From contig JAGYIF010000001.1 in assembly GCA_018402735.1 (NCBI GenBank), forward strand, positions 124,001 through 188,000: a stretch of DNA of 64,000 nt. Reading direction: 5' to 3'. This DNA is from Pelagibacteraceae bacterium. Lineage in GTDB: Bacteria; Pseudomonadota; Alphaproteobacteria; Pelagibacterales; Pelagibacteraceae. Of this stretch, positions 1-64,000 are shown one piece after another; the stretch's first letter is position 1; the number at the start of each line of letters is the position of its first letter. The position numbers and the translations under genes were made by a program. The notes under the pieces were generated by a model. The model saw nothing but the letters and a program-made list of their open reading frames with translations, was not told the DNA's origin and searched no databases.

Positions 1-1
1 A

Positions 2-751
2 TCATTAAGTTTTTTAGAATTTAATTATATGATTCTACAAGCATACGATTACCTAGAATTGTTTAAAAAAAATAGATGTTTATTACAAATTGGTGGCTCT
101 GACCAATGGGGAAATATTATAAATGGAGTTGAACTAGTTAAAAAGGAGGCGCAAGAAGAAGTGGTTGGACTAACCACGCCACTGATAACAACGTCTCAAG
201 GCACAAAAATGGGCAAGACAGAAAAAGGTGCAGTTTGGTTAGATGAAGAATTATTAAGCAGTTATGATTATTGGCAATTTTGGAGAAATACTGATGATCG
301 TGATGTAATTAAATATTTATATTTATTTACAGAACTCACTACTGACAACATTAAACAATATGAAAATTATTCAGGCTCAAAATTAAATGAGTTGAAAATA
401 TTACTAGCTAATGAAGCAACAAAATTACTTCATGGTAAGAAGGCAGCAAAAAAAGCAGAACTTACCTCTAAATCTACCTTTGAGTCTCGTTCCACTGGGG
501 ATGAGTTACCAAGTAAAAAAATTAAAAAAAGTGATATTGAAAAAGGAATTTTGTTTAAAAATTTGTTACTGAATATAGAATTTGCATCTTCTGGTGGGGA
601 TTTTAAAAGAAATCTATCTAACAAAGCTTATCGTATTAACAACGTTATAGAAACCAACGATACTAAGCTACTTACATTAACAGACGCCATTGATAAACAA
701 ATCAAAATATCTTTTGGTAAAAAAAAACATTTTGTAATTAAAGTTATTTAG
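2..751 (+). CDS. tyrS: Tyrosyl-tRNA synthetase, C-terminal part (cut by window edge)
   Basis: Class I aminoacyl-tRNA synthetase that charges tRNA-Tyr in the cytoplasm. The frame is open to the window edge, and the residues before the first ATG (SLSFLEFNYM) match the family, so the ATG at 29 is internal and the true start lies outside. Visible are the substrate-pocket motif GGSDQWGNI, the KMSKS-equivalent loop KMGKT and a C-terminal S4-like RNA-binding segment (ASSGGDFKRNL...AYRINN). It converges on the AsmA-like gene with an 8-base overlap of the 3' ends. Identification is firm; only the N-terminal Rossmann part with the HIGH motif is missing. Confidence 0.95.
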   Translation, partial: SLSFLEFNYMILQAYDYLELFKKNRCLLQIGGSDQWGNIINGVELVKKEAQEEVVGLTTPLITTSQGTKMGKTEKGAVWLDEELLSSYDYWQFWRNTDDRDVIKYLYLFTELTTDNIKQYENYSGSKLNELKILLANEATKLLHGKKAAKKAELTSKSTFESRSTGDELPSKKIKKSDIEKGILFKNLLLNIEFASSGGDFKRNLSNKAYRINNVIETNDTKLLTLTDAIDKQIKISFGKKKHFVIKVI

Positions 752-3026
752 AACTACTTCTAAATAAATCAAAAAAGCGCTGAATGAATCTTGGTGTTAG
801 GGTTCGAATGGGGTTAACTGTTGTTTCCAAAGAATTTGGTTGTCCTTTAATTTTAAAACTGGCTCCAAATATTCCATCTCCTTGTTTACCAGTAAATATC
901 TTACCAACAACTGGAACCTGTCTAATAATGTCATTAACTAAGTAAGCTGGAACTAAATTTCCATCTAAACTTACAAAGCCATCAGGATTTATTTTTCCTT
1001 CCAAAGTATAGCCAAGAGAATCTCCGGTACCGTAAGCATCTATAATTGTAAGAGTTTTATTTTTAATTTCGTATTCCAGGTACGACTTGTCAAAAAAAAC
1101 TCCTTTACCCGTAAGTGTATCAATTATTCCTGTAAAAGAGGTTAGTGAAAGTAAATTTGCAAGAATAGGCATTTCTTTCACATAATAATTGCTTAATGTA
1201 ATTTTAGTGTTTGTTTTATCAACTGCCAGATCCTCCTCAGATATATAATTTAATTTACCGTTACCAAATCCTTTTGCAAAATTAAGTCCAGATAAAAAAG
1301 GGACTGATCTATCGGATACAAAAGTAGTTACAATATTATTTTTTTTATTTTTATTTATCGTTATAGAAGCTGTTTCTGTATTTGAAAATGAGCCAAATCC
1401 ATTTAAACTTTCATATTCACCATTTTTTAAATTTGCAGAAAGAACCAGTTCATTAATTACATCTTTACCAATATAAACTTTTTTAATTTTAGCAGTTAGT
1501 TTAGAGTTAAAATTTGAAGAAACTGTATTAGAGTCATCACTAAAATCTGTTAAGGATTGAATAAACTTAGTTAAATCTAAAGAATCTCCAACTATAGAAA
1601 CATTATCCTTATTTTTGTTAATAGAGACTGAGTTTTTTGGTGTTTCTATATTTATTGATTTAAAATTTTCAATTTCATTATTTTTATTTAAAATTAAATT
1701 AACTAAATTTATCTTTGAGTCTTTTGCCACATAAGACAGCTGACTAAAGATATTTATATTTTCAGATTTTTTATCTAGTGTAAAATCTAAACTTGCTTTT
1801 GATTTGGGCTCTTTTTTATAATTAATGTCATCGAATTTAACTAGGGCATTATCTAAATTCAACTTAGCATTAATAATATTTCGACCTTGTTTGTTGTTTG
1901 AGCTAATATTGAAATCAATCTGTCCATTAATTACTTCATTTTTTAAAAAAGTATTAAAATCTACAGTGTCAATTGAGCCTGAAAAGTTACTTTGGTAAAG
2001 TTTTGAATCTATTTTTTTATTAAAAGAAAATTTAACCAATTTCCCATTTAATAAAAAATCACCAATGGTGCTGAAGTCCTTGTCTATAAGATTTGAATTA
2101 GTATTAACATTTGAAATTATAATTTTATTTTTATCTTCATTAGGTGCAAACGAATAATCAAAACTACCGTTACTAGTATTAATCTTACTGTCACTTTTTA
2201 TTTTTTTTACATTTAATTCTTTATCAATAAGTATGTCTAAAAAAATATTGATGTCTAAATCGCCTTTTAGATTGTTAATGCCGGATGGTATCAGGTTGCC
2301 AGAAATATTTTTAAATTCTTTGAGTTTGGTTAAATAATCAATTTTTCCATTAATTAAAATTCTTGTATTGATGGACAGCTCATCTAATAAGTTATTACTT
2401 GCAACAGTTATTTTGGATTGCTTTATGTCCAGATCAGCTAACTTTCCTGTATTAAGCTGTATTTCTAAAATATTATTTTTATATTTTAACTCTGCATTAT
2501 TAATTGTTGCGTAAGGAAAATTTTCGTATAGTTGAACAGTAGAATTTTTTACAACTCCCTCAAATCTACTATTTTCAATATTTTTAAAATCTATATTAAC
2601 AAAACCTTCCAGAGTTCCGTCTAAAAATTTATTTAAAATAACTGCATAAGATTTTGTATCAAAATCCTTTACCAAAAGATTAATTGTAGAGATTTTTGTT
2701 TTATCTAATTCTAAATAAACATTATTTATTTTATTTTCCCTCTTCAAAGCCGACCACAAATCAATATTAGCTTTAATACTTTTGATATCAATTTTATTTT
2801 TTTTATACAAAAATTCTGGACTATTTAATTTTACCGTAACTCCAAAAGTTTCTACTCCTAGAGAAATTGTTGTATTTTTAAAATTTATTTGGCTATTTGA
2901 AATCTTATTCTCGACTTGTTCTTTAATAATTTTATTTAATGATGTGGTTTCAAATCCATTAATTAAAAATAAAAAAATAACGAATAATAAAACAACAATA
3001 AATGAAAAAAATTTTACTAATTTCAT
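744..3026 (-). CDS. AsmA-like / YhdP-type envelope protein
   Basis: Large 760-residue protein with one N-terminal membrane anchor (about residues 5-25) and a long, mostly beta-rich periplasmic region. The C-terminal 150 residues (TGIIDTLTGKGVFFDK, then GDSLGYTLEGKINPDG and VPVVGKIFTGKQGDG) resemble the AsmA-like C-terminal domain. AsmA-family proteins are thought to be bridge-like lipid carriers between inner and outer membranes; that role is inferred here from family resemblance only. The start ATG overlaps the prfB stop (ATGA), so the two genes are translationally coupled. There are no catalytic motifs. Confidence 0.75.
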   Translation of the reverse strand: MKLVKFFSFIVVLLFVIFLFLINGFETTSLNKIIKEQVENKISNSQINFKNTTISLGVETFGVTVKLNSPEFLYKKNKIDIKSIKANIDLWSALKRENKINNVYLELDKTKISTINLLVKDFDTKSYAVILNKFLDGTLEGFVNIDFKNIENSRFEGVVKNSTVQLYENFPYATINNAELKYKNNILEIQLNTGKLADLDIKQSKITVASNNLLDELSINTRILINGKIDYLTKLKEFKNISGNLIPSGINNLKGDLDINIFLDILIDKELNVKKIKSDSKINTSNGSFDYSFAPNEDKNKIIISNVNTNSNLIDKDFSTIGDFLLNGKLVKFSFNKKIDSKLYQSNFSGSIDTVDFNTFLKNEVINGQIDFNISSNNKQGRNIINAKLNLDNALVKFDDINYKKEPKSKASLDFTLDKKSENINIFSQLSYVAKDSKINLVNLILNKNNEIENFKSINIETPKNSVSINKNKDNVSIVGDSLDLTKFIQSLTDFSDDSNTVSSNFNSKLTAKIKKVYIGKDVINELVLSANLKNGEYESLNGFGSFSNTETASITINKNKKNNIVTTFVSDRSVPFLSGLNFAKGFGNGKLNYISEEDLAVDKTNTKITLSNYYVKEMPILANLLSLTSFTGIIDTLTGKGVFFDKSYLEYEIKNKTLTIIDAYGTGDSLGYTLEGKINPDGFVSLDGNLVPAYLVNDIIRQVPVVGKIFTGKQGDGIFGASFKIKGQPNSLETTVNPIRTLTPRFIQRFFDLFRSSSK

Positions 3027-4112
3027 AATTTATGTAGAGCTTCTTCTAAAAATGGTTCAAGTTCTCCATTCAGTACTTTTTCTGGATCACTTCTTTCCAG
3101 TCCTGTTCTGTTGTCTTTTACCATTTGATAAGGTTGTAAAACATACGATCTTATTTGGTGCCCCCAGCCTATTTCACTTTTGCCAGATTCTAAAGATTTG
3201 TTTTCATCTTCTTTTTTTTGCATTTCAAGCTCATACAATCTTGCTTTTAGCATATTCATTGCTGTTTCTTTATTTTTGTGTTGCGATCTCTCATTTTGGC
3301 ACTGTACAACTATATTAGTTGGTTGGTGCGTAATTCTTACAGCACTATCTGTTGTGTTGACATGCTGGCCTCCAGCTCCACTTGATCTATAAGTGTCTAT
3401 TCTTAAATCTTTTTCATTAATAACAATATCAATATTTTCATTAATAACAGGATATACCCAAACACTAGAAAAACTTGTGTGACGTCTTTTATTCGAATCG
3501 AATGGAGATATTCTAACTAAACGATGCACTCCAGATTCGTGTCGTAAGAAGCCATAGGCATATTTGCCTTCAATTTTAATAGTTGATGATTTGAATCCGG
3601 CCTCCTCTCCTTTTGTCTCACTAATCAACTGGCACTGAAAAGATTTTTTTTCAGCCCACTTTATATACATGTTTCTTAACATCTCGGCCCAATCTTGACT
3701 TTCTGTTCCTCCGGCACCGGCATGAAATTCAATGTACACATCTAACTCATCATTTTTTTTGGACAAAAAACAAAATAACTCAATTTTTTTTATATTAGAC
3801 TCAAGTATTGAAAGGCTTGATTGAATATCAGAGTTTAAACTTTCGTCATTCTCTTTTGAATTAAAATCAAGCAATTCTTTTATGTTATTTAATTCGTCTT
3901 TATAAGACTTGTAATCATTTAAAATTTTTTCTAAATGTTTTTTTTCTTTTATAACTAGCTGGGCTTTGTTGTTATCATTCCAAAAATTAGGAAGATTTAT
4001 TTGTTTTTCAATATCTTCTAGTTTTTTTAAACACTGAATTTTGTCAAAGATAACTCCATATCTTTGATATTATTTTTTCTAAGTTGATAATTATTTTTTT
4101 TTGCTCAAACAT
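3023..4112 (-). CDS. prfB: Peptide chain release factor 2, with programmed +1 frameshift
   Basis: Releases finished peptides at UGA and UAA stops. The ORF track lists only 3023-3874, but the gene starts at the ATG at 4112-4110. Twenty-two codons (MFEQKKIIIN...SYL) lead to an in-frame TGA. Skipping one T at 4046 gives DKIQCLKKLEDIEKQINLPNFW and continues unbroken into the listed ORF, for a total of about 362 residues, the usual RF2 length. Visible are the SPF stop-codon recognition tripeptide (RISPFDSNK) and the GGQ peptidyl-hydrolysis motif (GAGGQHVN). It lies 3 bases downstream of the PBP1A stop and overlaps the AsmA-like gene by 4 bases, suggesting one operon. Confidence 0.95.
4043..4056 (-). 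promoter_or_regulatory. prfB: prfB programmed +1 frameshift site
   Basis: On the minus strand the sequence reads GGAGTTATCTTTGAC. The slippery CTT codon (4049-4047) is followed by the in-frame UGA (4046-4044), and a Shine-Dalgarno-like GGAG lies just upstream. This matches the well-known RF2 autoregulatory site, where low RF2 lets the ribosome pause at UGA and slip +1. Slippage restores the frame of the conserved protein. Confidence 0.92.
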
Positions 4113-4114
4113 TG

Positions 4115-6475
4115 CTAATAAACTGTACTTAATTTTTTCTCTAAATCTATATATTTATCTTGAGGAAACTCATCTATCTTAAAACTTTCTAAAATTACAT
4201 TTGTATTTGAGGTTTTTGAAGATAAGCCATCCGCTATATTAACATTAACAAGGTTAACGCTTGGGGGTATTTTAAAAAAAGAAGACATTCCTTTTTTTGG
4301 TAAATTTTGAACAATATCTTGAAAAACTGGCAAGGCTGCTTTTGCTCCGGTTTCAGATTTACCTAAAGTTTTAGGCTCATCAAATCCAACATATACACCA
4401 ATGATTAAGTCAGGCGTGAATCCAATAAACCATGCATCCAAATTATTATTTGTTGTTCCAGTTTTTCCTGCTAATGGAATTTTTATATTATTCATTTGCT
4501 TACCTGTTCCTCTGTCAATAACTCCTTCAAGAATTGAAACCATTTGATACGCAGTTGCTTCTGTCAAAACTGCATTTTCGTTACTTGTAATTTTTGGATA
4601 ATTTTCAAGTTCTTGTGAAATTTCGTTACAACCTTCACACTGATAATTCTTTTTTTGATAAATAATTTTTCCATTTTGGTCTTGGATTAAATCAACCAAA
4701 GAAGTTTCGATAGTTTTACCACCATTAGTAAATACGCTGTAAGCGCTAGATAAGTTAAGTAATGTTGTTTCTCCGGCCCCTAAAGCGAATGAAAGGAGGT
4801 TTTGAGGGTTTTGGTAAATTTTTGTTTTTTTGGCAAGATCTAAAATTTTTTCATTTCCAACTGCTTCTGCAAGTCTAACAGTCATTAAATTTCGTGACTG
4901 CTCAACTCCTGAACGTAATGTATTTTTACCATAAAATTTATTACCATAATTGTCTGGTTTCCATTTTCCTAAATCTTTTGGCTGTTCACTTACATAAGGA
5001 GCATCTAATAAAATTGTGTTTGGTTGATAACCATTGTCTAGAGCTGAAGCGTACACAAAGGGCTTTAATGCTGAGCCTGGTTGTCTCATAGCTTGGCTAG
5101 ATCTATTGAACTGACTCAAATCAAAACTATACCCTCCTACCATAGAATAAATTCTTCCATTCCATGGATTAAGAATTACTACAGCTCCATTAACTTCTGG
5201 CATTTGTCTTAGATACCATTTTTTATTATCCTCACTCTGTTCAACCCATATTAAGTCATTAATTTGCAAAACTTGATTTACATCGCTGATCGCAGGTCCA
5301 AGGCTGTCAGAATTTATAAATTTTCTAGCCCATTTTAAATCTTCCAACTGAAGTTGGACAGTTTTATTGCTTTCTGAAGTTTCTATTTCAGCATAATTAG
5401 AATTAACATTTTTAACTAATGCTAATTTCCAGTTATTAATCTCATCAAATTTAATAGCGTTTAGATTTAATTTCCATTCATTTGTGTTTTTAATATTTTT
5501 TACAGGTCCCCTCCATCCGTGCCTTCTATCATACAGTTCTAAATTTTTTCTAAGAGCATTAGTTGCAATTCTTTGAAGCTCATTATCTAAAGAAGTTTTT
5601 ACATACAAACCACCCTTGTAAAGAATATCTTCACCATATTTGTCAAAAAGAAATCTTCTAACTTCTTCCGTAAAAAAAAGAGATTCTTTGTAAAAATCTA
5701 ATATTCTTTTTTTCAAAACAATCTCTTCTTTTATTGCAAGTGCATACTCATTTTTACTTAAAAAATTATTTTCAAACATTCGTTCCAAGACCCAGTCTTT
5801 TCTTTTAATAGCTGCGCTTAAACTTCTATATGGGTTATATGAACTTGGCGCTTTGGGCATAGTTGCTAATAACGCAGCTTCAGAAATACTCAATTCTTTT
5901 AATGACTTATCAAAATATGTCATACTAGCAGAAGCGATTCCATATGATCGCTCCCCTAAAAAAATTTCATTTAAATAAAGCTCTAAAATTCTATTTTTGC
6001 TTAAATACTTTTCAATTCTAAAAGCCAAAATTGCCTCTTTAATTTTACGAGATAAAGAAACCTCAGATGTCAGTAAAAAATTTTTAGCTACTTGCTGCGT
6101 GATAGTAGATGCACCCTCTAATCTTTGTCCGGTCGCAACATTTTTAATATTTTTAAATACAGCTCTAATAATTCCTCGAGCATCAATTCCAGGGTGTTCA
6201 AAAAAATTTTTATCTTCTGCGGACAAAAAAGCATTTATGACAAAAGGAGGTATTGTATTGATACTAATAAAAGTTCTTTTTTGAATTGCAAAATCAGCTG
6301 AAATTTCCCCATTATTATTATAAACTTTGGTAGATACTGGTGGTTTATAATTTTCTAAAAAACGATAATTTGGAAGATCGCTTGAAAAATACCAAAGGGC
6401 TAAAAAAATCACTAAAAAAGCGGTAAAAGAAAAAAATAGAACCACAAGACCTATTGATTTTAGTAAATTTCCCAT
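4115..6475 (-). CDS. mrcA: Class A penicillin-binding protein 1A
   Basis: Bifunctional peptidoglycan synthase (glycosyltransferase plus transpeptidase) anchored in the inner membrane. There is one membrane helix at residues 7-29. The GT51 domain follows, with the catalytic glutamate in EDKNFFEHPG (E87) and GASTITQQ (about 121-128). The transpeptidase domain has the SxxK motif in RQPGSALKPF (S468, K471) and the KTGT motif (GKTGTTNNNLDAW). At 786 residues it is slightly shorter than E. coli PBP1A. It is the first gene of a minus-strand run with prfB and the AsmA-like gene, and is divergent from the RNase E gene across a 160-base gap that must hold both promoters. Confidence 0.93.
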   Translation of the reverse strand: MGNLLKSIGLVVLFFSFTAFLVIFLALWYFSSDLPNYRFLENYKPPVSTKVYNNNGEISADFAIQKRTFISINTIPPFVINAFLSAEDKNFFEHPGIDARGIIRAVFKNIKNVATGQRLEGASTITQQVAKNFLLTSEVSLSRKIKEAILAFRIEKYLSKNRILELYLNEIFLGERSYGIASASMTYFDKSLKELSISEAALLATMPKAPSSYNPYRSLSAAIKRKDWVLERMFENNFLSKNEYALAIKEEIVLKKRILDFYKESLFFTEEVRRFLFDKYGEDILYKGGLYVKTSLDNELQRIATNALRKNLELYDRRHGWRGPVKNIKNTNEWKLNLNAIKFDEINNWKLALVKNVNSNYAEIETSESNKTVQLQLEDLKWARKFINSDSLGPAISDVNQVLQINDLIWVEQSEDNKKWYLRQMPEVNGAVVILNPWNGRIYSMVGGYSFDLSQFNRSSQAMRQPGSALKPFVYASALDNGYQPNTILLDAPYVSEQPKDLGKWKPDNYGNKFYGKNTLRSGVEQSRNLMTVRLAEAVGNEKILDLAKKTKIYQNPQNLLSFALGAGETTLLNLSSAYSVFTNGGKTIETSLVDLIQDQNGKIIYQKKNYQCEGCNEISQELENYPKITSNENAVLTEATAYQMVSILEGVIDRGTGKQMNNIKIPLAGKTGTTNNNLDAWFIGFTPDLIIGVYVGFDEPKTLGKSETGAKAALPVFQDIVQNLPKKGMSSFFKIPPSVNLVNVNIADGLSSKTSNTNVILESFKIDEFPQDKYIDLEKKLSTVY

Positions 6476-6635
6476 ATTGCTTTAAATCATTAAAAATTGT
6501 CTTTTTTTTGATATATTTACACTACCAGATCTTATTTCTTTCAAAAACACATCTAATACAATATTATAATAACATTGAAGCTTTAAAAGTTTTTATGAAT
6601 ATTAATTTAAATAACACAAACTGGAAATTACAAAT

Positions 6636-8585
6636 ATGGAAAAAGAGATTCTTATCGATGCTTCTCAACAGAAGCAAACACGAGTTGCTATCAAATCCAT
6701 TCATGGAGTTGAAGAGTATGAATACGAAAATGAGGAAAAAAAACAACTTAAAGGCAATATATATTTAGGAAGAGTAAGCAGAATAGAACCCTCTTTACAA
6801 GCCGCGTTTGTAGATTTTGGAAATAATCGTCATGGTTTTCTAGCCTTTAACGATATTCAAACTCAGTATTACCAAATCCCCATCTCTGATAAAGAAGCTA
6901 TTTTAAAAGAAGAGAAAGAGGTCAGAAAACAATTGATAGAAGAAACTAAAGACCTTGCCCCGCCTGAAAATCCAGAAGAGTATGACGCAGATGAAAACGG
7001 AGAGCAGGTAATAAAAATAAACGATATTGATAATGAAATAAATGAAGGTGAAAATCAAGATAATTTTTCCAACGAAGATTCTGTAATTAATGAACAGCAA
7101 AATGATTCAATAGTTGCCGATGAATTTTTAAATTCTGAATCAGAATACGAAAAGAAAATAAACGATATTAGATCCAGACGAAAATTTAAGCGCTATAGAA
7201 TTCAAGAAGTAATTAAACCAGGTCAGGTTATACTTATTCAAATCGTAAAAGAAGAAAGAGGAAAAAAAGGAGCTGCATTAACTACATTCTTATCATTAGC
7301 TGGTAAATATATAGTCTTAATGCCCAATACTGCCAAAGGTGGTGGAATTTCTAAAAAAATATTTAACTCACAGGACAGAAAAAATATTAGAGAAATTATT
7401 AATGAGTTAGAAATACCTGAAACTATGGGCTTGATTGTCAGAACGGCAGGTGCAAAAAAAACGCAGAATGAAATCAAAAATGATTTAGATATATTGATTC
7501 AAATATGGGAAGAGATAAAACAAAAAACAATAAGTTCGAATGCTCCAGCTCTAATACACGAAGAGGGAGATGTAATATACAGGACTATAAGAGATTTTTT
7601 TAGCAGTGAAATCATTGAAGTTATTGTAGATGGAGATAGTGGGTATGATAAGGCAAAAAAATATGCAGAAATTATTGCAAAGGAACAAGTAAAAAAAATA
7701 AAAAAACATAAAGGAAAAGTTCCATTATTTCACTCTAAGGGAATAGAAAAATATTTGAATGAAATATTTGAACCAAGAATTACTTTAAAATCAGGAGGCT
7801 ATCTAATCATTCATCCTACAGAAGCCTTAGTTGCTATCGATATAAATTCAGGAAAATCTACAAAAGAAAGAAATATTGAAAAAACTGCTTTAACAACAAA
7901 TGTTGAAGCGGCAATAGAAATTGCGAGACAAGCTAAGCTAAGAGACCTTGCGGGTCTTATTGTTATTGATTTTATTGATATGGAAAATTATTCCAATCGT
8001 AGATTAATAGAGAAAAAATTAAAAGAGGCTTTGCGTAGCGATAAAGCTAGAGTTCAAGTTGGTAAAATAAGTAATTTTGGCCTTTTAGAAATGACAAGAC
8101 AAAGGTTAAGAGAGAGCTCTATTCAATGGAAAACTATATTAAGTGTAGAATCTTTTTCACAAAAAATATTAAAATTAATTGAGGAAAAAGTATTTTCTCT
8201 ACCTAAGGTTAAAACTGTTAACGCAGAACTACCTAAGAAAATTATAGATTACATAAAGTCTAACATGCAAGATGAAGTAAGCTTTTTTGAAAAGAAATTT
8301 AAATTTCAAATTAAATTTCAAATTAATCCTGATTTTCTATCTGAGGATTATCTAATTGTTTTCAAAAACCAAAAAAAAGAGGAAATTGAAAAAATACTAA
8401 ATGAACAGGAAACCATCCTAGAAGACAATAATAGATACTCAAAAACAATCGATAAAAACGAAGAATCTATAGAAGTTGAAACTGAAAAAAAAATATTACA
8501 TAAAAAAAAGTTTTTTCACAAAAAGAGAAAATTTTTCAAAAAAAAATTTAAAAAAGAGGATGACGGAAGTAAAGAAGTTGCTTAA
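6636..8585 (+). CDS. rne: Ribonuclease E/G
   Basis: Endoribonuclease for mRNA decay and rRNA processing. The N-terminal S1 domain ([23 protein letters not shown]) is split by an acidic insertion of about 100 residues (roughly 85-185), as in other Alphaproteobacteria. The DNase I-like catalytic region carries VAIDINSGK and LIVIDFIDM, with the two Mg-binding aspartates. The protein has no cysteine, and the zinc-link CPxCxG expected after the [12 protein letters not shown] segment is missing; the sequence runs straight to [15 protein letters not shown]. The long degradosome scaffold is also absent. A short tail of mostly Lys and Phe ([17 protein letters not shown]) ends the protein, presumably an RNA-binding patch. 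Confidence 0.92.
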
Positions 8586-9355
8586 TTATTTATTTTGCCA
8601 TTAATTGGTGATGATGCTGAGGCAATATTTGTTTTATCCATTCGACCAGATAGATAGGATTGCCTACCTGCAATAACTGCATTTTTCATAGACTCTGCCA
8701 TCATTATCGGTTTTTTGGCTTTTGCAATTGCTGAATTAACAAGCACTGCATCACAACCTAATTCCATGGCAATAACCGCATCTGATGCGGTTCCAATTCC
8801 AGCATCTACAATAACAGGAATATTGGATTGTTTTTTTATAATTTCTATATTTAACTTATTGGGTATGCCCTGCCCCGATCCAATTAAAGAACCGAGTGGC
8901 ATTACAGCAACCACTCCTATCTTCTCTAAAATTTTACAAGCTATGGGATCATCTGAACAATACACCATAACCTCGAAACCCTCATCTACTAAAATTTTTG
9001 CTGCTTTTATTGTTTCTTGCATATTTGGATATAAAGTTTTTTCGTCTCCCAAAACCTCTAACTTTACTAAATTCCAGCCTCCACTCTCCTTTGCTAATCG
9101 CAAAGTTCTCAATGCATCTTCGGAAGTAAAACATCCAGCTGTATTTGGTAGGTAAGTAATTTTTGTTGGATCAATAAAATCCATTAATAATGGTTCTTTA
9201 GTATCAATGATATTTACTCTTCTAACTGCAACAGTAACCAAGTTTGCTCCGGAAGCTTTTACAGCGTCAGCAGTTTCTTGAAGATTCTTATACTTTCCAG
9301 TTCCAACTATTAATCTAGATTTAAAAATTCTATTTCCAATTTTAAAAACATCCAT
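8582..9355 (-). CDS. thiG: Thiazole synthase ThiG
   Basis: Builds the thiazole phosphate half of thiamine from deoxyxylulose phosphate, dehydroglycine and ThiS thiocarboxylate. It has the expected TIM-barrel sequence: [17 protein letters not shown] at the N-terminus, the Schiff-base lysine in VKLEVLGD, and the phosphate-binding [14 protein letters not shown] near the C-terminus. At 257 residues it is normal length. It sits 3 bases after thiS in a two-gene unit and overlaps the convergent rne end by 4 bases. No other thiamine genes are in the window. Confidence 0.95.
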
Positions 9356-9358
9356 GAA

Positions 9359-9562
9359 TTAACCACCTCCAATAAAAGTTACAATTTCAACCACATCCTC
9401 ATTTGTAATTTTGATACTAGAATATTTTTGTTTTGGAACAACGCTTTTATTTAATTCCACAGCAACTTTTTTTTTATCGATTAAAAGCTTGTTTAATAAT
9501 TGCTCAATGCTCAAGCTTGTTTCCAATTTGTGGATTTGACCATTTAATTGTATTTCTATCAT
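9359..9562 (-). CDS. thiS: Sulfur carrier protein ThiS
   Basis: A 67-residue ubiquitin-fold protein ending in FIGGG. The terminal Gly-Gly is the site that is adenylated and converted to the thiocarboxylate used by ThiG. It is directly upstream of thiG and divergent from aroQ, with only 28 bases between start codons. That gap is far too short for a TPP riboswitch, so thiamine control at this site is unlikely unless it acts from inside neighbouring coding sequence. Confidence 0.9.
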   Translation of the reverse strand: MIEIQLNGQIHKLETSLSIEQLLNKLLIDKKKVAVELNKSVVPKQKYSSIKITNEDVVEIVTFIGGG

Positions 9563-9590
9563 TTTTGCTATAATTACTCTCAGAAGTTAT

Positions 9591-10040
9591 ATGGCCTTAA
9601 AAATACAAATTATCAATGGTCCAAATTTAAATCTATTAGGCAAAAGAGAGCCTGACATATACGGACATATTACTCTTGAACAGATTCAAAAAGAGGTTGA
9701 AAAACACTCTCAAAAAAAAAATATTTCTGTTGATTTTTGTCAATCAAATATCGAAGGAGAAATAGTTAATAAAATTCAAGAAATAGAAGATAATGCTCAG
9801 GGTCTTATTATAAACGCTGCAGCATTTACACATACATCCGTAGCGATACTTGATGCTCTAAATACCCTAAATATTCCAAAAATTGAAATTCATATTTCAA
9901 ATATTTTTGCCAGAGAAGAATTTCGTCATAAATCAATGATTAGCAAATCTGTACATGGAATTATTTGCGGGTTTGGATTAAATAGTTATATTTTAGCAGT
10001 TGATGCAATAGAAAATATTATTAAAAATGAAAATAGATAA
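9591..10040 (+). CDS. aroQ: 3-dehydroquinate dehydratase, type II
   Basis: Third step of the shikimate pathway. The N-terminal signature IINGPNLNLLGKREPDIYG includes the catalytic loop arginine and tyrosine; QSNIEGEIVNKIQE and the histidine-containing AAAFTHTSVA and EIHISNIFAREEFRHKS segments follow the type II fold. At 149 residues it has the standard length. Its 3' end overlaps accB by 14 bases, giving the order aroQ-accB-accC that is common in proteobacteria. Confidence 0.95.
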   Translation: MALKIQIINGPNLNLLGKREPDIYGHITLEQIQKEVEKHSQKKNISVDFCQSNIEGEIVNKIQEIEDNAQGLIINAAAFTHTSVAILDALNTLNIPKIEIHISNIFAREEFRHKSMISKSVHGIICGFGLNSYILAVDAIENIIKNENR

Positions 10041-10443
10041 AAAATTAATTAAAGAACTTTCGGAAAATCTCGATGAGTTTAATTTAGCAGAGATTAGTTA
10101 TTCAAATGGAGTTACGACTATTAAAGTCAGCAAAACATCCAATCAAGTTTCTGTAGTCAATTCTTCTCCAACCATAGCTAATGAAAAAAAAGTTGAAATA
10201 GATCCTTCGGTACAACTTATAAAAAGTCCTATGGTTGGAACCGTTTACCTATCTCCAGAACCAGGTGCTAAACCATTCACTTCTATTGGTAAAAAAGTAA
10301 AAAAAGGTGAAACAATTTTAATTATTGAAGCAATGAAGACCATGAACCATATTCAAGCTTCTGTTGATGGCGAAATTATAGAACTTTCAGTTTCTGATGG
10401 AGAAGCTATTGAGTACGATCAAATACTCGCAAAAATAAAATAA
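10027..10443 (+). CDS. accB: Biotin carboxyl carrier protein of acetyl-CoA carboxylase
   Basis: Carries biotin between the carboxylase and carboxyltransferase halves of acetyl-CoA carboxylase, the first committed step of fatty acid synthesis. The C-terminal biotinyl domain has the target lysine in IEAMKTMN, and the N-terminal region is a short hydrophilic linker. The start lies inside aroQ and the stop is 3 bases before accC, so the three genes are probably cotranscribed and translationally coupled. Confidence 0.95.
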   Translation: MKIDKKLIKELSENLDEFNLAEISYSNGVTTIKVSKTSNQVSVVNSSPTIANEKKVEIDPSVQLIKSPMVGTVYLSPEPGAKPFTSIGKKVKKGETILIIEAMKTMNHIQASVDGEIIELSVSDGEAIEYDQILAKIK

Positions 10444-10446
10444 TTA

Positions 10447-11790
10447 ATGATTAAAAAGATATTAATTGCCAATAGAGGTGAGGTGGCAGTAAGAATAATT
10501 AGAGCTTGCAAAGAATTAGATATAAAAACAGTTGCTGTACATTCTAATGTTGATCAGGAAGCTATGCACGTTCAGCTAGCCGACGAGAGTATTTGCATAG
10601 GACCACACAAAGCTCAGGATAGTTATTTAAATATCCCTTCGCTAATTTCAGCTTTTGAAATATCTGGCTCTGATGCAATTCACCCTGGTTATGGATTTTT
10701 ATCAGAAAACTATATTTTTGTTAAAATTTTAGAAGATCATAAAATAAAATTTATTGGACCAAGTTCTGAACTGATAAGGAAAATGGGAGACAAAATTGAA
10801 GCAAAAAAAATAGCAAAAGAATTAGGCTTACCTACTATTCAGGGATCTGAAAAAGGAGTTTCTGAAATTGAAGATGCAAAAAAAATAGCAGGTGAAATTG
10901 GTTACCCTGTTTTAATTAAAGCAGCTGGAGGTGGTGGTGGAAAAGGTATGAAAATTGTTGATAAAGAAGATGATCTTTTAAAAAACCTTCAGATGGCTAA
11001 AAATGAAGCAAAAAAATTTTTTGGGAACGATGAAGTATTTATTGAAAAATATTTTAAAAATCCAAGACATATTGAAGTTCAGATACTTTCAGATGGAAAA
11101 AATAATACAGTGCATTTAGGAGAAAGAGATTGCACAATACAAAGAAGACATCAAAAAGTAATAGAAGAGTCCCCTAGTCCGGTTTTAAATGAAGAACAAA
11201 GACAATATTTACTATCAACATGCGTGAATAGCATTTCAAAACTTGGTTACGAAGGAGCCGGAACTCTAGAGTTTATTTATCAGGATGGAGAATTTTTCTT
11301 TTTAGAAATGAATACAAGATTGCAAGTCGAGCATCCAGTCACTGAAGCTATTACGGGGATAGATATAGTTAAAAGACAAATTGAAATTGCTTCAACAGGA
11401 AAGTTAGATTTAAAGCAAGAAGACATTAAGTTTACTGGACATGCAATAGAATGTAGAATTAATGCTGAAAACTACCTCAAAAATTTTCAACCAAGCTCAG
11501 GAACAGTTAATATTTATCACCAACCCTCAGGTCCCGGAACGAGAGTGGATGGCTGTATTTTTCAAGGTTCTAGAGTTCAGCCATATTATGATAGTTTGAT
11601 AGCGAAATTGATCTGTTATGGTAAAGACAGAAATTCTGCAGTAACCAGACTAAAGCGAGCACTAGATGAATTTGTGATCACTGGTGTTGATACTACGATC
11701 GGTCTACATAAAAAAATTCTTAGACATGATGATTTTTTAAATTCTAATTATGATACAAATTGGCTAGCTAAATCTAATATTTTAAATTAG
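10447..11790 (+). CDS. accC: Biotin carboxylase subunit of acetyl-CoA carboxylase
   Basis: ATP-dependent carboxylation of biotin on AccB. The ATP-grasp fold is complete: N-terminal KKILIANRGEVAVRIIRACKE, glycine-rich loop AAGGGGGKGMKIV, HLGERDCTIQRRHQKV, and EMNTRLQVEHPVTE with the catalytic residues. At 447 residues it is full length. It is the last gene of the aroQ-accB-accC run and overlaps the convergent DUF2155 gene by 4 bases. Confidence 0.96.
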   Translation: MIKKILIANRGEVAVRIIRACKELDIKTVAVHSNVDQEAMHVQLADESICIGPHKAQDSYLNIPSLISAFEISGSDAIHPGYGFLSENYIFVKILEDHKIKFIGPSSELIRKMGDKIEAKKIAKELGLPTIQGSEKGVSEIEDAKKIAGEIGYPVLIKAAGGGGGKGMKIVDKEDDLLKNLQMAKNEAKKFFGNDEVFIEKYFKNPRHIEVQILSDGKNNTVHLGERDCTIQRRHQKVIEESPSPVLNEEQRQYLLSTCVNSISKLGYEGAGTLEFIYQDGEFFFLEMNTRLQVEHPVTEAITGIDIVKRQIEIASTGKLDLKQEDIKFTGHAIECRINAENYLKNFQPSSGTVNIYHQPSGPGTRVDGCIFQGSRVQPYYDSLIAKLICYGKDRNSAVTRLKRALDEFVITGVDTTIGLHKKILRHDDFLNSNYDTNWLAKSNILN

Positions 11791-12179
11791 TAGCAGCTTT
11801 CAACCCATATATCGTAATTTGGATGCTCAAATGAATTTATTGAAGGATGCTTTGAAAACATCCACCCATTGAAAATAAATACTTTGTCTTTATTTTGTAT
11901 TTGCGTTGAAGAATCTTGAACTTGCAAATAAGCCATAAGTTCTAGAGTCCCTTTACTATTATCAAGGACGCACCTTTTAACTAAAATTTCTAAAGAAGGT
12001 ACTTTGTAAGATGTGTCAATTTTAATTAAATGACTAGTTTTTTTTGAAGTAATTTTATCCAAAATCACAACATTTGCATAATTTTTATTAGTGTTAAAAA
12101 TCAATATATTCTCTTGCACTGCTAAAAGCTTCGATGGCAAAAGTAAAAAAAGAAGAAAAACTAAGACTCTGGATTCCAT
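11787..12179 (-). CDS. DUF2155-family secreted protein
   Basis: A 130-residue protein with an N-terminal signal peptide (VLVFLLFLLLPSKLLA, cleavage probably near residue 20). The C-terminal motif GWMFSKHPSINSFEHPNYDIWV is typical of DUF2155, a family found largely in Alphaproteobacteria. Two cysteines (RCVLD and the penultimate CY) could pair in the periplasm. The function is unknown. The start lies inside the NDUFA12-like gene (19-base overlap), a conserved partnership in alphaproteobacterial genomes. Confidence 0.8.
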   Translation of the reverse strand: MESRVLVFLLFLLLPSKLLAVQENILIFNTNKNYANVVILDKITSKKTSHLIKIDTSYKVPSLEILVKRCVLDNSKGTLELMAYLQVQDSSTQIQNKDKVFIFNGWMFSKHPSINSFEHPNYDIWVESCY

Positions 12180-12538
12180 TTTTTATAGCCCTTATCTTTA
12201 GATTTTAAATTTTTTGAAGGATTGTGGGCTAATTTAGATCCTGTATAGTTTTCGTGATGGTTTTTAATCCAGTCATGATTAGTGAATTTTATTTGATCTG
12301 GTGTCGTAATTGAAGTTTTATGAATCCAGAGGTGCCATTCCGGAGGGATACGAGAAGACTCAACTTCACCGTTGTAAATGACCCATCTTTTAGAATCATC
12401 TGAATTTTTATAATACTTATTTCCAAACTGGTCGATTCCAACCATTTTTCCGAAAAAACTAGTAAATAAAAAAGTACCTAGAGTTTGAGTATTCCACCAA
12501 GTAAAAATTGATTTTAAAAAATTTATAAACATATTCAA
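12161..12538 (-). CDS. NDUFA12 / B17.2-like complex I accessory subunit
   Basis: A 125-residue homologue of the mitochondrial complex I accessory subunit NDUFA12 (17.2 kDa). The diagnostic segment GKMVGIDQFGNKYYK, followed by RWVIYNGEVESSRIPPEWH and WIHKT, is clear. In Alphaproteobacteria this supernumerary subunit is shared with mitochondria and stabilises NADH:quinone oxidoreductase. No nuo genes are in the window. It is first of a two-gene unit with the DUF2155 gene. Confidence 0.88.
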   Translation of the reverse strand: MNMFINFLKSIFTWWNTQTLGTFLFTSFFGKMVGIDQFGNKYYKNSDDSKRWVIYNGEVESSRIPPEWHLWIHKTSITTPDQIKFTNHDWIKNHHENYTGSKLAHNPSKNLKSKDKGYKKWNPES

Positions 12539-12625
12539 GCTTGAGTTGTCTTTTATTTATTAGACTTATCTTTGAATGTAAATTAAAACATTAAAAATTC
12601 AATTTGATTCTTATTTAAGATTATT

Positions 12626-13474
12626 ATGAGCAAATACCTAGCTGAAAGTTTTTACACCTGTTTATTCAAGATTACTCACCAACTAGATGAAGTTACAAAC
12701 CAAAGTCTAAAAGACCTCGAAACAAGAAAAGATGGGAAATTTGATCTTATAGATATAAAGTTTAATAAACGAAAAACTAGAGCCATATCTGATTTAAAAA
12801 ATGAGCTTGGAAGTAAAAAACAAAATACTTCGGAAAAAGAAGAAATATTACAAGAATTAATTCAGTCTTCTACAAAAGTTGCTGAGCAAAATAATATTAA
12901 AGAAAACACTTCTTTAAGAGATTCAAAATTTTATTCTGGCAGAAAAAAAATGCCTGATAGAAGAAAGGGCTATATCCAAAAAGCTACTATTGGTGATCAC
13001 AAAGTATATCTTCACATTGGAGAGTACGATGATGGTAAAGTTGGTGAAATTTTTATTGATACAAATAAAGAAGGTGAATTAGTTAAAGCTCTTATGAACA
13101 ATTTTGCAATTGCCATATCACTAGGGTTGCAATATGGAGTTCCTCTTGAAGAGTTTGTGGATGCTTTTATCGAAACAAAATTTGAACCTTCAGGAAAAAT
13201 TTCTGGAAATGATAGAATCCTCAGTGCTTCTTCTATATTAGATTATATTTTTAGAGAGTTGGCTATTTCTTACCTAAATAGAGAAGATTTAGCTCATACC
13301 CCTTCAATTAAAAGAGCTGGACAAGAGTCTGTCGCAGAAAATCTAGAGCAAAGTCAATTTTTAGACGTTTTAAAAAATATAACAAGTAAGGGATTTGTAA
13401 GAAATCAATATAAAGAAAAGCTTATCGATCTAACAAATGTTCGATTGAATATTAAAAGCAAAAATGCAGTTTAA
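12626..13474 (+). CDS. Stand-alone TSCPD-domain protein, NrdJ C-terminal-like
   Basis: 282 residues. The C-terminal half (roughly 110-235: [19 protein letters not shown], then [38 protein letters not shown] and [17 protein letters not shown]) matches the C-terminal TSCPD region of alphaproteobacterial B12-dependent ribonucleotide reductase NrdJ. The entire catalytic barrel is missing, and the only cysteine is at residue 12. The N-terminal 100 residues are hydrophilic, lysine-rich and not recognised. It stands alone between a complex I accessory gene and aspS. It could be a separated RNR accessory/regulatory domain or a nucleotide-binding protein with a new role; I cannot tell which. Confidence 0.75.
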
Positions 13475-13478
13475 TACT

Positions 13479-15260
13479 TTATTTAACTAATTTTAAATTT
13501 AATTCTTTCAACTGTTTGTCGGAAACTTCACTAGGTGCATTCATCATCAAATCTTGAGCGCTTTGATTCAATGGAAACATTGTCACTTCTCTAATATTTT
13601 TTTCATTTGCTAACAACATTACTATTCTATCGATTCCTGGAGCTATTCCGCCATGAGGGGGAGCTCCATATGATAATGCATTAATCATTCCACTAAATTT
13701 ATCATCTACATGGTCTTTTGAATAACCTGCTATTGCGAATAATTTATACATTAATTCGGGTACATGGTTTCTTATTGCTCCAGAGGATAACTCAATTCCA
13801 TTACAAACTATGTCATACTGATAAGCTTTAATATTTAAAGGGTTGTTAAAATCAATATCTTCCAATTTTCCTTGGGGCATTGAGAATGGATTATGACTAA
13901 ACTCAATTTTTTTAGTAAGTGCATCGATTTGAAACATGGGGTAGTCGACCACCCAGCAAAATGCAAAAATATTTTCATCAATAAGATTAAGTTCTTTTCC
14001 AATTTTATCTCTAGCCAGAGCAGCGAGTTTCTCAACTTCAGATTTAATACCGCAAGCAAAAAAGACACTATCACCAACTTCAACTTCGCAATTATTTATT
14101 AATTGTTTTAAAGCAACTTCTGAGAATAGTTTTCCAACGGGTCCTCTGGCTGAAATAATGTTATTATTTTTTTCAATAGTTAAATATGCCAAACCAGAAG
14201 CACCCTGCTCTTTAGCCCATTTATCAATATTATCAAAAAAACTTCTAGGTTTGTCAATTGTGTTTTTCGTTTTAATAGCTCTAACAATGGATCCTGATTT
14301 AATTAATTTTTTAAAAATATCAAATTTAACTTCATCACTTAAAAACAAATCAGTTGCATCAAAAATTAACAGAGGGTTTCTAAGGTCTGGCTTATCGCTA
14401 CCATATTTAAGTAATGCATCATCGTAGGTAATTCTTGGAAAAGTTTTGTTTAGGATTTTTTTATTAGAAAATTTTGAAAAAACATCTACCATTAATTTCT
14501 CTAAAATTATAAAAATATCATTTTGTTCTACAAAAGACATTTCAATATCAAGTTGATAAAACTCTCCTGGACTTCTATCAGCTCTAGCATCCTCGTCTCT
14601 AAAACAAGGAGCTATTTGAAAATACTTATCAAAACCAGCCATCATAATTAATTGTTTGAATTGCTGTGGTGCTTGAGGTAGTGCGTAAAATTTTCCAGGA
14701 TTTAATCTACTTGGTACTAAAAAATCTCTAGCACCTTCTGGGCTAGAAGCCGTTAAAATTGGCGTTTGAAATTCAAGAAATCCCTGCTCTCTCATCAAGT
14801 CACGTATAAAAGAAATTACTTTGGATCTTAGAATAATATTTTGGTGAATTTTTTTTCTTCTTAAATCTAAAAACCTATATTTTAATCTAATATCTTCAGA
14901 ATATTCCTGATCACTAAATACAGGCATTGGTAGCTCGTTGCATGCTCCTAGTATATCAACATTGTTGATTACAACTTCAATTTCTCCTGTTGTTAATTCC
15001 AAATTGATTGCGTCAGAAGAGCGTTTAACACAATCGCCAGTAATTCTTACAACCGTTTCTAATCTAAGTTTTTCCAATACTTCGAAAGATGTATTATCCT
15101 TTTGAACCACGCATTGTGTAATGCCGTAATTATCCCTTAAATCAATAAATAATAAATTACCGTGATCTCTTTTTTTATGAATCCAACCAGATAAAACTAC
15201 TTTTTCATCATTATTTTGAGCTGCGAGCTCATTGCAATTGTGTGTTCTGTAAATATTCAT
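13479..15260 (-). CDS. aspS: Aspartyl-tRNA synthetase
   Basis: Class II synthetase of the bacterial type, 593 residues. The N-terminal OB-fold anticodon-binding domain contains VVLSGWIHKKRDHGNLLFIDLRD. Motif 2 is in FRDEDARADRSPGEFYQLD and motif 3 in GIAPGIDRIVMLL. The GAD insertion domain is present in the middle (QGASGLAYLTIE...GPVGKLF). Whether it also charges tRNA-Asn depends on whether gatCAB or asnS is elsewhere in the genome. Its 3' end is 4 bases from the convergent TSCPD gene. Confidence 0.96.
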   Translation of the reverse strand: MNIYRTHNCNELAAQNNDEKVVLSGWIHKKRDHGNLLFIDLRDNYGITQCVVQKDNTSFEVLEKLRLETVVRITGDCVKRSSDAINLELTTGEIEVVINNVDILGACNELPMPVFSDQEYSEDIRLKYRFLDLRRKKIHQNIILRSKVISFIRDLMREQGFLEFQTPILTASSPEGARDFLVPSRLNPGKFYALPQAPQQFKQLIMMAGFDKYFQIAPCFRDEDARADRSPGEFYQLDIEMSFVEQNDIFIILEKLMVDVFSKFSNKKILNKTFPRITYDDALLKYGSDKPDLRNPLLIFDATDLFLSDEVKFDIFKKLIKSGSIVRAIKTKNTIDKPRSFFDNIDKWAKEQGASGLAYLTIEKNNNIISARGPVGKLFSEVALKQLINNCEVEVGDSVFFACGIKSEVEKLAALARDKIGKELNLIDENIFAFCWVVDYPMFQIDALTKKIEFSHNPFSMPQGKLEDIDFNNPLNIKAYQYDIVCNGIELSSGAIRNHVPELMYKLFAIAGYSKDHVDDKFSGMINALSYGAPPHGGIAPGIDRIVMLLANEKNIREVTMFPLNQSAQDLMMNAPSEVSDKQLKELNLKLVK

Positions 15261-15319
15261 TATGTACTTCCGAAAATTAAATACATTTAATAAATAAAAA
15301 TAACAATAAATTAAAAATA

Positions 15320-16381
15320 GTGATTATAAAGACAAACGAAAATCTTGAAAATTTTTGCAAATTGTGGGCAAAAAAGAAAATTTTATTTATCGATACAGAA
15401 TTTGACAGAAGAAATACTTACTATTCAAAATTATCTTATGTGACAATACATGATGGCAATAAATTTTGGATAATAGATGCATTATCAGGAATTGACATAA
15501 AAATTTTAACAAAAATAATTACAAACAAAAAAATATTAAAAGTAATTCACGGGTCACAGCAAGATTTGGAAATATTTAAAAATCTAAAGATGGATGCATA
15601 TCCATTATTTGATACTCAAATAGCAGCTCAATTTTGTGGTTATGAGCAACCTATTTCATATGCAAATACAGTTCTTAAAATTTATAAAATCATCATTGAT
15701 AAAAAATTACAAAATATTGACTGGCTAAAAAGACCTGTAACAAAAAAAGTTATAGAATATTTAAAAAATGATGTCAGATATTTACCAGGAATCTATCGTC
15801 ATTTTAATAAAATTTTAAAAGTAAATCAAAATTTGCTATTTTTTAACGAAGAGATGAAATCTCTTAATACATCGAATAAAATTATTAGCAGTAGTGGAAT
15901 AAGAAAAAAAATAAATAACGAAACTATACACAATAAAAAATTTCAAAATTTACTTACTATAAGAGATGATATTGCGCGGAAAAAAAATCTTCCTAAAAAT
16001 TGGATTTTTAAGGACGAACTAATATCAAATATTATAAAAAAAAAGGAATATAATTGTATTAAAAATAATAAAAACTTAACTGAATTAGAAAAAAAAGTTT
16101 TAATAAAAAATTTTCAACAAATTAAAATAATAAAAGAAAAAAAAACTATCATTAATGAAAATATTATTAGATTGATCAATGTAATAAAGTCCGAAATTTC
16201 TGTAAAAAGATCTATTTCTGAACAGCTAATTTCAAATAAAAATGACATCAAAATGTACTTGGAGAATAATATTAAGAAGAAAAGTGTTTGGAGAGAAAAA
16301 ATATTTTATAAAATTACTGACAAATTAATTAATAATAAAATATCAATATCAATAAGCAAGAATAATTTAATAATTAACTAG
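15320..16381 (+). CDS. rnd: Ribonuclease D
   Basis: DEDD-family 3'-5' exoribonuclease involved in tRNA 3' maturation. Visible are Exo I (FIDTEFDRRNTYYSKLSY), Exo II (IHGSQQDLEIFKNL) and Exo III (YLKNDVRYLPGIY), followed by a lysine-rich HRDC-like region. At 353 residues it is close to the usual length. It starts with GTG. The gene is very AT-rich even for this window. It overlaps the convergent hda end by 4 bases. Confidence 0.93.
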   Translation: MIIKTNENLENFCKLWAKKKILFIDTEFDRRNTYYSKLSYVTIHDGNKFWIIDALSGIDIKILTKIITNKKILKVIHGSQQDLEIFKNLKMDAYPLFDTQIAAQFCGYEQPISYANTVLKIYKIIIDKKLQNIDWLKRPVTKKVIEYLKNDVRYLPGIYRHFNKILKVNQNLLFFNEEMKSLNTSNKIISSSGIRKKINNETIHNKKFQNLLTIRDDIARKKNLPKNWIFKDELISNIIKKKEYNCIKNNKNLTELEKKVLIKNFQQIKIIKEKKTIINENIIRLINVIKSEISVKRSISEQLISNKNDIKMYLENNIKKKSVWREKIFYKITDKLINNKISISISKNNLIIN

Positions 16382-17037
16382 TTTGACAAAACTTTATTAA
16401 TTAATTTCATATCAATTTTTTTTTTATTTACTAAACTTTCTTTATCTATTTTAATAACAAATTTATTTATAGATTCATAACTTCTTTCTATTCTATTAAT
16501 AATATAATTTAATAATTCCTTTTTTATAACAATTTGTCTTGATGAGAGTTCTTTTAATAATATTGAATAAAGTAAATTATCAGAAGGATTGGAAATTTTA
16601 ATATTTAAAATTGATTTAAATCTTGAAGATAAATCTTTTAAATCAAATTTAATATTGGAAGTGTCTTGAATTGAGGAAAATACTAAATATTTATTATTTA
16701 TTTTAAAATCATTATATATTAGAAAAACTAACTCTTCATTAACATGTTGATCAATATCTTCGATTATTAATTTTTTTTGGGAAATAATAGTCTCAATTTT
16801 ATCTTTTGATATATCTTTCGATACAATTTTAAGAAATGAGTTTTTTTTTGCAAAAATGTTTAGCAGAAAGGTTTTTCCAGATTTTTTTGGCCCATTTACA
16901 TTAACAATACTACTATCCCATGAGGGCCATTTAAATAAATACTCATAAATTTGCTGATTACTTTGAGATATACAAAAATCGTCTTCAAAATAATGCTCTT
17001 CTATACTTAAGTCAAAAATTTGTTGTTCATTCATCAA
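16378..17037 (-). CDS. hda: DnaA-related ATPase, Hda-like
   Basis: 219 residues with the AAA+ core of DnaA but without its C-terminal helix-turn-helix DNA-binding domain. Walker A is GPKKSGKTFLLN and a Walker B-like IIEDIDQH follows; the N-terminus (QQIFDLS) fits the clamp-binding motif of Hda proteins. Hda with the sliding clamp stimulates ATP hydrolysis on DnaA and prevents re-initiation. The start overlaps the end of the DUF2066 gene by 11 bases, the usual alphaproteobacterial order. Confidence 0.78.
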   Translation of the reverse strand: MMNEQQIFDLSIEEHYFEDDFCISQSNQQIYEYLFKWPSWDSSIVNVNGPKKSGKTFLLNIFAKKNSFLKIVSKDISKDKIETIISQKKLIIEDIDQHVNEELVFLIYNDFKINNKYLVFSSIQDTSNIKFDLKDLSSRFKSILNIKISNPSDNLLYSILLKELSSRQIVIKKELLNYIINRIERSYESINKFVIKIDKESLVNKKKIDMKLINKVLSN

Positions 17038-18103
17038 TAGTAATAACCCAAGTATTAAAACTTTCTTTTAAAGTGATATTTTGTTCTTTTAAATTTCTCT
17101 GGAGACTATCGATTGTCCCAATAAAATATATTTTTCCTTTGTGCATATTAGAAGAAATTTCTAAATTTTTGATTTCTTTAATCGAATTCGTGCTCGCTAG
17201 TGTATTTCTTAGTTTGTTTAAATTTTTTAAATTTTTATTTGCAAAAACAAATTCTAATGACAGAGAGGATCCTGAAAATATAGTATTTTTATTTTTCCAG
17301 GTATTTTCTACAGAATTTTTTATTTCATCTATAATTTCTACCAAAATTTTCTCTGAATTATCACTAGGAATTTTTTTACTAAATTTTTTAAAATAATGAG
17401 TATTTTCTAAATTTAATTTATAAGCTATATTTTCATTTTCAGAATCTAAATTTATTAAAACAACTAAAGAATTATTCAAACCATATTTTTTCAAAACTTT
17501 TGATATATCAATTGAATTTATTTCTACAGTCAGTGTAACATTTTTTTGATCAGTCAAGTCTCCTTCAGGTAACATAAATTCAACTAAATAATTTTGCACT
17601 AGGGAATTATTCCAATTATTAATAAAAAAATTATCATTCCAAAGATTCACAGAATTTTGTGATTTTATCACTGGAAAAGTTAAAATGGGACGACTAATAG
17701 ACTCTGTATAAATTATACCTTTTTGATTAAAAAAACTTTTAACTTTCCTGTCATCAAAAAAAATTGAAAAAATCATTTGGTAACTACTTGAAATCATTCT
17801 CTCATCTACAATGCTTACATTGCTGACCATCTCTGCAATCTTACCTGATTCGATGTTTTTGATCTTCCAAAACTCTTGTTCAACCATTATTCTTTTGCTT
17901 AACTTCTCAAACGAAGTAACGATTGCTTTATTAATTAAATCTTCTCTAAAATCTTTAGAACTATTAAATTTTTGTTGAATAATTACATTTTCAACTCTGA
18001 AAACATCGCTATAAGAGTATGTTGATACGTTAAAAAATAATAAGAAAAGAGTAACTTTTTTTATTTTTTTACTATATTCGTTTAAATAAAACTTTGTAAC
18101 CAT
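17027..18103 (-). CDS. DUF2066-family secreted protein
   Basis: I place the start at the ATG at 18103 rather than the TTG at 18118 offered by the track, because MVTKFYLNEYSKKIKKVTLFLLFF... gives a normal signal peptide ending near SYS. The mature part (about 330 residues) has the DUF2066 signature FEKLSKRIMVEQEFWK and MVSNVSIVDERMISSSYQM. The function is unknown; DUF2066 genes often sit near hda and purM. It is divergent from purM with only 8 bases between the start codons. Confidence 0.8.
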   Translation of the reverse strand: MVTKFYLNEYSKKIKKVTLFLLFFNVSTYSYSDVFRVENVIIQQKFNSSKDFREDLINKAIVTSFEKLSKRIMVEQEFWKIKNIESGKIAEMVSNVSIVDERMISSSYQMIFSIFFDDRKVKSFFNQKGIIYTESISRPILTFPVIKSQNSVNLWNDNFFINNWNNSLVQNYLVEFMLPEGDLTDQKNVTLTVEINSIDISKVLKKYGLNNSLVVLINLDSENENIAYKLNLENTHYFKKFSKKIPSDNSEKILVEIIDEIKNSVENTWKNKNTIFSGSSLSLEFVFANKNLKNLNKLRNTLASTNSIKEIKNLEISSNMHKGKIYFIGTIDSLQRNLKEQNITLKESFNTWVITIDE

Positions 18104-18111
18104 ATTTCTAA

Positions 18112-19158
18112 GTGCCAAAAAAAAAATTTACTTATAAAAAAAGTGGCGTAGACATAACTACCACAAATAATCTTGTAAAATATATTTCTAATTTATCAAA
18201 TAAAACTAAAATAAAAGGTAGCAAAGTTAAATCTTTTAGAAATATTGGTGGTTTTGGGTCTTTATTTGATTTATCACAATACAAAATCAAAAATCCAGTT
18301 CTCGTATCTTCCACGGATGGTGTGGGAACTAAACTTGAATTGGCTAATACAATGAACAAATTCCAAACAATAGGGATAGATTTGGTCGCTATGTGCGTTA
18401 ATGACTTGGTAGTTCAGGGAGCAAAACCTTTGTTTTTTTTAGATTATATAGCAATTGGTAAAGTAATACCTTCAAAATACAAAGATATACTAAAAGGCAT
18501 CGCAAAAGGTTGCGAAATAGCAAAATGTTATTTAGCTGGAGGTGAGACTGCTGAAATGCCTGGTGTCTATACAAAGGAAGGATTTGATCTTGCTGGATTT
18601 TCTGTTGGTGTAGTTGATAAAAATAAAATTTTAAGTGGACAGAAAATAAAAAAAGGAGATGTTATTATTTCTATTCCTTCCTCTGGGATTCACTCAAATG
18701 GATTTTCTTTAGTTAGAAAAATTCTAAAAGAAAAAAAAATTGCTTATAATAAAAAAAATAAAGAAATTTATAATACTCTTATAACTCCTACTAAGATATA
18801 TGTGCAAGAAATTAATAAACTTATCAAAAAAAATCTTATAAATGGTTGTTGCAATATTACAGGGGGTGGTCTTATAGAAAATATCCCAAGAGTATTGCCA
18901 AAACAAGTAACTGCAAAAATAGACCTAAATAAAATAAAAATACTAAATATCTTTAAATGGATCAGCAAAAATGGTGTTGATGACTACGAAATGCTAAGAA
19001 CGTTTAATTGCGGTGTAGGGTTTGTTCTTTTTGCTAAAAAACAAAATGTTACAAAAATTTCTAAGATATTTTCTTCTAAGTTTAAACCATATATTATTGG
19101 TGAAGTTGTAAACAAAGGTTCGTCCAAAATTGAATTTATAGGAAATGCTAATTTTTAA
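18112..19158 (+). CDS. purM: Phosphoribosylformylglycinamidine cyclo-ligase
   Basis: Fifth step of de novo purine synthesis, forming AIR from FGAM. It contains the family features TYKKSGVDITTTNNLV at the N-terminus, VSSTDGVGTKLELA, GGETAEMPGVY and ITGGGLIENIPRVL. It starts with GTG at 18112; an in-frame TAA lies immediately upstream (18109-18111), so no earlier start exists. The 348 residues are full length. The stop overlaps purN by 14 bases. Confidence 0.95.
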   Translation: MPKKKFTYKKSGVDITTTNNLVKYISNLSNKTKIKGSKVKSFRNIGGFGSLFDLSQYKIKNPVLVSSTDGVGTKLELANTMNKFQTIGIDLVAMCVNDLVVQGAKPLFFLDYIAIGKVIPSKYKDILKGIAKGCEIAKCYLAGGETAEMPGVYTKEGFDLAGFSVGVVDKNKILSGQKIKKGDVIISIPSSGIHSNGFSLVRKILKEKKIAYNKKNKEIYNTLITPTKIYVQEINKLIKKNLINGCCNITGGGLIENIPRVLPKQVTAKIDLNKIKILNIFKWISKNGVDDYEMLRTFNCGVGFVLFAKKQNVTKISKIFSSKFKPYIIGEVVNKGSSKIEFIGNANF

Positions 19159-19705
19159 AAAAAAGGTAGCAGTGTTTATTTCTGGGAGGGGTTCTAACTT
19201 AAAAAATCTTCATAAATTTTCAACTACATTAAAATCCAAGTTTGTTATTAGTTTAGTTATTTCAAACAAAAAAAATGCAAAGGGTATTTTGTTTTCAAAA
19301 AAAAAAAAAATTAAAACAATTTGTATTGAAAAAAAAATGAGCGCTTTTGAAAAAATGGCTTTACTTGAAATTTCAAGACACAAAATTGATATTTTGTGTC
19401 TTGCTGGATTCATGAAAATTCTAAGCAAAGAATTTATAAAAAACATAAACGTTCCTGTTATTAATATACACCCGTCTCTGCTACCTAAATTTAAAGGGTT
19501 AAATACTCATGAAAGAGCTATAAACAAAAAAGAAAAGTTTTCTGGTTGTACAGTACATTTTGTAACACCAAAATTAGATAGTGGAAAAATTATTTTACAA
19601 AAAAAAGTAAAAATTACTAAAAATGAAACTCCAAAAAGTTTATCAAGAAAAGTTTTACGAGCTGAGCATCTAATCTACCCATTAGCTCTGAATAAGATTT
19701 GTTAA
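19145..19705 (+). CDS. purN: Phosphoribosylglycinamide formyltransferase
   Basis: Third step of purine synthesis, using 10-formyl-THF. The N-terminal [15 protein letters not shown] binds the substrate phosphate; [20 protein letters not shown] carries the catalytic His, and [15 protein letters not shown] the catalytic Asp. 186 residues is typical. It is translationally coupled to purM and overlaps the convergent ndk end by 4 bases. Confidence 0.95.
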
Positions 19706-20106
19706 TCTTTATTAAAAAAAAGTTCTATTTCTCTTTTTGCACTTTCCAGCGAATCTGATCCGTGCACAGAATTTTTATCTATCGAAATCGCATATAATTT
19801 TCTTATTGTGCCCTCTTTAGCTTCAGCTGGATTTGTGGCACCCATTAATTCTCTATTTTTTGCAATTGCGTCCTTACCCTCTAAAACTATGGCAACCAAT
19901 GGTCCAGAGCTTATAAAAGTACATAGATCCTTAAAAAATGGTCTTGCAGAATGCATTTCGTAAAATTTTTCTGCTAATTTAATATCTATATGAATTTTTT
20001 TTATTTTTTTTATAACTAAATTATTTTCTTCAAAAATATTAACTATTTTACCAATTAAATTTCTTTCAACAGCATCTGGTTTTATTAATGATAAAGTTTG
20101 TTCCAT
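19702..20106 (-). CDS. ndk: Nucleoside diphosphate kinase
   Basis: Transfers phosphate between nucleoside triphosphates and diphosphates through a phospho-histidine. [15 protein letters not shown] begins the protein and the active-site histidine is in [12 protein letters not shown]. At 134 residues it is slightly short but complete. It lies 2 bases after pepA on the same strand. Confidence 0.96.
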
Positions 20107-20108
20107 AT

Positions 20109-21578
20109 TTATTTCTCGTAATGCTCCTCTACTAGTCTGTTTAATAATTTAACGCCATAACCTGTTGCGCCTTCTGGGATCACTTCAGTATCTTTTTTTG
20201 TCCATGCCATACCAGCTATATCAAGATGAGCCCACGGCGTTTTATTTCTAATAAAGCGTTGCAAGAATTGTGCAGCTGTTATTGATCCTGCGCCACCTGA
20301 GTAATTAATATTTTGCAAATCTGCTATTTTTGAATCCATTAACTTATCGTAATTTTTGTGCAAAGGAAATCTCCAAGCTTTTTCATTATCTTTAAGACTT
20401 GTTTCGTGAATTTGTTTAGCAAGATTGTCATCATTAGAAAATAAACCTGCATATTCATTTCCTAAAGAAACAACGATTGCTCCAGTTAACGTGGCCAGGT
20501 TAATAATAAACTTGGGTTTAAATCTATCTTCCGTATAAGCAATCGCATCAGCCAAAACTAACCTACCTTCAGCGTCTGTGTTTAAAACTTCTATTGATTG
20601 ACCTGAATAGCTAATTACAACATCTCCTGGTCTTTGTGCATTACCATCCGCCATATTTTCCACTAACCCAACAACACCGACTGCATTCACTTTTGCTTTT
20701 CTAAGAGCCAAAACTTTCATTAATCCAGTTACTGTACCAGCTCCTCCCATGTCATACTTCATATCTTCCATATGACTAGCTGGTTTTAATGAAATACCTC
20801 CTGTATCAAAACAGACACCCTTTCCAACAAATGCCAAAGGTTTTTCTTTTGAAGACTTATTTCCATTCCATTTCATTATGGCAATATAAGATTCATTTGA
20901 GCTGCCTTGTCCAACTCCTAGTATCGCATTCATACCAAGAGATTTCATTTTTTTTTCATTTAAAATTTCTACTGAGATACCAATTTTTTTTAACTTAAAA
21001 ATTTCATCCACAAATTTTTTAGGATTTAAAATATTAGCAGGTAAGGTAACTAAATTTCTTGTTTCTTCTATTCCAGAATAAATATTTTTTGCATGATTAA
21101 ATGATTTATGAAGATTTGCTTTATCAGATGATAATATTGATAAAAATTGCAAAATATTTTTTTGATTATCTTTTTTTAATTTATAATTTTTAAAATTATA
21201 ACTCCTAGACAGTAAACCAAGTAAAAAATTTGAGAAAAATTTATATTTATTATTCTTAATACTTAAATCAGTATCAAACAGTATATTTGCGCTCTTAAAT
21301 TTTGAAATTTCGGCATACACCAAGCCTCCTGCTTTTTGATAATCGTATTCTTTTAAATCATCTTTAATTTTATAAATAACAATTTTGTGTTTTTTGTTGT
21401 TCTCAAGCAAATCTAATTTTAAAAGATTAGATTTATCAAAATCATTTTTAAACAAATTAATCTGTTTTAATTCATTTTTCGAAAAAAAATTTAGTTGATT
21501 TTTAAATTTAAAATTATTATCAACAAAAATAACTGAAATCTCAGCTTTTTTATTTAAATTGTGTGAAGTATTAAACAT
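20109..21578 (-). CDS. pepA: Leucyl aminopeptidase (M17)
   Basis: Cytosolic metallo-aminopeptidase. The diverged, lysine-rich N-terminal domain (about 1-160) precedes the catalytic domain with [27 protein letters not shown] and the M17 signature [13 protein letters not shown]. At 489 residues it is normal. PepA in some bacteria also binds DNA; nothing here shows that. It is divergent from lptF, with 36 bases between start codons. Confidence 0.95.
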
Positions 21579-21614
21579 ATGTAATAGTAAACGTGATCAC
21601 TAAATACACAATTT

Positions 21615-22685
21615 ATGTTTAAAAACAAGCTGAAGAATTATTTAACACTAGAAATTGTAAAATCCTATTTATTTGTTCTTGCAACACTGACTTTACTTAT
21701 ATGGATTACTCAGGCAGCAAGATTGCTATATTTGATAACTGATGCTGGTCTATCTATAGCTGTTTTCTCAGAATATATTTTTTTACTAATACCAAAAACA
21801 ATTTCACAAGTTATGATCATAAGTTTTTTAATAAGTCTTTTCATAAATATAATTAAACTTCAAAACAACAAAGAATTGGAAATTTATTGGTTAGCAGGAA
21901 TAAGTAAAAATGAAATTATCGGTGTAATTTTTAAAATTTCATTATTTTTTACATTCTTGGCTTTTGTATTTTATATAATAATTGCTCCTGCGAGCGGTAA
22001 TAAGTCTCGAAATGTAATTGCGAACGCAGAGTTTTCACTCGTTAACGCTCTTGTAAAAAAGAATAACTTTAATTCACCGCTAAAAGATCTAACAATTTTT
22101 GTTAATAAAAACGACAATCAAGGTAATCTAGAAAAAATATATATATTTGAAAAAAATAAAACAATAATTTCAAAAAAAGGCAGAATTTTAAATATTAATG
22201 AAAAAAACTATCTAGAACTTATCGATGGAATTATTCACGAAAAAAATGATGCGAATAACATCGTATCCATAAAATTTGAAAAAACATTATTCGATTTTAC
22301 AAAATATCAAAATAACTTAGTAACCACACCTAAATTGGGGGAAACCAACTTCTCGACACTAATCGAAGGATATAACAAAAGTAAAAATAAAAATACTTTA
22401 TACGAGATACACAAAAGAATATTTAAACCAATGTTAATTCCTCTTATTGCTCTTTTGTGCTGTTTTACACTTTATGGAAATAATGAAAAAATAAATTTGA
22501 ATAAAATTAAGATATTTATATTTGCAATTTCTACTTTGATAATAATTTTAATGGAAGTTTTGCTAAACTTAAGTTCAATCAGTATTTTTTTTCAATATAT
22601 ACTTTATGGGTTCCCTTTATTTTTTGGAATCTTAATTTTTATTTTATTAAATAAATTTTTACGGAGTGAAACAAGATCAGCATGA
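21615..22685 (+). CDS. lptF: LPS export permease LptF
   Basis: Inner-membrane permease of the LptB2FG transporter that extracts lipopolysaccharide. Membrane helices lie near residues 15-35, 60-80 and 100-120, then a periplasmic jellyroll-like domain (about 140-260) and further C-terminal helices. The YLTLEIVKSYLFVLATLTLL start and the ELEIYWLAGISKNEI coupling segment fit the LptF/LptG (YjgP/YjgQ) family. It overlaps lptG by 4 bases. Confidence 0.88.
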   Translation: MFKNKLKNYLTLEIVKSYLFVLATLTLLIWITQAARLLYLITDAGLSIAVFSEYIFLLIPKTISQVMIISFLISLFINIIKLQNNKELEIYWLAGISKNEIIGVIFKISLFFTFLAFVFYIIIAPASGNKSRNVIANAEFSLVNALVKKNNFNSPLKDLTIFVNKNDNQGNLEKIYIFEKNKTIISKKGRILNINEKNYLELIDGIIHEKNDANNIVSIKFEKTLFDFTKYQNNLVTTPKLGETNFSTLIEGYNKSKNKNTLYEIHKRIFKPMLIPLIALLCCFTLYGNNEKINLNKIKIFIFAISTLIIILMEVLLNLSSISIFFQYILYGFPLFFGILIFILLNKFLRSETRSA

Positions 22686-23800
22686 AAAATTTTACACCTA
22701 CAAAATTAATAAGCTACTTAATTCAAGAATTTTTTTATTGCCTCTTTTTAGTTTTTTTAGTTTTTTTATCATTATCATTACTCATTAACTTTGTAGAAGA
22801 AATAAATTTTTTTAAAGAAAAAAATGTTGATGATTTAATTTTTACTGTTTCTTATCTATCTTTGTACAAAACCCCTAATACAATTATAGAACTTTCTATT
22901 TTTATAATTTTATTTTCAGGAATTCTTTTTTTTGTTAGATTAAAAAAAAATAGCGAAATTAACACTATTCTATTATCGGGTCTTTCAAAGCTACTACCCA
23001 TTTTAGTTCCAGCGATAACCTCTTTTATTATTGGATTGCTTATTATTTTTTTACTCAGCCCTATTTCTTCATCATTATTAAAATTTTATGAAGGTACTAA
23101 AAGACTTTATTCATCAAATGAAAATTTAATTGTCATAAATAACAACGGACTATGGTTTATGGAAAATACCAATTATGGATTTAATATTATTAGAGCGGAC
23201 ACAATATCTGATAATAATTTTTCTAAATTAAAAAATGTTATTATATACAATTTAGACCAAGATTTTAATTTTTTAAAAAGAATGGATAGCAAAGAAATAT
23301 CTATTAATGATAAAAAATGGCTTCTTGATGATGCAAAAATTATAACAAACTCTCCTGACGGAGATCCTAACAGTGGCAGATCAAGTTATAATATTGATTT
23401 TTTATCAAGTCTTAACATTAATGATTTGAAAGAGTATTTTTCTAATGCAAATACAGTTTCTTTTTGGGAAATAACAAACAACATAAAAAAATTAAATGAA
23501 AGAGGTTATTCAGGAGATGAATTGAAAGTTAAATTTCACAAGTATCTATCATTACCTCTTTATTTATTTGGAATGATTCTCATTTCTACTATATTTACGA
23601 TCGGAATTAACAAAGATTATAACACTTTAATGTATTTGTTTTTTGGAATGGTGCTAGGTTTCTTGCTTTATTTTTTAAACGATTTATCTGTGGCCATTGG
23701 TCTTGCAAACAAGTTGCCACTGGCACTTTCTATATGGTCGCCAATTATGTTAATAATGTTTATAAGCACTGTAAATTTGATTAAAATTAATGAAAGCTAA
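22682..23800 (+). CDS. lptG: LPS export permease LptG
   Basis: Second permease of LptB2FG, 372 residues. The topology matches LptF: helices at the N-terminus (LISYLIQEFFYCLFLVFLVFLSL) and two more before residue 130, a periplasmic domain, then three C-terminal helices. The coupling-helix segment KKNSEINTILLSGLSKLL parallels that of LptF. It overlaps lptF by 4 bases and lptD by 11, so the three export genes form one translationally coupled unit. Confidence 0.88.
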   Translation: MKNFTPTKLISYLIQEFFYCLFLVFLVFLSLSLLINFVEEINFFKEKNVDDLIFTVSYLSLYKTPNTIIELSIFIILFSGILFFVRLKKNSEINTILLSGLSKLLPILVPAITSFIIGLLIIFLLSPISSSLLKFYEGTKRLYSSNENLIVINNNGLWFMENTNYGFNIIRADTISDNNFSKLKNVIIYNLDQDFNFLKRMDSKEISINDKKWLLDDAKIITNSPDGDPNSGRSSYNIDFLSSLNINDLKEYFSNANTVSFWEITNNIKKLNERGYSGDELKVKFHKYLSLPLYLFGMILISTIFTIGINKDYNTLMYLFFGMVLGFLLYFLNDLSVAIGLANKLPLALSIWSPIMLIMFISTVNLIKINES

Positions 23801-26126
23801 AATGAAATTTTTAAGGTCTTTTTTTCTTATTTTTATAATGAATTATTTTATTTTTCAGAATGCATATTCTGAAACAGCCTTGTATGAACTTGAAGGTGAA
23901 AAAATAACTTATAATGATAATAATAATTTAATTACGGCAGAAGGGAAGGCGCAAGCTAAAGATAGCTTGGGAAAAATAATTCTTGCGGACAAAATTATCT
24001 ATAATAAAAAAAAATCTATTATTCAGACTGAAAAAAAATCAATCTTTAAAGATACTAAGGGAAATCAACTATATGCAGATAATTTTTATTACGACCTAGA
24101 GCTTAAAACTATTGATGCAAAAAACAACGTACAATACTTAGATAAATCAGGAAATATTTATAATTTTACATCATTAAAATACTTTGAGAATATTGAAAAA
24201 GGTGTTGGTCAAAATTTAAAAGCTGAACTTGTTGACAAGAGTTCTTTAGAAAGCCCTCTCGCAGAATTTGATAATAACAAAAAAATTTTAACTATCGAAA
24301 AAAAAGATGGTAATAGTAATTTGTACACTCCATGTGAAAATATAGAAAAAACTTCAAAAACTATTCAGGAAAGATGTCCTGATTGGAGTATTAGTTCGAC
24401 AAAAACACTCCACGATAAAAATGAAAAAATGATTTACCACAATAACGCAGTGATTAGAATAAGAAATGTTCCAGTTTTTTATACACCTTATTTTTCACAT
24501 CCAGATCCATCTGTTAAGAGAAAAAGTGGTTTTTTACCTCCTAGTATAAAAAATTTTACTGACCTTGGGCGAACAATTAAGACTCCATACTTTTGGGTAA
24601 TAAATGAAAATAAAGATTTAACTTTTTCACCAATATACTATTTTGAAGAAAATCCGATATTCCTAACTGAATACAGGCAAAAAAATAAAAATAACGAATT
24701 TTACATTGATGCTAGTTACACTGAGGGCTACAAAAAAATAAATAAAATTGGTGATGACGGAGTGCCGTTGCAAAGGCAAGCTGGCTCTAGAGATCATTTT
24801 TTCTTTAATTTTTTAGGAAACTATGATGATTTGCTATTAGCAAAAAATGATGTTGAAGTTAATATACAAAGAGTTTCTCAAAAAAACTATTTAAGAGTTA
24901 ATCAGATAAATACTGAAAACGTTAAGCAAGATGTCTCAGAACTTAATAGCAACGTAATTATTAATTCATATGAGGGTAATAAAAGAATTAATATAGAGGC
25001 AAATATTTACGAAAATTTAAATATTGATGATAGTAATACAAAATATCAATACACACTTCCTTCAATAGAGTTTTCTAATTTTTTTAGGGCCTATGATCAG
25101 TCGCTAAATTTATCCAATGCATTTAGCGTCAGAAATATAGGTGGGGACTCAACACAAACTTATTTAGTTAATCAAATAGGCTCGGCCAGTGACACCAAAA
25201 TCTTTAAAGCCCTGGACGGCGTAGCCAATATTTTTAGAACATCTTTTAACAACGTGAATGCTTATAATCAAAATATTGAAGGCTCTAAAGAGAATAGCAA
25301 TAGCGACGTTTATCTAACTTTTGGAATAGAAAACAGCTTTCCATTAATTAAGATTGAGGGAAATAAAGAGCAAACAATAACACCTAAAATATTCACAAAA
25401 TACACAACGGGAACAATGGCTGATGCCAGGAATGTGAGTAAAAAACTATCTTATGACGACGTATATTCCATGAACAGAATGAATGACGTCATAAACCCAG
25501 AAACTGGGGGCAGTTTAGGCTATGGAGTTGAGTACAACAACTCAACTAAAAATAATTTAAATGAAGTTTACCTAAAAAATTCGTTTTCAATAGGGCAAGT
25601 TTTAAGATTACAGGATCAAGAAGAGATGCCTAGTAACTCATCACTTTCAAAATCTCAATCTGACTTTGTGGGTGGTGCAACATTTGCTTACATAGCAGAA
25701 CCTAGCAATACAAAATCTACTAAATTAAATGTAAATTATAATTACACGGTTTCTAATAGTTTAGATAAAATTTTACAAAACAATTTATCAACTACTTTGG
25801 AGAATTCTAAAAACATTTTTAATGCTAATTATTACGAAATTCACGACATTGGTAACGAGCATTATGCCGAATTATCTTACACGCGTAAATTTAATAACGA
25901 TATGAATTTTTCTTTTGGAGGCAGAAAAAATATTCAAGATGATTTTACTGAAAATAATTTTATTGAAGCTAATTATGATTCAGAATGTTTAAGGCTTGGA
26001 ATAAATTTATCTAAAACATTTTATAAAGACGAAGATTTAAGACCTTCTAATAACTTATCTTTGTTTATTGTCCTAAAACCATTCGGCACACCTATTTCAC
26101 CAAACTTATCTAGTCTTGTAAATTAA
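23790..26126 (+). CDS. lptD: LPS-assembly outer-membrane protein LptD
   Basis: Outer-membrane barrel that inserts lipopolysaccharide. A signal peptide (MKFLRSFFLIFIMNYFIFQNAYS, from the second ATG at 23802) is followed by an OstA-like N-terminal domain (about 35-170, YELEGEKITYNDNNNLITA) and the LptD barrel with PVFYTPYFSHPDPSVKRKSGF. Cysteines in YTPCENIEKTSKTIQERCPDW and near the C-terminus (SECLRLG) may form the structural disulfides. At 778 residues it is normal. It starts inside lptG and is followed 2 bases later by the SurA-like gene. Confidence 0.92.
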   Translation: MKAKMKFLRSFFLIFIMNYFIFQNAYSETALYELEGEKITYNDNNNLITAEGKAQAKDSLGKIILADKIIYNKKKSIIQTEKKSIFKDTKGNQLYADNFYYDLELKTIDAKNNVQYLDKSGNIYNFTSLKYFENIEKGVGQNLKAELVDKSSLESPLAEFDNNKKILTIEKKDGNSNLYTPCENIEKTSKTIQERCPDWSISSTKTLHDKNEKMIYHNNAVIRIRNVPVFYTPYFSHPDPSVKRKSGFLPPSIKNFTDLGRTIKTPYFWVINENKDLTFSPIYYFEENPIFLTEYRQKNKNNEFYIDASYTEGYKKINKIGDDGVPLQRQAGSRDHFFFNFLGNYDDLLLAKNDVEVNIQRVSQKNYLRVNQINTENVKQDVSELNSNVIINSYEGNKRINIEANIYENLNIDDSNTKYQYTLPSIEFSNFFRAYDQSLNLSNAFSVRNIGGDSTQTYLVNQIGSASDTKIFKALDGVANIFRTSFNNVNAYNQNIEGSKENSNSDVYLTFGIENSFPLIKIEGNKEQTITPKIFTKYTTGTMADARNVSKKLSYDDVYSMNRMNDVINPETGGSLGYGVEYNNSTKNNLNEVYLKNSFSIGQVLRLQDQEEMPSNSSLSKSQSDFVGGATFAYIAEPSNTKSTKLNVNYNYTVSNSLDKILQNNLSTTLENSKNIFNANYYEIHDIGNEHYAELSYTRKFNNDMNFSFGGRKNIQDDFTENNFIEANYDSECLRLGINLSKTFYKDEDLRPSNNLSLFIVLKPFGTPISPNLSSLVN

Positions 26127-26128
26127 AA

Positions 26129-26731
26129 ATGAAAAAAATATTAGTTTGTATTTTTCTTCTTTTGATTAGTAATGCAAACTCAGAAAATACAAAAAAAATT
26201 ACACTTTTAGTTAAAGTAAATAATTTTGGCATTAGCAATATAGATTTGCGAGAAGAAATTCAAATAATGAAAAATTTAAACATAAATTTAAAAGATACTG
26301 ATAAACAAATTTTAGAAAAAATTGCAATTCAAAACTTAATTGATGATGTGTTAAAAAAACAAGAGATTGACGAAAACGATATTAAATTAAATGCCTCTAC
26401 CTTTGCTAAAGAATACGAGCAGCTAATCTCAAGCATTGAAAAAACAGCTGTTATTATTAATGAAAATATTAAGAAAAAAATATTTCAAAAAGTTAAATTA
26501 AACAGCGAATGGAATCAATTAATAAATCAAAAATACAGATGGAATGTTAATGTAAACATTAATGAAATAGAGGATAGATTAAAAGATAGTGAAAATACTC
26601 CAACTGACGAAAGGGAACTACAAGAATTGAAAAATAGGTTAATTAATATTGAAAAAAATAAGAAACTAGAAGTTTTTTCAAAAATTCACTTAAGTAAAAT
26701 TAAAAAACAGTCCTTAATAAAATTTTTTTAA
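26129..26731 (+). CDS. SurA-like periplasmic chaperone lacking PPIase domains
   Basis: 200 residues with a signal peptide (MKKILVCIFLLLISNANS). The following region (VKVNNFGISNIDLREEIQI, then KIAIQNLIDDVLKKQEIDEN) resembles the N-terminal chaperone domain of SurA, and it occupies the slot between lptD and pdxA where surA normally lies. No parvulin domain is present, and the protein is less than half the usual 430 residues. It probably retains client binding for outer-membrane protein assembly without isomerase activity. Assignment rests on position and a weak N-terminal resemblance. Confidence 0.65.
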   Translation: MKKILVCIFLLLISNANSENTKKITLLVKVNNFGISNIDLREEIQIMKNLNINLKDTDKQILEKIAIQNLIDDVLKKQEIDENDIKLNASTFAKEYEQLISSIEKTAVIINENIKKKIFQKVKLNSEWNQLINQKYRWNVNVNINEIEDRLKDSENTPTDERELQELKNRLINIEKNKKLEVFSKIHLSKIKKQSLIKFF

Positions 26732-27639
26732 TGAAAAAAAAAATTTTAATACTTTCATCGGATCCTTATGGAATAAATTATGAAATAATAAAGAAATCTA
26801 TTTCTTTTTTTGAAAAAAAAAATAATAAAAACGAATATCTATTCATAGGTGATAAAAAAGATATTTTAACTAGTCTTCCTAATAATAAAAAGAAAAAAAT
26901 AAATATATTAAATGTATCGAAAGATAACAATTCCACTAAAAAATATTTGAAGAATTGTTTTGATAAGGCTTTTAATCTTTTAAAAAATAATAAAGCTAAT
27001 GGTATTATAAACTTACCACTAAATAAAAAAAACTTACCGGGAAATTTTCCTGGTGTAACAGAGTATATAAGTCACGCTTTTAATGTTTCTAATAAAGAAA
27101 CAATGCTACTATTTGCTGATAGTTTTTCGGTGTGCCCAAACACAACTCATATACCCCTATCTCAAGCAAGTAAAAAATTAACAAAAAAAAACATTATAAA
27201 AAATGCAATAAATATTAATAAATTTTATAAAAAAATTATAGGTATCAAAAAACCAAAATTATCAATTATGGGCTTTAATCCACATAACGGTGCTGATTTT
27301 AAAAAAAAATTAGAAGAACAAATAATAATCTCACCTACTTTAAAAATTTTAAAAAAAAAAAAAATTAATATCACCGGACCAATTCCGCCAGATAGCGCTT
27401 TTAATCAAATCAATATAAATAAAATAAATTGTTTAATAGGCAACTATCATGATCAAGTTTTACCTACTTTTAAATATATAAATAAATTTAAAGCAATTAA
27501 TATTACTTTGGGGCTTCCTTTTTTAAGAATATCTCCTGATCACGGTCCAGCTGAAAATATTAAAGGGAAAAACTTAGCAAATCCTGAAAGTTTTTTATTT
27601 GCATTACATTTTTTTGAAAAATATTCAAAAAAAATATGA
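26731..27639 (+). CDS. pdxA: PdxA-like 4-hydroxythreonine-4-phosphate dehydrogenase (diverged)
   Basis: Dehydrogenase of the DXP-dependent vitamin B6 pathway. Metal-ligand histidines are conserved in TTHIPLSQ, GFNPHNGAD and GNYHDQVLP, and the C-terminal INITLGLPFLRISPDHGPA is typical. Two usually conserved parts differ: the N-terminal DPAGIGPE-type motif reads SDPYGINYE, and the substrate-contact histidine of the usual GHTE is valine (GVTEY). At 302 residues it is shorter than the usual 330. It overlaps the SurA-like gene by 1 base and rsmA by 4. Confidence 0.85.
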   Translation: MKKKILILSSDPYGINYEIIKKSISFFEKKNNKNEYLFIGDKKDILTSLPNNKKKKINILNVSKDNNSTKKYLKNCFDKAFNLLKNNKANGIINLPLNKKNLPGNFPGVTEYISHAFNVSNKETMLLFADSFSVCPNTTHIPLSQASKKLTKKNIIKNAININKFYKKIIGIKKPKLSIMGFNPHNGADFKKKLEEQIIISPTLKILKKKKINITGPIPPDSAFNQININKINCLIGNYHDQVLPTFKYINKFKAINITLGLPFLRISPDHGPAENIKGKNLANPESFLFALHFFEKYSKKI

Positions 27640-28406
27640 AAAAAAAATTCGGACAGAATTTTTTAAAGAATCAACAAATAATAAATAAAATAATTAAAGT
27701 TTCAGAAATTAGTACAGAATCAACTGTGTACGAAATTGGCCCTGGTGATGGTGCTCTTACTAGAGAGATTATAAAAATAAATCCAAAAAAATTTATAGCT
27801 GTCGAAATTGATATTGAACTTAAAGATAGACTGGACATTTTATTTAAAAATAAAAGACACCAGATAATTTTTGCTGACGCATTAAAGCTTGAAGAGACGT
27901 CTTATTTTGCAGACAAAACAGTAGTGATTGGTAACCTTCCCTATAATATTTCTATTCAATTATTGATTAAATGGATTCATCAGTACTGTAAAAAAAAGTG
28001 GATCAAAACGATGATACTAATGTTTCAAAAGGAAGTTGCCGAAAGAATTATTTCTAATGAAAACTCAAAAAAATATGGACGTATAACTCTTCTTGCCTCA
28101 GCATTATTCAAAGTATCATCACTTATAGACATTAATAAAAATGATTTTTTTCCAATTCCCAAAGTTGATTCGACACTTTTAAAATTTGAACCTTTAGAGA
28201 CCCCACATCTAAATGCGAATCAAATAAATAAATTAGAATTTTTATCAAACCAACTTTTTTCGTCCCGCCGAAAAAAATTAAAAAATAAAATAGAAGCACT
28301 TTTTGATTCACAAATAATAAAAAAGAATAACCTTGGACAATATTATGATTTAAGGGCAGAAAACCTTAGCAAAGATATTTTTTTTTCTTTAGCAAAACTA
28401 CTTTGA
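27636..28406 (+). CDS. rsmA: 16S rRNA dimethyladenosine transferase (KsgA)
   Basis: Methylates two adjacent adenosines near the 3' end of 16S rRNA. It shows KKKFGQNFLKNQQIINKI at the N-terminus, the SAM-binding YEIGPGDGALTREI and the catalytic VIGNLPYNISIQLL. 256 residues is standard. It is the last gene of the lptF-to-rsmA run; it starts with an ATGA overlap on pdxA and converges on gmk with a 7-base gap. Confidence 0.95.
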   Translation: MKKKFGQNFLKNQQIINKIIKVSEISTESTVYEIGPGDGALTREIIKINPKKFIAVEIDIELKDRLDILFKNKRHQIIFADALKLEETSYFADKTVVIGNLPYNISIQLLIKWIHQYCKKKWIKTMILMFQKEVAERIISNENSKKYGRITLLASALFKVSSLIDINKNDFFPIPKVDSTLLKFEPLETPHLNANQINKLEFLSNQLFSSRRKKLKNKIEALFDSQIIKKNNLGQYYDLRAENLSKDIFFSLAKLL

Positions 28407-28413
28407 TAAAACT

Positions 28414-28992
28414 TTAATATTTAGAAATGACTTGTCTTTGAGGAATATGATTGTCTATTTGAAGTATATTTTTAATTTTTTTTAAACAATCATTAAGATT
28501 TGCATTGACTATGGCATAATCATATTCTTGCCAATGCATGATTTCTTGTTTTGCTTTGCTCATTCTTTTTTTAACAAAATCAATGCTACCTTCTCTTTTT
28601 TTTAATCTTTTCTCTAGTTCTTTAAGAGATGGTGGTACAATAAAAATGCTAAGTGTATCATTGGCCATTTTTTTTCTAACTTGCCTTGCTCCCTGCCAGT
28701 CAATATCTAAGAGAATACTTTTTCCTTTATTAATTTTTTCAACAATATTTTCTTTGAGTGTTCCATAAAAATTTCCAAAAACCTTAGCATGCTCAAGAAA
28801 AGCTTTTTGTTTAATTTTCTTTTTAAAAAATTCTATAGAAACAAATTTATAATGCACACCGTCCACCTCCCCTTTTCTTGGTTTTCTTGTTGTCAAAGAA
28901 ACTGATAGTTTGATGTTTTTTTTATTATATGTGAGTTTTTTGGCTATAGTAGTTTTTCCTGCCCCTGACGGGGAAGAAATCACAATTAGCAA
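28414..28992 (-). CDS. gmk: Guanylate kinase
   Basis: Phosphorylates GMP to GDP. P-loop SSPSGAGKTTIAKK, GMP-binding SVSLTTRKPRKGEVDGVHY and DIDWQGARQVRKK are all present. No ATG is available: the track start is TTG at 28992, with a run of ten A and GG directly upstream, and a GTG three codons later would cut into the first beta strand. I keep TTG. It follows acpP by 27 bases, whereas fabF and other genes usually lie between them. Confidence 0.93.
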   Translation of the reverse strand: MLIVISSPSGAGKTTIAKKLTYNKKNIKLSVSLTTRKPRKGEVDGVHYKFVSIEFFKKKIKQKAFLEHAKVFGNFYGTLKENIVEKINKGKSILLDIDWQGARQVRKKMANDTLSIFIVPPSLKELEKRLKKREGSIDFVKKRMSKAKQEIMHWQEYDYAIVNANLNDCLKKIKNILQIDNHIPQRQVISKY

Positions 28993-29019
28993 ACCTTTTT
29001 TTTTTACTTGTAACAGAAA

Positions 29020-29256
29020 CTACTTAGCTGACTTTTCAACAAATCTAATAGCGTCCCCAACAGTTAATATTTTTTCTGCTTCACTATCGGAAATTTCAGC
29101 ACCGAATTCCTCTTCAAAAGCCATTACTAATTCAACTGTATCTAAACTGTCAGCGCCTAAGTCATCTATAAAGCTTGCATCGTCGGTAACTTTTGCAGCA
29201 TCAACTCCTAAATGATCAACGATTATTTTTTTAATTTTATCTCCAACTTCACTCAT
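29020..29256 (-). CDS. acpP: Acyl carrier protein
   Basis: A 78-residue acidic protein that carries acyl chains during fatty acid and lipid A synthesis. The phosphopantetheine attachment serine is in [19 protein letters not shown]. It is downstream of fabG with a 64-base gap that may contain its own promoter, as is common because ACP is abundant. The upstream purine-rich tract (AAAAAAGGAAAAA on the minus strand) serves as ribosome binding site. Confidence 0.97.
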
Positions 29257-29320
29257 GATTTTTTCCTTTTTTTTGATTTGTGTATTTTGATTTTTTCTTT
29301 AGATTAATAAATGAAATTAA

Positions 29321-30058
29321 TCAAGCCATATACATACCACCATTTATATGTATGGTTTCTCCTGTAATATAACTAGACATATCAGAAGCTAAAAATATTA
29401 CTCCATTTGCAATATCATTGCCTACTCCCATTTTTCCCATTGGAATATTGTTTAACAAAATAGCTTTTTGATCTTCTTTGAGCACTGAGGTCATGTCTGT
29501 TTCTATAAAGCCTGGTGATATGCAATTTACTCTTATATTTTTTTTAGCATACTCTCTGGCTAGTGATTTTGACATTGCTATCAATGCAGCCTTTGAGCTA
29601 GCATAATTAACCTGTCCAGCATTACCTAAGTGAGCAACTACAGAAGTTATATTAATAATCGACCCCTTTTTGTTTTTTAACATCAGTTTTATAGCTTCCT
29701 GAGACATTAAAAAACTAGAGGTCAAGTTTACGTCAATAACTTTTGACCATTCATCTTTGCTCATTCTAATAGCAAGGTTATCTCGAGTAATTCCAGCATT
29801 GTTTATTAAAACATCCAGACCACCAATTTGATGCATGCAGTTTTTAAATAAATTAGTAATCTGATTATGATCTCCAAGATCAAAAGCTTCAATTAAAATT
29901 TTGGGATATTTGCTTTTTGTTTTTTGTAAATTTTCCTTATTTGAACCAATGATTAAAATTTGGGAGCCAAGTGAATATAATTTTTCCAATATGGATAATC
30001 CTATACCTCTTGATCCACCTGTTAAAATTATTTTTTTATCTTTTAAATTTATGTCCAT
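29321..30058 (-). CDS. fabG: 3-oxoacyl-ACP reductase FabG
   Basis: NADPH-dependent reductase of the fatty acid elongation cycle. It is a short-chain dehydrogenase with TGGSRGIGLSI (cofactor), NNAGIT, the catalytic serine in INITSVVAHLG and YxxxK in YASSKAAL. The C-terminus ETIHINGGMYMA is typical of FabG. 245 residues. It lies 4 bases after fabD. Confidence 0.95.
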   Translation of the reverse strand: MDINLKDKKIILTGGSRGIGLSILEKLYSLGSQILIIGSNKENLQKTKSKYPKILIEAFDLGDHNQITNLFKNCMHQIGGLDVLINNAGITRDNLAIRMSKDEWSKVIDVNLTSSFLMSQEAIKLMLKNKKGSIINITSVVAHLGNAGQVNYASSKAALIAMSKSLAREYAKKNIRVNCISPGFIETDMTSVLKEDQKAILLNNIPMGKMGVGNDIANGVIFLASDMSSYITGETIHINGGMYMA

Positions 30059-30062
30059 ATTT

Positions 30063-30983
30063 CTAATTTTTGATATCCTCTAAGTCATTATAACTGTTTA
30101 TTAAAATCTCTTGTTTAAATCTTTTTAGCATACCACTCAGAGCTTTACCTGGTCCAATTTCTAGAAAATCTGTTACAGAATTTTTTAACATATATTCAAT
30201 TATCTCTCTCCATCTAACTCTCTTATAAATTTGCTCAATCAGAAGTTCTTTAATTTGCTTGCTATCAACAACTTCATTGGCACTAACATTTGAAATAATT
30301 GGAATAATTGGATTTTGCAAGTTACAATCTCTTATTAAATCCTTCATATTCTCTGATGCTGGCATCATTAATTTGCAGTGAAATGGAGCTGACACAGACA
30401 AAAATATACTTTTTTTATAAATTTTGTTTTTGATATCCAAAGTACATTTTTCAACTTCTAATTTTTTTCCGCTTATAACAATTTGTCCAGGGCAGTTATC
30501 ATTTGAAATTTCAATTGATGAGTAACTATTTTCGTTTATAATTAATTCAATTTCATTTACTTCTGCTCCAAGTATTGCGGCCATACTTCCTTCTCCTGGA
30601 GCAACTGCAGTTTGCATAAACTCACCTCTAGATCTAAGAATTTTGGCAGCATCAACAAGTGAAAGAGATCCTGCGCAAACTAAAGCTGTATACTCTCCCA
30701 GTGAATGACCAGCACAATAAGAAAAATTTTCAATTTTTATATTGTGTTGTTTTTGCAAAACTCTAAAAATAGCAACACCAGTTGTCATTATTGCTGGTTG
30801 TGTGTTTGTAGTTAAATTTATATCTCCTTTGCCTTCATTGAATATAATATCACTTAATTTTAATTTTAAAGCCTCATCTACCTCGTGATAAGTATCTTTG
30901 GCTTCTTGATAAGAATTATAAAGATCGAGGCCCATACCCACGTATTGAGAACCTTGACCAGGAAATAATATGGATTTTTTCAA
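30063..30983 (-). CDS. fabD: Malonyl-CoA:ACP transacylase
   Basis: Loads malonyl groups onto ACP. PGQGSQYVGMG starts the acyltransferase fold, the nucleophile is in AGHSLGEYTAL, and the catalytic His is in SAPFHCKLM. The C-terminal FLEIGPGKALSGMLKR is typical. 306 residues. It heads fabD-fabG-acpP-gmk on the minus strand and is divergent from rpsF across 82 bases. Confidence 0.95.
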   Translation of the reverse strand: MKKSILFPGQGSQYVGMGLDLYNSYQEAKDTYHEVDEALKLKLSDIIFNEGKGDINLTTNTQPAIMTTGVAIFRVLQKQHNIKIENFSYCAGHSLGEYTALVCAGSLSLVDAAKILRSRGEFMQTAVAPGEGSMAAILGAEVNEIELIINENSYSSIEISNDNCPGQIVISGKKLEVEKCTLDIKNKIYKKSIFLSVSAPFHCKLMMPASENMKDLIRDCNLQNPIIPIISNVSANEVVDSKQIKELLIEQIYKRVRWREIIEYMLKNSVTDFLEIGPGKALSGMLKRFKQEILINSYNDLEDIKN

Positions 30984-31065
30984 TGTTCTAATTTTTTAAT
31001 ATATCTTGATAAGATATGCATAATATTATAATTAACAACTTTTTTTAACAATAAAACTTAAACTA

Positions 31066-31389
31066 ATGAACTATTACGAACACACTTATATTACAACTCC
31101 TGAACTAAGCACTCAAGAGATCGACTCTATAAGAAAAAAAATTACTGATATTCTTGAAAAAAATGAAAGTAAAATTGTTAAAGAAGAAGATTGGGGAATT
31201 CGCACTTTAGCTTATCCCATAAATAAAAGTACCAAGGGCAAATATAGTAATATTTATATCGAAGGCAATAATAAGGTTATTAAAGAAATTGAACAATTTG
31301 AAAGATATGATGACAGAGTAATAAAATTTTTATCTATAAAAATAAAAAAAATTCCTGAGGAAAATTCTGAACTGGTAAAAACAGCGTAA
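31066..31389 (+). CDS. rpsF: 30S ribosomal protein S6
   Basis: 107-residue S6 with the usual [13 protein letters not shown] start, [19 protein letters not shown] in the middle and [17 protein letters not shown]. It is the first gene of rpsF-rpsR-rplI and its stop overlaps the rpsR start by 1 base. Confidence 0.95.
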
Positions 31390-31670
31390 TGATGAAAAGA
31401 AAAAAAGATAAAAAAAAGTTCAATAAAGGCGGTGCTAACTCATTATTTAATAAAAGCAATCAAAGACAAACTAAGTCTTGTCCACTAAGTGGCAAGAACG
31501 CTCCAGAAATTAATTATAAAAATCTTAAATTATTAAAAAAATATGTTTCTGATACTGCAAAAATTCTTCCAAGCAGAATTACAAATGTATCTTTAGGAAA
31601 GCAAAGAGCTCTTTCAAAGGAAATAAAAAAAGCAAGAGTGTTAGCTTTAATGCCTTACGTTGGTAATTAA
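31389..31670 (+). CDS. rpsR: 30S ribosomal protein S18
   Basis: 93 residues. The core [23 protein letters not shown] and [23 protein letters not shown] match S18. The N-terminal 25 residues are a lysine-rich extension. An ATG one codon later is an equally good start. It binds beside S6 on the platform of the small subunit. Confidence 0.95.
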
Positions 31671-31671
31671 T

Positions 31672-32124
31672 ATGCAAGTAATTCTTTTAGAAAATATTAA
31701 AAAATTAGGTGCGATTGGAGAAAAAGTTACCGTAAGCGACGGTTATGGTAGAAATTTTTTATTAAAAAATAAAAAAGCTCTTATAGCTAACAAAAAAAAC
31801 ATAGAACTGTTCGAAAAACAAAAATCTGAAATTAATAAAAAAAATGAAATAGAAAAAAATAAAGCAAAAGAAATTTATAATATTATTCACAAAGCTGAAC
31901 TAGAAATACAAAAAGAAGCAATGGAAAATGGTCAACTATATGGTTCCATTAGCATCAAAGAAGTTATTGCATTAGTAAAAGCTCATAAAAATGTTGAAAC
32001 TTCTGCAGAAAAAATTGAGATTAAAGGTCAAATTAAAACTACTGGTATTTCTAAAATTTATATCAATTTACATGCTGACGTGCAGGCAGTTATCAACCTA
32101 AACGTTAAACCAAAAGTAGAATAA
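31672..32124 (+). CDS. rplI: 50S ribosomal protein L9
   Basis: 150 residues when started at the ATG at 31672 (MQVILLENIKKLGAIG), the conserved L9 N-terminus; the track start at 31660 adds four unlikely residues and would overlap rpsR. It has the long central helix rich in lysine and glutamate and a C-terminal domain (QLYGSISIKEVI). It closes the rpsF-rpsR-rplI operon, followed by an AT-rich inverted repeat. Confidence 0.95.
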   Translation: MQVILLENIKKLGAIGEKVTVSDGYGRNFLLKNKKALIANKKNIELFEKQKSEINKKNEIEKNKAKEIYNIIHKAELEIQKEAMENGQLYGSISIKEVIALVKAHKNVETSAEKIEIKGQIKTTGISKIYINLHADVQAVINLNVKPKVE

Positions 32125-32134
32125 CAAGTTTCTA

Positions 32135-32167
32135 TTTAATTAACTTTTCCACAAAAAATTAATTAAA
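32135..32167. repeat. AT-rich inverted repeat between rplI and dnaB
   Basis: TTTAATTAA (32135-32143) and TTAATTAAA (32159-32167) are exact inverted copies. The stem can extend inward through TTTT/AAAA past one mismatch, leaving a CCAC-type loop. It sits where an rpsF operon terminator or a dnaB leader element would be. There is no clear U-tract after it, so a standard terminator is uncertain. Confidence 0.35.
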
Positions 32168-32210
32168 CATTAGATTGAAGATCGCATGTCATCTAATACA
32201 ACTCTAGTAA

Positions 32211-33632
32211 ATGAGTTCTCTAAAAAACATTGAAATATTATCAAATCTAAATGAATCTCCTCAAAATTTAGAGGCAGAGCAAACAGTTTTGGGATCTATA
32301 CTGCTATCAAATGAAATTTATGATGAAATAACAGATATAAACGAAGAATCTTTCTACAATCCTGTTAACAAAAAAATTTACAAGATTATTCATGATTTAA
32401 TGTCCAAAGGATTGCTCGCAAATCCTATAACTTTAAAAAATTTTTTTTCCTCTGAGGATGAACTTAACGAAATTGGAGGTAGCGAATATTTAGTTAAATT
32501 AACAAAATTCTCTACTTCAAAACTACAGATTAAGTATTATGTAAATCTACTTCATGATCTTAAAATAAGAAGAAGTTTGATTGATATTTCAAGAGAAACT
32601 TTAGACGAAGCGCTTAATAAAAATTCTGAAATAAATGCTGAGCAAATTATAGAATCGGCTGAAAAAAAATTATTTGATATTGCTGAAAGAGGAAAATTTA
32701 ATAGATCATATATTGAATTTAAAGAAGCTTTAACTCAAACCATAGCAATGGCATCATCAGCATACAAAAATGAAGAAGGCATAGTTGGTGTACCGAGTGG
32801 ACTTAGAGATTTAGATGACAGGCTAGGAGGTATGCATAATCAAGATTTGATTATTATAGCTGGTAGGCCCTCTATGGGAAAAACAGCATTAGCGACAAAT
32901 ATTGCATTTAATGCATCTAAATCATTGCTTGCTAGAGGAAAAAAATCTTCCATAATTTTTTTTTCTTTAGAAATGTCATCAGAGCAGTTGTCGACAAGAA
33001 TTCTTTCAGAACAATCAAGAATTAAATCTAATGACATTCGAAGAGGAAAAATCAATCAAGATGATTTAGATAAGTTTGTTGAAACTTCTAGGAATTTAGA
33101 AAATCTTCCGTTGTTTATTGATGATACCCCAGCAATAACCATATCAACATTAAGCAATCGTGCTCGAAGAATTAAAAGATTACACGGACTTGATCTGGTG
33201 ATTGTTGATTATATTCAACTTATGAAATCTGGAAACTACAGAAATGAAGGAAGAGTTCAAGAAGTTGCAGAAATTACACAAGGCTTAAAAGCTCTTGCTA
33301 AAGAATTGGACGTACCTATTCTGGCCCTTTCACAACTATCTAGGGCCGTTGAGCAGAGGGACGATAAGAAGCCACAATTATCGGATTTGAGAGAATCTGG
33401 ATCAATAGAGCAAGATGCTGATGTAGTAATGTTTGTTTATAGAGAAGAATATTACCTTGAAAAATTAGAGCCAAGAGTTGGAACAGCAGAACACGTTGAG
33501 TGGCAAGAAAAAATGAATCTGGTACATAATTTGGCAGAATTAATTATTGGAAAACAAAGACACGGTCCTACTGGTGTAATTAGGCTAGAATTTGAAAGTG
33601 CTTTTACCAAATTTAAAGATGCTCAGTCATAA
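32211..33632 (+). CDS. dnaB: Replicative DNA helicase DnaB
   Basis: Hexameric 5'-3' fork helicase. The N-terminal primase-interacting domain (SPQNLEAEQTVLGSILLS) is followed by a RecA-like C-terminal domain with Walker A AGRPSMGKTALA, Walker B LVIVDYIQLM and LSQLSRAVEQR. The 473 residues are normal and there is no intein. It follows the S6/S18/L9 operon and precedes alr, a conserved order. Confidence 0.96.
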   Translation: MSSLKNIEILSNLNESPQNLEAEQTVLGSILLSNEIYDEITDINEESFYNPVNKKIYKIIHDLMSKGLLANPITLKNFFSSEDELNEIGGSEYLVKLTKFSTSKLQIKYYVNLLHDLKIRRSLIDISRETLDEALNKNSEINAEQIIESAEKKLFDIAERGKFNRSYIEFKEALTQTIAMASSAYKNEEGIVGVPSGLRDLDDRLGGMHNQDLIIIAGRPSMGKTALATNIAFNASKSLLARGKKSSIIFFSLEMSSEQLSTRILSEQSRIKSNDIRRGKINQDDLDKFVETSRNLENLPLFIDDTPAITISTLSNRARRIKRLHGLDLVIVDYIQLMKSGNYRNEGRVQEVAEITQGLKALAKELDVPILALSQLSRAVEQRDDKKPQLSDLRESGSIEQDADVVMFVYREEYYLEKLEPRVGTAEHVEWQEKMNLVHNLAELIIGKQRHGPTGVIRLEFESAFTKFKDAQS

Positions 33633-33683
33633 AATCTTGGTTACAGATATATAGAAATCCACTATATAAATATCATTTAACAC

Positions 33684-34760
33684 ATGAACTTTTCTACTGG
33701 GCAAGTCGCAATTGATTTAAAGTCTATTAAAAATAATTATTTATTTTTAAAGAATTTTTGCAAACCTGCGGAAATTGCTGCTACAGTTAAGGCTTCAAGT
33801 TATGGTCTGGGCGGAGAAAATAAGATTGTAGAAACGTTAGTTAAAGTCAAGTGTAATAAATTTTTTGTCGCCAATATTGTTGAAGCTTTAAAAATTAGAA
33901 AAAAATTTAAATCTATAAATATTTTTGTTCTTAATGGACTAAACAAAAATGAAGAAAAAGTATTTTTTGATAATAACATAACTCCTGTCCTTAATAACTA
34001 TAATCAATTCGAAAAATGGACTTCTTATTTAAAAAAAAATCACAATATACCTTTAATGCTTCATGTTGATACTGGCATGAATAGATTGGGCTTTCAAAAA
34101 AGTGATATTGAAAAATTAAAAAAAAGTAGAAAAAAATTACAGCAATTTAAAAATGTTACTATAATGAGTCATTTAGCTTGTGCTGATGATAAAAATAATG
34201 AATTTAATTTAGAACAAAAAAAATATTTTGACCAAATTAAAAAAGAATTTCCAGAGTGCAAATATAGTTTAGCAGCTTCTGGTGGCATATTTTTAGGAAA
34301 ACAATACCATTATGATATGGTTAGACCTGGAATTAGTCTTTATGGTGGAAAGAGAACTTTTCATAGGAAAATCAAACACGCCGTTACCTTAAAAGCTCCT
34401 ATTATTCAAATTAATGAAGTAAAAAAAGGTGAGTCGATCGGATATTCAAGAACGTACTACGCAAAAGAAAACATTAATACTGCAACAATTTCCATTGGTT
34501 ACGCTGATGGTATGAATATAAGATTAACAAACAAAGGTTATTTTCATTTTAAGAAAAAAAAAATTCCAATAATAGGAAGGGTTTCTATGGATTTAATTGT
34601 TTTAAATATAACTAAATTTAAAAATAAGTTAAAAGTAGGTGATTACATAGAGATATACAACAAAGACTACACAATAGACGATTTTGCTAAACAATCAGGT
34701 ACAATTCCTTACAGGATTATTACTTGTATGTCGTCACGATATGATAAAAAATATATATAG
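33684..34760 (+). CDS. alr: Alanine racemase
   Basis: PLP enzyme producing D-alanine for peptidoglycan. The PLP lysine is in AATVKASSYGLG (the usual VKADAYG), and the second catalytic residue is the tyrosine in SIGYSRTYYAKE. VDTGMNRLGF, MVRPGISLYGG and GRVSMDLIVL also fit. 358 residues. It lies 15 bases upstream of the RND-type gene. Confidence 0.95.
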   Translation: MNFSTGQVAIDLKSIKNNYLFLKNFCKPAEIAATVKASSYGLGGENKIVETLVKVKCNKFFVANIVEALKIRKKFKSINIFVLNGLNKNEEKVFFDNNITPVLNNYNQFEKWTSYLKKNHNIPLMLHVDTGMNRLGFQKSDIEKLKKSRKKLQQFKNVTIMSHLACADDKNNEFNLEQKKYFDQIKKEFPECKYSLAASGGIFLGKQYHYDMVRPGISLYGGKRTFHRKIKHAVTLKAPIIQINEVKKGESIGYSRTYYAKENINTATISIGYADGMNIRLTNKGYFHFKKKKIPIIGRVSMDLIVLNITKFKNKLKVGDYIEIYNKDYTIDDFAKQSGTIPYRIITCMSSRYDKKYI

Positions 34761-34775
34761 ATAAGGTAATTTTCT

Positions 34776-37244
34776 ATGTATAAAAATATAATTTCTTTTC
34801 CTAAAATTATCATACTTGTAATTTCAATAATAGTTCTGAGCTCCTTGTATTTTGCAAAGGATTTTAAATTAGATGCTTCAGCAGATACTCTATTATTGGA
34901 AAATGACCCTGATCTGAAATATCTTAGAGAAATAAACAAGCGGTATGGATCTGAAGATTTTTTCATTTTAACTTATGAACCCAAAGGACCTACAGATAAA
35001 AATTCAATTTTAGAATTGGAACAATTTACCAAAAAAATTAATGAATTACCGTGGGTTAGTAAAACTATAAGTGTAATAAATGCTCCCCTACTTCAAAGCT
35101 CAGACGAACCCTTAATTGATAGAATCCAAAATCTAAAGTTCATAACAAATTCTGAAATTGATCTTGACACAGCACTAAGCGAACTGACCAAAAGCTCGGT
35201 ATATAAAAATTTAATTATTAGCCCTGATGCTAAAACATTTGGAATTGTTGTTTATCTTAAAGATAATATCGAATATTTAAAAAAAATATCAGAAAAATCT
35301 GTGCTACTTACGCTTCAACAATCTGGAAAACTGAAAGATTTAGAAATTCAAAAGTTGCATCGAGTAAATATTGATCTTGATAAATTTAAAAAAGAACAAG
35401 GACAGCTTATTTCAAAATACAATCAAACAATTAAAAATTTAATAAAAGATCAGAATCAATTTGCTACCATAAGACTTAGTGGAATTCCCATGATAGCTGA
35501 CGACATGATCTCTTTTATAAAAAAAGATATTGTTATTTTTGGCTTTGGTGTTTTTGCATTTATTATATTTATACTATGGACTATCTTTAGAGATTTTAAA
35601 TGGGTAGCACTTCCGCTTATTAATTGTTTTGTTTCTATCATAATTATGGTTGGATTTTTAGGAGCTTTAGATTGGAAAGTTACCGTTATATCCTCTAATT
35701 TTATTGCGTTAATGCTTATACTGACAATTTCGATGAATATTCATTATCTTGTTAGGTATATGCAAAATAAAAATGAACATTCTGAAGTTTCACTTACTGA
35801 TCTTATCGTTAAGACTTCGTCAAATATTTTTTACCCAATTTTTTATGCGGTTCTAACTACTATTTGCGCTTTTATGTCCTTAATATTTAGCGATATAAAG
35901 CCGGTAATAGATTTTGGTTGGATGATGACATACGGTCTCCTAGTCTCTTTTGCCTTATCTTTTTTGCTCTTGCCATCTTTGATTCTAATCTTCAAACCCC
36001 AAGTTTCTACTAACATCAAAGAAAGTAAGTCAAAATTTGCAGAGATTCTCGCCTATATATCTACAAAATTTTCCTCTTCCATTTATGTTTTCTCAACTAT
36101 TCTTTTTGTTTTTTCCATTTATGGGATCAGTAAACTAAAAGTAGAAAACAGCTTTATCAATTACTTCAGTAGCAAAACAGAAATATATAAAGGCATGAAG
36201 AATATAGATGAAAAACTAGGAGGAACGACGCCCCTTGAAATTATTTTAAAATTTAAAAATACTAGTGTTGTAAATAATGAGGATGATTTTTTAGGATCAA
36301 ATAGTAAAGAAGATGACTACCTTGGAGAAGCCAAACAAAAACTATACGACGATAAGTATAAATACTGGTTTACTAGAGATAAAATTGAAAAAATTATATC
36401 TGTTCATAAATACTTAGAAAAAAATCCTGATATTGGAAAAGTTCTGTCTTTCTCATCAATACTCGATATCGCTGAGAGTCTAAATAAGAACAAGCCTCTT
36501 GGTAGCTTAGAAATGGGAGTGCTGTACAATAAGCTACCTGAAGATATTAAAAAAAATATCATAAATCCTTATATTTCCATAGATAATGACGAAGCTAGGA
36601 TTACTATGAGAGTTCTTGATTCAAAGCCAGATTTAAGAAGAAAAGAATTAATAGAAAAAATAAACTACGACCTACAAAACAAATTTTCATTCAAAGAAGA
36701 TGAGTACAAGATTACTGGTGTTCTGGTCATATTTAATAATTTACTTCAAAGCCTTTTTGACTCACAAATCAAAACCTTGGGCATTGTTATGCTGGGTATA
36801 TTTTTAATGTTTTTAATACTTTTTAAATCATTAATTTATTCATTGATTGGAACTATTCCCAATTTTATAGCTGCTTTTTTTGTCTTGGGATTTATAGGTG
36901 CTTTAAACATACCTCTAGACATGATGACAATAACTATAGCTGCAATTACGATTGGTATTGCTGTAGACAATAGCATTCATTACATTTTCAGATTTAGAGA
37001 AGAAATGAAAAATAACAAAACAAAAAATGAAATCATTTATATTTGCCACCATAGTGTAGGAAAAGCAATTATTAGCACTTCCGTAACGATAGTCTTTGGA
37101 TTTTCTATTTTAGGTCTTTCAAATTTTATTCCTACAATTTACTTTGGTCTCTTCACAGGATTGGCTATGATTACAGCATTAATTTTAGTTTTAACATTAC
37201 TACCAAGGCTGCTTATTCAATTTGCTCCAAAAAATAATGGATAG
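34776..37244 (+). CDS. RND/MMPL-family transporter (HpnN-like exporter)
   Basis: 822-residue membrane protein with the duplicated RND layout: helix 1 (IIILVISIIVLSSLYFA), a large periplasmic loop, five or six helices (about 245-400), a second helix near 435-455, another periplasmic loop and a closing helix bundle. The N-terminal SADTLLLENDPDLKYLREINKRYG and the helix pair ITIGIAVDNSIHYIFRFREE fit the MMPL/SSD-like lipid exporters. The substrate is unknown; lipids or hopanoids are exported by relatives. It overlaps cvpA by 8 bases. Confidence 0.8.
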   Translation: MYKNIISFPKIIILVISIIVLSSLYFAKDFKLDASADTLLLENDPDLKYLREINKRYGSEDFFILTYEPKGPTDKNSILELEQFTKKINELPWVSKTISVINAPLLQSSDEPLIDRIQNLKFITNSEIDLDTALSELTKSSVYKNLIISPDAKTFGIVVYLKDNIEYLKKISEKSVLLTLQQSGKLKDLEIQKLHRVNIDLDKFKKEQGQLISKYNQTIKNLIKDQNQFATIRLSGIPMIADDMISFIKKDIVIFGFGVFAFIIFILWTIFRDFKWVALPLINCFVSIIIMVGFLGALDWKVTVISSNFIALMLILTISMNIHYLVRYMQNKNEHSEVSLTDLIVKTSSNIFYPIFYAVLTTICAFMSLIFSDIKPVIDFGWMMTYGLLVSFALSFLLLPSLILIFKPQVSTNIKESKSKFAEILAYISTKFSSSIYVFSTILFVFSIYGISKLKVENSFINYFSSKTEIYKGMKNIDEKLGGTTPLEIILKFKNTSVVNNEDDFLGSNSKEDDYLGEAKQKLYDDKYKYWFTRDKIEKIISVHKYLEKNPDIGKVLSFSSILDIAESLNKNKPLGSLEMGVLYNKLPEDIKKNIINPYISIDNDEARITMRVLDSKPDLRRKELIEKINYDLQNKFSFKEDEYKITGVLVIFNNLLQSLFDSQIKTLGIVMLGIFLMFLILFKSLIYSLIGTIPNFIAAFFVLGFIGALNIPLDMMTITIAAITIGIAVDNSIHYIFRFREEMKNNKTKNEIIYICHHSVGKAIISTSVTIVFGFSILGLSNFIPTIYFGLFTGLAMITALILVLTLLPRLLIQFAPKNNG

Positions 37245-37788
37245 TTTTTTAGATTTAATAAAAACATTATCAATAATTGATTTTATATTTATTGCTATCT
37301 TAATATTAAATTCACTCCTATCTCTAAACAATGGTTTTGTATTAAGCCTATTATCTTTTTTAAAATGGATTTTTGCTTTAATATCTGTAAAAATATTCTT
37401 ACCTATCCTAACCCCTTATACAGAAAGTTTTATAAAGTCAGAATTCACTCATGATATGCTGTTTGGTAGTATTATTTTCATACTCTCGGTTTTTTTTATT
37501 ATTCTAATTTCTAAAGGATTAAAAAAAACTGTATCTTGGACTGGGTTTGGTGGTGTAGATAAATTTTTTGGCTTTATTTTTGGTTTTTTCAAAGGCTATG
37601 TGTATTTTGTTTCAATATTTACTTTATTAAATTTTATTCACCCTTACGATAAATGGAGCTCAAATCTCAATGAAGGAAAGTTCTTTGAATTAATTGTGAT
37701 GGGTCAAAAATTTCTAGAAGAAATCCTTCCGAAAAGATACGAATACATTGATAAAAGCAAAGAAAATGTTGATAAAATTACTAAATGA
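37237..37788 (+). CDS. cvpA: CvpA-family membrane protein
   Basis: 183 residues from the ATG at 37237 (MDSFLDLIKTLSIIDFIFI); the upstream TTG at 37222 would need a longer overlap with the exporter. It has four hydrophobic segments and the motif VDKFFGFIFGFFKGYVY seen in CvpA. The role is not firmly known; the gene is classically placed directly before purF, as here (26-base gap). The RND, cvpA and purF genes likely share transcription. Confidence 0.88.
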   Translation: MDSFLDLIKTLSIIDFIFIAILILNSLLSLNNGFVLSLLSFLKWIFALISVKIFLPILTPYTESFIKSEFTHDMLFGSIIFILSVFFIILISKGLKKTVSWTGFGGVDKFFGFIFGFFKGYVYFVSIFTLLNFIHPYDKWSSNLNEGKFFELIVMGQKFLEEILPKRYEYIDKSKENVDKITK

Positions 37789-37814
37789 CTAATGTCATCT
37801 TTTAATATATTTGA

Positions 37815-39263
37815 ATGCTTGTGTTAGACGATAGATTAAGAGAAGAGTGCGGAGTTTTTGGAGTTTATAATCACAAAGATGCTGCCACTTTAACTGCTCT
37901 AGGTTTGCATGCTCTGCAACACAGAGGTCAAGAAGCATGCGGAATTAATACATTTGATGGAAAGCATTTTTACTCGGTAAAGAGAAGAGGTTTGGTTGGT
38001 GACAATTTTACAAGTAAAAAAATAATTGATCAATTACCAGGTAGTGCTGCAATAGGTCATAATCGATATTCCACTACTGGTCTTCCTATTATAAGAAACA
38101 TACAGCCTTTTTTTGCAGATTTACACCTTGGTGGTATTAGCATTGCACATAACGGAAACTTGACAAATGCAATTTATATCCGAGAAAGAATGGTTAAGGA
38201 TGGAGCGATATTTCAAACAACTTCAGATACTGAAACAGTAGTTCAATTAATTGCAAAATCAAAAAGAGTTAAAATTATAGATAAAATTATAGATTCTATA
38301 TTTCAAATTCAAGGTGGCTATGCAATGGTCATGTTAACAAATAAAAAACTTATTGGGATTAGAGATCCTTTTGGAATTAGACCTTTGGTATTGGGTAAAT
38401 TAGGAGATTCTTATATTTTTGCATCAGAAACTTGTGCTCTTGATATTATAGGGGCTGAACTGATTAGAGAAGTAGAAAATGGAGAAATAATCATCATTAA
38501 TAAAGACGGTATAGAAAGTGTAAAACCTTTTCCAAAACAAAATCCTCGTCCATGTATTTTTGAATATATATATTTTTCAAGACCAGATAGTGTTGTTGGT
38601 GGTAAAGGAGTTTACGAATATAGAAAAAATCTTGGCAAACAATTAGCAATAGAGAGCCCTAGCGAGGTTGACATCGTATCCTCTGTTCCAGATTCTGGAA
38701 ATCCAGCAGCAATTGGCTACTCGGAGCAATCAAAAATAAAATTTGATATGGGAATCATTAGAAATCATTATGTAGGTAGAACCTTTATTGAACCTACGCA
38801 GCAAATTAGACAGTTGGGAGTGAAGTTAAAACACAATCCGAATAAAGCATTAATTAAAAATAAAAGACTAGTATTAATTGATGACTCAATTGTTAGAGGA
38901 ACAACGTCAAAAAAAATTGTATCTATGCTTTATGATGCCGGCGCAAAAGAAGTTCATATGAAAATTTCTAGCCCTCCAATCAAATACCCTGATTATTATG
39001 GAATTGACACTCCAAATGTCGAAGAATTACTAGCAGCTAATAATAGCATTGAAGAAATGAGAAAAATAATTGGGGTTAAAACTCTATCTTTTTTAAGTAT
39101 AGATGGTGTCTATAAAGCTTTAGGGCATAATAAAAGAGATGATAAAAATCCTCAATTTACAGATCACTGTTTTACAGGAGACTATCCTGTCAAACCTATA
39201 GATTTAAAAAACCAAAATGATAAAAATAACCAGCTTTCTTTATTAAGCAACGTGATTGGCTAG
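37815..39263 (+). CDS. purF: Amidophosphoribosyltransferase
   Basis: First committed step of purine synthesis: PRPP plus glutamine to phosphoribosylamine. The N-terminus MLVLDDRLREECGVFGVYNH contains an 11-residue propeptide before catalytic Cys12, which must be exposed by processing. The PRPP-binding loop is VLIDDSIVRGTTSKKI. CIFEYIYFSRPDS and later cysteines fit the iron-sulfur-type PurF. 482 residues. It converges on the der-like gene with a 4-base overlap. Confidence 0.96.
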   Translation: MLVLDDRLREECGVFGVYNHKDAATLTALGLHALQHRGQEACGINTFDGKHFYSVKRRGLVGDNFTSKKIIDQLPGSAAIGHNRYSTTGLPIIRNIQPFFADLHLGGISIAHNGNLTNAIYIRERMVKDGAIFQTTSDTETVVQLIAKSKRVKIIDKIIDSIFQIQGGYAMVMLTNKKLIGIRDPFGIRPLVLGKLGDSYIFASETCALDIIGAELIREVENGEIIIINKDGIESVKPFPKQNPRPCIFEYIYFSRPDSVVGGKGVYEYRKNLGKQLAIESPSEVDIVSSVPDSGNPAAIGYSEQSKIKFDMGIIRNHYVGRTFIEPTQQIRQLGVKLKHNPNKALIKNKRLVLIDDSIVRGTTSKKIVSMLYDAGAKEVHMKISSPPIKYPDYYGIDTPNVEELLAANNSIEEMRKIIGVKTLSFLSIDGVYKALGHNKRDDKNPQFTDHCFTGDYPVKPIDLKNQNDKNNQLSLLSNVIG

Positions 39264-40069
39264 TTTTTGTCAAAAGGATTATCATTATTTACAAACTTTA
39301 TTATCGCAACTTTGTTATAAATACCAAAGTAACTCAAAAATTGTTTTAAAAAGAAATTTTTATAATCTTTATTGATACCCTTTAGGCGTGTTCCAAAAGC
39401 TTTTAGTATTATTGGTTTAGAATTAACTTGTCTTAAAAATTTAATTTTCGGTCTAAAATTTCCTTTTTGTGGAGCTCTATGAGAACTATTTGTTTTTTCC
39501 AAAAAAAAATTTAATTTTTTATTATCAATCATAAGTTTTGTAGATGCATCAAGACTACAAATTTTTTTAATAAATATTTCAGGACTTTTTTCATTAATAG
39601 ATGAGAAAAAATGAGGTTTAATTAAAATATCTGAAAAAAGATTCTCAAAGTAATAATTAAAATATTTAGTTCTGGTCTTGATTTCGTCTTTAATTAGGTC
39701 TGCTTTATTAATAATAACAATTAAAGTTTTTAATTTATTTAAAATCATTCTGCAAATTTGTTTGTCATTTTTTGTAAATTTATCATTTGCATCCATCATG
39801 AAAATAATAATAGAAGACTTATTAATTGCAGATAAACATTCTTTGGTGATGTAAGATTGATTTTCATCTTTAGATTTTGCTTTTTTTTTTAATCCACCGG
39901 TATCATGAAAAACTAACTCATTATCACCAAAGTTAAAAGATTTGCTAATAACTTGCTTGGTTGTACCTGGTTCGTCTGCAACTTTTGATATATTTGAACC
40001 GAATATTTTATTAAAAAATGTTGATTTACCGACGTTAGGTTTTCCAACTATAGCTATATCTATGCTCAT
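39260..40069 (-). CDS. der: Der (EngA)-like GTPase with one G domain plus KH-like domain
   Basis: Ribosome-assembly GTPase. Der normally has two tandem G domains and a C-terminal KH-like domain (about 440-490 residues). This protein has 269 residues: one G domain (IVGKPNVGKSTFFNKIFG; DEPGTTKQ; DTGGLKKKAKS; INKAD) and then the Der-type KH region (GNFRPKIKFLRQVNSKPII...FVNNDNPFDKN). LKKKAKS after the DxxG motif fits the second Der G domain. The gene is complete, since the start follows the bamB-like stop directly. The slot in the YfgM-BamB-Der order supports the assignment. Confidence 0.85.
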   Translation of the reverse strand: MSIDIAIVGKPNVGKSTFFNKIFGSNISKVADEPGTTKQVISKSFNFGDNELVFHDTGGLKKKAKSKDENQSYITKECLSAINKSSIIIFMMDANDKFTKNDKQICRMILNKLKTLIVIINKADLIKDEIKTRTKYFNYYFENLFSDILIKPHFFSSINEKSPEIFIKKICSLDASTKLMIDNKKLNFFLEKTNSSHRAPQKGNFRPKIKFLRQVNSKPIILKAFGTRLKGINKDYKNFFLKQFLSYFGIYNKVAIIKFVNNDNPFDKN

Positions 40070-41379
40070 TGAATTTTATAAATAGTTTCTTTATCACCGA
40101 CTAAATAGAGAATATTATTTGCAATGGCTGGATTTGATTTAAAACTATCAGATATATTTTGATAATTTATAGATTCTAAATTTTTAGAATCTATAGTTAT
40201 AATATAGCCATCATTTGTAATGAGATAAAACTTATTTGAAGCAACAAAAATATTTTCTATTTTTGTGGACTTGGTTTTAATTTTGTTAGACCTTAAATAA
40301 TTAATTATATTTTTTTTGTATAAAACTTTACCACTATTCTTGTTATATATACTAAAGAAACCTTCATGATTTGCCGTAGCAATGATTTCATTATTTATTA
40401 AAGGCGTAAGACTGGAGGAGTCATTAATAGACCAATAAATTTTAGCAGTGTCTAAATCTAATTTTTGAAATTTTCCATAAGAGGATACTAAAAAAAGGTT
40501 ATTATTTACGATAACAGGACTAGCAATTTCGAATAAATTGTTATCACTATAAACAGAGGAAGGTTCCATGGTTAAATTCCATATTATGGACTGTTTTGCA
40601 AGGTCAATGCATGTAATGATACCAAAATCATTAGAAAATATTAATTTGTCATTAGCAACGGCTAATTTAAAAGCATTGTAAGATTTCGCCGTATCAGAAC
40701 CAGTTTCAAAACTCCAGTTTTGATTTCCGTTTAAGGAGTTTATTGAAAAAATTTTTCCATTTGAATTTATGACATAGATATTATCTTTATATATTGCCAA
40801 GTTTGATAAAAAAGGAACACCCAGATTGTTTTTCCAAATAACTTCGTTGCTGTTAAGATTATAAGCATAAATAAATCCTAAATTATCAGAAACATATAAA
40901 ATATTATTATTGGCTATAATTGAAAACTTTAAGTGATAATTGCTAAAATATTTTTTTTTATGAACTTGGTATTTATTTGAAAGTTTTAAATTTTCATCAA
41001 GAACAACTATATTACTGTAATCATCAATAAAAATAATATTGCCTTCATGTATTAAAATATCTTTTTTATATATATTTTGGGATACATTATTAAAAAAACT
41101 ACTAGTTTTTGATATCTTGAAATTATTATTGAAATCTATATGTGGTAATAAATTTGAAGAGTTGAAATTAGGATAATTCCAATTAATTATTTTTTTTTCT
41201 AATTCTGACAATGAAACTTTTGCTACATCAAATACTTCATCAGTATTAATATTGCTCTTATTTTGAAGTATGGTAATTCCTTCTTTTTTAATATCTTTAA
41301 CACTAATTTCTAAGTTGGATTTAGGAGAACAGCTAATAAAAAAAAGTAAGATATAAACAATAAGAAATTTAGTTTTCAT
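40066..41379 (-). CDS. bamB: BamB-like outer-membrane assembly lipoprotein
   Basis: 437 residues with a lipoprotein signal (MKTKFLIVYILLFFISC, lipobox Cys at residue 17). Repeated beta-propeller blades of the PQQ type follow, for example NGKIFSINSLNGNQNWSFETG, which is typical of BamB. BamB supports the BAM complex that folds outer-membrane proteins. It overlaps der and the YfgM-like gene, completing the conserved YfgM-BamB-Der unit. Confidence 0.85.
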   Translation of the reverse strand: MKTKFLIVYILLFFISCSPKSNLEISVKDIKKEGITILQNKSNINTDEVFDVAKVSLSELEKKIINWNYPNFNSSNLLPHIDFNNNFKISKTSSFFNNVSQNIYKKDILIHEGNIIFIDDYSNIVVLDENLKLSNKYQVHKKKYFSNYHLKFSIIANNNILYVSDNLGFIYAYNLNSNEVIWKNNLGVPFLSNLAIYKDNIYVINSNGKIFSINSLNGNQNWSFETGSDTAKSYNAFKLAVANDKLIFSNDFGIITCIDLAKQSIIWNLTMEPSSVYSDNNLFEIASPVIVNNNLFLVSSYGKFQKLDLDTAKIYWSINDSSSLTPLINNEIIATANHEGFFSIYNKNSGKVLYKKNIINYLRSNKIKTKSTKIENIFVASNKFYLITNDGYIITIDSKNLESINYQNISDSFKSNPAIANNILYLVGDKETIYKIQ

Positions 41380-41950
41380 TAATTAAAACCTTTATTTCTT
41401 CTACTTTATTTTTTTGATTTTTACTCAGATAATAATCACTTAATATTTGTAAAATTATTTTTTTAAAATGTGATTCTTTGTTACTTTTTATATCTAACAA
41501 TTCTAACATTTCTTGCTCACTAGCATTATCAAAAATTAAAAGTGATTTTTTAATTTTTAAGAGATCAGTATTTTTATTTGATAATTTATTTTTTTTAATT
41601 AAATTATCTAAAATCTTAATAACCTCAGTATAAGGTTGGTTTGTAAGACTAATGAGCTGATTTAACGACAACATAACAACAGTATCGTTTTTTGAACTAG
41701 TTAACTGTATTAACTGATTTATAGCTTCATTCTGGTTTTTTTTAACAACTTCATTAGCAATTATTGCGTATTTTTCCAAGTCTTTAGCGCTGGAATTATT
41801 ATCCATGGTTAATTTAACTTGATAAAAAATGGGTCCAAGAATTATGAGGACAGTAAAAAAAATAATATAATATTTATTTTTTTTGAAAAAATTTAAAATC
41901 TTATCGCTATAAATGCTTTCGTTTATTTGATTATCTAGTTCGTTAGACAT
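41369..41950 (-). CDS. YfgM-like TPR membrane protein
   Basis: 193 residues: a cytoplasmic N-terminal segment, one membrane helix (about 29-46, YYIIFFTVLIILGPIFYQV) and a periplasmic helical TPR-like region. YfgM family members act as ancillary Sec/periplasmic chaperone partners. Sequence identity to the family is weak, but size, topology and position just upstream of bamB and der fit. It overlaps bamB by 11 bases. Confidence 0.7.
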   Translation of the reverse strand: MSNELDNQINESIYSDKILNFFKKNKYYIIFFTVLIILGPIFYQVKLTMDNNSSAKDLEKYAIIANEVVKKNQNEAINQLIQLTSSKNDTVVMLSLNQLISLTNQPYTEVIKILDNLIKKNKLSNKNTDLLKIKKSLLIFDNASEQEMLELLDIKSNKESHFKKIILQILSDYYLSKNQKNKVEEIKVLINEN

Positions 41951-42742
41951 TTAATATATATTTTTCTCGGTTGGAAATTTTCTTTTAATTATATCGGATT
42001 TAAATTTATGAACACTCCTCAATATTCTTCCTCTGATATCATCATATTGTTTTACGAATTTTGCAGTTTTGGTGAAATAACCAAGCAAATCCTCAGTAAC
42101 TAACACCTGTCCATCGCATTGTTTTGATGCTCCAATTCCTATTGTTTTGATGGTTGAGATTTTGCTTAATTTATCTGCCAGTGCTCTAGGCACAGACTCT
42201 ATAACAACGGAAAACGCTCCAGATTCTTGTACTGCTACAAGATCATTTATAATTGATTTTTCTTCTTTTTCAGATCTGCCTTTTACTTTGTAGTCAGACA
42301 GTTTATTGGCTTGTTGTGGCATTAAACCAATATGGCCCATAACAGGTATTTTGTTTTTAACTAAAGTCTTGATAATTTTTTTTATTTTTAAACCACCTTC
42401 AACTTTTACGGCATCACAATTTGTTTCTCTCATAATTTTTTTTGCATTTTTTAAGGCAATTTTTGAAGATGTCTCGTAAGTACCTTTTGGCATATCAACA
42501 ACTAAAACACTTTTCTTAACAGCTAGTCCTACAGCTTTTCCATGATTAATCATTGTTTGCAGGGTAACATTTTTTGTGAAATTATTGCCATAAATTACCA
42601 TAGACAAGGAATCTCCGACTAGAATTAAATCACAGTTACCATCTAAAATTTCTCCCATATACCTTGTGTATGCAGTTAGGCAAACTAATGGACGCTTAGT
42701 ATTACAAAATTTGGTTATTTTTTTTATTGTTTCTATTCCCAT
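41951..42742 (-). CDS. panB: Ketopantoate hydroxymethyltransferase
   Basis: First step of pantothenate synthesis, using 5,10-methylene-THF. Mg ligands appear in LVGDSLSMVIYG and VVDMPKGTYE, and substrate residues in VKVEGG and VIESVPRALA. GHIGLMPQQANKL is the family signature. 263 residues. It overlaps guaA by 10 bases. No panC, panD or panE is in the window. Confidence 0.95.
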   Translation of the reverse strand: MGIETIKKITKFCNTKRPLVCLTAYTRYMGEILDGNCDLILVGDSLSMVIYGNNFTKNVTLQTMINHGKAVGLAVKKSVLVVDMPKGTYETSSKIALKNAKKIMRETNCDAVKVEGGLKIKKIIKTLVKNKIPVMGHIGLMPQQANKLSDYKVKGRSEKEEKSIINDLVAVQESGAFSVVIESVPRALADKLSKISTIKTIGIGASKQCDGQVLVTEDLLGYFTKTAKFVKQYDDIRGRILRSVHKFKSDIIKRKFPTEKNIY

Positions 42743-44286
42743 TCTATTGTTCCTGGTGGTTTAGAAGTAACGTCATATACAACTCTATTGATTCCATTTA
42801 CTTCATTAACAATAGTACTACTTATCTCAGATAAATCAGAATGCTTAAAATTAAAATAATCAGCTGTCATTCCATCAACAGATGTAACTGCCCTTAATGC
42901 ACAAACATAGTCATAGGTCCTTGAGTCTCCCATGACTCCAACAGTTTTTATAGGTAACAAGGTAGCAAAAGCTTGCCAGATATTTTTATAAAGATTTCGC
43001 TTTTTTAATTCTTTAATAAAAATATCATCAGCATGTTGTAAAATCTTAATTTTTCTTTTATCGACAGCTCCTAATATTCTTATTGCCAGACCTGGCCCAG
43101 GAAAGGGATGTCTATCTAAAATAGTTCTGGAAATATTCATTTTTCTGCCAAGAATTCTTACTTCGTCTTTAAACATTTCTCTAAAAGGCTCTAGTAAAGT
43201 AAATTTAATTTTTTTTGGCAATCCACCAACGTTATGATGCGATTTAATTTTAGAAGTAGGGCTGCCAGAGAAGCTTTGGCTTTCAATGACATCAGGGTAA
43301 AGCGTTCCCTGAGCTAAAAAATCTACATTGTTATATTGTTTGCTGAACAATTGAAAAATGTCAATAAATGTCTTACCAATAATTTTTCTTTTTTTTTCTG
43401 GGTCATATACATTTTTTAATTTTTTTATAAATAGATCCCCCTTATTTAAATGAATAAAGTTTTTTTTAAATTTTTTTTTGTAAATATACGAAATTTCTTC
43501 ACTTTCATTTTTTCTCATTAAACCCGTATCAATATAAACACAAATTACATTGTTTTTTATTGCCTTATGCAAAATATGAGCAAGAACGCTACTATCTACC
43601 CCTCCAGAAAGAGCACATAGGACTTTTTTATTACCTACTTTTTCTTTAATTTCTTGAATAATTTTTTTTAATTTTGTTACATCTGTCCAATTTTTTTTAC
43701 ATTTACATATGCTAAAAATAAAGTTTTTAAATATAACTTCTCCGTTATTAGTATGAATCACTTCAGGATGAAATTGAACAGTATAAATATTTTCTTTTAA
43801 ATTTTGAGTAATAGCGCAACTTGAATTTTTTGTAAACGCAACTGTAGAAAAACCTTTTCCAATTTCTGTAACTTGATCAGAATGGCTCATCCAAACCAAA
43901 TTTTTTTTATTTTTAAAAAAGTTTTTAGTTAACGGTGAATTGTTTTTTAAAAAAATTTCTGCTCTTCCAAACTCCTTTTTTTTAGAAAATTTAACTTTAC
44001 CCTGAAAATGCTTAGCAATTAGTTGGTGTCCATAACAAATTGCTAGCACGGGAATTCCTTTTAATAAGTAAAAATTTTTAATTCTTGGAGATTTAAACTC
44101 AGGAATTGATGCGGGGCCACCAGAAAGAATAATTCCTTTTATATTGGTAAGTTTTAATAACTTATTAAAATTTTGTACATTTATTATTTCACAGAACACT
44201 GATAATTCTCTAATTCTTCTTGCTATTAGCTGAGTAACTTGTGATCCAAAATCTATAATTAAAATTTTATTCGCATCTTTGCTCAT
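42733..44286 (-). CDS. guaA: GMP synthase (glutamine-hydrolysing)
   Basis: Converts XMP to GMP. The N-terminal class I glutaminase has the nucleophile in AICYGHQL and HPEVIHTN. The ATP-pyrophosphatase P-loop is ALSGGVDSSVLA, followed by LYPDVIESQ and the C-terminal dimerisation domain ending KPPGTIEWE. 517 residues. It lies 4 bases after the small TPR gene and forms a guaB-TPR-guaA run. Confidence 0.96.
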   Translation of the reverse strand: MSKDANKILIIDFGSQVTQLIARRIRELSVFCEIINVQNFNKLLKLTNIKGIILSGGPASIPEFKSPRIKNFYLLKGIPVLAICYGHQLIAKHFQGKVKFSKKKEFGRAEIFLKNNSPLTKNFFKNKKNLVWMSHSDQVTEIGKGFSTVAFTKNSSCAITQNLKENIYTVQFHPEVIHTNNGEVIFKNFIFSICKCKKNWTDVTKLKKIIQEIKEKVGNKKVLCALSGGVDSSVLAHILHKAIKNNVICVYIDTGLMRKNESEEISYIYKKKFKKNFIHLNKGDLFIKKLKNVYDPEKKRKIIGKTFIDIFQLFSKQYNNVDFLAQGTLYPDVIESQSFSGSPTSKIKSHHNVGGLPKKIKFTLLEPFREMFKDEVRILGRKMNISRTILDRHPFPGPGLAIRILGAVDKRKIKILQHADDIFIKELKKRNLYKNIWQAFATLLPIKTVGVMGDSRTYDYVCALRAVTSVDGMTADYFNFKHSDLSEISSTIVNEVNGINRVVYDVTSKPPGTIEWE

Positions 44287-44290
44287 TGCA

Positions 44291-44704
44291 CTACCCTTTG
44301 AATTTTTTTATAATTAAATCGATCTCATTTAATTCATTACAAAGTTTTGTGCATACAGAACTTAAAATTTTATAATTTGCTTCCGCTACTGAATAATCAC
44401 CTTCGTCAATGTTTAATTTTATCATTAACAATAAAGCTTCTTCGTTTTTTGGATCAAGTAACAATGCTGTTTTAATATTTTTTTTTTCTTCTTGTTCGTT
44501 TTTTGCTTCAGAAAATATTTTTGACAAATAAATATAGCTATCAATATTTTTTGGATTTAAAACAATACTTTTTTCGAATTCAATTCTTGCTCGTTCAAAA
44601 TCTTTTTTTTCAAAAAAGTTTTTACCTTTTGTTAAATTTATATTCTCAATAGCAACACTAGTGCTGCTATATAAAATTAACAGCAACGATAAGAATAGTT
44701 TCAT
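44291..44704 (-). CDS. Small secreted TPR protein
   Basis: 137 residues with a signal peptide (MKLFLSLLLILYSSTSVA). Two or three TPR-like helix pairs follow (GKNFFEKKDFERARIEFEKSIVLNPKN; KTALLLDPKNEEALLLMIKL). Two cysteines (SVCTKLCNE) near the C-terminus could form a disulfide. It is tucked between guaB and guaA without gaps, but its periplasmic location gives no link to purine synthesis. The function is unknown. Confidence 0.75.
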   Translation of the reverse strand: MKLFLSLLLILYSSTSVAIENINLTKGKNFFEKKDFERARIEFEKSIVLNPKNIDSYIYLSKIFSEAKNEQEEKKNIKTALLLDPKNEEALLLMIKLNIDEGDYSVAEANYKILSSVCTKLCNELNEIDLIIKKFKG

Positions 44705-46162
44705 TTAATTTTCTATAGGATAATTTGGCGATTGTTTAGTAATTTGAACGTCATGAACATGCCCTTCTTTTATTCCTGAATTTGTAATTTCAACAAAAGT
44801 AGCCTTTTTTTTAAGCTGCTCAATAGTTTTGGCCCCGACATATCCCATGGATGATTTTAATCCACCAACTAATTGATTAACAATATTTTTAACTGGACCT
44901 CTATATGGAACCCTACCTTCAATTCCTTCTGGTACTAATTTTAAAGAATCTTTTATATCCTGTTGAAAATATCTATCTGCCGATCCTCTTGCCATTGCTG
45001 CAAGCGATCCCATTCCACGATAAGATTTGTAACTTCTGCCTTGGTAATAAAATATTTCACCTGGAGCCTCATCCGTTCCAGCAAATAAAGATCCAATCAT
45101 AACAGTATCAGCTCCTGCACCAATTGCTTTAGCTATATCACCTGAGTATCTTATTCCCCCGTCTGCTATAATTTTAACTTTATAATTTTTCAATCCATTC
45201 GCTACATTTTGAATGGCGGTAAATTGGGGCATCCCTACTCCAGCCACAACTCTAGTTGTGCATATAGATCCTGGTCCTATGCCAACTTTAATAGCATCAG
45301 CTCCACTATCTGCCAATTCTTTTGCTGCATCAGCAGTCGCAACATTACCTACAATTAAATTTTTAAATTTAAATTTCTTTTTTATATTTTTTAAAGCAAG
45401 AAATACCAAATCAGTGTGTCCATGAGCTGTATCTAGAATTAAAACATCAACTCCAGACTCTATTAAATGTTCTGCTCTTATTAAACCTTCGTCTCCAACT
45501 CCTATGGCACCCGCGACCATCAAGGATTGTTTGCTATCTTTAGAAGCATCTGGATATAATTGAGATTTTTCTAAATCTTTAACAGTAATTAATCCAACAC
45601 ATTGAAATTGTTTATTTACAACTACAAGCTTTTCTATTCTGTGTTCGTGCAATAGTTTTTTAGCATCGTCAGATTTTACTCCTTGGTTTACCGTGACAAC
45701 ATTTTTTGTCATTAAATCTTTAACTTTTGCTTTAGTATTTTTTGCAAATCGTAAATCACGATTAGTAATAATTCCTACTAATTTAGTTTTTTTATCAACT
45801 ACAGGTATTCCTGAGATTTTGTGTAACATCATTAATTCAATGGCAGCAGAGATATCCATTTCTGGACTTATAGTGATTGGATCAACAACCATTCCAGATT
45901 CAAATTTTTTAACATTTTTAATCTGTATGGACTGCTCCTCAACTGTCATATTTTTATGAATACATGCAATACCACCTAATTGAGCCATTGCGATCGCCAA
46001 TCTATAATCAGAAACTGTATCCATAGCAGCTGAAATTATTGGAATCCCTAACGAAATATTGTTTGTTAGTGCCGTTCTAGTAATTGAGCTTGTAGGTAAG
46101 TGTGATGACTTTTTAGGTACAAGAAGTACATCATCAAATGTAAGTGCTTTCTTTAGTTCCAT
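44705..46162 (-). CDS. guaB: IMP dehydrogenase
   Basis: NAD-dependent oxidation of IMP to XMP. I choose the ATG at 46162 ([16 protein letters not shown]) over the upstream GTG at 46168. Two CBS domains occupy about residues 90-205 ([25 protein letters not shown]), the catalytic Cys is in [15 protein letters not shown], and the flap [10 protein letters not shown] and GRVPYRGPV follow. 485 residues. No Shine-Dalgarno is seen before the ATG. Confidence 0.96.
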
Positions 46163-46200
46163 AAACACGTTTATTTTACAATTGGACTGTTGTCAATAAA

Positions 46201-46827
46201 TTATAAAACCGAATATAAATAAAGCTCTTTAGATTCTTTCCTGCTCGAATTTGGCTTAATAAAAAGATGTTTTGTGAAGTTATTTTTTACAAAATCTACA
46301 ACTTCTTGATTACCCGTTCCAGAAAAAGTTTTGATCAATATCGACCCATTTTTTTTTAAATACTTCAAAGCGAAAATCATAACCTGCAAAGATATGGCAT
46401 TACTGCGCATAGCGTCCAATGATCGATTACCAGTAGAATTTTCAGCAATATCTGACAGTACAACGTCAAACTTCTCTCCTTTTGTTCCCTTGATTAATTT
46501 TTCTTTAACTTGATCTTCAGTAAAATCACCTGTAACAATTTTGCAATTTGCAATCGGATCTATTTTTAACAAATCCATAGCAATGTTGTATCCATCTTTA
46601 TTTATTTTGCTTGAATATTGAGACCAGCTTCCTGGGGCCGCTCCAAGATCAATAATGTTTTGATTGTTTTTTAAAAATTTGTGCTTTTCATTAATTTCAA
46701 TAAGCTTAAAAATTGCTCTCGATCTATAATTTAATTTCTTAGCTTCGGAAACTAACGGATCATTTAACTGTCTTGTTAACCAAAGTTTTGAACTGTGGCT
46801 TAAGTTTTTTTTTTGAAATTTTTTCAA
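46201..46827 (-). CDS. rlmE: 23S rRNA 2'-O-methyltransferase RlmE (FtsJ)
   Basis: SAM-dependent ribose methylation of 23S rRNA. The sequence shows DPLVSEAKKLNYRSRAIFKLIEI, the SAM motif IIDLGAAPGSWSQY, VLSDIAENSTGNRSLD and GSILIKTFSG, giving the K-D-K-type catalytic set. 208 residues. It lies between pssA and guaB on the same strand. Confidence 0.94.
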   Translation of the reverse strand: MKKFQKKNLSHSSKLWLTRQLNDPLVSEAKKLNYRSRAIFKLIEINEKHKFLKNNQNIIDLGAAPGSWSQYSSKINKDGYNIAMDLLKIDPIANCKIVTGDFTEDQVKEKLIKGTKGEKFDVVLSDIAENSTGNRSLDAMRSNAISLQVMIFALKYLKKNGSILIKTFSGTGNQEVVDFVKNNFTKHLFIKPNSSRKESKELYLYSVL

Positions 46828-46847
46828 AGAACTAAAATATTGCTTGA

Positions 46848-47627
46848 TTATAAAAGATCGTCTGAAATCAAACTATCTTTTGAGCTTATTTTTAAATTAT
46901 GCTTTTTTTTTACTATTTTATAGTGAAAAAAACTAATAGGTATAGACAGTAAGTACAGTAATCCAACTACAAATAATGTCTCAAAAGTATAATTGATCAA
47001 GAAGCCAAAGACTAACCCAGAGATTATCATTACTAATAAAATAATTGGCTTAGTAACTTTGAATTTTTTAAAAGCATAAGTTGGTATTTTACTTATCATT
47101 AAAAATGAAGTGATTAATACAACAGATAAAGAAATATTATTTATTTGTGTTATTGAGTTAGAAAAATTGCTTAAGCTCAAAATAACAGGTAATAATAAAA
47201 TACCAGCTCCAGCTGGCGAAGGTACTCCTGTAAAAAAATTTTCTAACCATGGACTTTTAGTTACTACTGAAGAAACATTAAATCTTGCTAACCTCAAGCA
47301 ACAACAAATTACAAAAAGAAGTGTAGCGAGCCAACCTAAATTTCCATACATGTTTAATTCCCATATATAAATAATTAAAGCGGGTGCTACACCAAAGTTA
47401 ACAAAATCAACCAACGAATCTAGTTCAGCACCAAATTTTGAAGTGCCTTTTATTAATCTTGCAATTCTTCCGTCAGCAGCATCCAATATAGCAGCCAAGG
47501 TTAGGCATATAACTGCATAATGAAAATTTTGAATTAAAGTAAATTTAATTGAAGTAAGACCTAGGCACAAAGCTAACACGGTTATAACATTCGGTATAAC
47601 AGCTCTAATGCTTACAGCTTTTTTCAT
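46848..47627 (-). CDS. pssA: CDP-diacylglycerol-serine O-phosphatidyltransferase
   Basis: Membrane enzyme making phosphatidylserine. The CDP-alcohol phosphatidyltransferase signature is clear in DAADGRIARLIKGTSKFGAE followed by LDSLVD. About seven or eight hydrophobic segments are visible over 259 residues. It is 17 bases downstream of psd, so the two steps to phosphatidylethanolamine are encoded together. Confidence 0.94.
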   Translation of the reverse strand: MKKAVSIRAVIPNVITVLALCLGLTSIKFTLIQNFHYAVICLTLAAILDAADGRIARLIKGTSKFGAELDSLVDFVNFGVAPALIIYIWELNMYGNLGWLATLLFVICCCLRLARFNVSSVVTKSPWLENFFTGVPSPAGAGILLLPVILSLSNFSNSITQINNISLSVVLITSFLMISKIPTYAFKKFKVTKPIILLVMIISGLVFGFLINYTFETLFVVGLLYLLSIPISFFHYKIVKKKHNLKISSKDSLISDDLL

Positions 47628-47644
47628 GAATAATATTTATCTAT

Positions 47645-48298
47645 TTATTTTTTCTTAGCCAATAGAGATTCACCTGCTACAACGGATTGTCCTACTTTTG
47701 CAAGTAATTGATAACTACTATCAAAATATAAATCAACTCTACTTCCAAAGCGAATAATTCCGAACCTTTCACCTTGACCCAAACGATTTCCTGGTTCTGT
47801 TTCACAAATAATCCTTCTTGCAACTAGACCTGCAATTTGCACAATCCCAAATTCATCTCCACTTAAAGATTTTACTTTTAATATATTTCTTTCATTATGC
47901 TCACTGGCTTTATCTAAAGAAGCATTGATAAACTTTCCTGGTTTATAAAAAATCTCTTGGACAGAGCATTCAAGCGGAACTCTATTTACATGGCAATTAA
48001 ACACATTCATAAACACGCTTACTCTAATAAATTCTTTTGAATCCAAGCCAACTTCTTTTGGTCCCTTGCACTGTGTAATCATACTAATTTTTCCATCGGC
48101 TGGACTAACTAAATAACTATTATCGTTTATTGGTACTCTGTCCGGATCTCTAAAAAAATAATAAACCCAGATATTTAAAATAATTCCTACAAATCCTAAA
48201 GTATTAGATAAGAAAAAAATAAAAAAATTAACTATAAGCGTAATAGTTAATATTTTTATACCTTCTTTATGAATTTGCGGAAAAATTATTTCTAACAT
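47645..48298 (-). CDS. psd: Phosphatidylserine decarboxylase
   Basis: Pyruvoyl enzyme forming phosphatidylethanolamine. I place the start at the ATG at 48298 (MLEIIFPQIHKEGI); the longer track ORF would overlap icd and adds 22 unlikely residues. VSPADGKISMI, VNRVPLECSVQEIFY, SEHNERNILKVKS and the self-cleavage region IIRFGSRVDLYF fit the short alphaproteobacterial type, with the Gly-Ser bond as the cleavage site. 217 residues, with N-terminal hydrophobic segments. Confidence 0.94.
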   Translation of the reverse strand: MLEIIFPQIHKEGIKILTITLIVNFFIFFLSNTLGFVGIILNIWVYYFFRDPDRVPINDNSYLVSPADGKISMITQCKGPKEVGLDSKEFIRVSVFMNVFNCHVNRVPLECSVQEIFYKPGKFINASLDKASEHNERNILKVKSLSGDEFGIVQIAGLVARRIICETEPGNRLGQGERFGIIRFGSRVDLYFDSSYQLLAKVGQSVVAGESLLAKKK

Positions 48299-48357
48299 TA
48301 ATTTATAATTGCTTGTATTAACTACATCTATATAACAGTTTTTTTTAAAATAATAGC

Positions 48358-49572
48358 ATGGCAAAAATTAGAGTTAAAAATCCAGTAGTAGAGCTAGATG
48401 GTGACGAGATGACTAGAATCATCTGGGATTTTATCAAGCAAAAATTAATTCTACCTTATTTAGATATAGATCTTAAATATTTTGATTTAAGTATGGAGAG
48501 TAGAGATAGAACTAACGATCAAATCACAATAGATAGTGCCAATGAAATTAAGAAATATGGGGTTGGCGTTAAATGCGCAACAATAACACCAGATGAGGCA
48601 AGAGTTGAAGAGTTTAAGCTAAAAAAAATGTGGAAGTCTCCTAATGGTACAATAAGAAATATTTTAGGAGGAACAATTTTTAGAGAACCAATTATTTGTA
48701 AAAATGTGCCAAGACTTGTTCCTGGTTGGACAGATCCAATTGTCATCGGTAGACATGCTTTTGGTGATCAGTATAGGGCTACAGATTTTAAAGTTCCTGG
48801 TAAAGGTAAATTGACTATTAAATGGACATCCGAAGATGGAAAAGATTCGTTGGAGCACGAAGTATTCAATTTTCCAAGTTCTGGAGTTGCTTTATCTATG
48901 TACAATTTAGATGATTCTATAAAAGATTTTGCAAGATCATGTATGAATTATGGACTGCTTAGGAAATGGCCAGTTTATCTTTCTACAAAAAATACAATTT
49001 TAAAAACATATGATGGAAGATTTAAAGACTTATTTCAAGAGGTGTTTGATAAAGAATTTAAAGTAGAGTTTCAAAAGTACAAACTTACTTACGAACATAG
49101 ACTAATAGATGACATGGTTGCGTGCGCTATGAAATGGAGTGGTGGCTATGTATGGGCATGCAAAAATTACGACGGGGATGTTCAATGCGATACTGTTGCC
49201 CAAGGTTATGGTTCTTTAGGACTAATGACTAGCGTTTTGATGACACCGGATGGAAAAACAGTTGAGTCTGAAGCTGCGCATGGAACTGTTACTAGGCACT
49301 ATAGGGAACATCAAAAAGGGAATGAGACTTCCACAAACCCAATTGCATCAATTTTTGCTTGGACAAAGGGTTTGGCACACAGAGGAAAACTTGATGGAAA
49401 TGAAGAATTAATAAAATTTACAAATGCTTTGGAAGAAACATGTATTGAAACTGTTGTAAATGGAGAAATGACAAAAGATTTGGCTATATTAATTAGTCGA
49501 GATCAAAAGTTTCTAACTACAAATAATTTTTTAGAAGCAATAAATAAAAACCTCCAAAGTAAACTTCAATAA
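48358..49572 (+). CDS. icd: NADP-dependent isocitrate dehydrogenase (eukaryote-like type)
   Basis: TCA-cycle enzyme producing 2-oxoglutarate and NADPH. The 404-residue sequence is of the dimeric type shared by Alphaproteobacteria and eukaryotes: [18 protein letters not shown] at the N-terminus, [30 protein letters not shown] and [20 protein letters not shown]. It is divergent from psd across about 59 bases. Confidence 0.96.
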
Positions 49573-49575
49573 AGT

Positions 49576-50562
49576 TTGCAAGAAAAAATAAAAAATATTT
49601 TAGTTATAAATGCCGGCGGTGGTATCGGAGATGCTTTACAATTTTTAAAAATTTTTAAATTACTTGATATAGAGTTTAACCAGCCAAAAATTTATTATTA
49701 TGGAAGTGATTTAAACAATTTTTGGTTTGAGACATCTTTAAAATCATTAAAACCATACAACGTTACAACTATAAAAGACTATCCATTATATTATGGGTTT
49801 AGATTAATTCATTTTTTTTACAAAACTATTAAAAATGAACGAAAATATGACCTAATCATAGACAATCAATCCAAAATTAGGAATTCATTAATATACAAAC
49901 AGATACCACATAAATATTTCTTAACTTTTGCCATGCGAGGATTATTAAGCAATCCATTAATATATTTAAGCAAAAAAACTCATACTCAAACAAGGGTGTT
50001 TATGTATTTAGAAAAATTTCTAAATAAAAAAATTAATTTTCAAAATTACAATATTGAAATTAACGATATATACGAAAAGGAAGCAAAGAGACTTATAGAT
50101 AGTACAAAAAAATATATAGGCTTTTCAATTAAAGCTGGTCACCCAACAAGAAGTAAGGAAATTCAGTTAGTAGAAATAATTAAAACAGCACAATATTTTG
50201 TGGATAAAAATTATATACCTGTTTTTTTTATTGAAGAGAAAAATAATCAAGAAATAACTGAAATAAAAAAACACTTGCCGGAAGCGTATTTTCCTGAACA
50301 TATTGCAAAAGCTGAACTAAAAAATCCATCTCTTGTAATCGCCTTAGCCAATAACATGGAATTCAATATTACAATTGATAATGGTGTGATGCATATGCTT
50401 GGTCTAAGCAGTAAAAAACTTTTTTGTTTTTTTTACAAAAACTCAAAAAAATTTAAACCACTTCGAGAAAATGTCTTCATTTATGATTGTGAAGATGAGA
50501 ATACAAACATCAAATTACTTACTTCTGAAAAAATAATTGAGTTTATAATTGATAAAATTTAG
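49576..50562 (+). CDS. Glycosyltransferase family 9-like protein
   Basis: 328 residues. NILVINAGGGIGDALQFLK at the N-terminus and ITIDNGVMHMLGLSSKKLF near the C-terminus fit the GT-B fold of heptosyltransferase-like (GT9) enzymes that extend lipopolysaccharide cores. The acceptor and donor are unknown. The only early start is TTG at 49576, 3 bases after the icd stop; no ATG precedes the conserved first strand. It overlaps the convergent alaS end by 4 bases. Confidence 0.7.
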   Translation: MQEKIKNILVINAGGGIGDALQFLKIFKLLDIEFNQPKIYYYGSDLNNFWFETSLKSLKPYNVTTIKDYPLYYGFRLIHFFYKTIKNERKYDLIIDNQSKIRNSLIYKQIPHKYFLTFAMRGLLSNPLIYLSKKTHTQTRVFMYLEKFLNKKINFQNYNIEINDIYEKEAKRLIDSTKKYIGFSIKAGHPTRSKEIQLVEIIKTAQYFVDKNYIPVFFIEEKNNQEITEIKKHLPEAYFPEHIAKAELKNPSLVIALANNMEFNITIDNGVMHMLGLSSKKLFCFFYKNSKKFKPLRENVFIYDCEDENTNIKLLTSEKIIEFIIDKI

Positions 50563-53249
50563 TTAACTACATTCTTAATTTCGTTTAAAATTAATTTGTA
50601 AATAGATCTAATATCTAGTTGAATTTCTCCTCCGGCTTGGGCAAAATCTTTTCTACCTCCGCCACCTTTTCCATTAACCAACAATGATATTTTTTTGATT
50701 AAAGACGAGGCGTCAAATTTTTCTAGTAAATTATTTGAAACCCCAACGGCTAAACTTAATTTACCGTCAATTTCGCTAAAAACAATAATAACAATGTTTG
50801 AAAAATCTTTTTTGGCATCATCTACGATCGACCTCAAATCTTTACTGGATAATCCATGAATGTACTGAAATCTAATTACTAGATTATTTATTTTATGATC
50901 TTCAATAATATTTTTATCAGGACTTTTTAGAATATTTTGTTTATTTAAAAAATCAAAAAAATCATTTAACTTTGCTAACTTATCCAACAAACTAAATTCG
51001 GAAAATTGTTTAATATCGCCGTTTAACAAAATAATTTTATCCTCTAATTTTTTTATTTGGGATAATAAATTTTTTTCTTTTTCCTTGTATGACTTATCCA
51101 ATAAATTTTTATAATCTAAAAGTTCATTACTTCTTAGGGCCTCTATTCTTCTAACTCCGGAGGCAATAGATGATTCATTGATAATCTGAAAGTCACCTAT
51201 TTCTGACAAGTCAGAAACATGCGTACCTCCACAAAGTTCTGTTGAGAATACTTTATTATTATTATTATTACCCATCATCACTACCCTAACCTCTTCTCCA
51301 TACTTTTCTCCAAATAAAGCCATCGCTCCTAATTCTATAGCTTTTTTTGGAGACATAATTTTTGTTGTAACTGAGCCCCCTAAAGAAATTATATTATTTA
51401 CAATTTGATTAATTTTTACAATTTCATCTTTGTTAAGAGATTTAGAATGACTAAAATCAAATCGCAATCTGTCAGGCCCAACATAAGACCCTTTTTGAGC
51501 CACATGTAACCCAAGTGTATTTCTTAATGCTGCATGTAGTAGATGAGTGGCAGAGTGATAAGCTTTAATATTGTTTTTTCTTTTTTCATTTACTGAAAGA
51601 ACAGCATCTAAACCACTTCTAAACTCACCTGATTTTATTTCGCAATAATGAACAAACAAATCACCAAAAAATTTTTTTGTATCACTAACAAAACAAGCAT
51701 TTGCTCCAGAAATAATTTCACCCTGGTCACCTATTTGACCTCCAGATTCTGCATAAAAGGGGGTTTGATTAAATACTAATTGGACCGTATCTCCAGTTTT
51801 AGCCGAAAGTACTATCCTATTGTCTTTGACAATTGCTATCAATTTTCCTTCAGATTTATTGAAATTATAGCCAAGAAATTCTGTTGATCCAAATTTTTCT
51901 TTAATTTCAAACCAAACTTTGTCTATTCCTTGCGAACCAGTTCCCTTCCATGAAGATCTGGCTTCTTGTTTTTTTTGACTAATAATTTCTTGAAATTCAG
52001 AGTGATTAACTTTAATTTTTTTTTCTTTTAATACGTCTTCAGTTAGGTCTACTGGAAATCCATACGTATCATAAAGCTTAAAAGCTACTGTTCCTGGAAG
52101 CGTATTATTTTTAACCTTAGTTATCTCATTTTCTAATATTTTTAATCCATTTTTTAGCATGATTGAGAATTTTTCTTCCTCAGTTAACAATGTTTCTTTT
52201 ATTAATGCATGAGCAGTATCAAGTTGTGGATATTCATCTTTCATTAAATTAATTAAACATGGGAGTATTTCAAATAGAACTGGATCTGTTTTGCCCAAAG
52301 TATGAGCATGTCTCATTGCTCTTCTCATAATTCTTCTTAAAACATAACCTCTACCTTCATTAGACGGTGTAACTCCATCAGAAATTAAAAATGCACTAGC
52401 TCGTAAATGATCTGCTATAACTCTGTAGCTTGCTCTAGTATCGGCTGAGAAAGTTTTTTTTATTAAATTCTCTGAAAAGGATATTATTTCCTTAAACAAG
52501 TCTATTTCATAGTTATCATTTGTTCCTTGCATTACTGCCGCCATACGCTCCAAACCCATGCCTGTGTCTACAGATGGTTTTGGTAAATTAATTCTTTTAT
52601 CTTTAGAAATTTGCTCAAACTGCATAAACACTAGATTCCATATTTCTACATATCGATCTCCATCTTGTTCTAGCGTTCCGGGTAATCCTCCTTTAAGATT
52701 AGCTCCATGGTCATAAAAAATTTCGGAACATGGACCACATGGGCCAGTTTCTCCCATAGACCAAAAATTATCATTTGTTGAGATCTTAATTATTTTGTTA
52801 TCTGAAAAACCTGTAATTTTTCTCCACAAATCATAAGCTTCTGTATCTTCAGAAAATACAGTCATATAAAGTTTTTCTTTTGGTATTTGGAAATTTTTAG
52901 TAATCAGTTCCCAAGCATAGGTGATTGCTTGTTCCTTAAAATAGTCCCCGAATGAGAAATTTCCCAGCATTTCAAAAAAAGTATGATGTCTAGGGGTGTA
53001 GCCAACGTTGTCTAAATCATTGTGTTTACCACCAGCTCGCAAACATTTTTGTGATGTTGTTGCTTTGCTATAATTCCTTTTTTCAAGACCAGTAAAAACA
53101 TTTTTAAACTGTACCATTCCAGAATTAGCGAACATTAAAGTTGGATCGTTTTGGGGTACCAAAGAACTTGATTCCACTACTTCATGCCCGCTAGATTTAA
53201 AAAAATCTTTATATGTTTTTCTTACATTATGAAGGGACTTTTTTGACAT
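50559..53249 (-). CDS. alaS: Alanyl-tRNA synthetase
   Basis: Full-length 896-residue class II synthetase. Aminoacylation motifs are at the N-terminus (LVPQNDPTLMFANSGMVQFK, TPRHHTFFEMLGNFSFGDYF). The editing domain has both zinc-ligand pairs, HSATHLLHAALR and CGGTHVSDLSEIG. The C-terminal DHHA1 domain (GKGGGGRKDFAQAGG) follows a coiled coil (KNLLSQIKKLEDKIILLNG). It lies downstream of recA, separated by a strong terminator. Confidence 0.97.
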   Translation of the reverse strand: MSKKSLHNVRKTYKDFFKSSGHEVVESSSLVPQNDPTLMFANSGMVQFKNVFTGLEKRNYSKATTSQKCLRAGGKHNDLDNVGYTPRHHTFFEMLGNFSFGDYFKEQAITYAWELITKNFQIPKEKLYMTVFSEDTEAYDLWRKITGFSDNKIIKISTNDNFWSMGETGPCGPCSEIFYDHGANLKGGLPGTLEQDGDRYVEIWNLVFMQFEQISKDKRINLPKPSVDTGMGLERMAAVMQGTNDNYEIDLFKEIISFSENLIKKTFSADTRASYRVIADHLRASAFLISDGVTPSNEGRGYVLRRIMRRAMRHAHTLGKTDPVLFEILPCLINLMKDEYPQLDTAHALIKETLLTEEEKFSIMLKNGLKILENEITKVKNNTLPGTVAFKLYDTYGFPVDLTEDVLKEKKIKVNHSEFQEIISQKKQEARSSWKGTGSQGIDKVWFEIKEKFGSTEFLGYNFNKSEGKLIAIVKDNRIVLSAKTGDTVQLVFNQTPFYAESGGQIGDQGEIISGANACFVSDTKKFFGDLFVHYCEIKSGEFRSGLDAVLSVNEKRKNNIKAYHSATHLLHAALRNTLGLHVAQKGSYVGPDRLRFDFSHSKSLNKDEIVKINQIVNNIISLGGSVTTKIMSPKKAIELGAMALFGEKYGEEVRVVMMGNNNNNKVFSTELCGGTHVSDLSEIGDFQIINESSIASGVRRIEALRSNELLDYKNLLDKSYKEKEKNLLSQIKKLEDKIILLNGDIKQFSEFSLLDKLAKLNDFFDFLNKQNILKSPDKNIIEDHKINNLVIRFQYIHGLSSKDLRSIVDDAKKDFSNIVIIVFSEIDGKLSLAVGVSNNLLEKFDASSLIKKISLLVNGKGGGGRKDFAQAGGEIQLDIRSIYKLILNEIKNVVN

Positions 53250-53292
53250 ATTTCAATAAATACAACTTTTGAAATATAAGTCCAGAAAAGAC

Positions 53293-53315
53293 AAAGGCAC
53301 CATTTAGGTGCCTTT
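53293..53315 (-). terminator. Intrinsic terminator after recA
   Basis: Perfect 9-bp inverted repeat AAAGGCACC/GGTGCCTTT with a 5-base loop. It lies 34 bases beyond the recA stop and 44 bases before the alaS start, both minus strand. On the minus strand it is followed by the T-rich TTTGTCTTTTC, as expected of a Rho-independent terminator for recA. The GGCACC core stands out in this AT-rich sequence. Confidence 0.85.
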
Positions 53316-53348
53316 ACTTACTTTAAGATGGCTAATAATAAAGTTATT

Positions 53349-54485
53349 TTATTTTTCTTCTGTAGAGTCTTTACTTATTTCAGTTTTTTTTGAAATTTTT
53401 GCTTCCTCAATTTTTTCACCCACAGATGGATTGTCGGACATCTTGTCGGCTATTAATCCAGCATTAGCTCTAATTGCCATTTCAATTTCAGCTGAAACTC
53501 CAGGATTGTTTTTAAGATACTCTTTAGCATTTTCTTTTCCTTGACCTATTTTTTCACCTTTATATGCATACCAAGCTCCAGATTTTTCTACTATCTCAGC
53601 TTTTGCACCTAGATCAATTAATTCTCCAGTCTTGCTTATGCCTTGACCATACATAATGTCAAATTCAACTACCTTGAATGGCGGAGCAACTTTGTTTTTA
53701 ACCACTTTTACTCTTGTTTGATTTCCAACAATTTCTTCTCCGTCTTTAATTGCACCAATTCTTCTTATGTCTAATCGTACAGAAGAATAGAATTTCAACG
53801 CATTACCTCCAGCAGTTGTCTCTGGACTTCCAAACATAACACCAATTTTCATTCGGATCTGATTTATAAAAATTACCATTGTGTTTGATTTAGATATGCT
53901 TCCAGTTAATTTTCTAAGAGCCTGACTCATTAATCTAGCTTGCAAACCCATATGATGATCACCCATTTCACCTTCAAGTTCTGCTCTTGGTGTTAAAGCT
54001 GCAACTGAATCTACTACTAATACAGAAATAGCCCCCGATCTAACTAGTGTGTCAGTTATTTCTAACGCTTGTTCACCTGTGTCGGGCTGAGAAATTAAAA
54101 GTTCTCCAGTGTCTACACCTAATTTTTTTGCATAACTTGGGTCTAATGCATGTTCAGCATCTATAAAAGCACAAACTCCACCATTTTTTTGCGCTTCTGC
54201 AATAACTTGTAAAGCTAATGTGGTTTTTCCAGAAGATTCTGGCCCGTATATTTCAATAATTCTACTTTTTGGCAAACCCCCTATTCCAAGAGCAATATCA
54301 AGACTTAGTGATCCTGTTGAAATGGATTCAATGTCCATTACATGGCGTTGACCAAGCTTCATTACCGAACCTTTTCCGAAATTAGAATCTATTTGGCTAA
54401 TTGCTGCCTCTAGCGCTTTTTGTTTTTCTTTACTGTCAGTGTGCGCTTCGCTGACTATTTTTAGATTACCTTCTTTTTTGCTCAT
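53349..54485 (-). CDS. recA: Recombinase RecA
   Basis: Strand-exchange protein and SOS coprotease. Walker [42 protein letters not shown] and loop L2 [22 protein letters not shown] are present, with an acidic C-terminus. 378 residues. The ribosome binding site is an A-rich stretch with AAGG (minus strand). A candidate SOS box lies about 50 bases upstream. Confidence 0.97.
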
Positions 54486-54534
54486 TTTTTTTTCCTTTTT
54501 TTTATTTTTTAATTAAACGAATCTATAATTAAAT

Positions 54535-54549
54535 GTACACATTTTGTTC
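54535..54549 (-). promoter_or_regulatory. Candidate LexA (SOS) box upstream of recA
   Basis: The minus strand reads GAACAAAATGTGTAC, which is GAAC-N7-GTAC. Alphaproteobacterial LexA boxes are direct repeats of the form GTTC-N7-GTTC (equivalently GAAC-N7-GAAC), so 7 of 8 conserved bases match. A TATAGA sequence (54527-54522) downstream could be the -10, placing the box over the -35 region. The match is by eye only. Confidence 0.5.
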
Positions 54550-54595
54550 TTATTTGCAAATTATAAAATAAATTATTGGTTTATTGTACTTTTTA

Positions 54596-55936
54596 TTAAA
54601 AAATGTGACGAATCCAGCTTTTTTTATAGATTTCTTTAGGATCGTAAATTTTAGCTTCTAACTTAAGATAGTTTGCAGTCAGATTTCCTGTAACAAACAA
54701 CAAATTAAATTTAGAAATAATCTCATTTCTTTCAGAGTTGATTAAATTAAGTCTAGCTTCAAGTAAAAAACTTCTAGAGTTTAAAACATCAAGCGTAGTT
54801 CTTTGTCCGGATTCATACTCTTGTATTATTCCTTCGTAAGCAATTTCCGATGCTTTCAGCTGGGCTTTAGCAAGATCTAATTTGCTTTGAGATAATTTAA
54901 AATTAGACCAGGCTGATGATGCAATTTTTGTTGTATTATTTTTTACGTCTGTATAATCTAAATCAGCACTAATTTTTAGCGCCTGTTTTTCTTTTACTTG
55001 AGAATACCCTTTTCCACCAGAATAAATTGGGATTGAAACAGTAGCTTTTGCCTCTGTTTGAGTTCTTTTATCAGTAGATGAGTTATTATCATCATTTTCT
55101 GAAATTTCAAAAGACAAAGAGGCTTTGGGCGCAAAAGCACTTTCCTTAGAAGAATTTAAATCATAATTAGCTTTTTGAATTTTTAATTGAGCTATTATTA
55201 ATTGTGAATTATTTTTTTCTGCAAGACTAACGGTTTGTTCGAGTGAGGATGGTATTGATAAACTTTGCAAATTAGGAATTGTAAGATTTTCTGGAGTGTA
55301 ACCCACTATATTTTTAAAGTTATTTTTACTTGTTTGCAATGCGCTCTCTGAACTTAATAATTTTGCTTTTGCTGAGGCTAATGAAGACTCTGATTGAGCC
55401 AAATCTGAAAGCTTAATCACACCTTTATTATATTTAGCCTTATCTAATTCAACCTGCTTATCAGAAAGATCTAAATTGTCTTTGTTTATTAAAACTTCTT
55501 TTTCATAAAGTAGTACTTCAGTGAAAGCTTCGACAGTATTAAAAAGAACTTGTTCCTCTACTTCTTTTAGTTCGTATCTAGAAATCTCAACAGCCTTATT
55601 AAATTTTTTAGCATTTGAAATTCCTTGAAATAATTTTTGGGTAACTATTATAGAATTTGTTTGTGTTTGATTTCCGGATTCAGCTACTGAAACTTCTCTA
55701 GTTGTTGTTGAATTTTTATTTTGAATATCTCTTTTAGTAAGAGATCCTTCAATGATTGGTTTAAAATTACTATAAGCTTGAATTAATGTTTCATCTACAG
55801 CTTTTGTCTTTTCTCTTTGAGAATTAATTTGAGGATTATTGAGATAAGAAGATGCTAAAGAATTAAAAAGATTTTCTTCTGCGTACGCATTAGAAACAAG
55901 TATGCAAAAACATAAAATTTTTGTAAAAAAACGCAT
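54596..55936 (-). CDS. tolC: TolC-family outer-membrane efflux protein
   Basis: 446 residues with a signal peptide (MRFFTKILCFCILVSNAYA). The duplicated TolC layout is visible, with long helical repeats: first half LNSLASSYLNNPQINSQREK and VEAFTEVLLYEKEVL, second half NNSQLIIAQLKIQKANYDL and YEGIIQEYESGQRTTLDVLNSRSFLLEA. It forms the trimeric outer-membrane channel for efflux or type I secretion. No partner ABC or MFP gene is adjacent. It lies 5 bases after the HCCA-isomerase-like gene. Confidence 0.9.
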   Translation of the reverse strand: MRFFTKILCFCILVSNAYAEENLFNSLASSYLNNPQINSQREKTKAVDETLIQAYSNFKPIIEGSLTKRDIQNKNSTTTREVSVAESGNQTQTNSIIVTQKLFQGISNAKKFNKAVEISRYELKEVEEQVLFNTVEAFTEVLLYEKEVLINKDNLDLSDKQVELDKAKYNKGVIKLSDLAQSESSLASAKAKLLSSESALQTSKNNFKNIVGYTPENLTIPNLQSLSIPSSLEQTVSLAEKNNSQLIIAQLKIQKANYDLNSSKESAFAPKASLSFEISENDDNNSSTDKRTQTEAKATVSIPIYSGGKGYSQVKEKQALKISADLDYTDVKNNTTKIASSAWSNFKLSQSKLDLAKAQLKASEIAYEGIIQEYESGQRTTLDVLNSRSFLLEARLNLINSERNEIISKFNLLFVTGNLTANYLKLEAKIYDPKEIYKKSWIRHIF

Positions 55937-55941
55937 TTGAA

Positions 55942-56538
55942 TTATTTAGATTTAAGCTTGTCCTCTAAAAAATCAAGTCTGTCCTGACCCCAAAAAAGCT
56001 CATTATTCAATAGAAATGATGGAGCTCCAAACACCCCTTTATTGATTGCATCATTTGAATTAGATAAATAAATATTTCTAACTTCTTCAGAATTTGCTGT
56101 TGTTTGCAATTCGTGAAAATTTAATTTAAATTTTTTACACACATCTTCTAAAACAGAATCTTGAGATATATCCTGCTCATCTAACCACACCTTTGTTAAA
56201 ACTTCTTTTCCAAAATCAATACTAATTCCAGCTTTAATTGCAGCTATAGTCAACAAAGCAGCTTTATGAGGATCTGAGGGAGGAAAAAACTTTGGTTGTT
56301 TGTTTATACTAATATTCAATTTTTTGCCAAATCTCTCTAATTCAATTAATCTATATTTTTGTCTAGCTGGATGTCTTTTTGGTACTGGCGTCCCTCCTGT
56401 TTCAGGAAAAACTTTACCCACTAAATCGAATGGTTTTTCTATTACTTCTAATGAATATTTTTTAATTAATTCTTTAAATTTATTAACACCAAGATAAGCA
56501 AATGGAGAAACAACACTGTAATAATATTCAATTTTCAT
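55942..56538 (-). CDS. 2-hydroxychromene-2-carboxylate isomerase-like (DsbA/GST-kappa fold)
   Basis: 198 residues from the ATG at 56538 (MKIEYYYSVVSPFAYLG); the track start adds nine residues that break the first strand. The thioredoxin-like fold with the SPFAY motif and C-terminal GVFGAPSFLLNNELFWGQDRL match the HCCA isomerase / kappa-GST family. Characterised members isomerise aromatic breakdown products with glutathione. No aromatic catabolic genes are nearby, so the substrate is unknown. It is divergent from a GST gene across 71 bases. Confidence 0.85.
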   Translation of the reverse strand: MKIEYYYSVVSPFAYLGVNKFKELIKKYSLEVIEKPFDLVGKVFPETGGTPVPKRHPARQKYRLIELERFGKKLNISINKQPKFFPPSDPHKAALLTIAAIKAGISIDFGKEVLTKVWLDEQDISQDSVLEDVCKKFKLNFHELQTTANSEEVRNIYLSNSNDAINKGVFGAPSFLLNNELFWGQDRLDFLEDKLKSK

Positions 56539-56609
56539 TGTAGTATCTATATCTTTTATTACCAAATATTAAATATATAATTAAAATAATAATCAAATAA
56601 ATTAATATA

Positions 56610-57230
56610 ATGATTGAACTTTTAACTGCGGATACGCCTAATGGTAAAAAAATATCCATTATGTTGGAAGAAATAGAGTTTGAATATTTTATTACTAAAA
56701 TAAATATTGGAAAAGATGAACAGTTTAATCCCGAATTTAGAAAAATTAGCCCCTTCAGCAAAATACCTGTAATCAGAGACGGTGATATTTCTATTTTTGA
56801 ATCTGGTGCAATTCTTATTTACCTTGGAGAAAAAAGTGGAAAATTTTATGATTCAAAAGAAAGACTTGGTATTAATCAGTGGTTGATGGCACAAATGGCT
56901 TATGTTGGACCTATGTTGGGACAGCATCACCAGTTCCATCATTACAATCCTGGTAAAAGTGAATTCGGTGAAGAAAGATATTTCAAAATAGCGAAAAGAA
57001 TTTACGAAGATTTAAATGAAAGACTTGGTCAATCAGAATACTTGGTAGGTAATAATTATACCATTGCTGATATTGCAACATTTCCCTGGATAGCGAGACA
57101 TGAATGGCATGACATTGGTTTGAAAAATTTTAAAAATTTAACAAGATGGTACGAGAGTATTGCCAAAAGAGAAGCTGTTAAAAGAGGATATGACTTATTA
57201 AAAAAAGGAGAAGCGGTTCCAGCCACTTAA
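56610..57230 (+). CDS. Glutathione S-transferase family protein
   Basis: 206 residues. The N-terminal thioredoxin-like domain (IELLTADTPNGKKISIMLEE, SPFSKIPVIRD, FESGAILIYLGEK) and the C-terminal helical domain (NYTIADIATFPWIARH) fit the nu/YfcG-like GST class, which often has disulfide reductase activity. The substrate is unknown. It overlaps the convergent dksA end by 4 bases. Confidence 0.9.
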   Translation: MIELLTADTPNGKKISIMLEEIEFEYFITKINIGKDEQFNPEFRKISPFSKIPVIRDGDISIFESGAILIYLGEKSGKFYDSKERLGINQWLMAQMAYVGPMLGQHHQFHHYNPGKSEFGEERYFKIAKRIYEDLNERLGQSEYLVGNNYTIADIATFPWIARHEWHDIGLKNFKNLTRWYESIAKREAVKRGYDLLKKGEAVPAT

Positions 57231-57643
57231 TCTTCCGCAAAAATCTTTTCTTGTTTTTCGTGTTTTTCTTGAGCTTCAATTGTAAGGCTAGCAATAGGTC
57301 TTGCCATAAGACGTTTTAATCCAATCTCTTCACCCGTTTCTTCGCAATATCCATATGTGCCTTCTTCTATTTTTTGAACAGCATCTTCTATTTTATTAAT
57401 TAATTTTTTATTTCTAGCAACGGTTCTCATTTCGACTGCTTTACCTGTGTATGAAGTAGCTTGATCTACAACGTCAGCTGAGGCTGAATTGTCGTCCATA
57501 TCATTAAAAACAATTCTATTATTTTGCTCAATTAATTCTTTTTTCCAAGTAAACAATAATTGCTTGAAATAAGCTTTGTGCTTTGCGCACATATACTTTT
57601 CTTTTGAGCTCGGTTTGTAATTTTTTGCTACTTTTGTTGCCAT
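57227..57643 (-). CDS. dksA: DksA-family RNA polymerase-binding regulator, zinc site mostly lost
   Basis: 138 residues from the ATG at 57643 (MATKVAKNYKPSSKEKY). The coiled-coil tip and the region EGTYGYCEETGEEIGLKRLMARPIASLTIEAQEKHE match DksA. Of the four zinc-ligand cysteines of classical DksA only the first remains; the other three positions are T, T and A. DksA acts in the RNA polymerase secondary channel, with ppGpp, on stable RNA and amino acid promoters. Zinc-independent DksA variants are known. Confidence 0.92.
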   Translation of the reverse strand: MATKVAKNYKPSSKEKYMCAKHKAYFKQLLFTWKKELIEQNNRIVFNDMDDNSASADVVDQATSYTGKAVEMRTVARNKKLINKIEDAVQKIEEGTYGYCEETGEEIGLKRLMARPIASLTIEAQEKHEKQEKIFAED

Positions 57644-57711
57644 AGAAGGGCTGGATAATATGTTTCTAATTTTAAGTGTCAATTAATAATAAAGAATATA
57701 AAAATAAATAA

Positions 57712-59019
57712 ATGTCAGAAAATAAAAAGCTATTTATTTTTTTATCAACACACTTGTTTGTCTGGACCTTGGTACCGGCTATTTCAAACCACAATTTGCC
57801 ATTAGATGTGATTGAGGCGCTGGCATGGGGCAGTAATTTGGAGTGGGGCTTTAGCAAACATCCACCAATGAGTGCTTTTACAGTAGAATTGTTTCATTAT
57901 ATTTTTGGTAGCCAAGATTGGGCCTACTATTTACTAAGTCAAATTTTTGTAGTCTTTTCTTTTTACATTATTTACCAGCTTGCAAAGAATTTTCTTCAAA
58001 ACAAAAGCTACCTGATCATTTCTATTTTATTATTAGAAAGTATTGCTTTTTATAATTTTAACACTCCAGAATTTAATGTGAACGTCTGCCAACTTCCTTT
58101 TTGGGCATTATCCATTCTTTATGCATGGAGATGCATTAAATTTAATAAATTTTTAGATTATGCTCTTCTTGGTTTGTTTATGGGACTCGGAATATTATCT
58201 AAATATTTGTTTCTATATTTAATTATTGGAATAGCTATTTTTTTTATTCACACTTTTATTAAAGAAAAAAAATTTCGATTTGGCTCACTTATTACGACAT
58301 TTTTTTTTATAATCATATTGGTACCGCACTTAATTTGGATGGTGAATAACGATTTTGTTACTATTGCATACGGACTTAAAAGAACTGCTGGAGAACCATC
58401 GTCTTTAAATCATGTAATCAATCCTTTAATTTTTTTAGCTAAACAAATTGGAATATTAGGATTATTTTTCTTGATGATTTATTTTCTTGTTGACAAATTT
58501 AAAACAAAAATAAAATCGAATGATCCAAAATTACTTTTCTTAATATCCGTAACAATTGTTCCAATATTTTTTGTATTTTTAACTTCTTTATTTTTAGGAT
58601 CAAGGATTAGAACAATGTGGACTACTCCTTTTTATTTAACTTTAGGATTGTTAACTTTGTACATTTTTGAAGATTACATAAACAAAAAAAAATTAAAAAA
58701 TTTTTATTATTTGTTTATTTTTATATTTTTACTATCCCCTTCTTTTTATCTGTATGTTTCTATTTCTAAAGATAATAAAAAAACTGATTATCCTGGGAAT
58801 GCTATTGCAAAAGAAATAGAAGCTAGATTTGGAAAAAATATAAAAAAAGTAAGTGGTGATGAATGGCATGCAGGCAATTTATCTTACCATTTACAGTCAA
58901 GACCTGCCTGGGTTGGTTACAAGCATGATTTTAATAATGCTGTTTGTTTTTCTGAGTTTCCACCAAAAGACTTCTCTATAGGAATACCAAAAAAAACAGA
59001 GGTATGTTTAGAGAAATGA
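57712..59019 (+). CDS. Glycosyltransferase family 39-like membrane protein
   Basis: 435 residues with about nine to eleven membrane helices. The first periplasmic loop motif DVIEALAWGSNLEWGFSKHPPMSAF is typical of GT39/ArnT-like enzymes, which move a sugar from a polyprenyl-phosphate carrier to lipid or protein acceptors; the acidic residue there is catalytic in relatives. It overlaps the following GT2 gene by 4 bases (ATGA), suggesting a donor-synthase plus transferase pair. The sugar and acceptor are unknown. Confidence 0.82.
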   Translation: MSENKKLFIFLSTHLFVWTLVPAISNHNLPLDVIEALAWGSNLEWGFSKHPPMSAFTVELFHYIFGSQDWAYYLLSQIFVVFSFYIIYQLAKNFLQNKSYLIISILLLESIAFYNFNTPEFNVNVCQLPFWALSILYAWRCIKFNKFLDYALLGLFMGLGILSKYLFLYLIIGIAIFFIHTFIKEKKFRFGSLITTFFFIIILVPHLIWMVNNDFVTIAYGLKRTAGEPSSLNHVINPLIFLAKQIGILGLFFLMIYFLVDKFKTKIKSNDPKLLFLISVTIVPIFFVFLTSLFLGSRIRTMWTTPFYLTLGLLTLYIFEDYINKKKLKNFYYLFIFIFLLSPSFYLYVSISKDNKKTDYPGNAIAKEIEARFGKNIKKVSGDEWHAGNLSYHLQSRPAWVGYKHDFNNAVCFSEFPPKDFSIGIPKKTEVCLEK

Positions 59020-59897
59020 AAAAATTTATTATTTTAATCCCTGTTTATAATGATTGGAAATCATTATTCAAACTTCTTGAAAATATCAATAGAGAGATAT
59101 CTAATCAAAGTAATCGTATTTCTGTGCTTGTAGTAAATGACAAATCAACAGAAGAAATAACAAATAACACAATTAACTTTTCCAATCTTGATTATGTCCG
59201 AATAATTAATTTAAAAAAAAATGGTGGTCATGGTCATGCAATCGCAACTGGCCTAAAATATATTAATGATAATATGAGTTATGATTATGTAATTCCAATG
59301 GATGGGGACGGCGAAGACAGACCAGAAGAATTAATAAAATTTTTTGATATTGTTAATACATCTTCACCTAATATCATTACTGCCAATAGAGTAAAAAGAA
59401 GTGAAGGATCTATATTTCAAACATGTTATCGTATTCACAAATTTCTAACATACTTGATGACTGGCAAAATGATAAAATTTGGAAATTATTCTTGTTTATC
59501 AACTTCAGCTGTACAAAAAATTTTATCTAACGGATCTATTTGGCTGAGTTATTCTGGAGCAATCGCAAAAAATTTTTTTTCTGTCAGCTCAATAGAATCA
59601 GCAAGAGGTATGAGGTACTTTGGTCCATCCAAAATGAACTTTATTAATCTTGTAAAACATTCTCTTAATATTTCAGCTACTTTCAAAGAAACTATTTTTA
59701 TCAGAGCTGCAATGTTAGGTATGCTTTTAACTTTTGCAGCGCATTACATTACTTCTTATTTATTGATCGCTGCAGTTCTTACTTGGGTTTTGATGCTCTA
59801 TATTTTTTTTCTTTCTAAAAACGATGATCTAAAAAAACTTCAAGCAAGCTCGGATAATATTGATGAAATAATTATTTTATACGAAAAGAAAAGCTAA
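59016..59897 (+). CDS. Glycosyltransferase family 2 (polyprenyl-phosphate sugar synthase-like)
   Basis: 293 residues. I choose the ATG at 59016, coupled to the upstream stop, over 59004. The GT-A domain shows ILIPVYNDWKSLFKLLE, VNDKST and IPMDGDGEDRPEEL (a DxD-like motif). A C-terminal hydrophobic pair (about 225-270, AAMLGMLLTFAAHYITSYLLIAAV) anchors it in the membrane. With the adjacent GT39-like protein it probably makes the lipid-linked sugar donor. Confidence 0.82.
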   Translation: MKKFIILIPVYNDWKSLFKLLENINREISNQSNRISVLVVNDKSTEEITNNTINFSNLDYVRIINLKKNGGHGHAIATGLKYINDNMSYDYVIPMDGDGEDRPEELIKFFDIVNTSSPNIITANRVKRSEGSIFQTCYRIHKFLTYLMTGKMIKFGNYSCLSTSAVQKILSNGSIWLSYSGAIAKNFFSVSSIESARGMRYFGPSKMNFINLVKHSLNISATFKETIFIRAAMLGMLLTFAAHYITSYLLIAAVLTWVLMLYIFFLSKNDDLKKLQASSDNIDEIIILYEKKS

Positions 59898-59899
59898 AA

Positions 59900-60916
59900 T
59901 TACTTAATTCCAAGTCTTTTGTGAATATCACTAGAAGAGGTAGTAAATCTAAAAATATATTTTTCATCTGGCTTAGCTCTTTTAAAACATTCCTGAGCAG
60001 CCAAAGCAGCTTCATGAAAACCGCATAAAATAAGTTTTAACTTACCTGGATAAGTGCAGATATCCCCTACTGCAAAAATACCTTTTTCATTAGTCTCAAA
60101 ATTTTCAGTATTCACAATAATGGTCTTATTGTCTAAATTTAGACCCCAATTAACTATTGGACCAAGTTCCATTTTAAGACCAAAAAAAGCCAGAACAGAA
60201 TCTACTTCTAGTTCTTTTATTTCTTTTTTATTATTTTCAATAATAACCTTTTCTATTTTAGCTTCGCCAGCAAAATTTTTTGGTTGGTAATTAGTATAGA
60301 GTTCAATTTTTGCTTCATCTTTCAGTTTCATCATTTGATTTACAGTATGCTGGGCAGCCCTAAACTCATCTCTTCTATGAACTAAAAATATTTTTTTTGC
60401 TGTCTTTGAAAGTTCAATAACCCAGTCTAAAGCTGAATCTCCTCCGCCAAATATACAAACTTTTTGATTATCAAAATTTTTTTTATTTTTAACTGAATAA
60501 AATAAATTATGCTGCTCGAACCTTTCAATTCCTTTAATGGGTGGTTTTCTAGGTTCAAAAGAACCAACTCCTCCTGCTATAATAATATTAGGAGTTTCAA
60601 ATACAGTTTTATCGCTTGTTTCAACAATCCAGTGCTTATCTTTTTTGGTGATTGAATCTACTCTTTGGTTTAAATGAAAAGTGGTTTTAAAAGGTTTAAT
60701 TTGCTCAAGAAGATTCTTGGTTAAACTTTCTCCAGTACAAATTGGAAGCGCCGGAATGTCGTAAATAGGTTTGTCTGGATATAACTCAATACATTGGCCT
60801 CCAGCTTTGTCCAAATTGTCTACAACGTGAGCATTCAAACCCAAAATACCTAATTCAAAAACTGCAAATAAGCCAACCGGCCCCGCCCCAATAATTACCG
60901 CATCTGTTTTAATCAT
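59900..60916 (-). CDS. Ferredoxin-NADP reductase, thioredoxin reductase-like type
   Basis: 338 residues. FAD-binding VIIGAGPVGLFAVFELG, DKAGGQCIELYPDKP and NADP-binding IFGGGDSALDWVIELS are present, and the C-terminal GIFAVGDICTYPGKLKL is typical. The CxxC redox pair of thioredoxin reductase is absent, which identifies the type 2 ferredoxin(flavodoxin)-NADP reductase. It lies 1 base after a 2Fe-2S ferredoxin gene, which likely encodes its partner. Confidence 0.92.
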   Translation of the reverse strand: MIKTDAVIIGAGPVGLFAVFELGILGLNAHVVDNLDKAGGQCIELYPDKPIYDIPALPICTGESLTKNLLEQIKPFKTTFHLNQRVDSITKKDKHWIVETSDKTVFETPNIIIAGGVGSFEPRKPPIKGIERFEQHNLFYSVKNKKNFDNQKVCIFGGGDSALDWVIELSKTAKKIFLVHRRDEFRAAQHTVNQMMKLKDEAKIELYTNYQPKNFAGEAKIEKVIIENNKKEIKELEVDSVLAFFGLKMELGPIVNWGLNLDNKTIIVNTENFETNEKGIFAVGDICTYPGKLKLILCGFHEAALAAQECFKRAKPDEKYIFRFTTSSSDIHKRLGIK

Positions 60917-61237
60917 TTATCCTTGTTTTTCAGGTAACGAAACAACAACACCATTTAAATTTTCATCAACAAATATCTGGCAACTTAATCTGCTACTTGC
61001 TTTTGTCTCAAAGGCAAAATCTAACATATCTTTTTCTGCATCAGATTGCTCAGGTAATTTATCTATCCAATCATCATCAACATAAACATGACAAGTTGCG
61101 CATGCACATGAACCTCCGCAATCCGCATCAATTCCTTGGATATTATTTTGAACTGCTCCTTCCATAATGGACAATCCTTTGTCGACCTCAACTATGTGTT
61201 CGGTGCCGTTAAATTCAATATAGGTTACTTTTGGCAT
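60917..61237 (-). CDS. 2Fe-2S ferredoxin, adrenodoxin type
   Basis: 106 residues. The cluster cysteines appear in DADCGGSCACATCHVY (C-x5-C-x2-C, with an extra Cys inside the loop) and in SSRLSCQIF. This class supplies electrons to Fe-S assembly, P450s or oxygenases. A strong Shine-Dalgarno (AAGGAG on the minus strand) lies 3 bases before its ATG. It is cotranscribed with the FNR gene. Confidence 0.95.
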   Translation of the reverse strand: MPKVTYIEFNGTEHIVEVDKGLSIMEGAVQNNIQGIDADCGGSCACATCHVYVDDDWIDKLPEQSDAEKDMLDFAFETKASSRLSCQIFVDENLNGVVVSLPEKQG

Positions 61238-61271
61238 GATCTCCTTTATATTTATCCGGGAGCCAATGACA

Positions 61272-62306
61272 ATGAAGAATTTAAGACAAATTCAATTAAA
61301 TTATAAGACAAAAGTATTTAAGCTTAAAGATGAGTTTAAAATATCTAGGATTTCAAAAAAAATTGTCGCAGTAATAGAAATATACCTCAAGGTTGATTCA
61401 ATTTATGGCTTGGGAGAGTGTATTCCTTATCCAAGATACAATGAAAGACTAGAAGATATTCTTATCTATTTAAAAAAAAATAAATCAGAAATAGAAAAGA
61501 TGCTAACAAAAAAAAATCTCACTAAAATTCCTTTCTTAAGCCTACAAAATGCACTTACTGCTGCACTATTAGATATTCAATTAAAGAAAGATAAAACAAA
61601 TTTTATAAAAACATATCAAATTAAAAAAAAATTTACTACCGCAATTACCATTCCTATATTTGATCTAAAAAAAACTAAACAAACCTTACAAAAATTTAAG
61701 AAGACTAAAATTATAAAAATCAAACTAGATCAAAGTGAAGTAATCCAAAAATTGTCATTAATAAGGACTGTTTGCCCAAAATCACAAATTATTATAGATG
61801 CAAATGAATCTTGGGATCAGCAGTTTTTTAAAAATAATGTTAAAATATTAGAGCAATTTAATATTTTGTTAATTGAACAACCTTTTCCAAGAGGAAAAGA
61901 TCATTATTTAAAAAATATAAAAACAAAATTAAAATTTTGTGCAGACGAAACGTTTCATTTGAAAAACAAAACAATTAATAATGATATAAAACCATATCAA
62001 TACGTAAATTTAAAGCTCGATAAATTTGGAACACATGAGCAGATACTAAAATATATTAAAACTGCTAAAAAATTAAAGAAAAAAATATTGTTAGGATGTA
62101 TGATTAGTTCCTCTTTGTCTCTTTATCCTGCTTTGCGCTATTTTAAATACTGCGATTATTTTGATTTAGATGGTGCTTACTTTTTAAAGCAGGACCGTAC
62201 TGGTGGAATTGTTTATAAAAACGGTATAGCTTCTCTTAGTCCTGGCTTTATTTGGGGTAAAAAAAAGGCCTCTAAAAAGAGGCCTTTTTTAAATTTTAAA
62301 AATTAA
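61272..62306 (+). CDS. Enolase-superfamily dipeptide epimerase (L-Ala-D/L-Glu type)
   Basis: 344 residues from the ATG at 61272, preceded by GGGAG at 61258-61262. Barrel residues of the muconate-lactonising subgroup are visible: KIIKIKLDQ (catalytic KxK), metal ligands in IIDANESW, LIEQPFP and CADETFH, and the second catalytic lysine in VNLKLDKFG. Such enzymes recycle murein dipeptides. The last 13 codons contain a bidirectional terminator. The fold is certain; the substrate is inferred. Confidence 0.85.
   Translation: MKNLRQIQLNYKTKVFKLKDEFKISRISKKIVAVIEIYLKVDSIYGLGECIPYPRYNERLEDILIYLKKNKSEIEKMLTKKNLTKIPFLSLQNALTAALLDIQLKKDKTNFIKTYQIKKKFTTAITIPIFDLKKTKQTLQKFKKTKIIKIKLDQSEVIQKLSLIRTVCPKSQIIIDANESWDQQFFKNNVKILEQFNILLIEQPFPRGKDHYLKNIKTKLKFCADETFHLKNKTINNDIKPYQYVNLKLDKFGTHEQILKYIKTAKKLKKKILLGCMISSSLSLYPALRYFKYCDYFDLDGAYFLKQDRTGGIVYKNGIASLSPGFIWGKKKASKKRPFLNFKN
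62261..62290. terminator. Bidirectional terminator inside the epimerase 3' end
   Basis: AAAAAAGGCCTC (62261-62272), loop TAAAAA, and GAGGCCTTTTTT (62279-62290) form a perfect 12-bp stem flanked by A and T runs. It would end transcription on both strands: the plus-strand epimerase, within its coding sequence, and minus-strand proteorhodopsin, 29 bases after its stop. Confidence 0.9.
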
Positions 62307-62318
62307 TTTAAAATATTA

Positions 62319-63014
62319 TTATTTGCTTGTAGCTGGAGTAAGCGACTTAGCTGTTGCATAAATCACCAGACCAAACAATATCTTGTTGATAAAATCAGCC
62401 AAGTTATAGACTTGATTAAGTGTAACTTCGTCTGCTCCACCTACCATATATCCAAATAGATAACCTAGAGGATATACAGACCAACCAAGTGTAACAATCC
62501 ATTTGCAGAAATTGAAACAATCAGCTGCAGGTCCTTTTAGCTTAGCGGCTTCTTGACCGGCTTCACCTGCAAATACTTCATACAGAATGTAAATCCATCC
62601 ACCCATTCCAATTATGAAACCTGCAGTTACATTCATATAACCAGCTTCACCTAAGTATCCGCCAATTAACATAACTAATGTTCCAATTAAAAGTCTCCAG
62701 AAAATTCCTCCAGACACTTTTTTTACTGCAGATAGAATAAAATAAAACTCGACCATTAACAGTGGAACTGTCAATAACCAATCGATATATCTAAACACAG
62801 TTGGAGAAGTTCCTGTAGTGACCCAAACTTCTCTCATATATACATAGTGAAAAAACGCAATACCACAGACTAGACCTGATATAGTAACTGACGTTCTCCA
62901 TGATGCTTTTACCTGATCTCTTTCAACGAAAAAGAACACAGTTGAAGCCAATAGTGCCATTGATACTAGCCAGAATGTAATTCCAGTAAAATCATTGGAT
63001 TGTAACATGTTCAT
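62319..63014 (-). CDS. Proteorhodopsin, green-absorbing proton pump type
   Basis: 231-residue seven-helix retinal protein that pumps protons outward in light. The DTE set of proton pumps is present in RYIDWLLTVPLLMVEFYF: D78 (acceptor, D97 of the reference green proteorhodopsin), T82 and E89 (donor, E108). The Schiff-base lysine is K211 (LADFINKILFG), and H56 matches H75. The spectral tuning site (reference position 105) is L86, indicating green absorption. Shine-Dalgarno GGGAG is 5 bases before the ATG. Two palindromes precede it. Confidence 0.97.
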   Translation of the reverse strand: MNMLQSNDFTGITFWLVSMALLASTVFFFVERDQVKASWRTSVTISGLVCGIAFFHYVYMREVWVTTGTSPTVFRYIDWLLTVPLLMVEFYFILSAVKKVSGGIFWRLLIGTLVMLIGGYLGEAGYMNVTAGFIIGMGGWIYILYEVFAGEAGQEAAKLKGPAADCFNFCKWIVTLGWSVYPLGYLFGYMVGGADEVTLNQVYNLADFINKILFGLVIYATAKSLTPATSK

Positions 63015-63030
63015 ATTTTCTCCCTTATTT

Positions 63031-63050
63031 TTTTTTGTTTAAACAAAAAA
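63031..63050. promoter_or_regulatory. Perfect 20-base palindrome in proteorhodopsin leader
   Basis: TTTTTTGTTTAAACAAAAAA is a perfect palindrome 17 bases upstream of the proteorhodopsin ATG. It could be a dimeric regulator site or a weak RNA hairpin just before the ribosome binding site. Confidence 0.5.
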
Positions 63051-63079
63051 TGTGAATTCTACTTATATAGAATTCACAT
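63050..63079 (-). promoter_or_regulatory. Hairpin with T-tract upstream of proteorhodopsin (possible attenuator)
   Basis: ATGTGAATTCTA and TAGAATTCACAT form a perfect 12-bp stem with a 6-base loop. Read on the minus strand (the proteorhodopsin direction) it is followed directly by TTTTTTGTTT, like an intrinsic terminator. Since prpE is divergent, no upstream minus-strand gene is visible for it to terminate, so leader control is a plausible reading; a protein-binding operator is the alternative. Confidence 0.55.
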
Positions 63080-63168
63080 GTTTCAAATCTTTATTTACTA
63101 GAGTTTGCAGCATTTAAAAAGCAATAATAACATGAATAAGTCCATATATTTATTGTTTTTTTTAAAAA

Positions 63169-63197
63169 TTGCATAAATTTCTATTTGTAGTTTAATA
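63169..63197 (+). promoter_or_regulatory. Candidate promoter for prpE
   Basis: TTGCAT (63169-63174) and TTAATA (63192-63197), 17 bases apart, resemble a sigma-70 promoter. The expected transcript start would be near 63204, about 19 bases before the TTG start and just before the GGGGGG ribosome binding site. Prediction by eye in an AT-rich region. Confidence 0.35.
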
Positions 63198-63222
63198 ATA
63201 ATAGATCTAAACGGGGGGAATC

Positions 63223-64000
63223 TTGAATAGTAAATATAGAGAAGTTTTTAAATCTTCGCTGCATGACAAAGAAGCTTTTTGGGCAAAAGCAGCTGAGGAG
63301 GTTAGATGGATTAAAAAATATGATCAAGTTTTAGATGCAAGCAATCCTCCATTTTACAAATGGTTTAAAGGTGGGACTATCAATACTTGTTTTAATGCAC
63401 TTGATAGACATGTTGAAGAAGGTAATGGAGAAAGAACAGCGCTAATTTACGACAGCGCTATGTCAAATAGCAAAAAAAAATATTCTTACAAACAGTTAAC
63501 AGAGGAAGTTTCTGTTTTAGCTGGTGCTTTACAAAGACAAGGTATTGTTAAAGGAGATAGAATTATCATTTACATGCCTATGATTCCTGAGGCAATTATG
63601 GCAATGCTTGCTTGTGCAAGAATTGGGGCTATTCATTCAGTTGTCTTTGGAGGATTTGCGTCACCCGAACTTGCAAGTAGGATTGACGATTCAAAAGCAA
63701 AATTAATTTTATCAGCTTCTTGTGGATTAGAACCTGGAAGAATTATTGAATACAAACCGCTACTAGTCGAAGCAATTAAATTAGCAAAGCACAAACCAGA
63801 AAAAACAGTAATTTTCCAAAGAGATAAACATAAAGCAATATTAGATAGTAACGATATAGACTGGAACGACTTTATCAAAGGAGCGCCTAGTTCAGTATGC
63901 ATTGAATGTGATGCAAATGATCCTGCATATATTTTATACACCTCTGGCACCACCGGAGTTCCTAAAGGAATTTTAAGAGATATAGGCGGACACATTGTGG
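63223..64000 (+). CDS. prpE: Propionyl-CoA synthetase (AMP-forming), N-terminal part
   Basis: Open to the window end and absent from the ORF track. It begins with TTG at 63223 (MNSKYREVFKSSLHDKEAFW), preceded by a strong GGGGGG ribosome binding site. The N-terminus WFKGGTINTCFNALDRHVEE, VIYMPMIPEA-like IIIYMPMIPEA, ACARIGAIHSVVFGGF, ASCGLEPGRIIEYKPLL and the AMP-binding YTSGTTGVPKG match acetyl/propionyl-CoA synthetases; SCGLEPGRIIEYKPLL favours PrpE. About 259 of some 630 residues are visible. It would activate propionate or acetate. Confidence 0.88.
   Translation, partial: MNSKYREVFKSSLHDKEAFWAKAAEEVRWIKKYDQVLDASNPPFYKWFKGGTINTCFNALDRHVEEGNGERTALIYDSAMSNSKKKYSYKQLTEEVSVLAGALQRQGIVKGDRIIIYMPMIPEAIMAMLACARIGAIHSVVFGGFASPELASRIDDSKAKLILSASCGLEPGRIIEYKPLLVEAIKLAKHKPEKTVIFQRDKHKAILDSNDIDWNDFIKGAPSSVCIECDANDPAYILYTSGTTGVPKGILRDIGGHIV

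Follow-up and report, generated by a model that had tools for sequence, protein, structure and literature searches.

What do two inverted repeats that lie side by side in the leader of a proteorhodopsin (PR) gene do, and do they act as DNA or as RNA? The question arises in a stretch of 64,000 nucleotides from a Pelagibacteraceae bacterium, here called the window. PR is the most common light-driven proton pump of the ocean, and the SAR11 PR genes are among the most abundant light-harvesting genes of the sea. Our analysis suggests that the two repeats give the SAR11 PR mRNA a structured and conserved 5' leader, which would protect the message and keep its ribosome site open; we give this reading a probability of about 0.55.

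A stem-loop and a palindrome abut in the PR leader

The PR start codon lies at 63014 on the minus strand (Table 1), and the leader reads 5' to 3' on that strand ...GAAAC-ATGTGAATTCTA-TATAAG-TAGAATTCACAT-TTTTTGTTTAAACAAAAAA-AAATAAGGGAGAAAAT-ATG. The initial annotation had reported a perfect 12-bp stem hairpin (P1) and a perfect 20-base palindrome (P2) in it, between 17 and 65 nt from the ATG. Both repeats were confirmed in the sequence and in an inverted-repeat listing, and both distances are correct in the sequence. The arms of P1 occupy 63079-63068 (ATGTGAATTCTA) and 63061-63050 (TAGAATTCACAT) of the minus strand and enclose a 6-nt loop, TATAAG; in the RNAfold prediction a thirteenth pair (U-G) closes and leaves a 4-nt loop. 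The palindrome had been described as ending exactly where the hairpin begins, which is correct to within 1 nt, one base (63050) being common to P1 and P2. A T6 tract said to follow the hairpin is indeed present at 63050-63045, but its first T is the last base of P1 and the entire tract is the 5' arm of P2.

Table 1. Features of the PR locus in window coordinates
Feature	Position	Strand	Basis and remarks
Proteorhodopsin (PR) gene, 231 aa	62319..63014	-	ORF; PF01036 Bac_rhodopsin, E=6.6e-42; served by the P1/P2 leader
Shine-Dalgarno (SD) GGGAG	63020..63024	-	Sequence; GGGAG/GGAG kept in related leaders
P2, perfect 20-nt palindrome TTTTTTGTTTAAACAAAAAA, directly 5' of SD	63031..63050	-	Inverted-repeat listing; predicted AU hairpin (MFE); lineage-specific versions at the equivalent site in relatives
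T6 tract 3' of P1	63045..63050	-	Equals P2 5' arm; terminator-like U tract in the window's lineage; missing from g2, g4 and g5
P1, perfect 12-bp stem-loop, predicted near mRNA 5' end	63050..63079	-	Inverted-repeat listing and fold; stem kept with altered sequence in relatives
GCAAACTCTAGTA block, candidate -10 region	63096..63108	-	Partly kept 5' of P1 in g1/g8; by-eye comparison and TSS of the HTCC7211 homologue
Acyl-CoA synthetase, divergent	63223..63999	+	AMP-binding PF00501 and ACAS_N PF16177; TTG start as called mechanically; leaves the window; transcribed away from PR

Taken singly, P1 and P2 are each near chance level for an AT-rich 64 kb and are unremarkable alone. One perfect palindrome of at least 18 nt was observed in the 64 kb against about 0.9 expected from 10 Markov simulations (0.3 for those of at least 20 nt), and perfect inverted repeats with arms of at least 12 and loops of 3-10 were found at five places, where Markov simulations gave about 0.8. 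Since repeats of these sizes are expected about once per 64 kb, comparison with relatives was needed to decide. The folding energy of P1 was extreme relative to its shuffles (z = -6.95, 0/200), and the whole window leader gave z = -5.05. When the 33 ORF starts of the window that have an SD-like motif were scanned, with alternative starts of one gene counted separately, only those of PR had a hairpin abutting a palindrome.

The 3' side of the gene carries a repeat of its own. Between PR and a convergent enolase-superfamily gene, at 62261-62290, is a perfect inverted repeat of 13 bp that contains runs of A and of T (AAAAAAGGCCTCTAAAAAGAGGCCTTTTTT); it falls within the 3' end of the enolase-like gene as called and is probably a bidirectional terminator. 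Beyond the enolase-like gene, on the same (minus) strand as PR, are a 2Fe-2S ferredoxin and a pyridine-nucleotide reductase (60917-61237 and 59900-60916); in HTCC7211, an ORF resembling ferredoxin is found immediately 3' of PR.

The tandem element is conserved across marine SAR11

We extracted about 150 SAR11 PR leaders through genus, family and order searches. Genera are given as g numbers, g1 being that of the window, g4 that of HTCC7211 and g6 freshwater Fonsibacter. Five same-genus relatives of the window's genome all had a PR match (5/5), one of them interrupted by a contig end. The initial annotation had made its proposal depend on the stem being present in close relatives, and P1 with P2 was found in 5/5 same-genus leaders, that of the window included. 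More widely, about 75 distinct SAR11 PR leaders, belonging to six genera (g1, g2, g4, g5, g8 and g10), have P1 abutting P2, as does a deep-lake g6 leader (n=1).

In g1, g8 and g10 the sequence of P1 varies, and the adjoining P2 is near-invariant (TTTTTGTTTAAACAAAAA) and continues into the SD. In g2, g4 and g5 P2 is a perfect palindrome throughout, with the P1 stem immediately 5' of it, and reads GTTTAAATTTAAAC in g2, TAGTTTATATAAACTA or TAGTTTAAATTTAAACTA in g4 and TAGTTTATATATAAACTA in g5. These three genera, which are the larger ones, also have a third, weak helix, P3, formed by (A/G)AAAAC with GUUUU(U/C), whose loop contains the SD; the A-U versus G-C difference in P3 between genera is compensatory. 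A covariance model of the g4 leader was run on 58 genomes and matched a single place in 39 of them, every match lying directly 5' of PR.

The element divides the marine lineages that kept it from freshwater Fonsibacter, which mostly lost it. In the latter (those of L008-L018, L021 and L025 that belong to g6) P1 and P2 are gone and PR is retained, with a TAAATAAACAA-like remnant 5' of the SD; the lake genome L020 of the same genus, unlike most Fonsibacter, retains both. The second family of the order (f2) is without P1, and an AT palindrome adjoins the SD in most of its members. The PR leaders of SAR86 and of other Alphaproteobacteria are unlike those of SAR11. Those of SAR86 (L120-L122, L168) have a different conserved inverted repeat, CTTAATTGAAC...GTTTAATTAAG, and other marine Alphaproteobacteria (L112-L158) include a PR lineage with a strongly conserved leader, CATCTTATTAGTAAGGAAACAAACTATAAGGAGTTTTT, just 5' of the ATG and with no evident hairpins.

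Pairing is maintained with the polarity of RNA

Compensatory changes, for which the initial annotation had suggested looking in related PR leaders, were found in g5, in g4 and in the window's genus, with wobble intermediates of a single polarity. In the g5 alignment 98.4% of cells were paired, compared with 94.2% in column shuffles (0/500), and seven pairs had changed on both sides, compared with 3.7 in shuffles (0/500), such changes being counted here and below over related sequences and not as independent events. When the register was slid, pairing was only 33-55%, and a slide by one column gave 47-55%. The P1 helices of g5 contained 34 G-U cells and zero A-C cells; their non-pairs were A-A and G-A. 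A DNA dyad should accept G-T and A-C equally, because each is the other on the opposite strand. Judged from the sequences, G-U without A-C intermediates in P1 is the mark of an RNA read in the direction of the gene. Pairing in g4 was 97.9%, with two-sided changes in six of eight P1 pairs. Within the window's genus, the fourth pair of P1 is T-A in the window and C-G in three relatives (L002, L004 and L005), with an adjacent G-U pair in L002. P2 and P3 are nearly invariant within a genus, so covariation there is uninformative. The loops of P1 in g1, g8 and g4 were often GNRA (GAAA, GUAA, GCAA or GUGA; 17 of 56 four-base loops), and one leader (L032) had UUCG.

A first count of G-U against A-C in g4 was set aside because one slid register also had a large G-U excess, and the column-wise count of g5 was used. 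An automatic choice of register misregistered several leaders and counted g4 sequences again under g2, and its pair totals were also set aside. MAFFT misplaced the P1 arms both in A1, an alignment of g4 leaders whose loops differ in length, and in the alignments of the window's class (A3, A5); from A3, RNAalifold recovered only P2. Because the arms were misaligned in the window's class, the stems of g1, g8 and g10 were compared by hand.

Both hairpins lie within the transcript of the HTCC7211 homologue

Transcription start sites (TSSs) have been mapped in situ in the Red Sea, and Table 2 of that study gives HTCC7211 PR as 529616-530457 (PMC5069720). In the HTCC7211 genome that we used (G037), the PR coding sequence is 529690-530457, with the ATG at 529690. 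PR and four other entries of that table end exactly at the ends of coding sequences, indicating that this genome shares the table's coordinates. The glcB entry starts 162 nt 5' of its ATG, matching the TSS 162 nt before the ATG that is given in the text of the paper (PMC5069720), and hence the start of the PR entry is its TSS. The HTCC7211 PR leader is 74 nt long. It starts 5 nt before P1, which places both hairpins within the mRNA. Bounded in this way, the leader folds unaided into P1-P2-P3 (z -3.0), and its MFE fold contains no structure competing with P1. By analogy with this homologue, transcription of PR in the window is expected to start between a few and about 15 nt 5' of P1.

The PR start site ranks 10th in strength among the SAR11 TSSs mapped in situ (PMC5069720). 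Most other mapped HTCC7211 leaders are 0-34 nt long, so that the long structured leader of PR is exceptional; among leaders that start between genes, those clearly outside this range belong to glcB (162 nt, with a glycine riboswitch), PR (74 nt) and yhdW (60 nt). A conserved 74-nt leader made almost entirely of hairpins, in a family with very short leaders, provides a concrete target for testing post-transcriptional control of PR.

Terminator, attenuator and operator explanations

The initial annotation had offered three roles, namely a leader attenuator, an RNA stability element or a dimeric operator. The compensatory changes and the HTCC7211 TSS support an RNA element of the leader; the operator is disfavoured, as set out below.

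As an attenuator, P1 and the U tract would end some of the transcripts early, releasing a leader RNA only about 50 nt long. P1 with U6 was scored as a terminator-like site and resembles an intrinsic terminator in the window's lineage; T5-T8 follows P1 in g1, g8 and g10, and the base of P1 in g10 is GC-rich, like that of a classical intrinsic terminator. However, g2, g4, g5 and two further leaders (L003 and L020) retain P1-P2 without a long T tract, and the tract is therefore not conserved along with the stem. The terminator look thus derives from a U tract that is confined to the g1/g8/g10 branch and is accounted for as the arm of P2. The PR start sites are strongly used in the homologue, which also argues against attenuation, though the homologue's lineage is one without the T tract. 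With 5 nt 5' of P1, the HTCC7211 leader leaves no room for a classical antiterminator, and no antiterminator structure 5' of P1 appeared in the MFE fold of that bounded leader. We consider attenuation distinctly unlikely.

The same terminator-like form would also suit termination of a same-strand gene lying upstream. The initial annotation had seen no minus-strand gene upstream that would need a terminator, and this observation extends to the relatives: the upstream neighbour is divergent in 24/24 leaders examined, so that P1 terminates nothing upstream, and in HTCC7211 the start site falls between the divergent gene and P1. We rejected this extremely improbable role on the orientation of the neighbours, barring an unannotated small transcript that begins upstream.

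Binding of a dimeric transcription factor to P2 (or P1) as DNA would explain why P2 is always a perfect palindrome, centre included (GTTTAAAC, GTTTATATAAAC, GTTTATATATAAAC and GTTTAAATTTAAAC). P1, however, is not conserved in sequence, and it shows G-U but not A-C intermediates. The exact P2 sequence has a single copy in the genome, and sites with at most two mismatches are no commoner than those of a reversed-pattern control (8 versus 9). Taken together, the evidence makes the operator very unlikely. An operator serving a regulon was rejected, because its sequence did not recur upstream of other genes in the genome pattern search (P2 once) and the covariance model matched PR leaders only. A regulator with a single target may bind P2 DNA.

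A proposed structured leader of the PR message

For the preferred reading, a structured 5' leader, the data show its anatomy, its conservation, the compensatory changes, the strand polarity and, in a homologue, its position inside the transcript; its effect on stability and translation we infer. P1 would turn the 5' end of the mRNA into a stem-loop. P2 would follow directly, without an unpaired base in between, and would end beside the SD, which would be presented unpaired (g1) or inside the P3 loop (g4). The stacked 5' hairpins could hinder 5'-end-dependent attack by RNase E and could leave the ribosome-binding site free from pairing with the AU-rich leader. The abundant protein would then be made from an mRNA that is long-lived and well translated. 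Stem-loops at the 5' end hinder both RppH and RNase E in E. coli (review PMC3997798), and by analogy with leaders of the ompA type the PR leader should make 5'-end-dependent decay by RNase E slower. The window's genome encodes RNase E/G. Several points count against a stabiliser. P2 is perfect even at its centre, which is unneeded for RNA pairing and is explicable by a DNA dyad; the AU-only P2 is marginally stable at 37 °C (-3 kcal/mol); most Fonsibacter are without the element yet keep PR; and a search for RppH in the window's genome gave no confident match, only one below the cut-off.

A regulated RNA was also considered, in which a protein, a small RNA, a metabolite (for example retinal) or temperature would alter or bind P1, P2 or P3 and thereby switch PR translation or stability. 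The pairing is strongly conserved between genera, the SD is within the P3 loop in g2, g4 and g5, P2 and P3, being weak AU helices, are potentially temperature-responsive, and in the g5 consensus fold P2 has a competitor in an extension of P1. On the other side, there is no aptamer-like conserved unpaired core or long-range pairing, the loop and sequence of P1 vary freely, no Rfam family matches, and a similar leader precedes yhdW, an unrelated transporter gene. On balance we regard a switch of this kind as possible but unlikely. More doubtful still is that P1-P2-P3 is a new sensor RNA, responding to temperature, to retinal, to redox state or to a protein of its own; if so, the amount of the light pump would be set without a transcription factor.

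Relation to known leaders

The 5'-terminal stem-loop stabilisers of E. coli ompA and papA and of B. subtilis aprE (review PMC3997798) resemble the PR leader in that a stem-loop occupies the mRNA 5' end or lies close to it, 5' of the ribosome-binding site, in a highly expressed gene for a membrane or secreted protein, with an RNase E-type decay enzyme present. As in the ompA/papA type, the PR stem is kept as pairing and not as sequence, and in the HTCC7211 homologue only a few nt separate it from the mRNA 5' end, the start in the window being a predicted one. The PR leader differs from these stabilisers in that it has two hairpins side by side, of which the second is a perfect palindrome of A and U next to the SD, and in its unrelated sequence. 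It is best described as a variant among 5' structured leaders and is at most a putative member of the ompA type.

The closest SAR11 candidates already described are two motifs of 'Cand. Pelagibacter ubique' (Meyer et al. 2009, PMC2704228). The pntA-associated motif likewise has two serial stems in a SAR11 leader, but it belongs to a different gene, lies about 60 bp from the start and has a conserved second loop, whereas the PR loops vary and P2 is palindromic and near the SD. The rhtB-associated hairpin is inverted-repeat-like and is followed by U6-9 in about half of cases; unlike the PR element, it is a single bulged hairpin with a conserved loop and bulge, on other genes. PR is not mentioned in that paper (PMC2704228). 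Rfam gave no match at the gathering score in the window, and six relatives gave only matches far below gathering scores. No report of a tandem-hairpin PR leader was found in Rfam or the open-licence literature, which is weak evidence as it covers open-licence papers only, and that literature likewise yielded no report of post-transcriptional control of the SAR11 PR message.

A further likeness within SAR11 is the leader of the yhdW/aapJ-like amino-acid-binding proteins of Pelagibacter (g4 and g5), where a hairpin abuts a perfect palindrome that is followed by the SD. Its sequence is different from that of PR (core GTTAAC), and its folding in HTCC7211, where the mapped leader is the 60-nt one, is no better than that of many shuffles (z=-1.17). 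In g4 it reads ATTCAAAA..TTTTGAAT followed by TATTTGTTAACAAATA (L270/L277; HTCC7211 1014861-1015259, minus strand). The yhdW/aapJ-like leaders among L273-L322 have the same arrangement, the g5 version being TATTGTTAACAATA; a leader of this type was not found in the window's genus.

Palindromes also occur near the SD of some other HTCC7211 genes. A general enrichment 5' of SDs was not significant in 118 sampled leaders (4 seen, 1.6 expected). The only four with a palindrome of at least 12 nt within 30 nt of the SD (L327, L337, L340 and L341) all precede genes whose products resemble exported substrate-binding or similar proteins, and the mapped HTCC7211 leaders of tauA, opuAC and potD have such palindromes as well.
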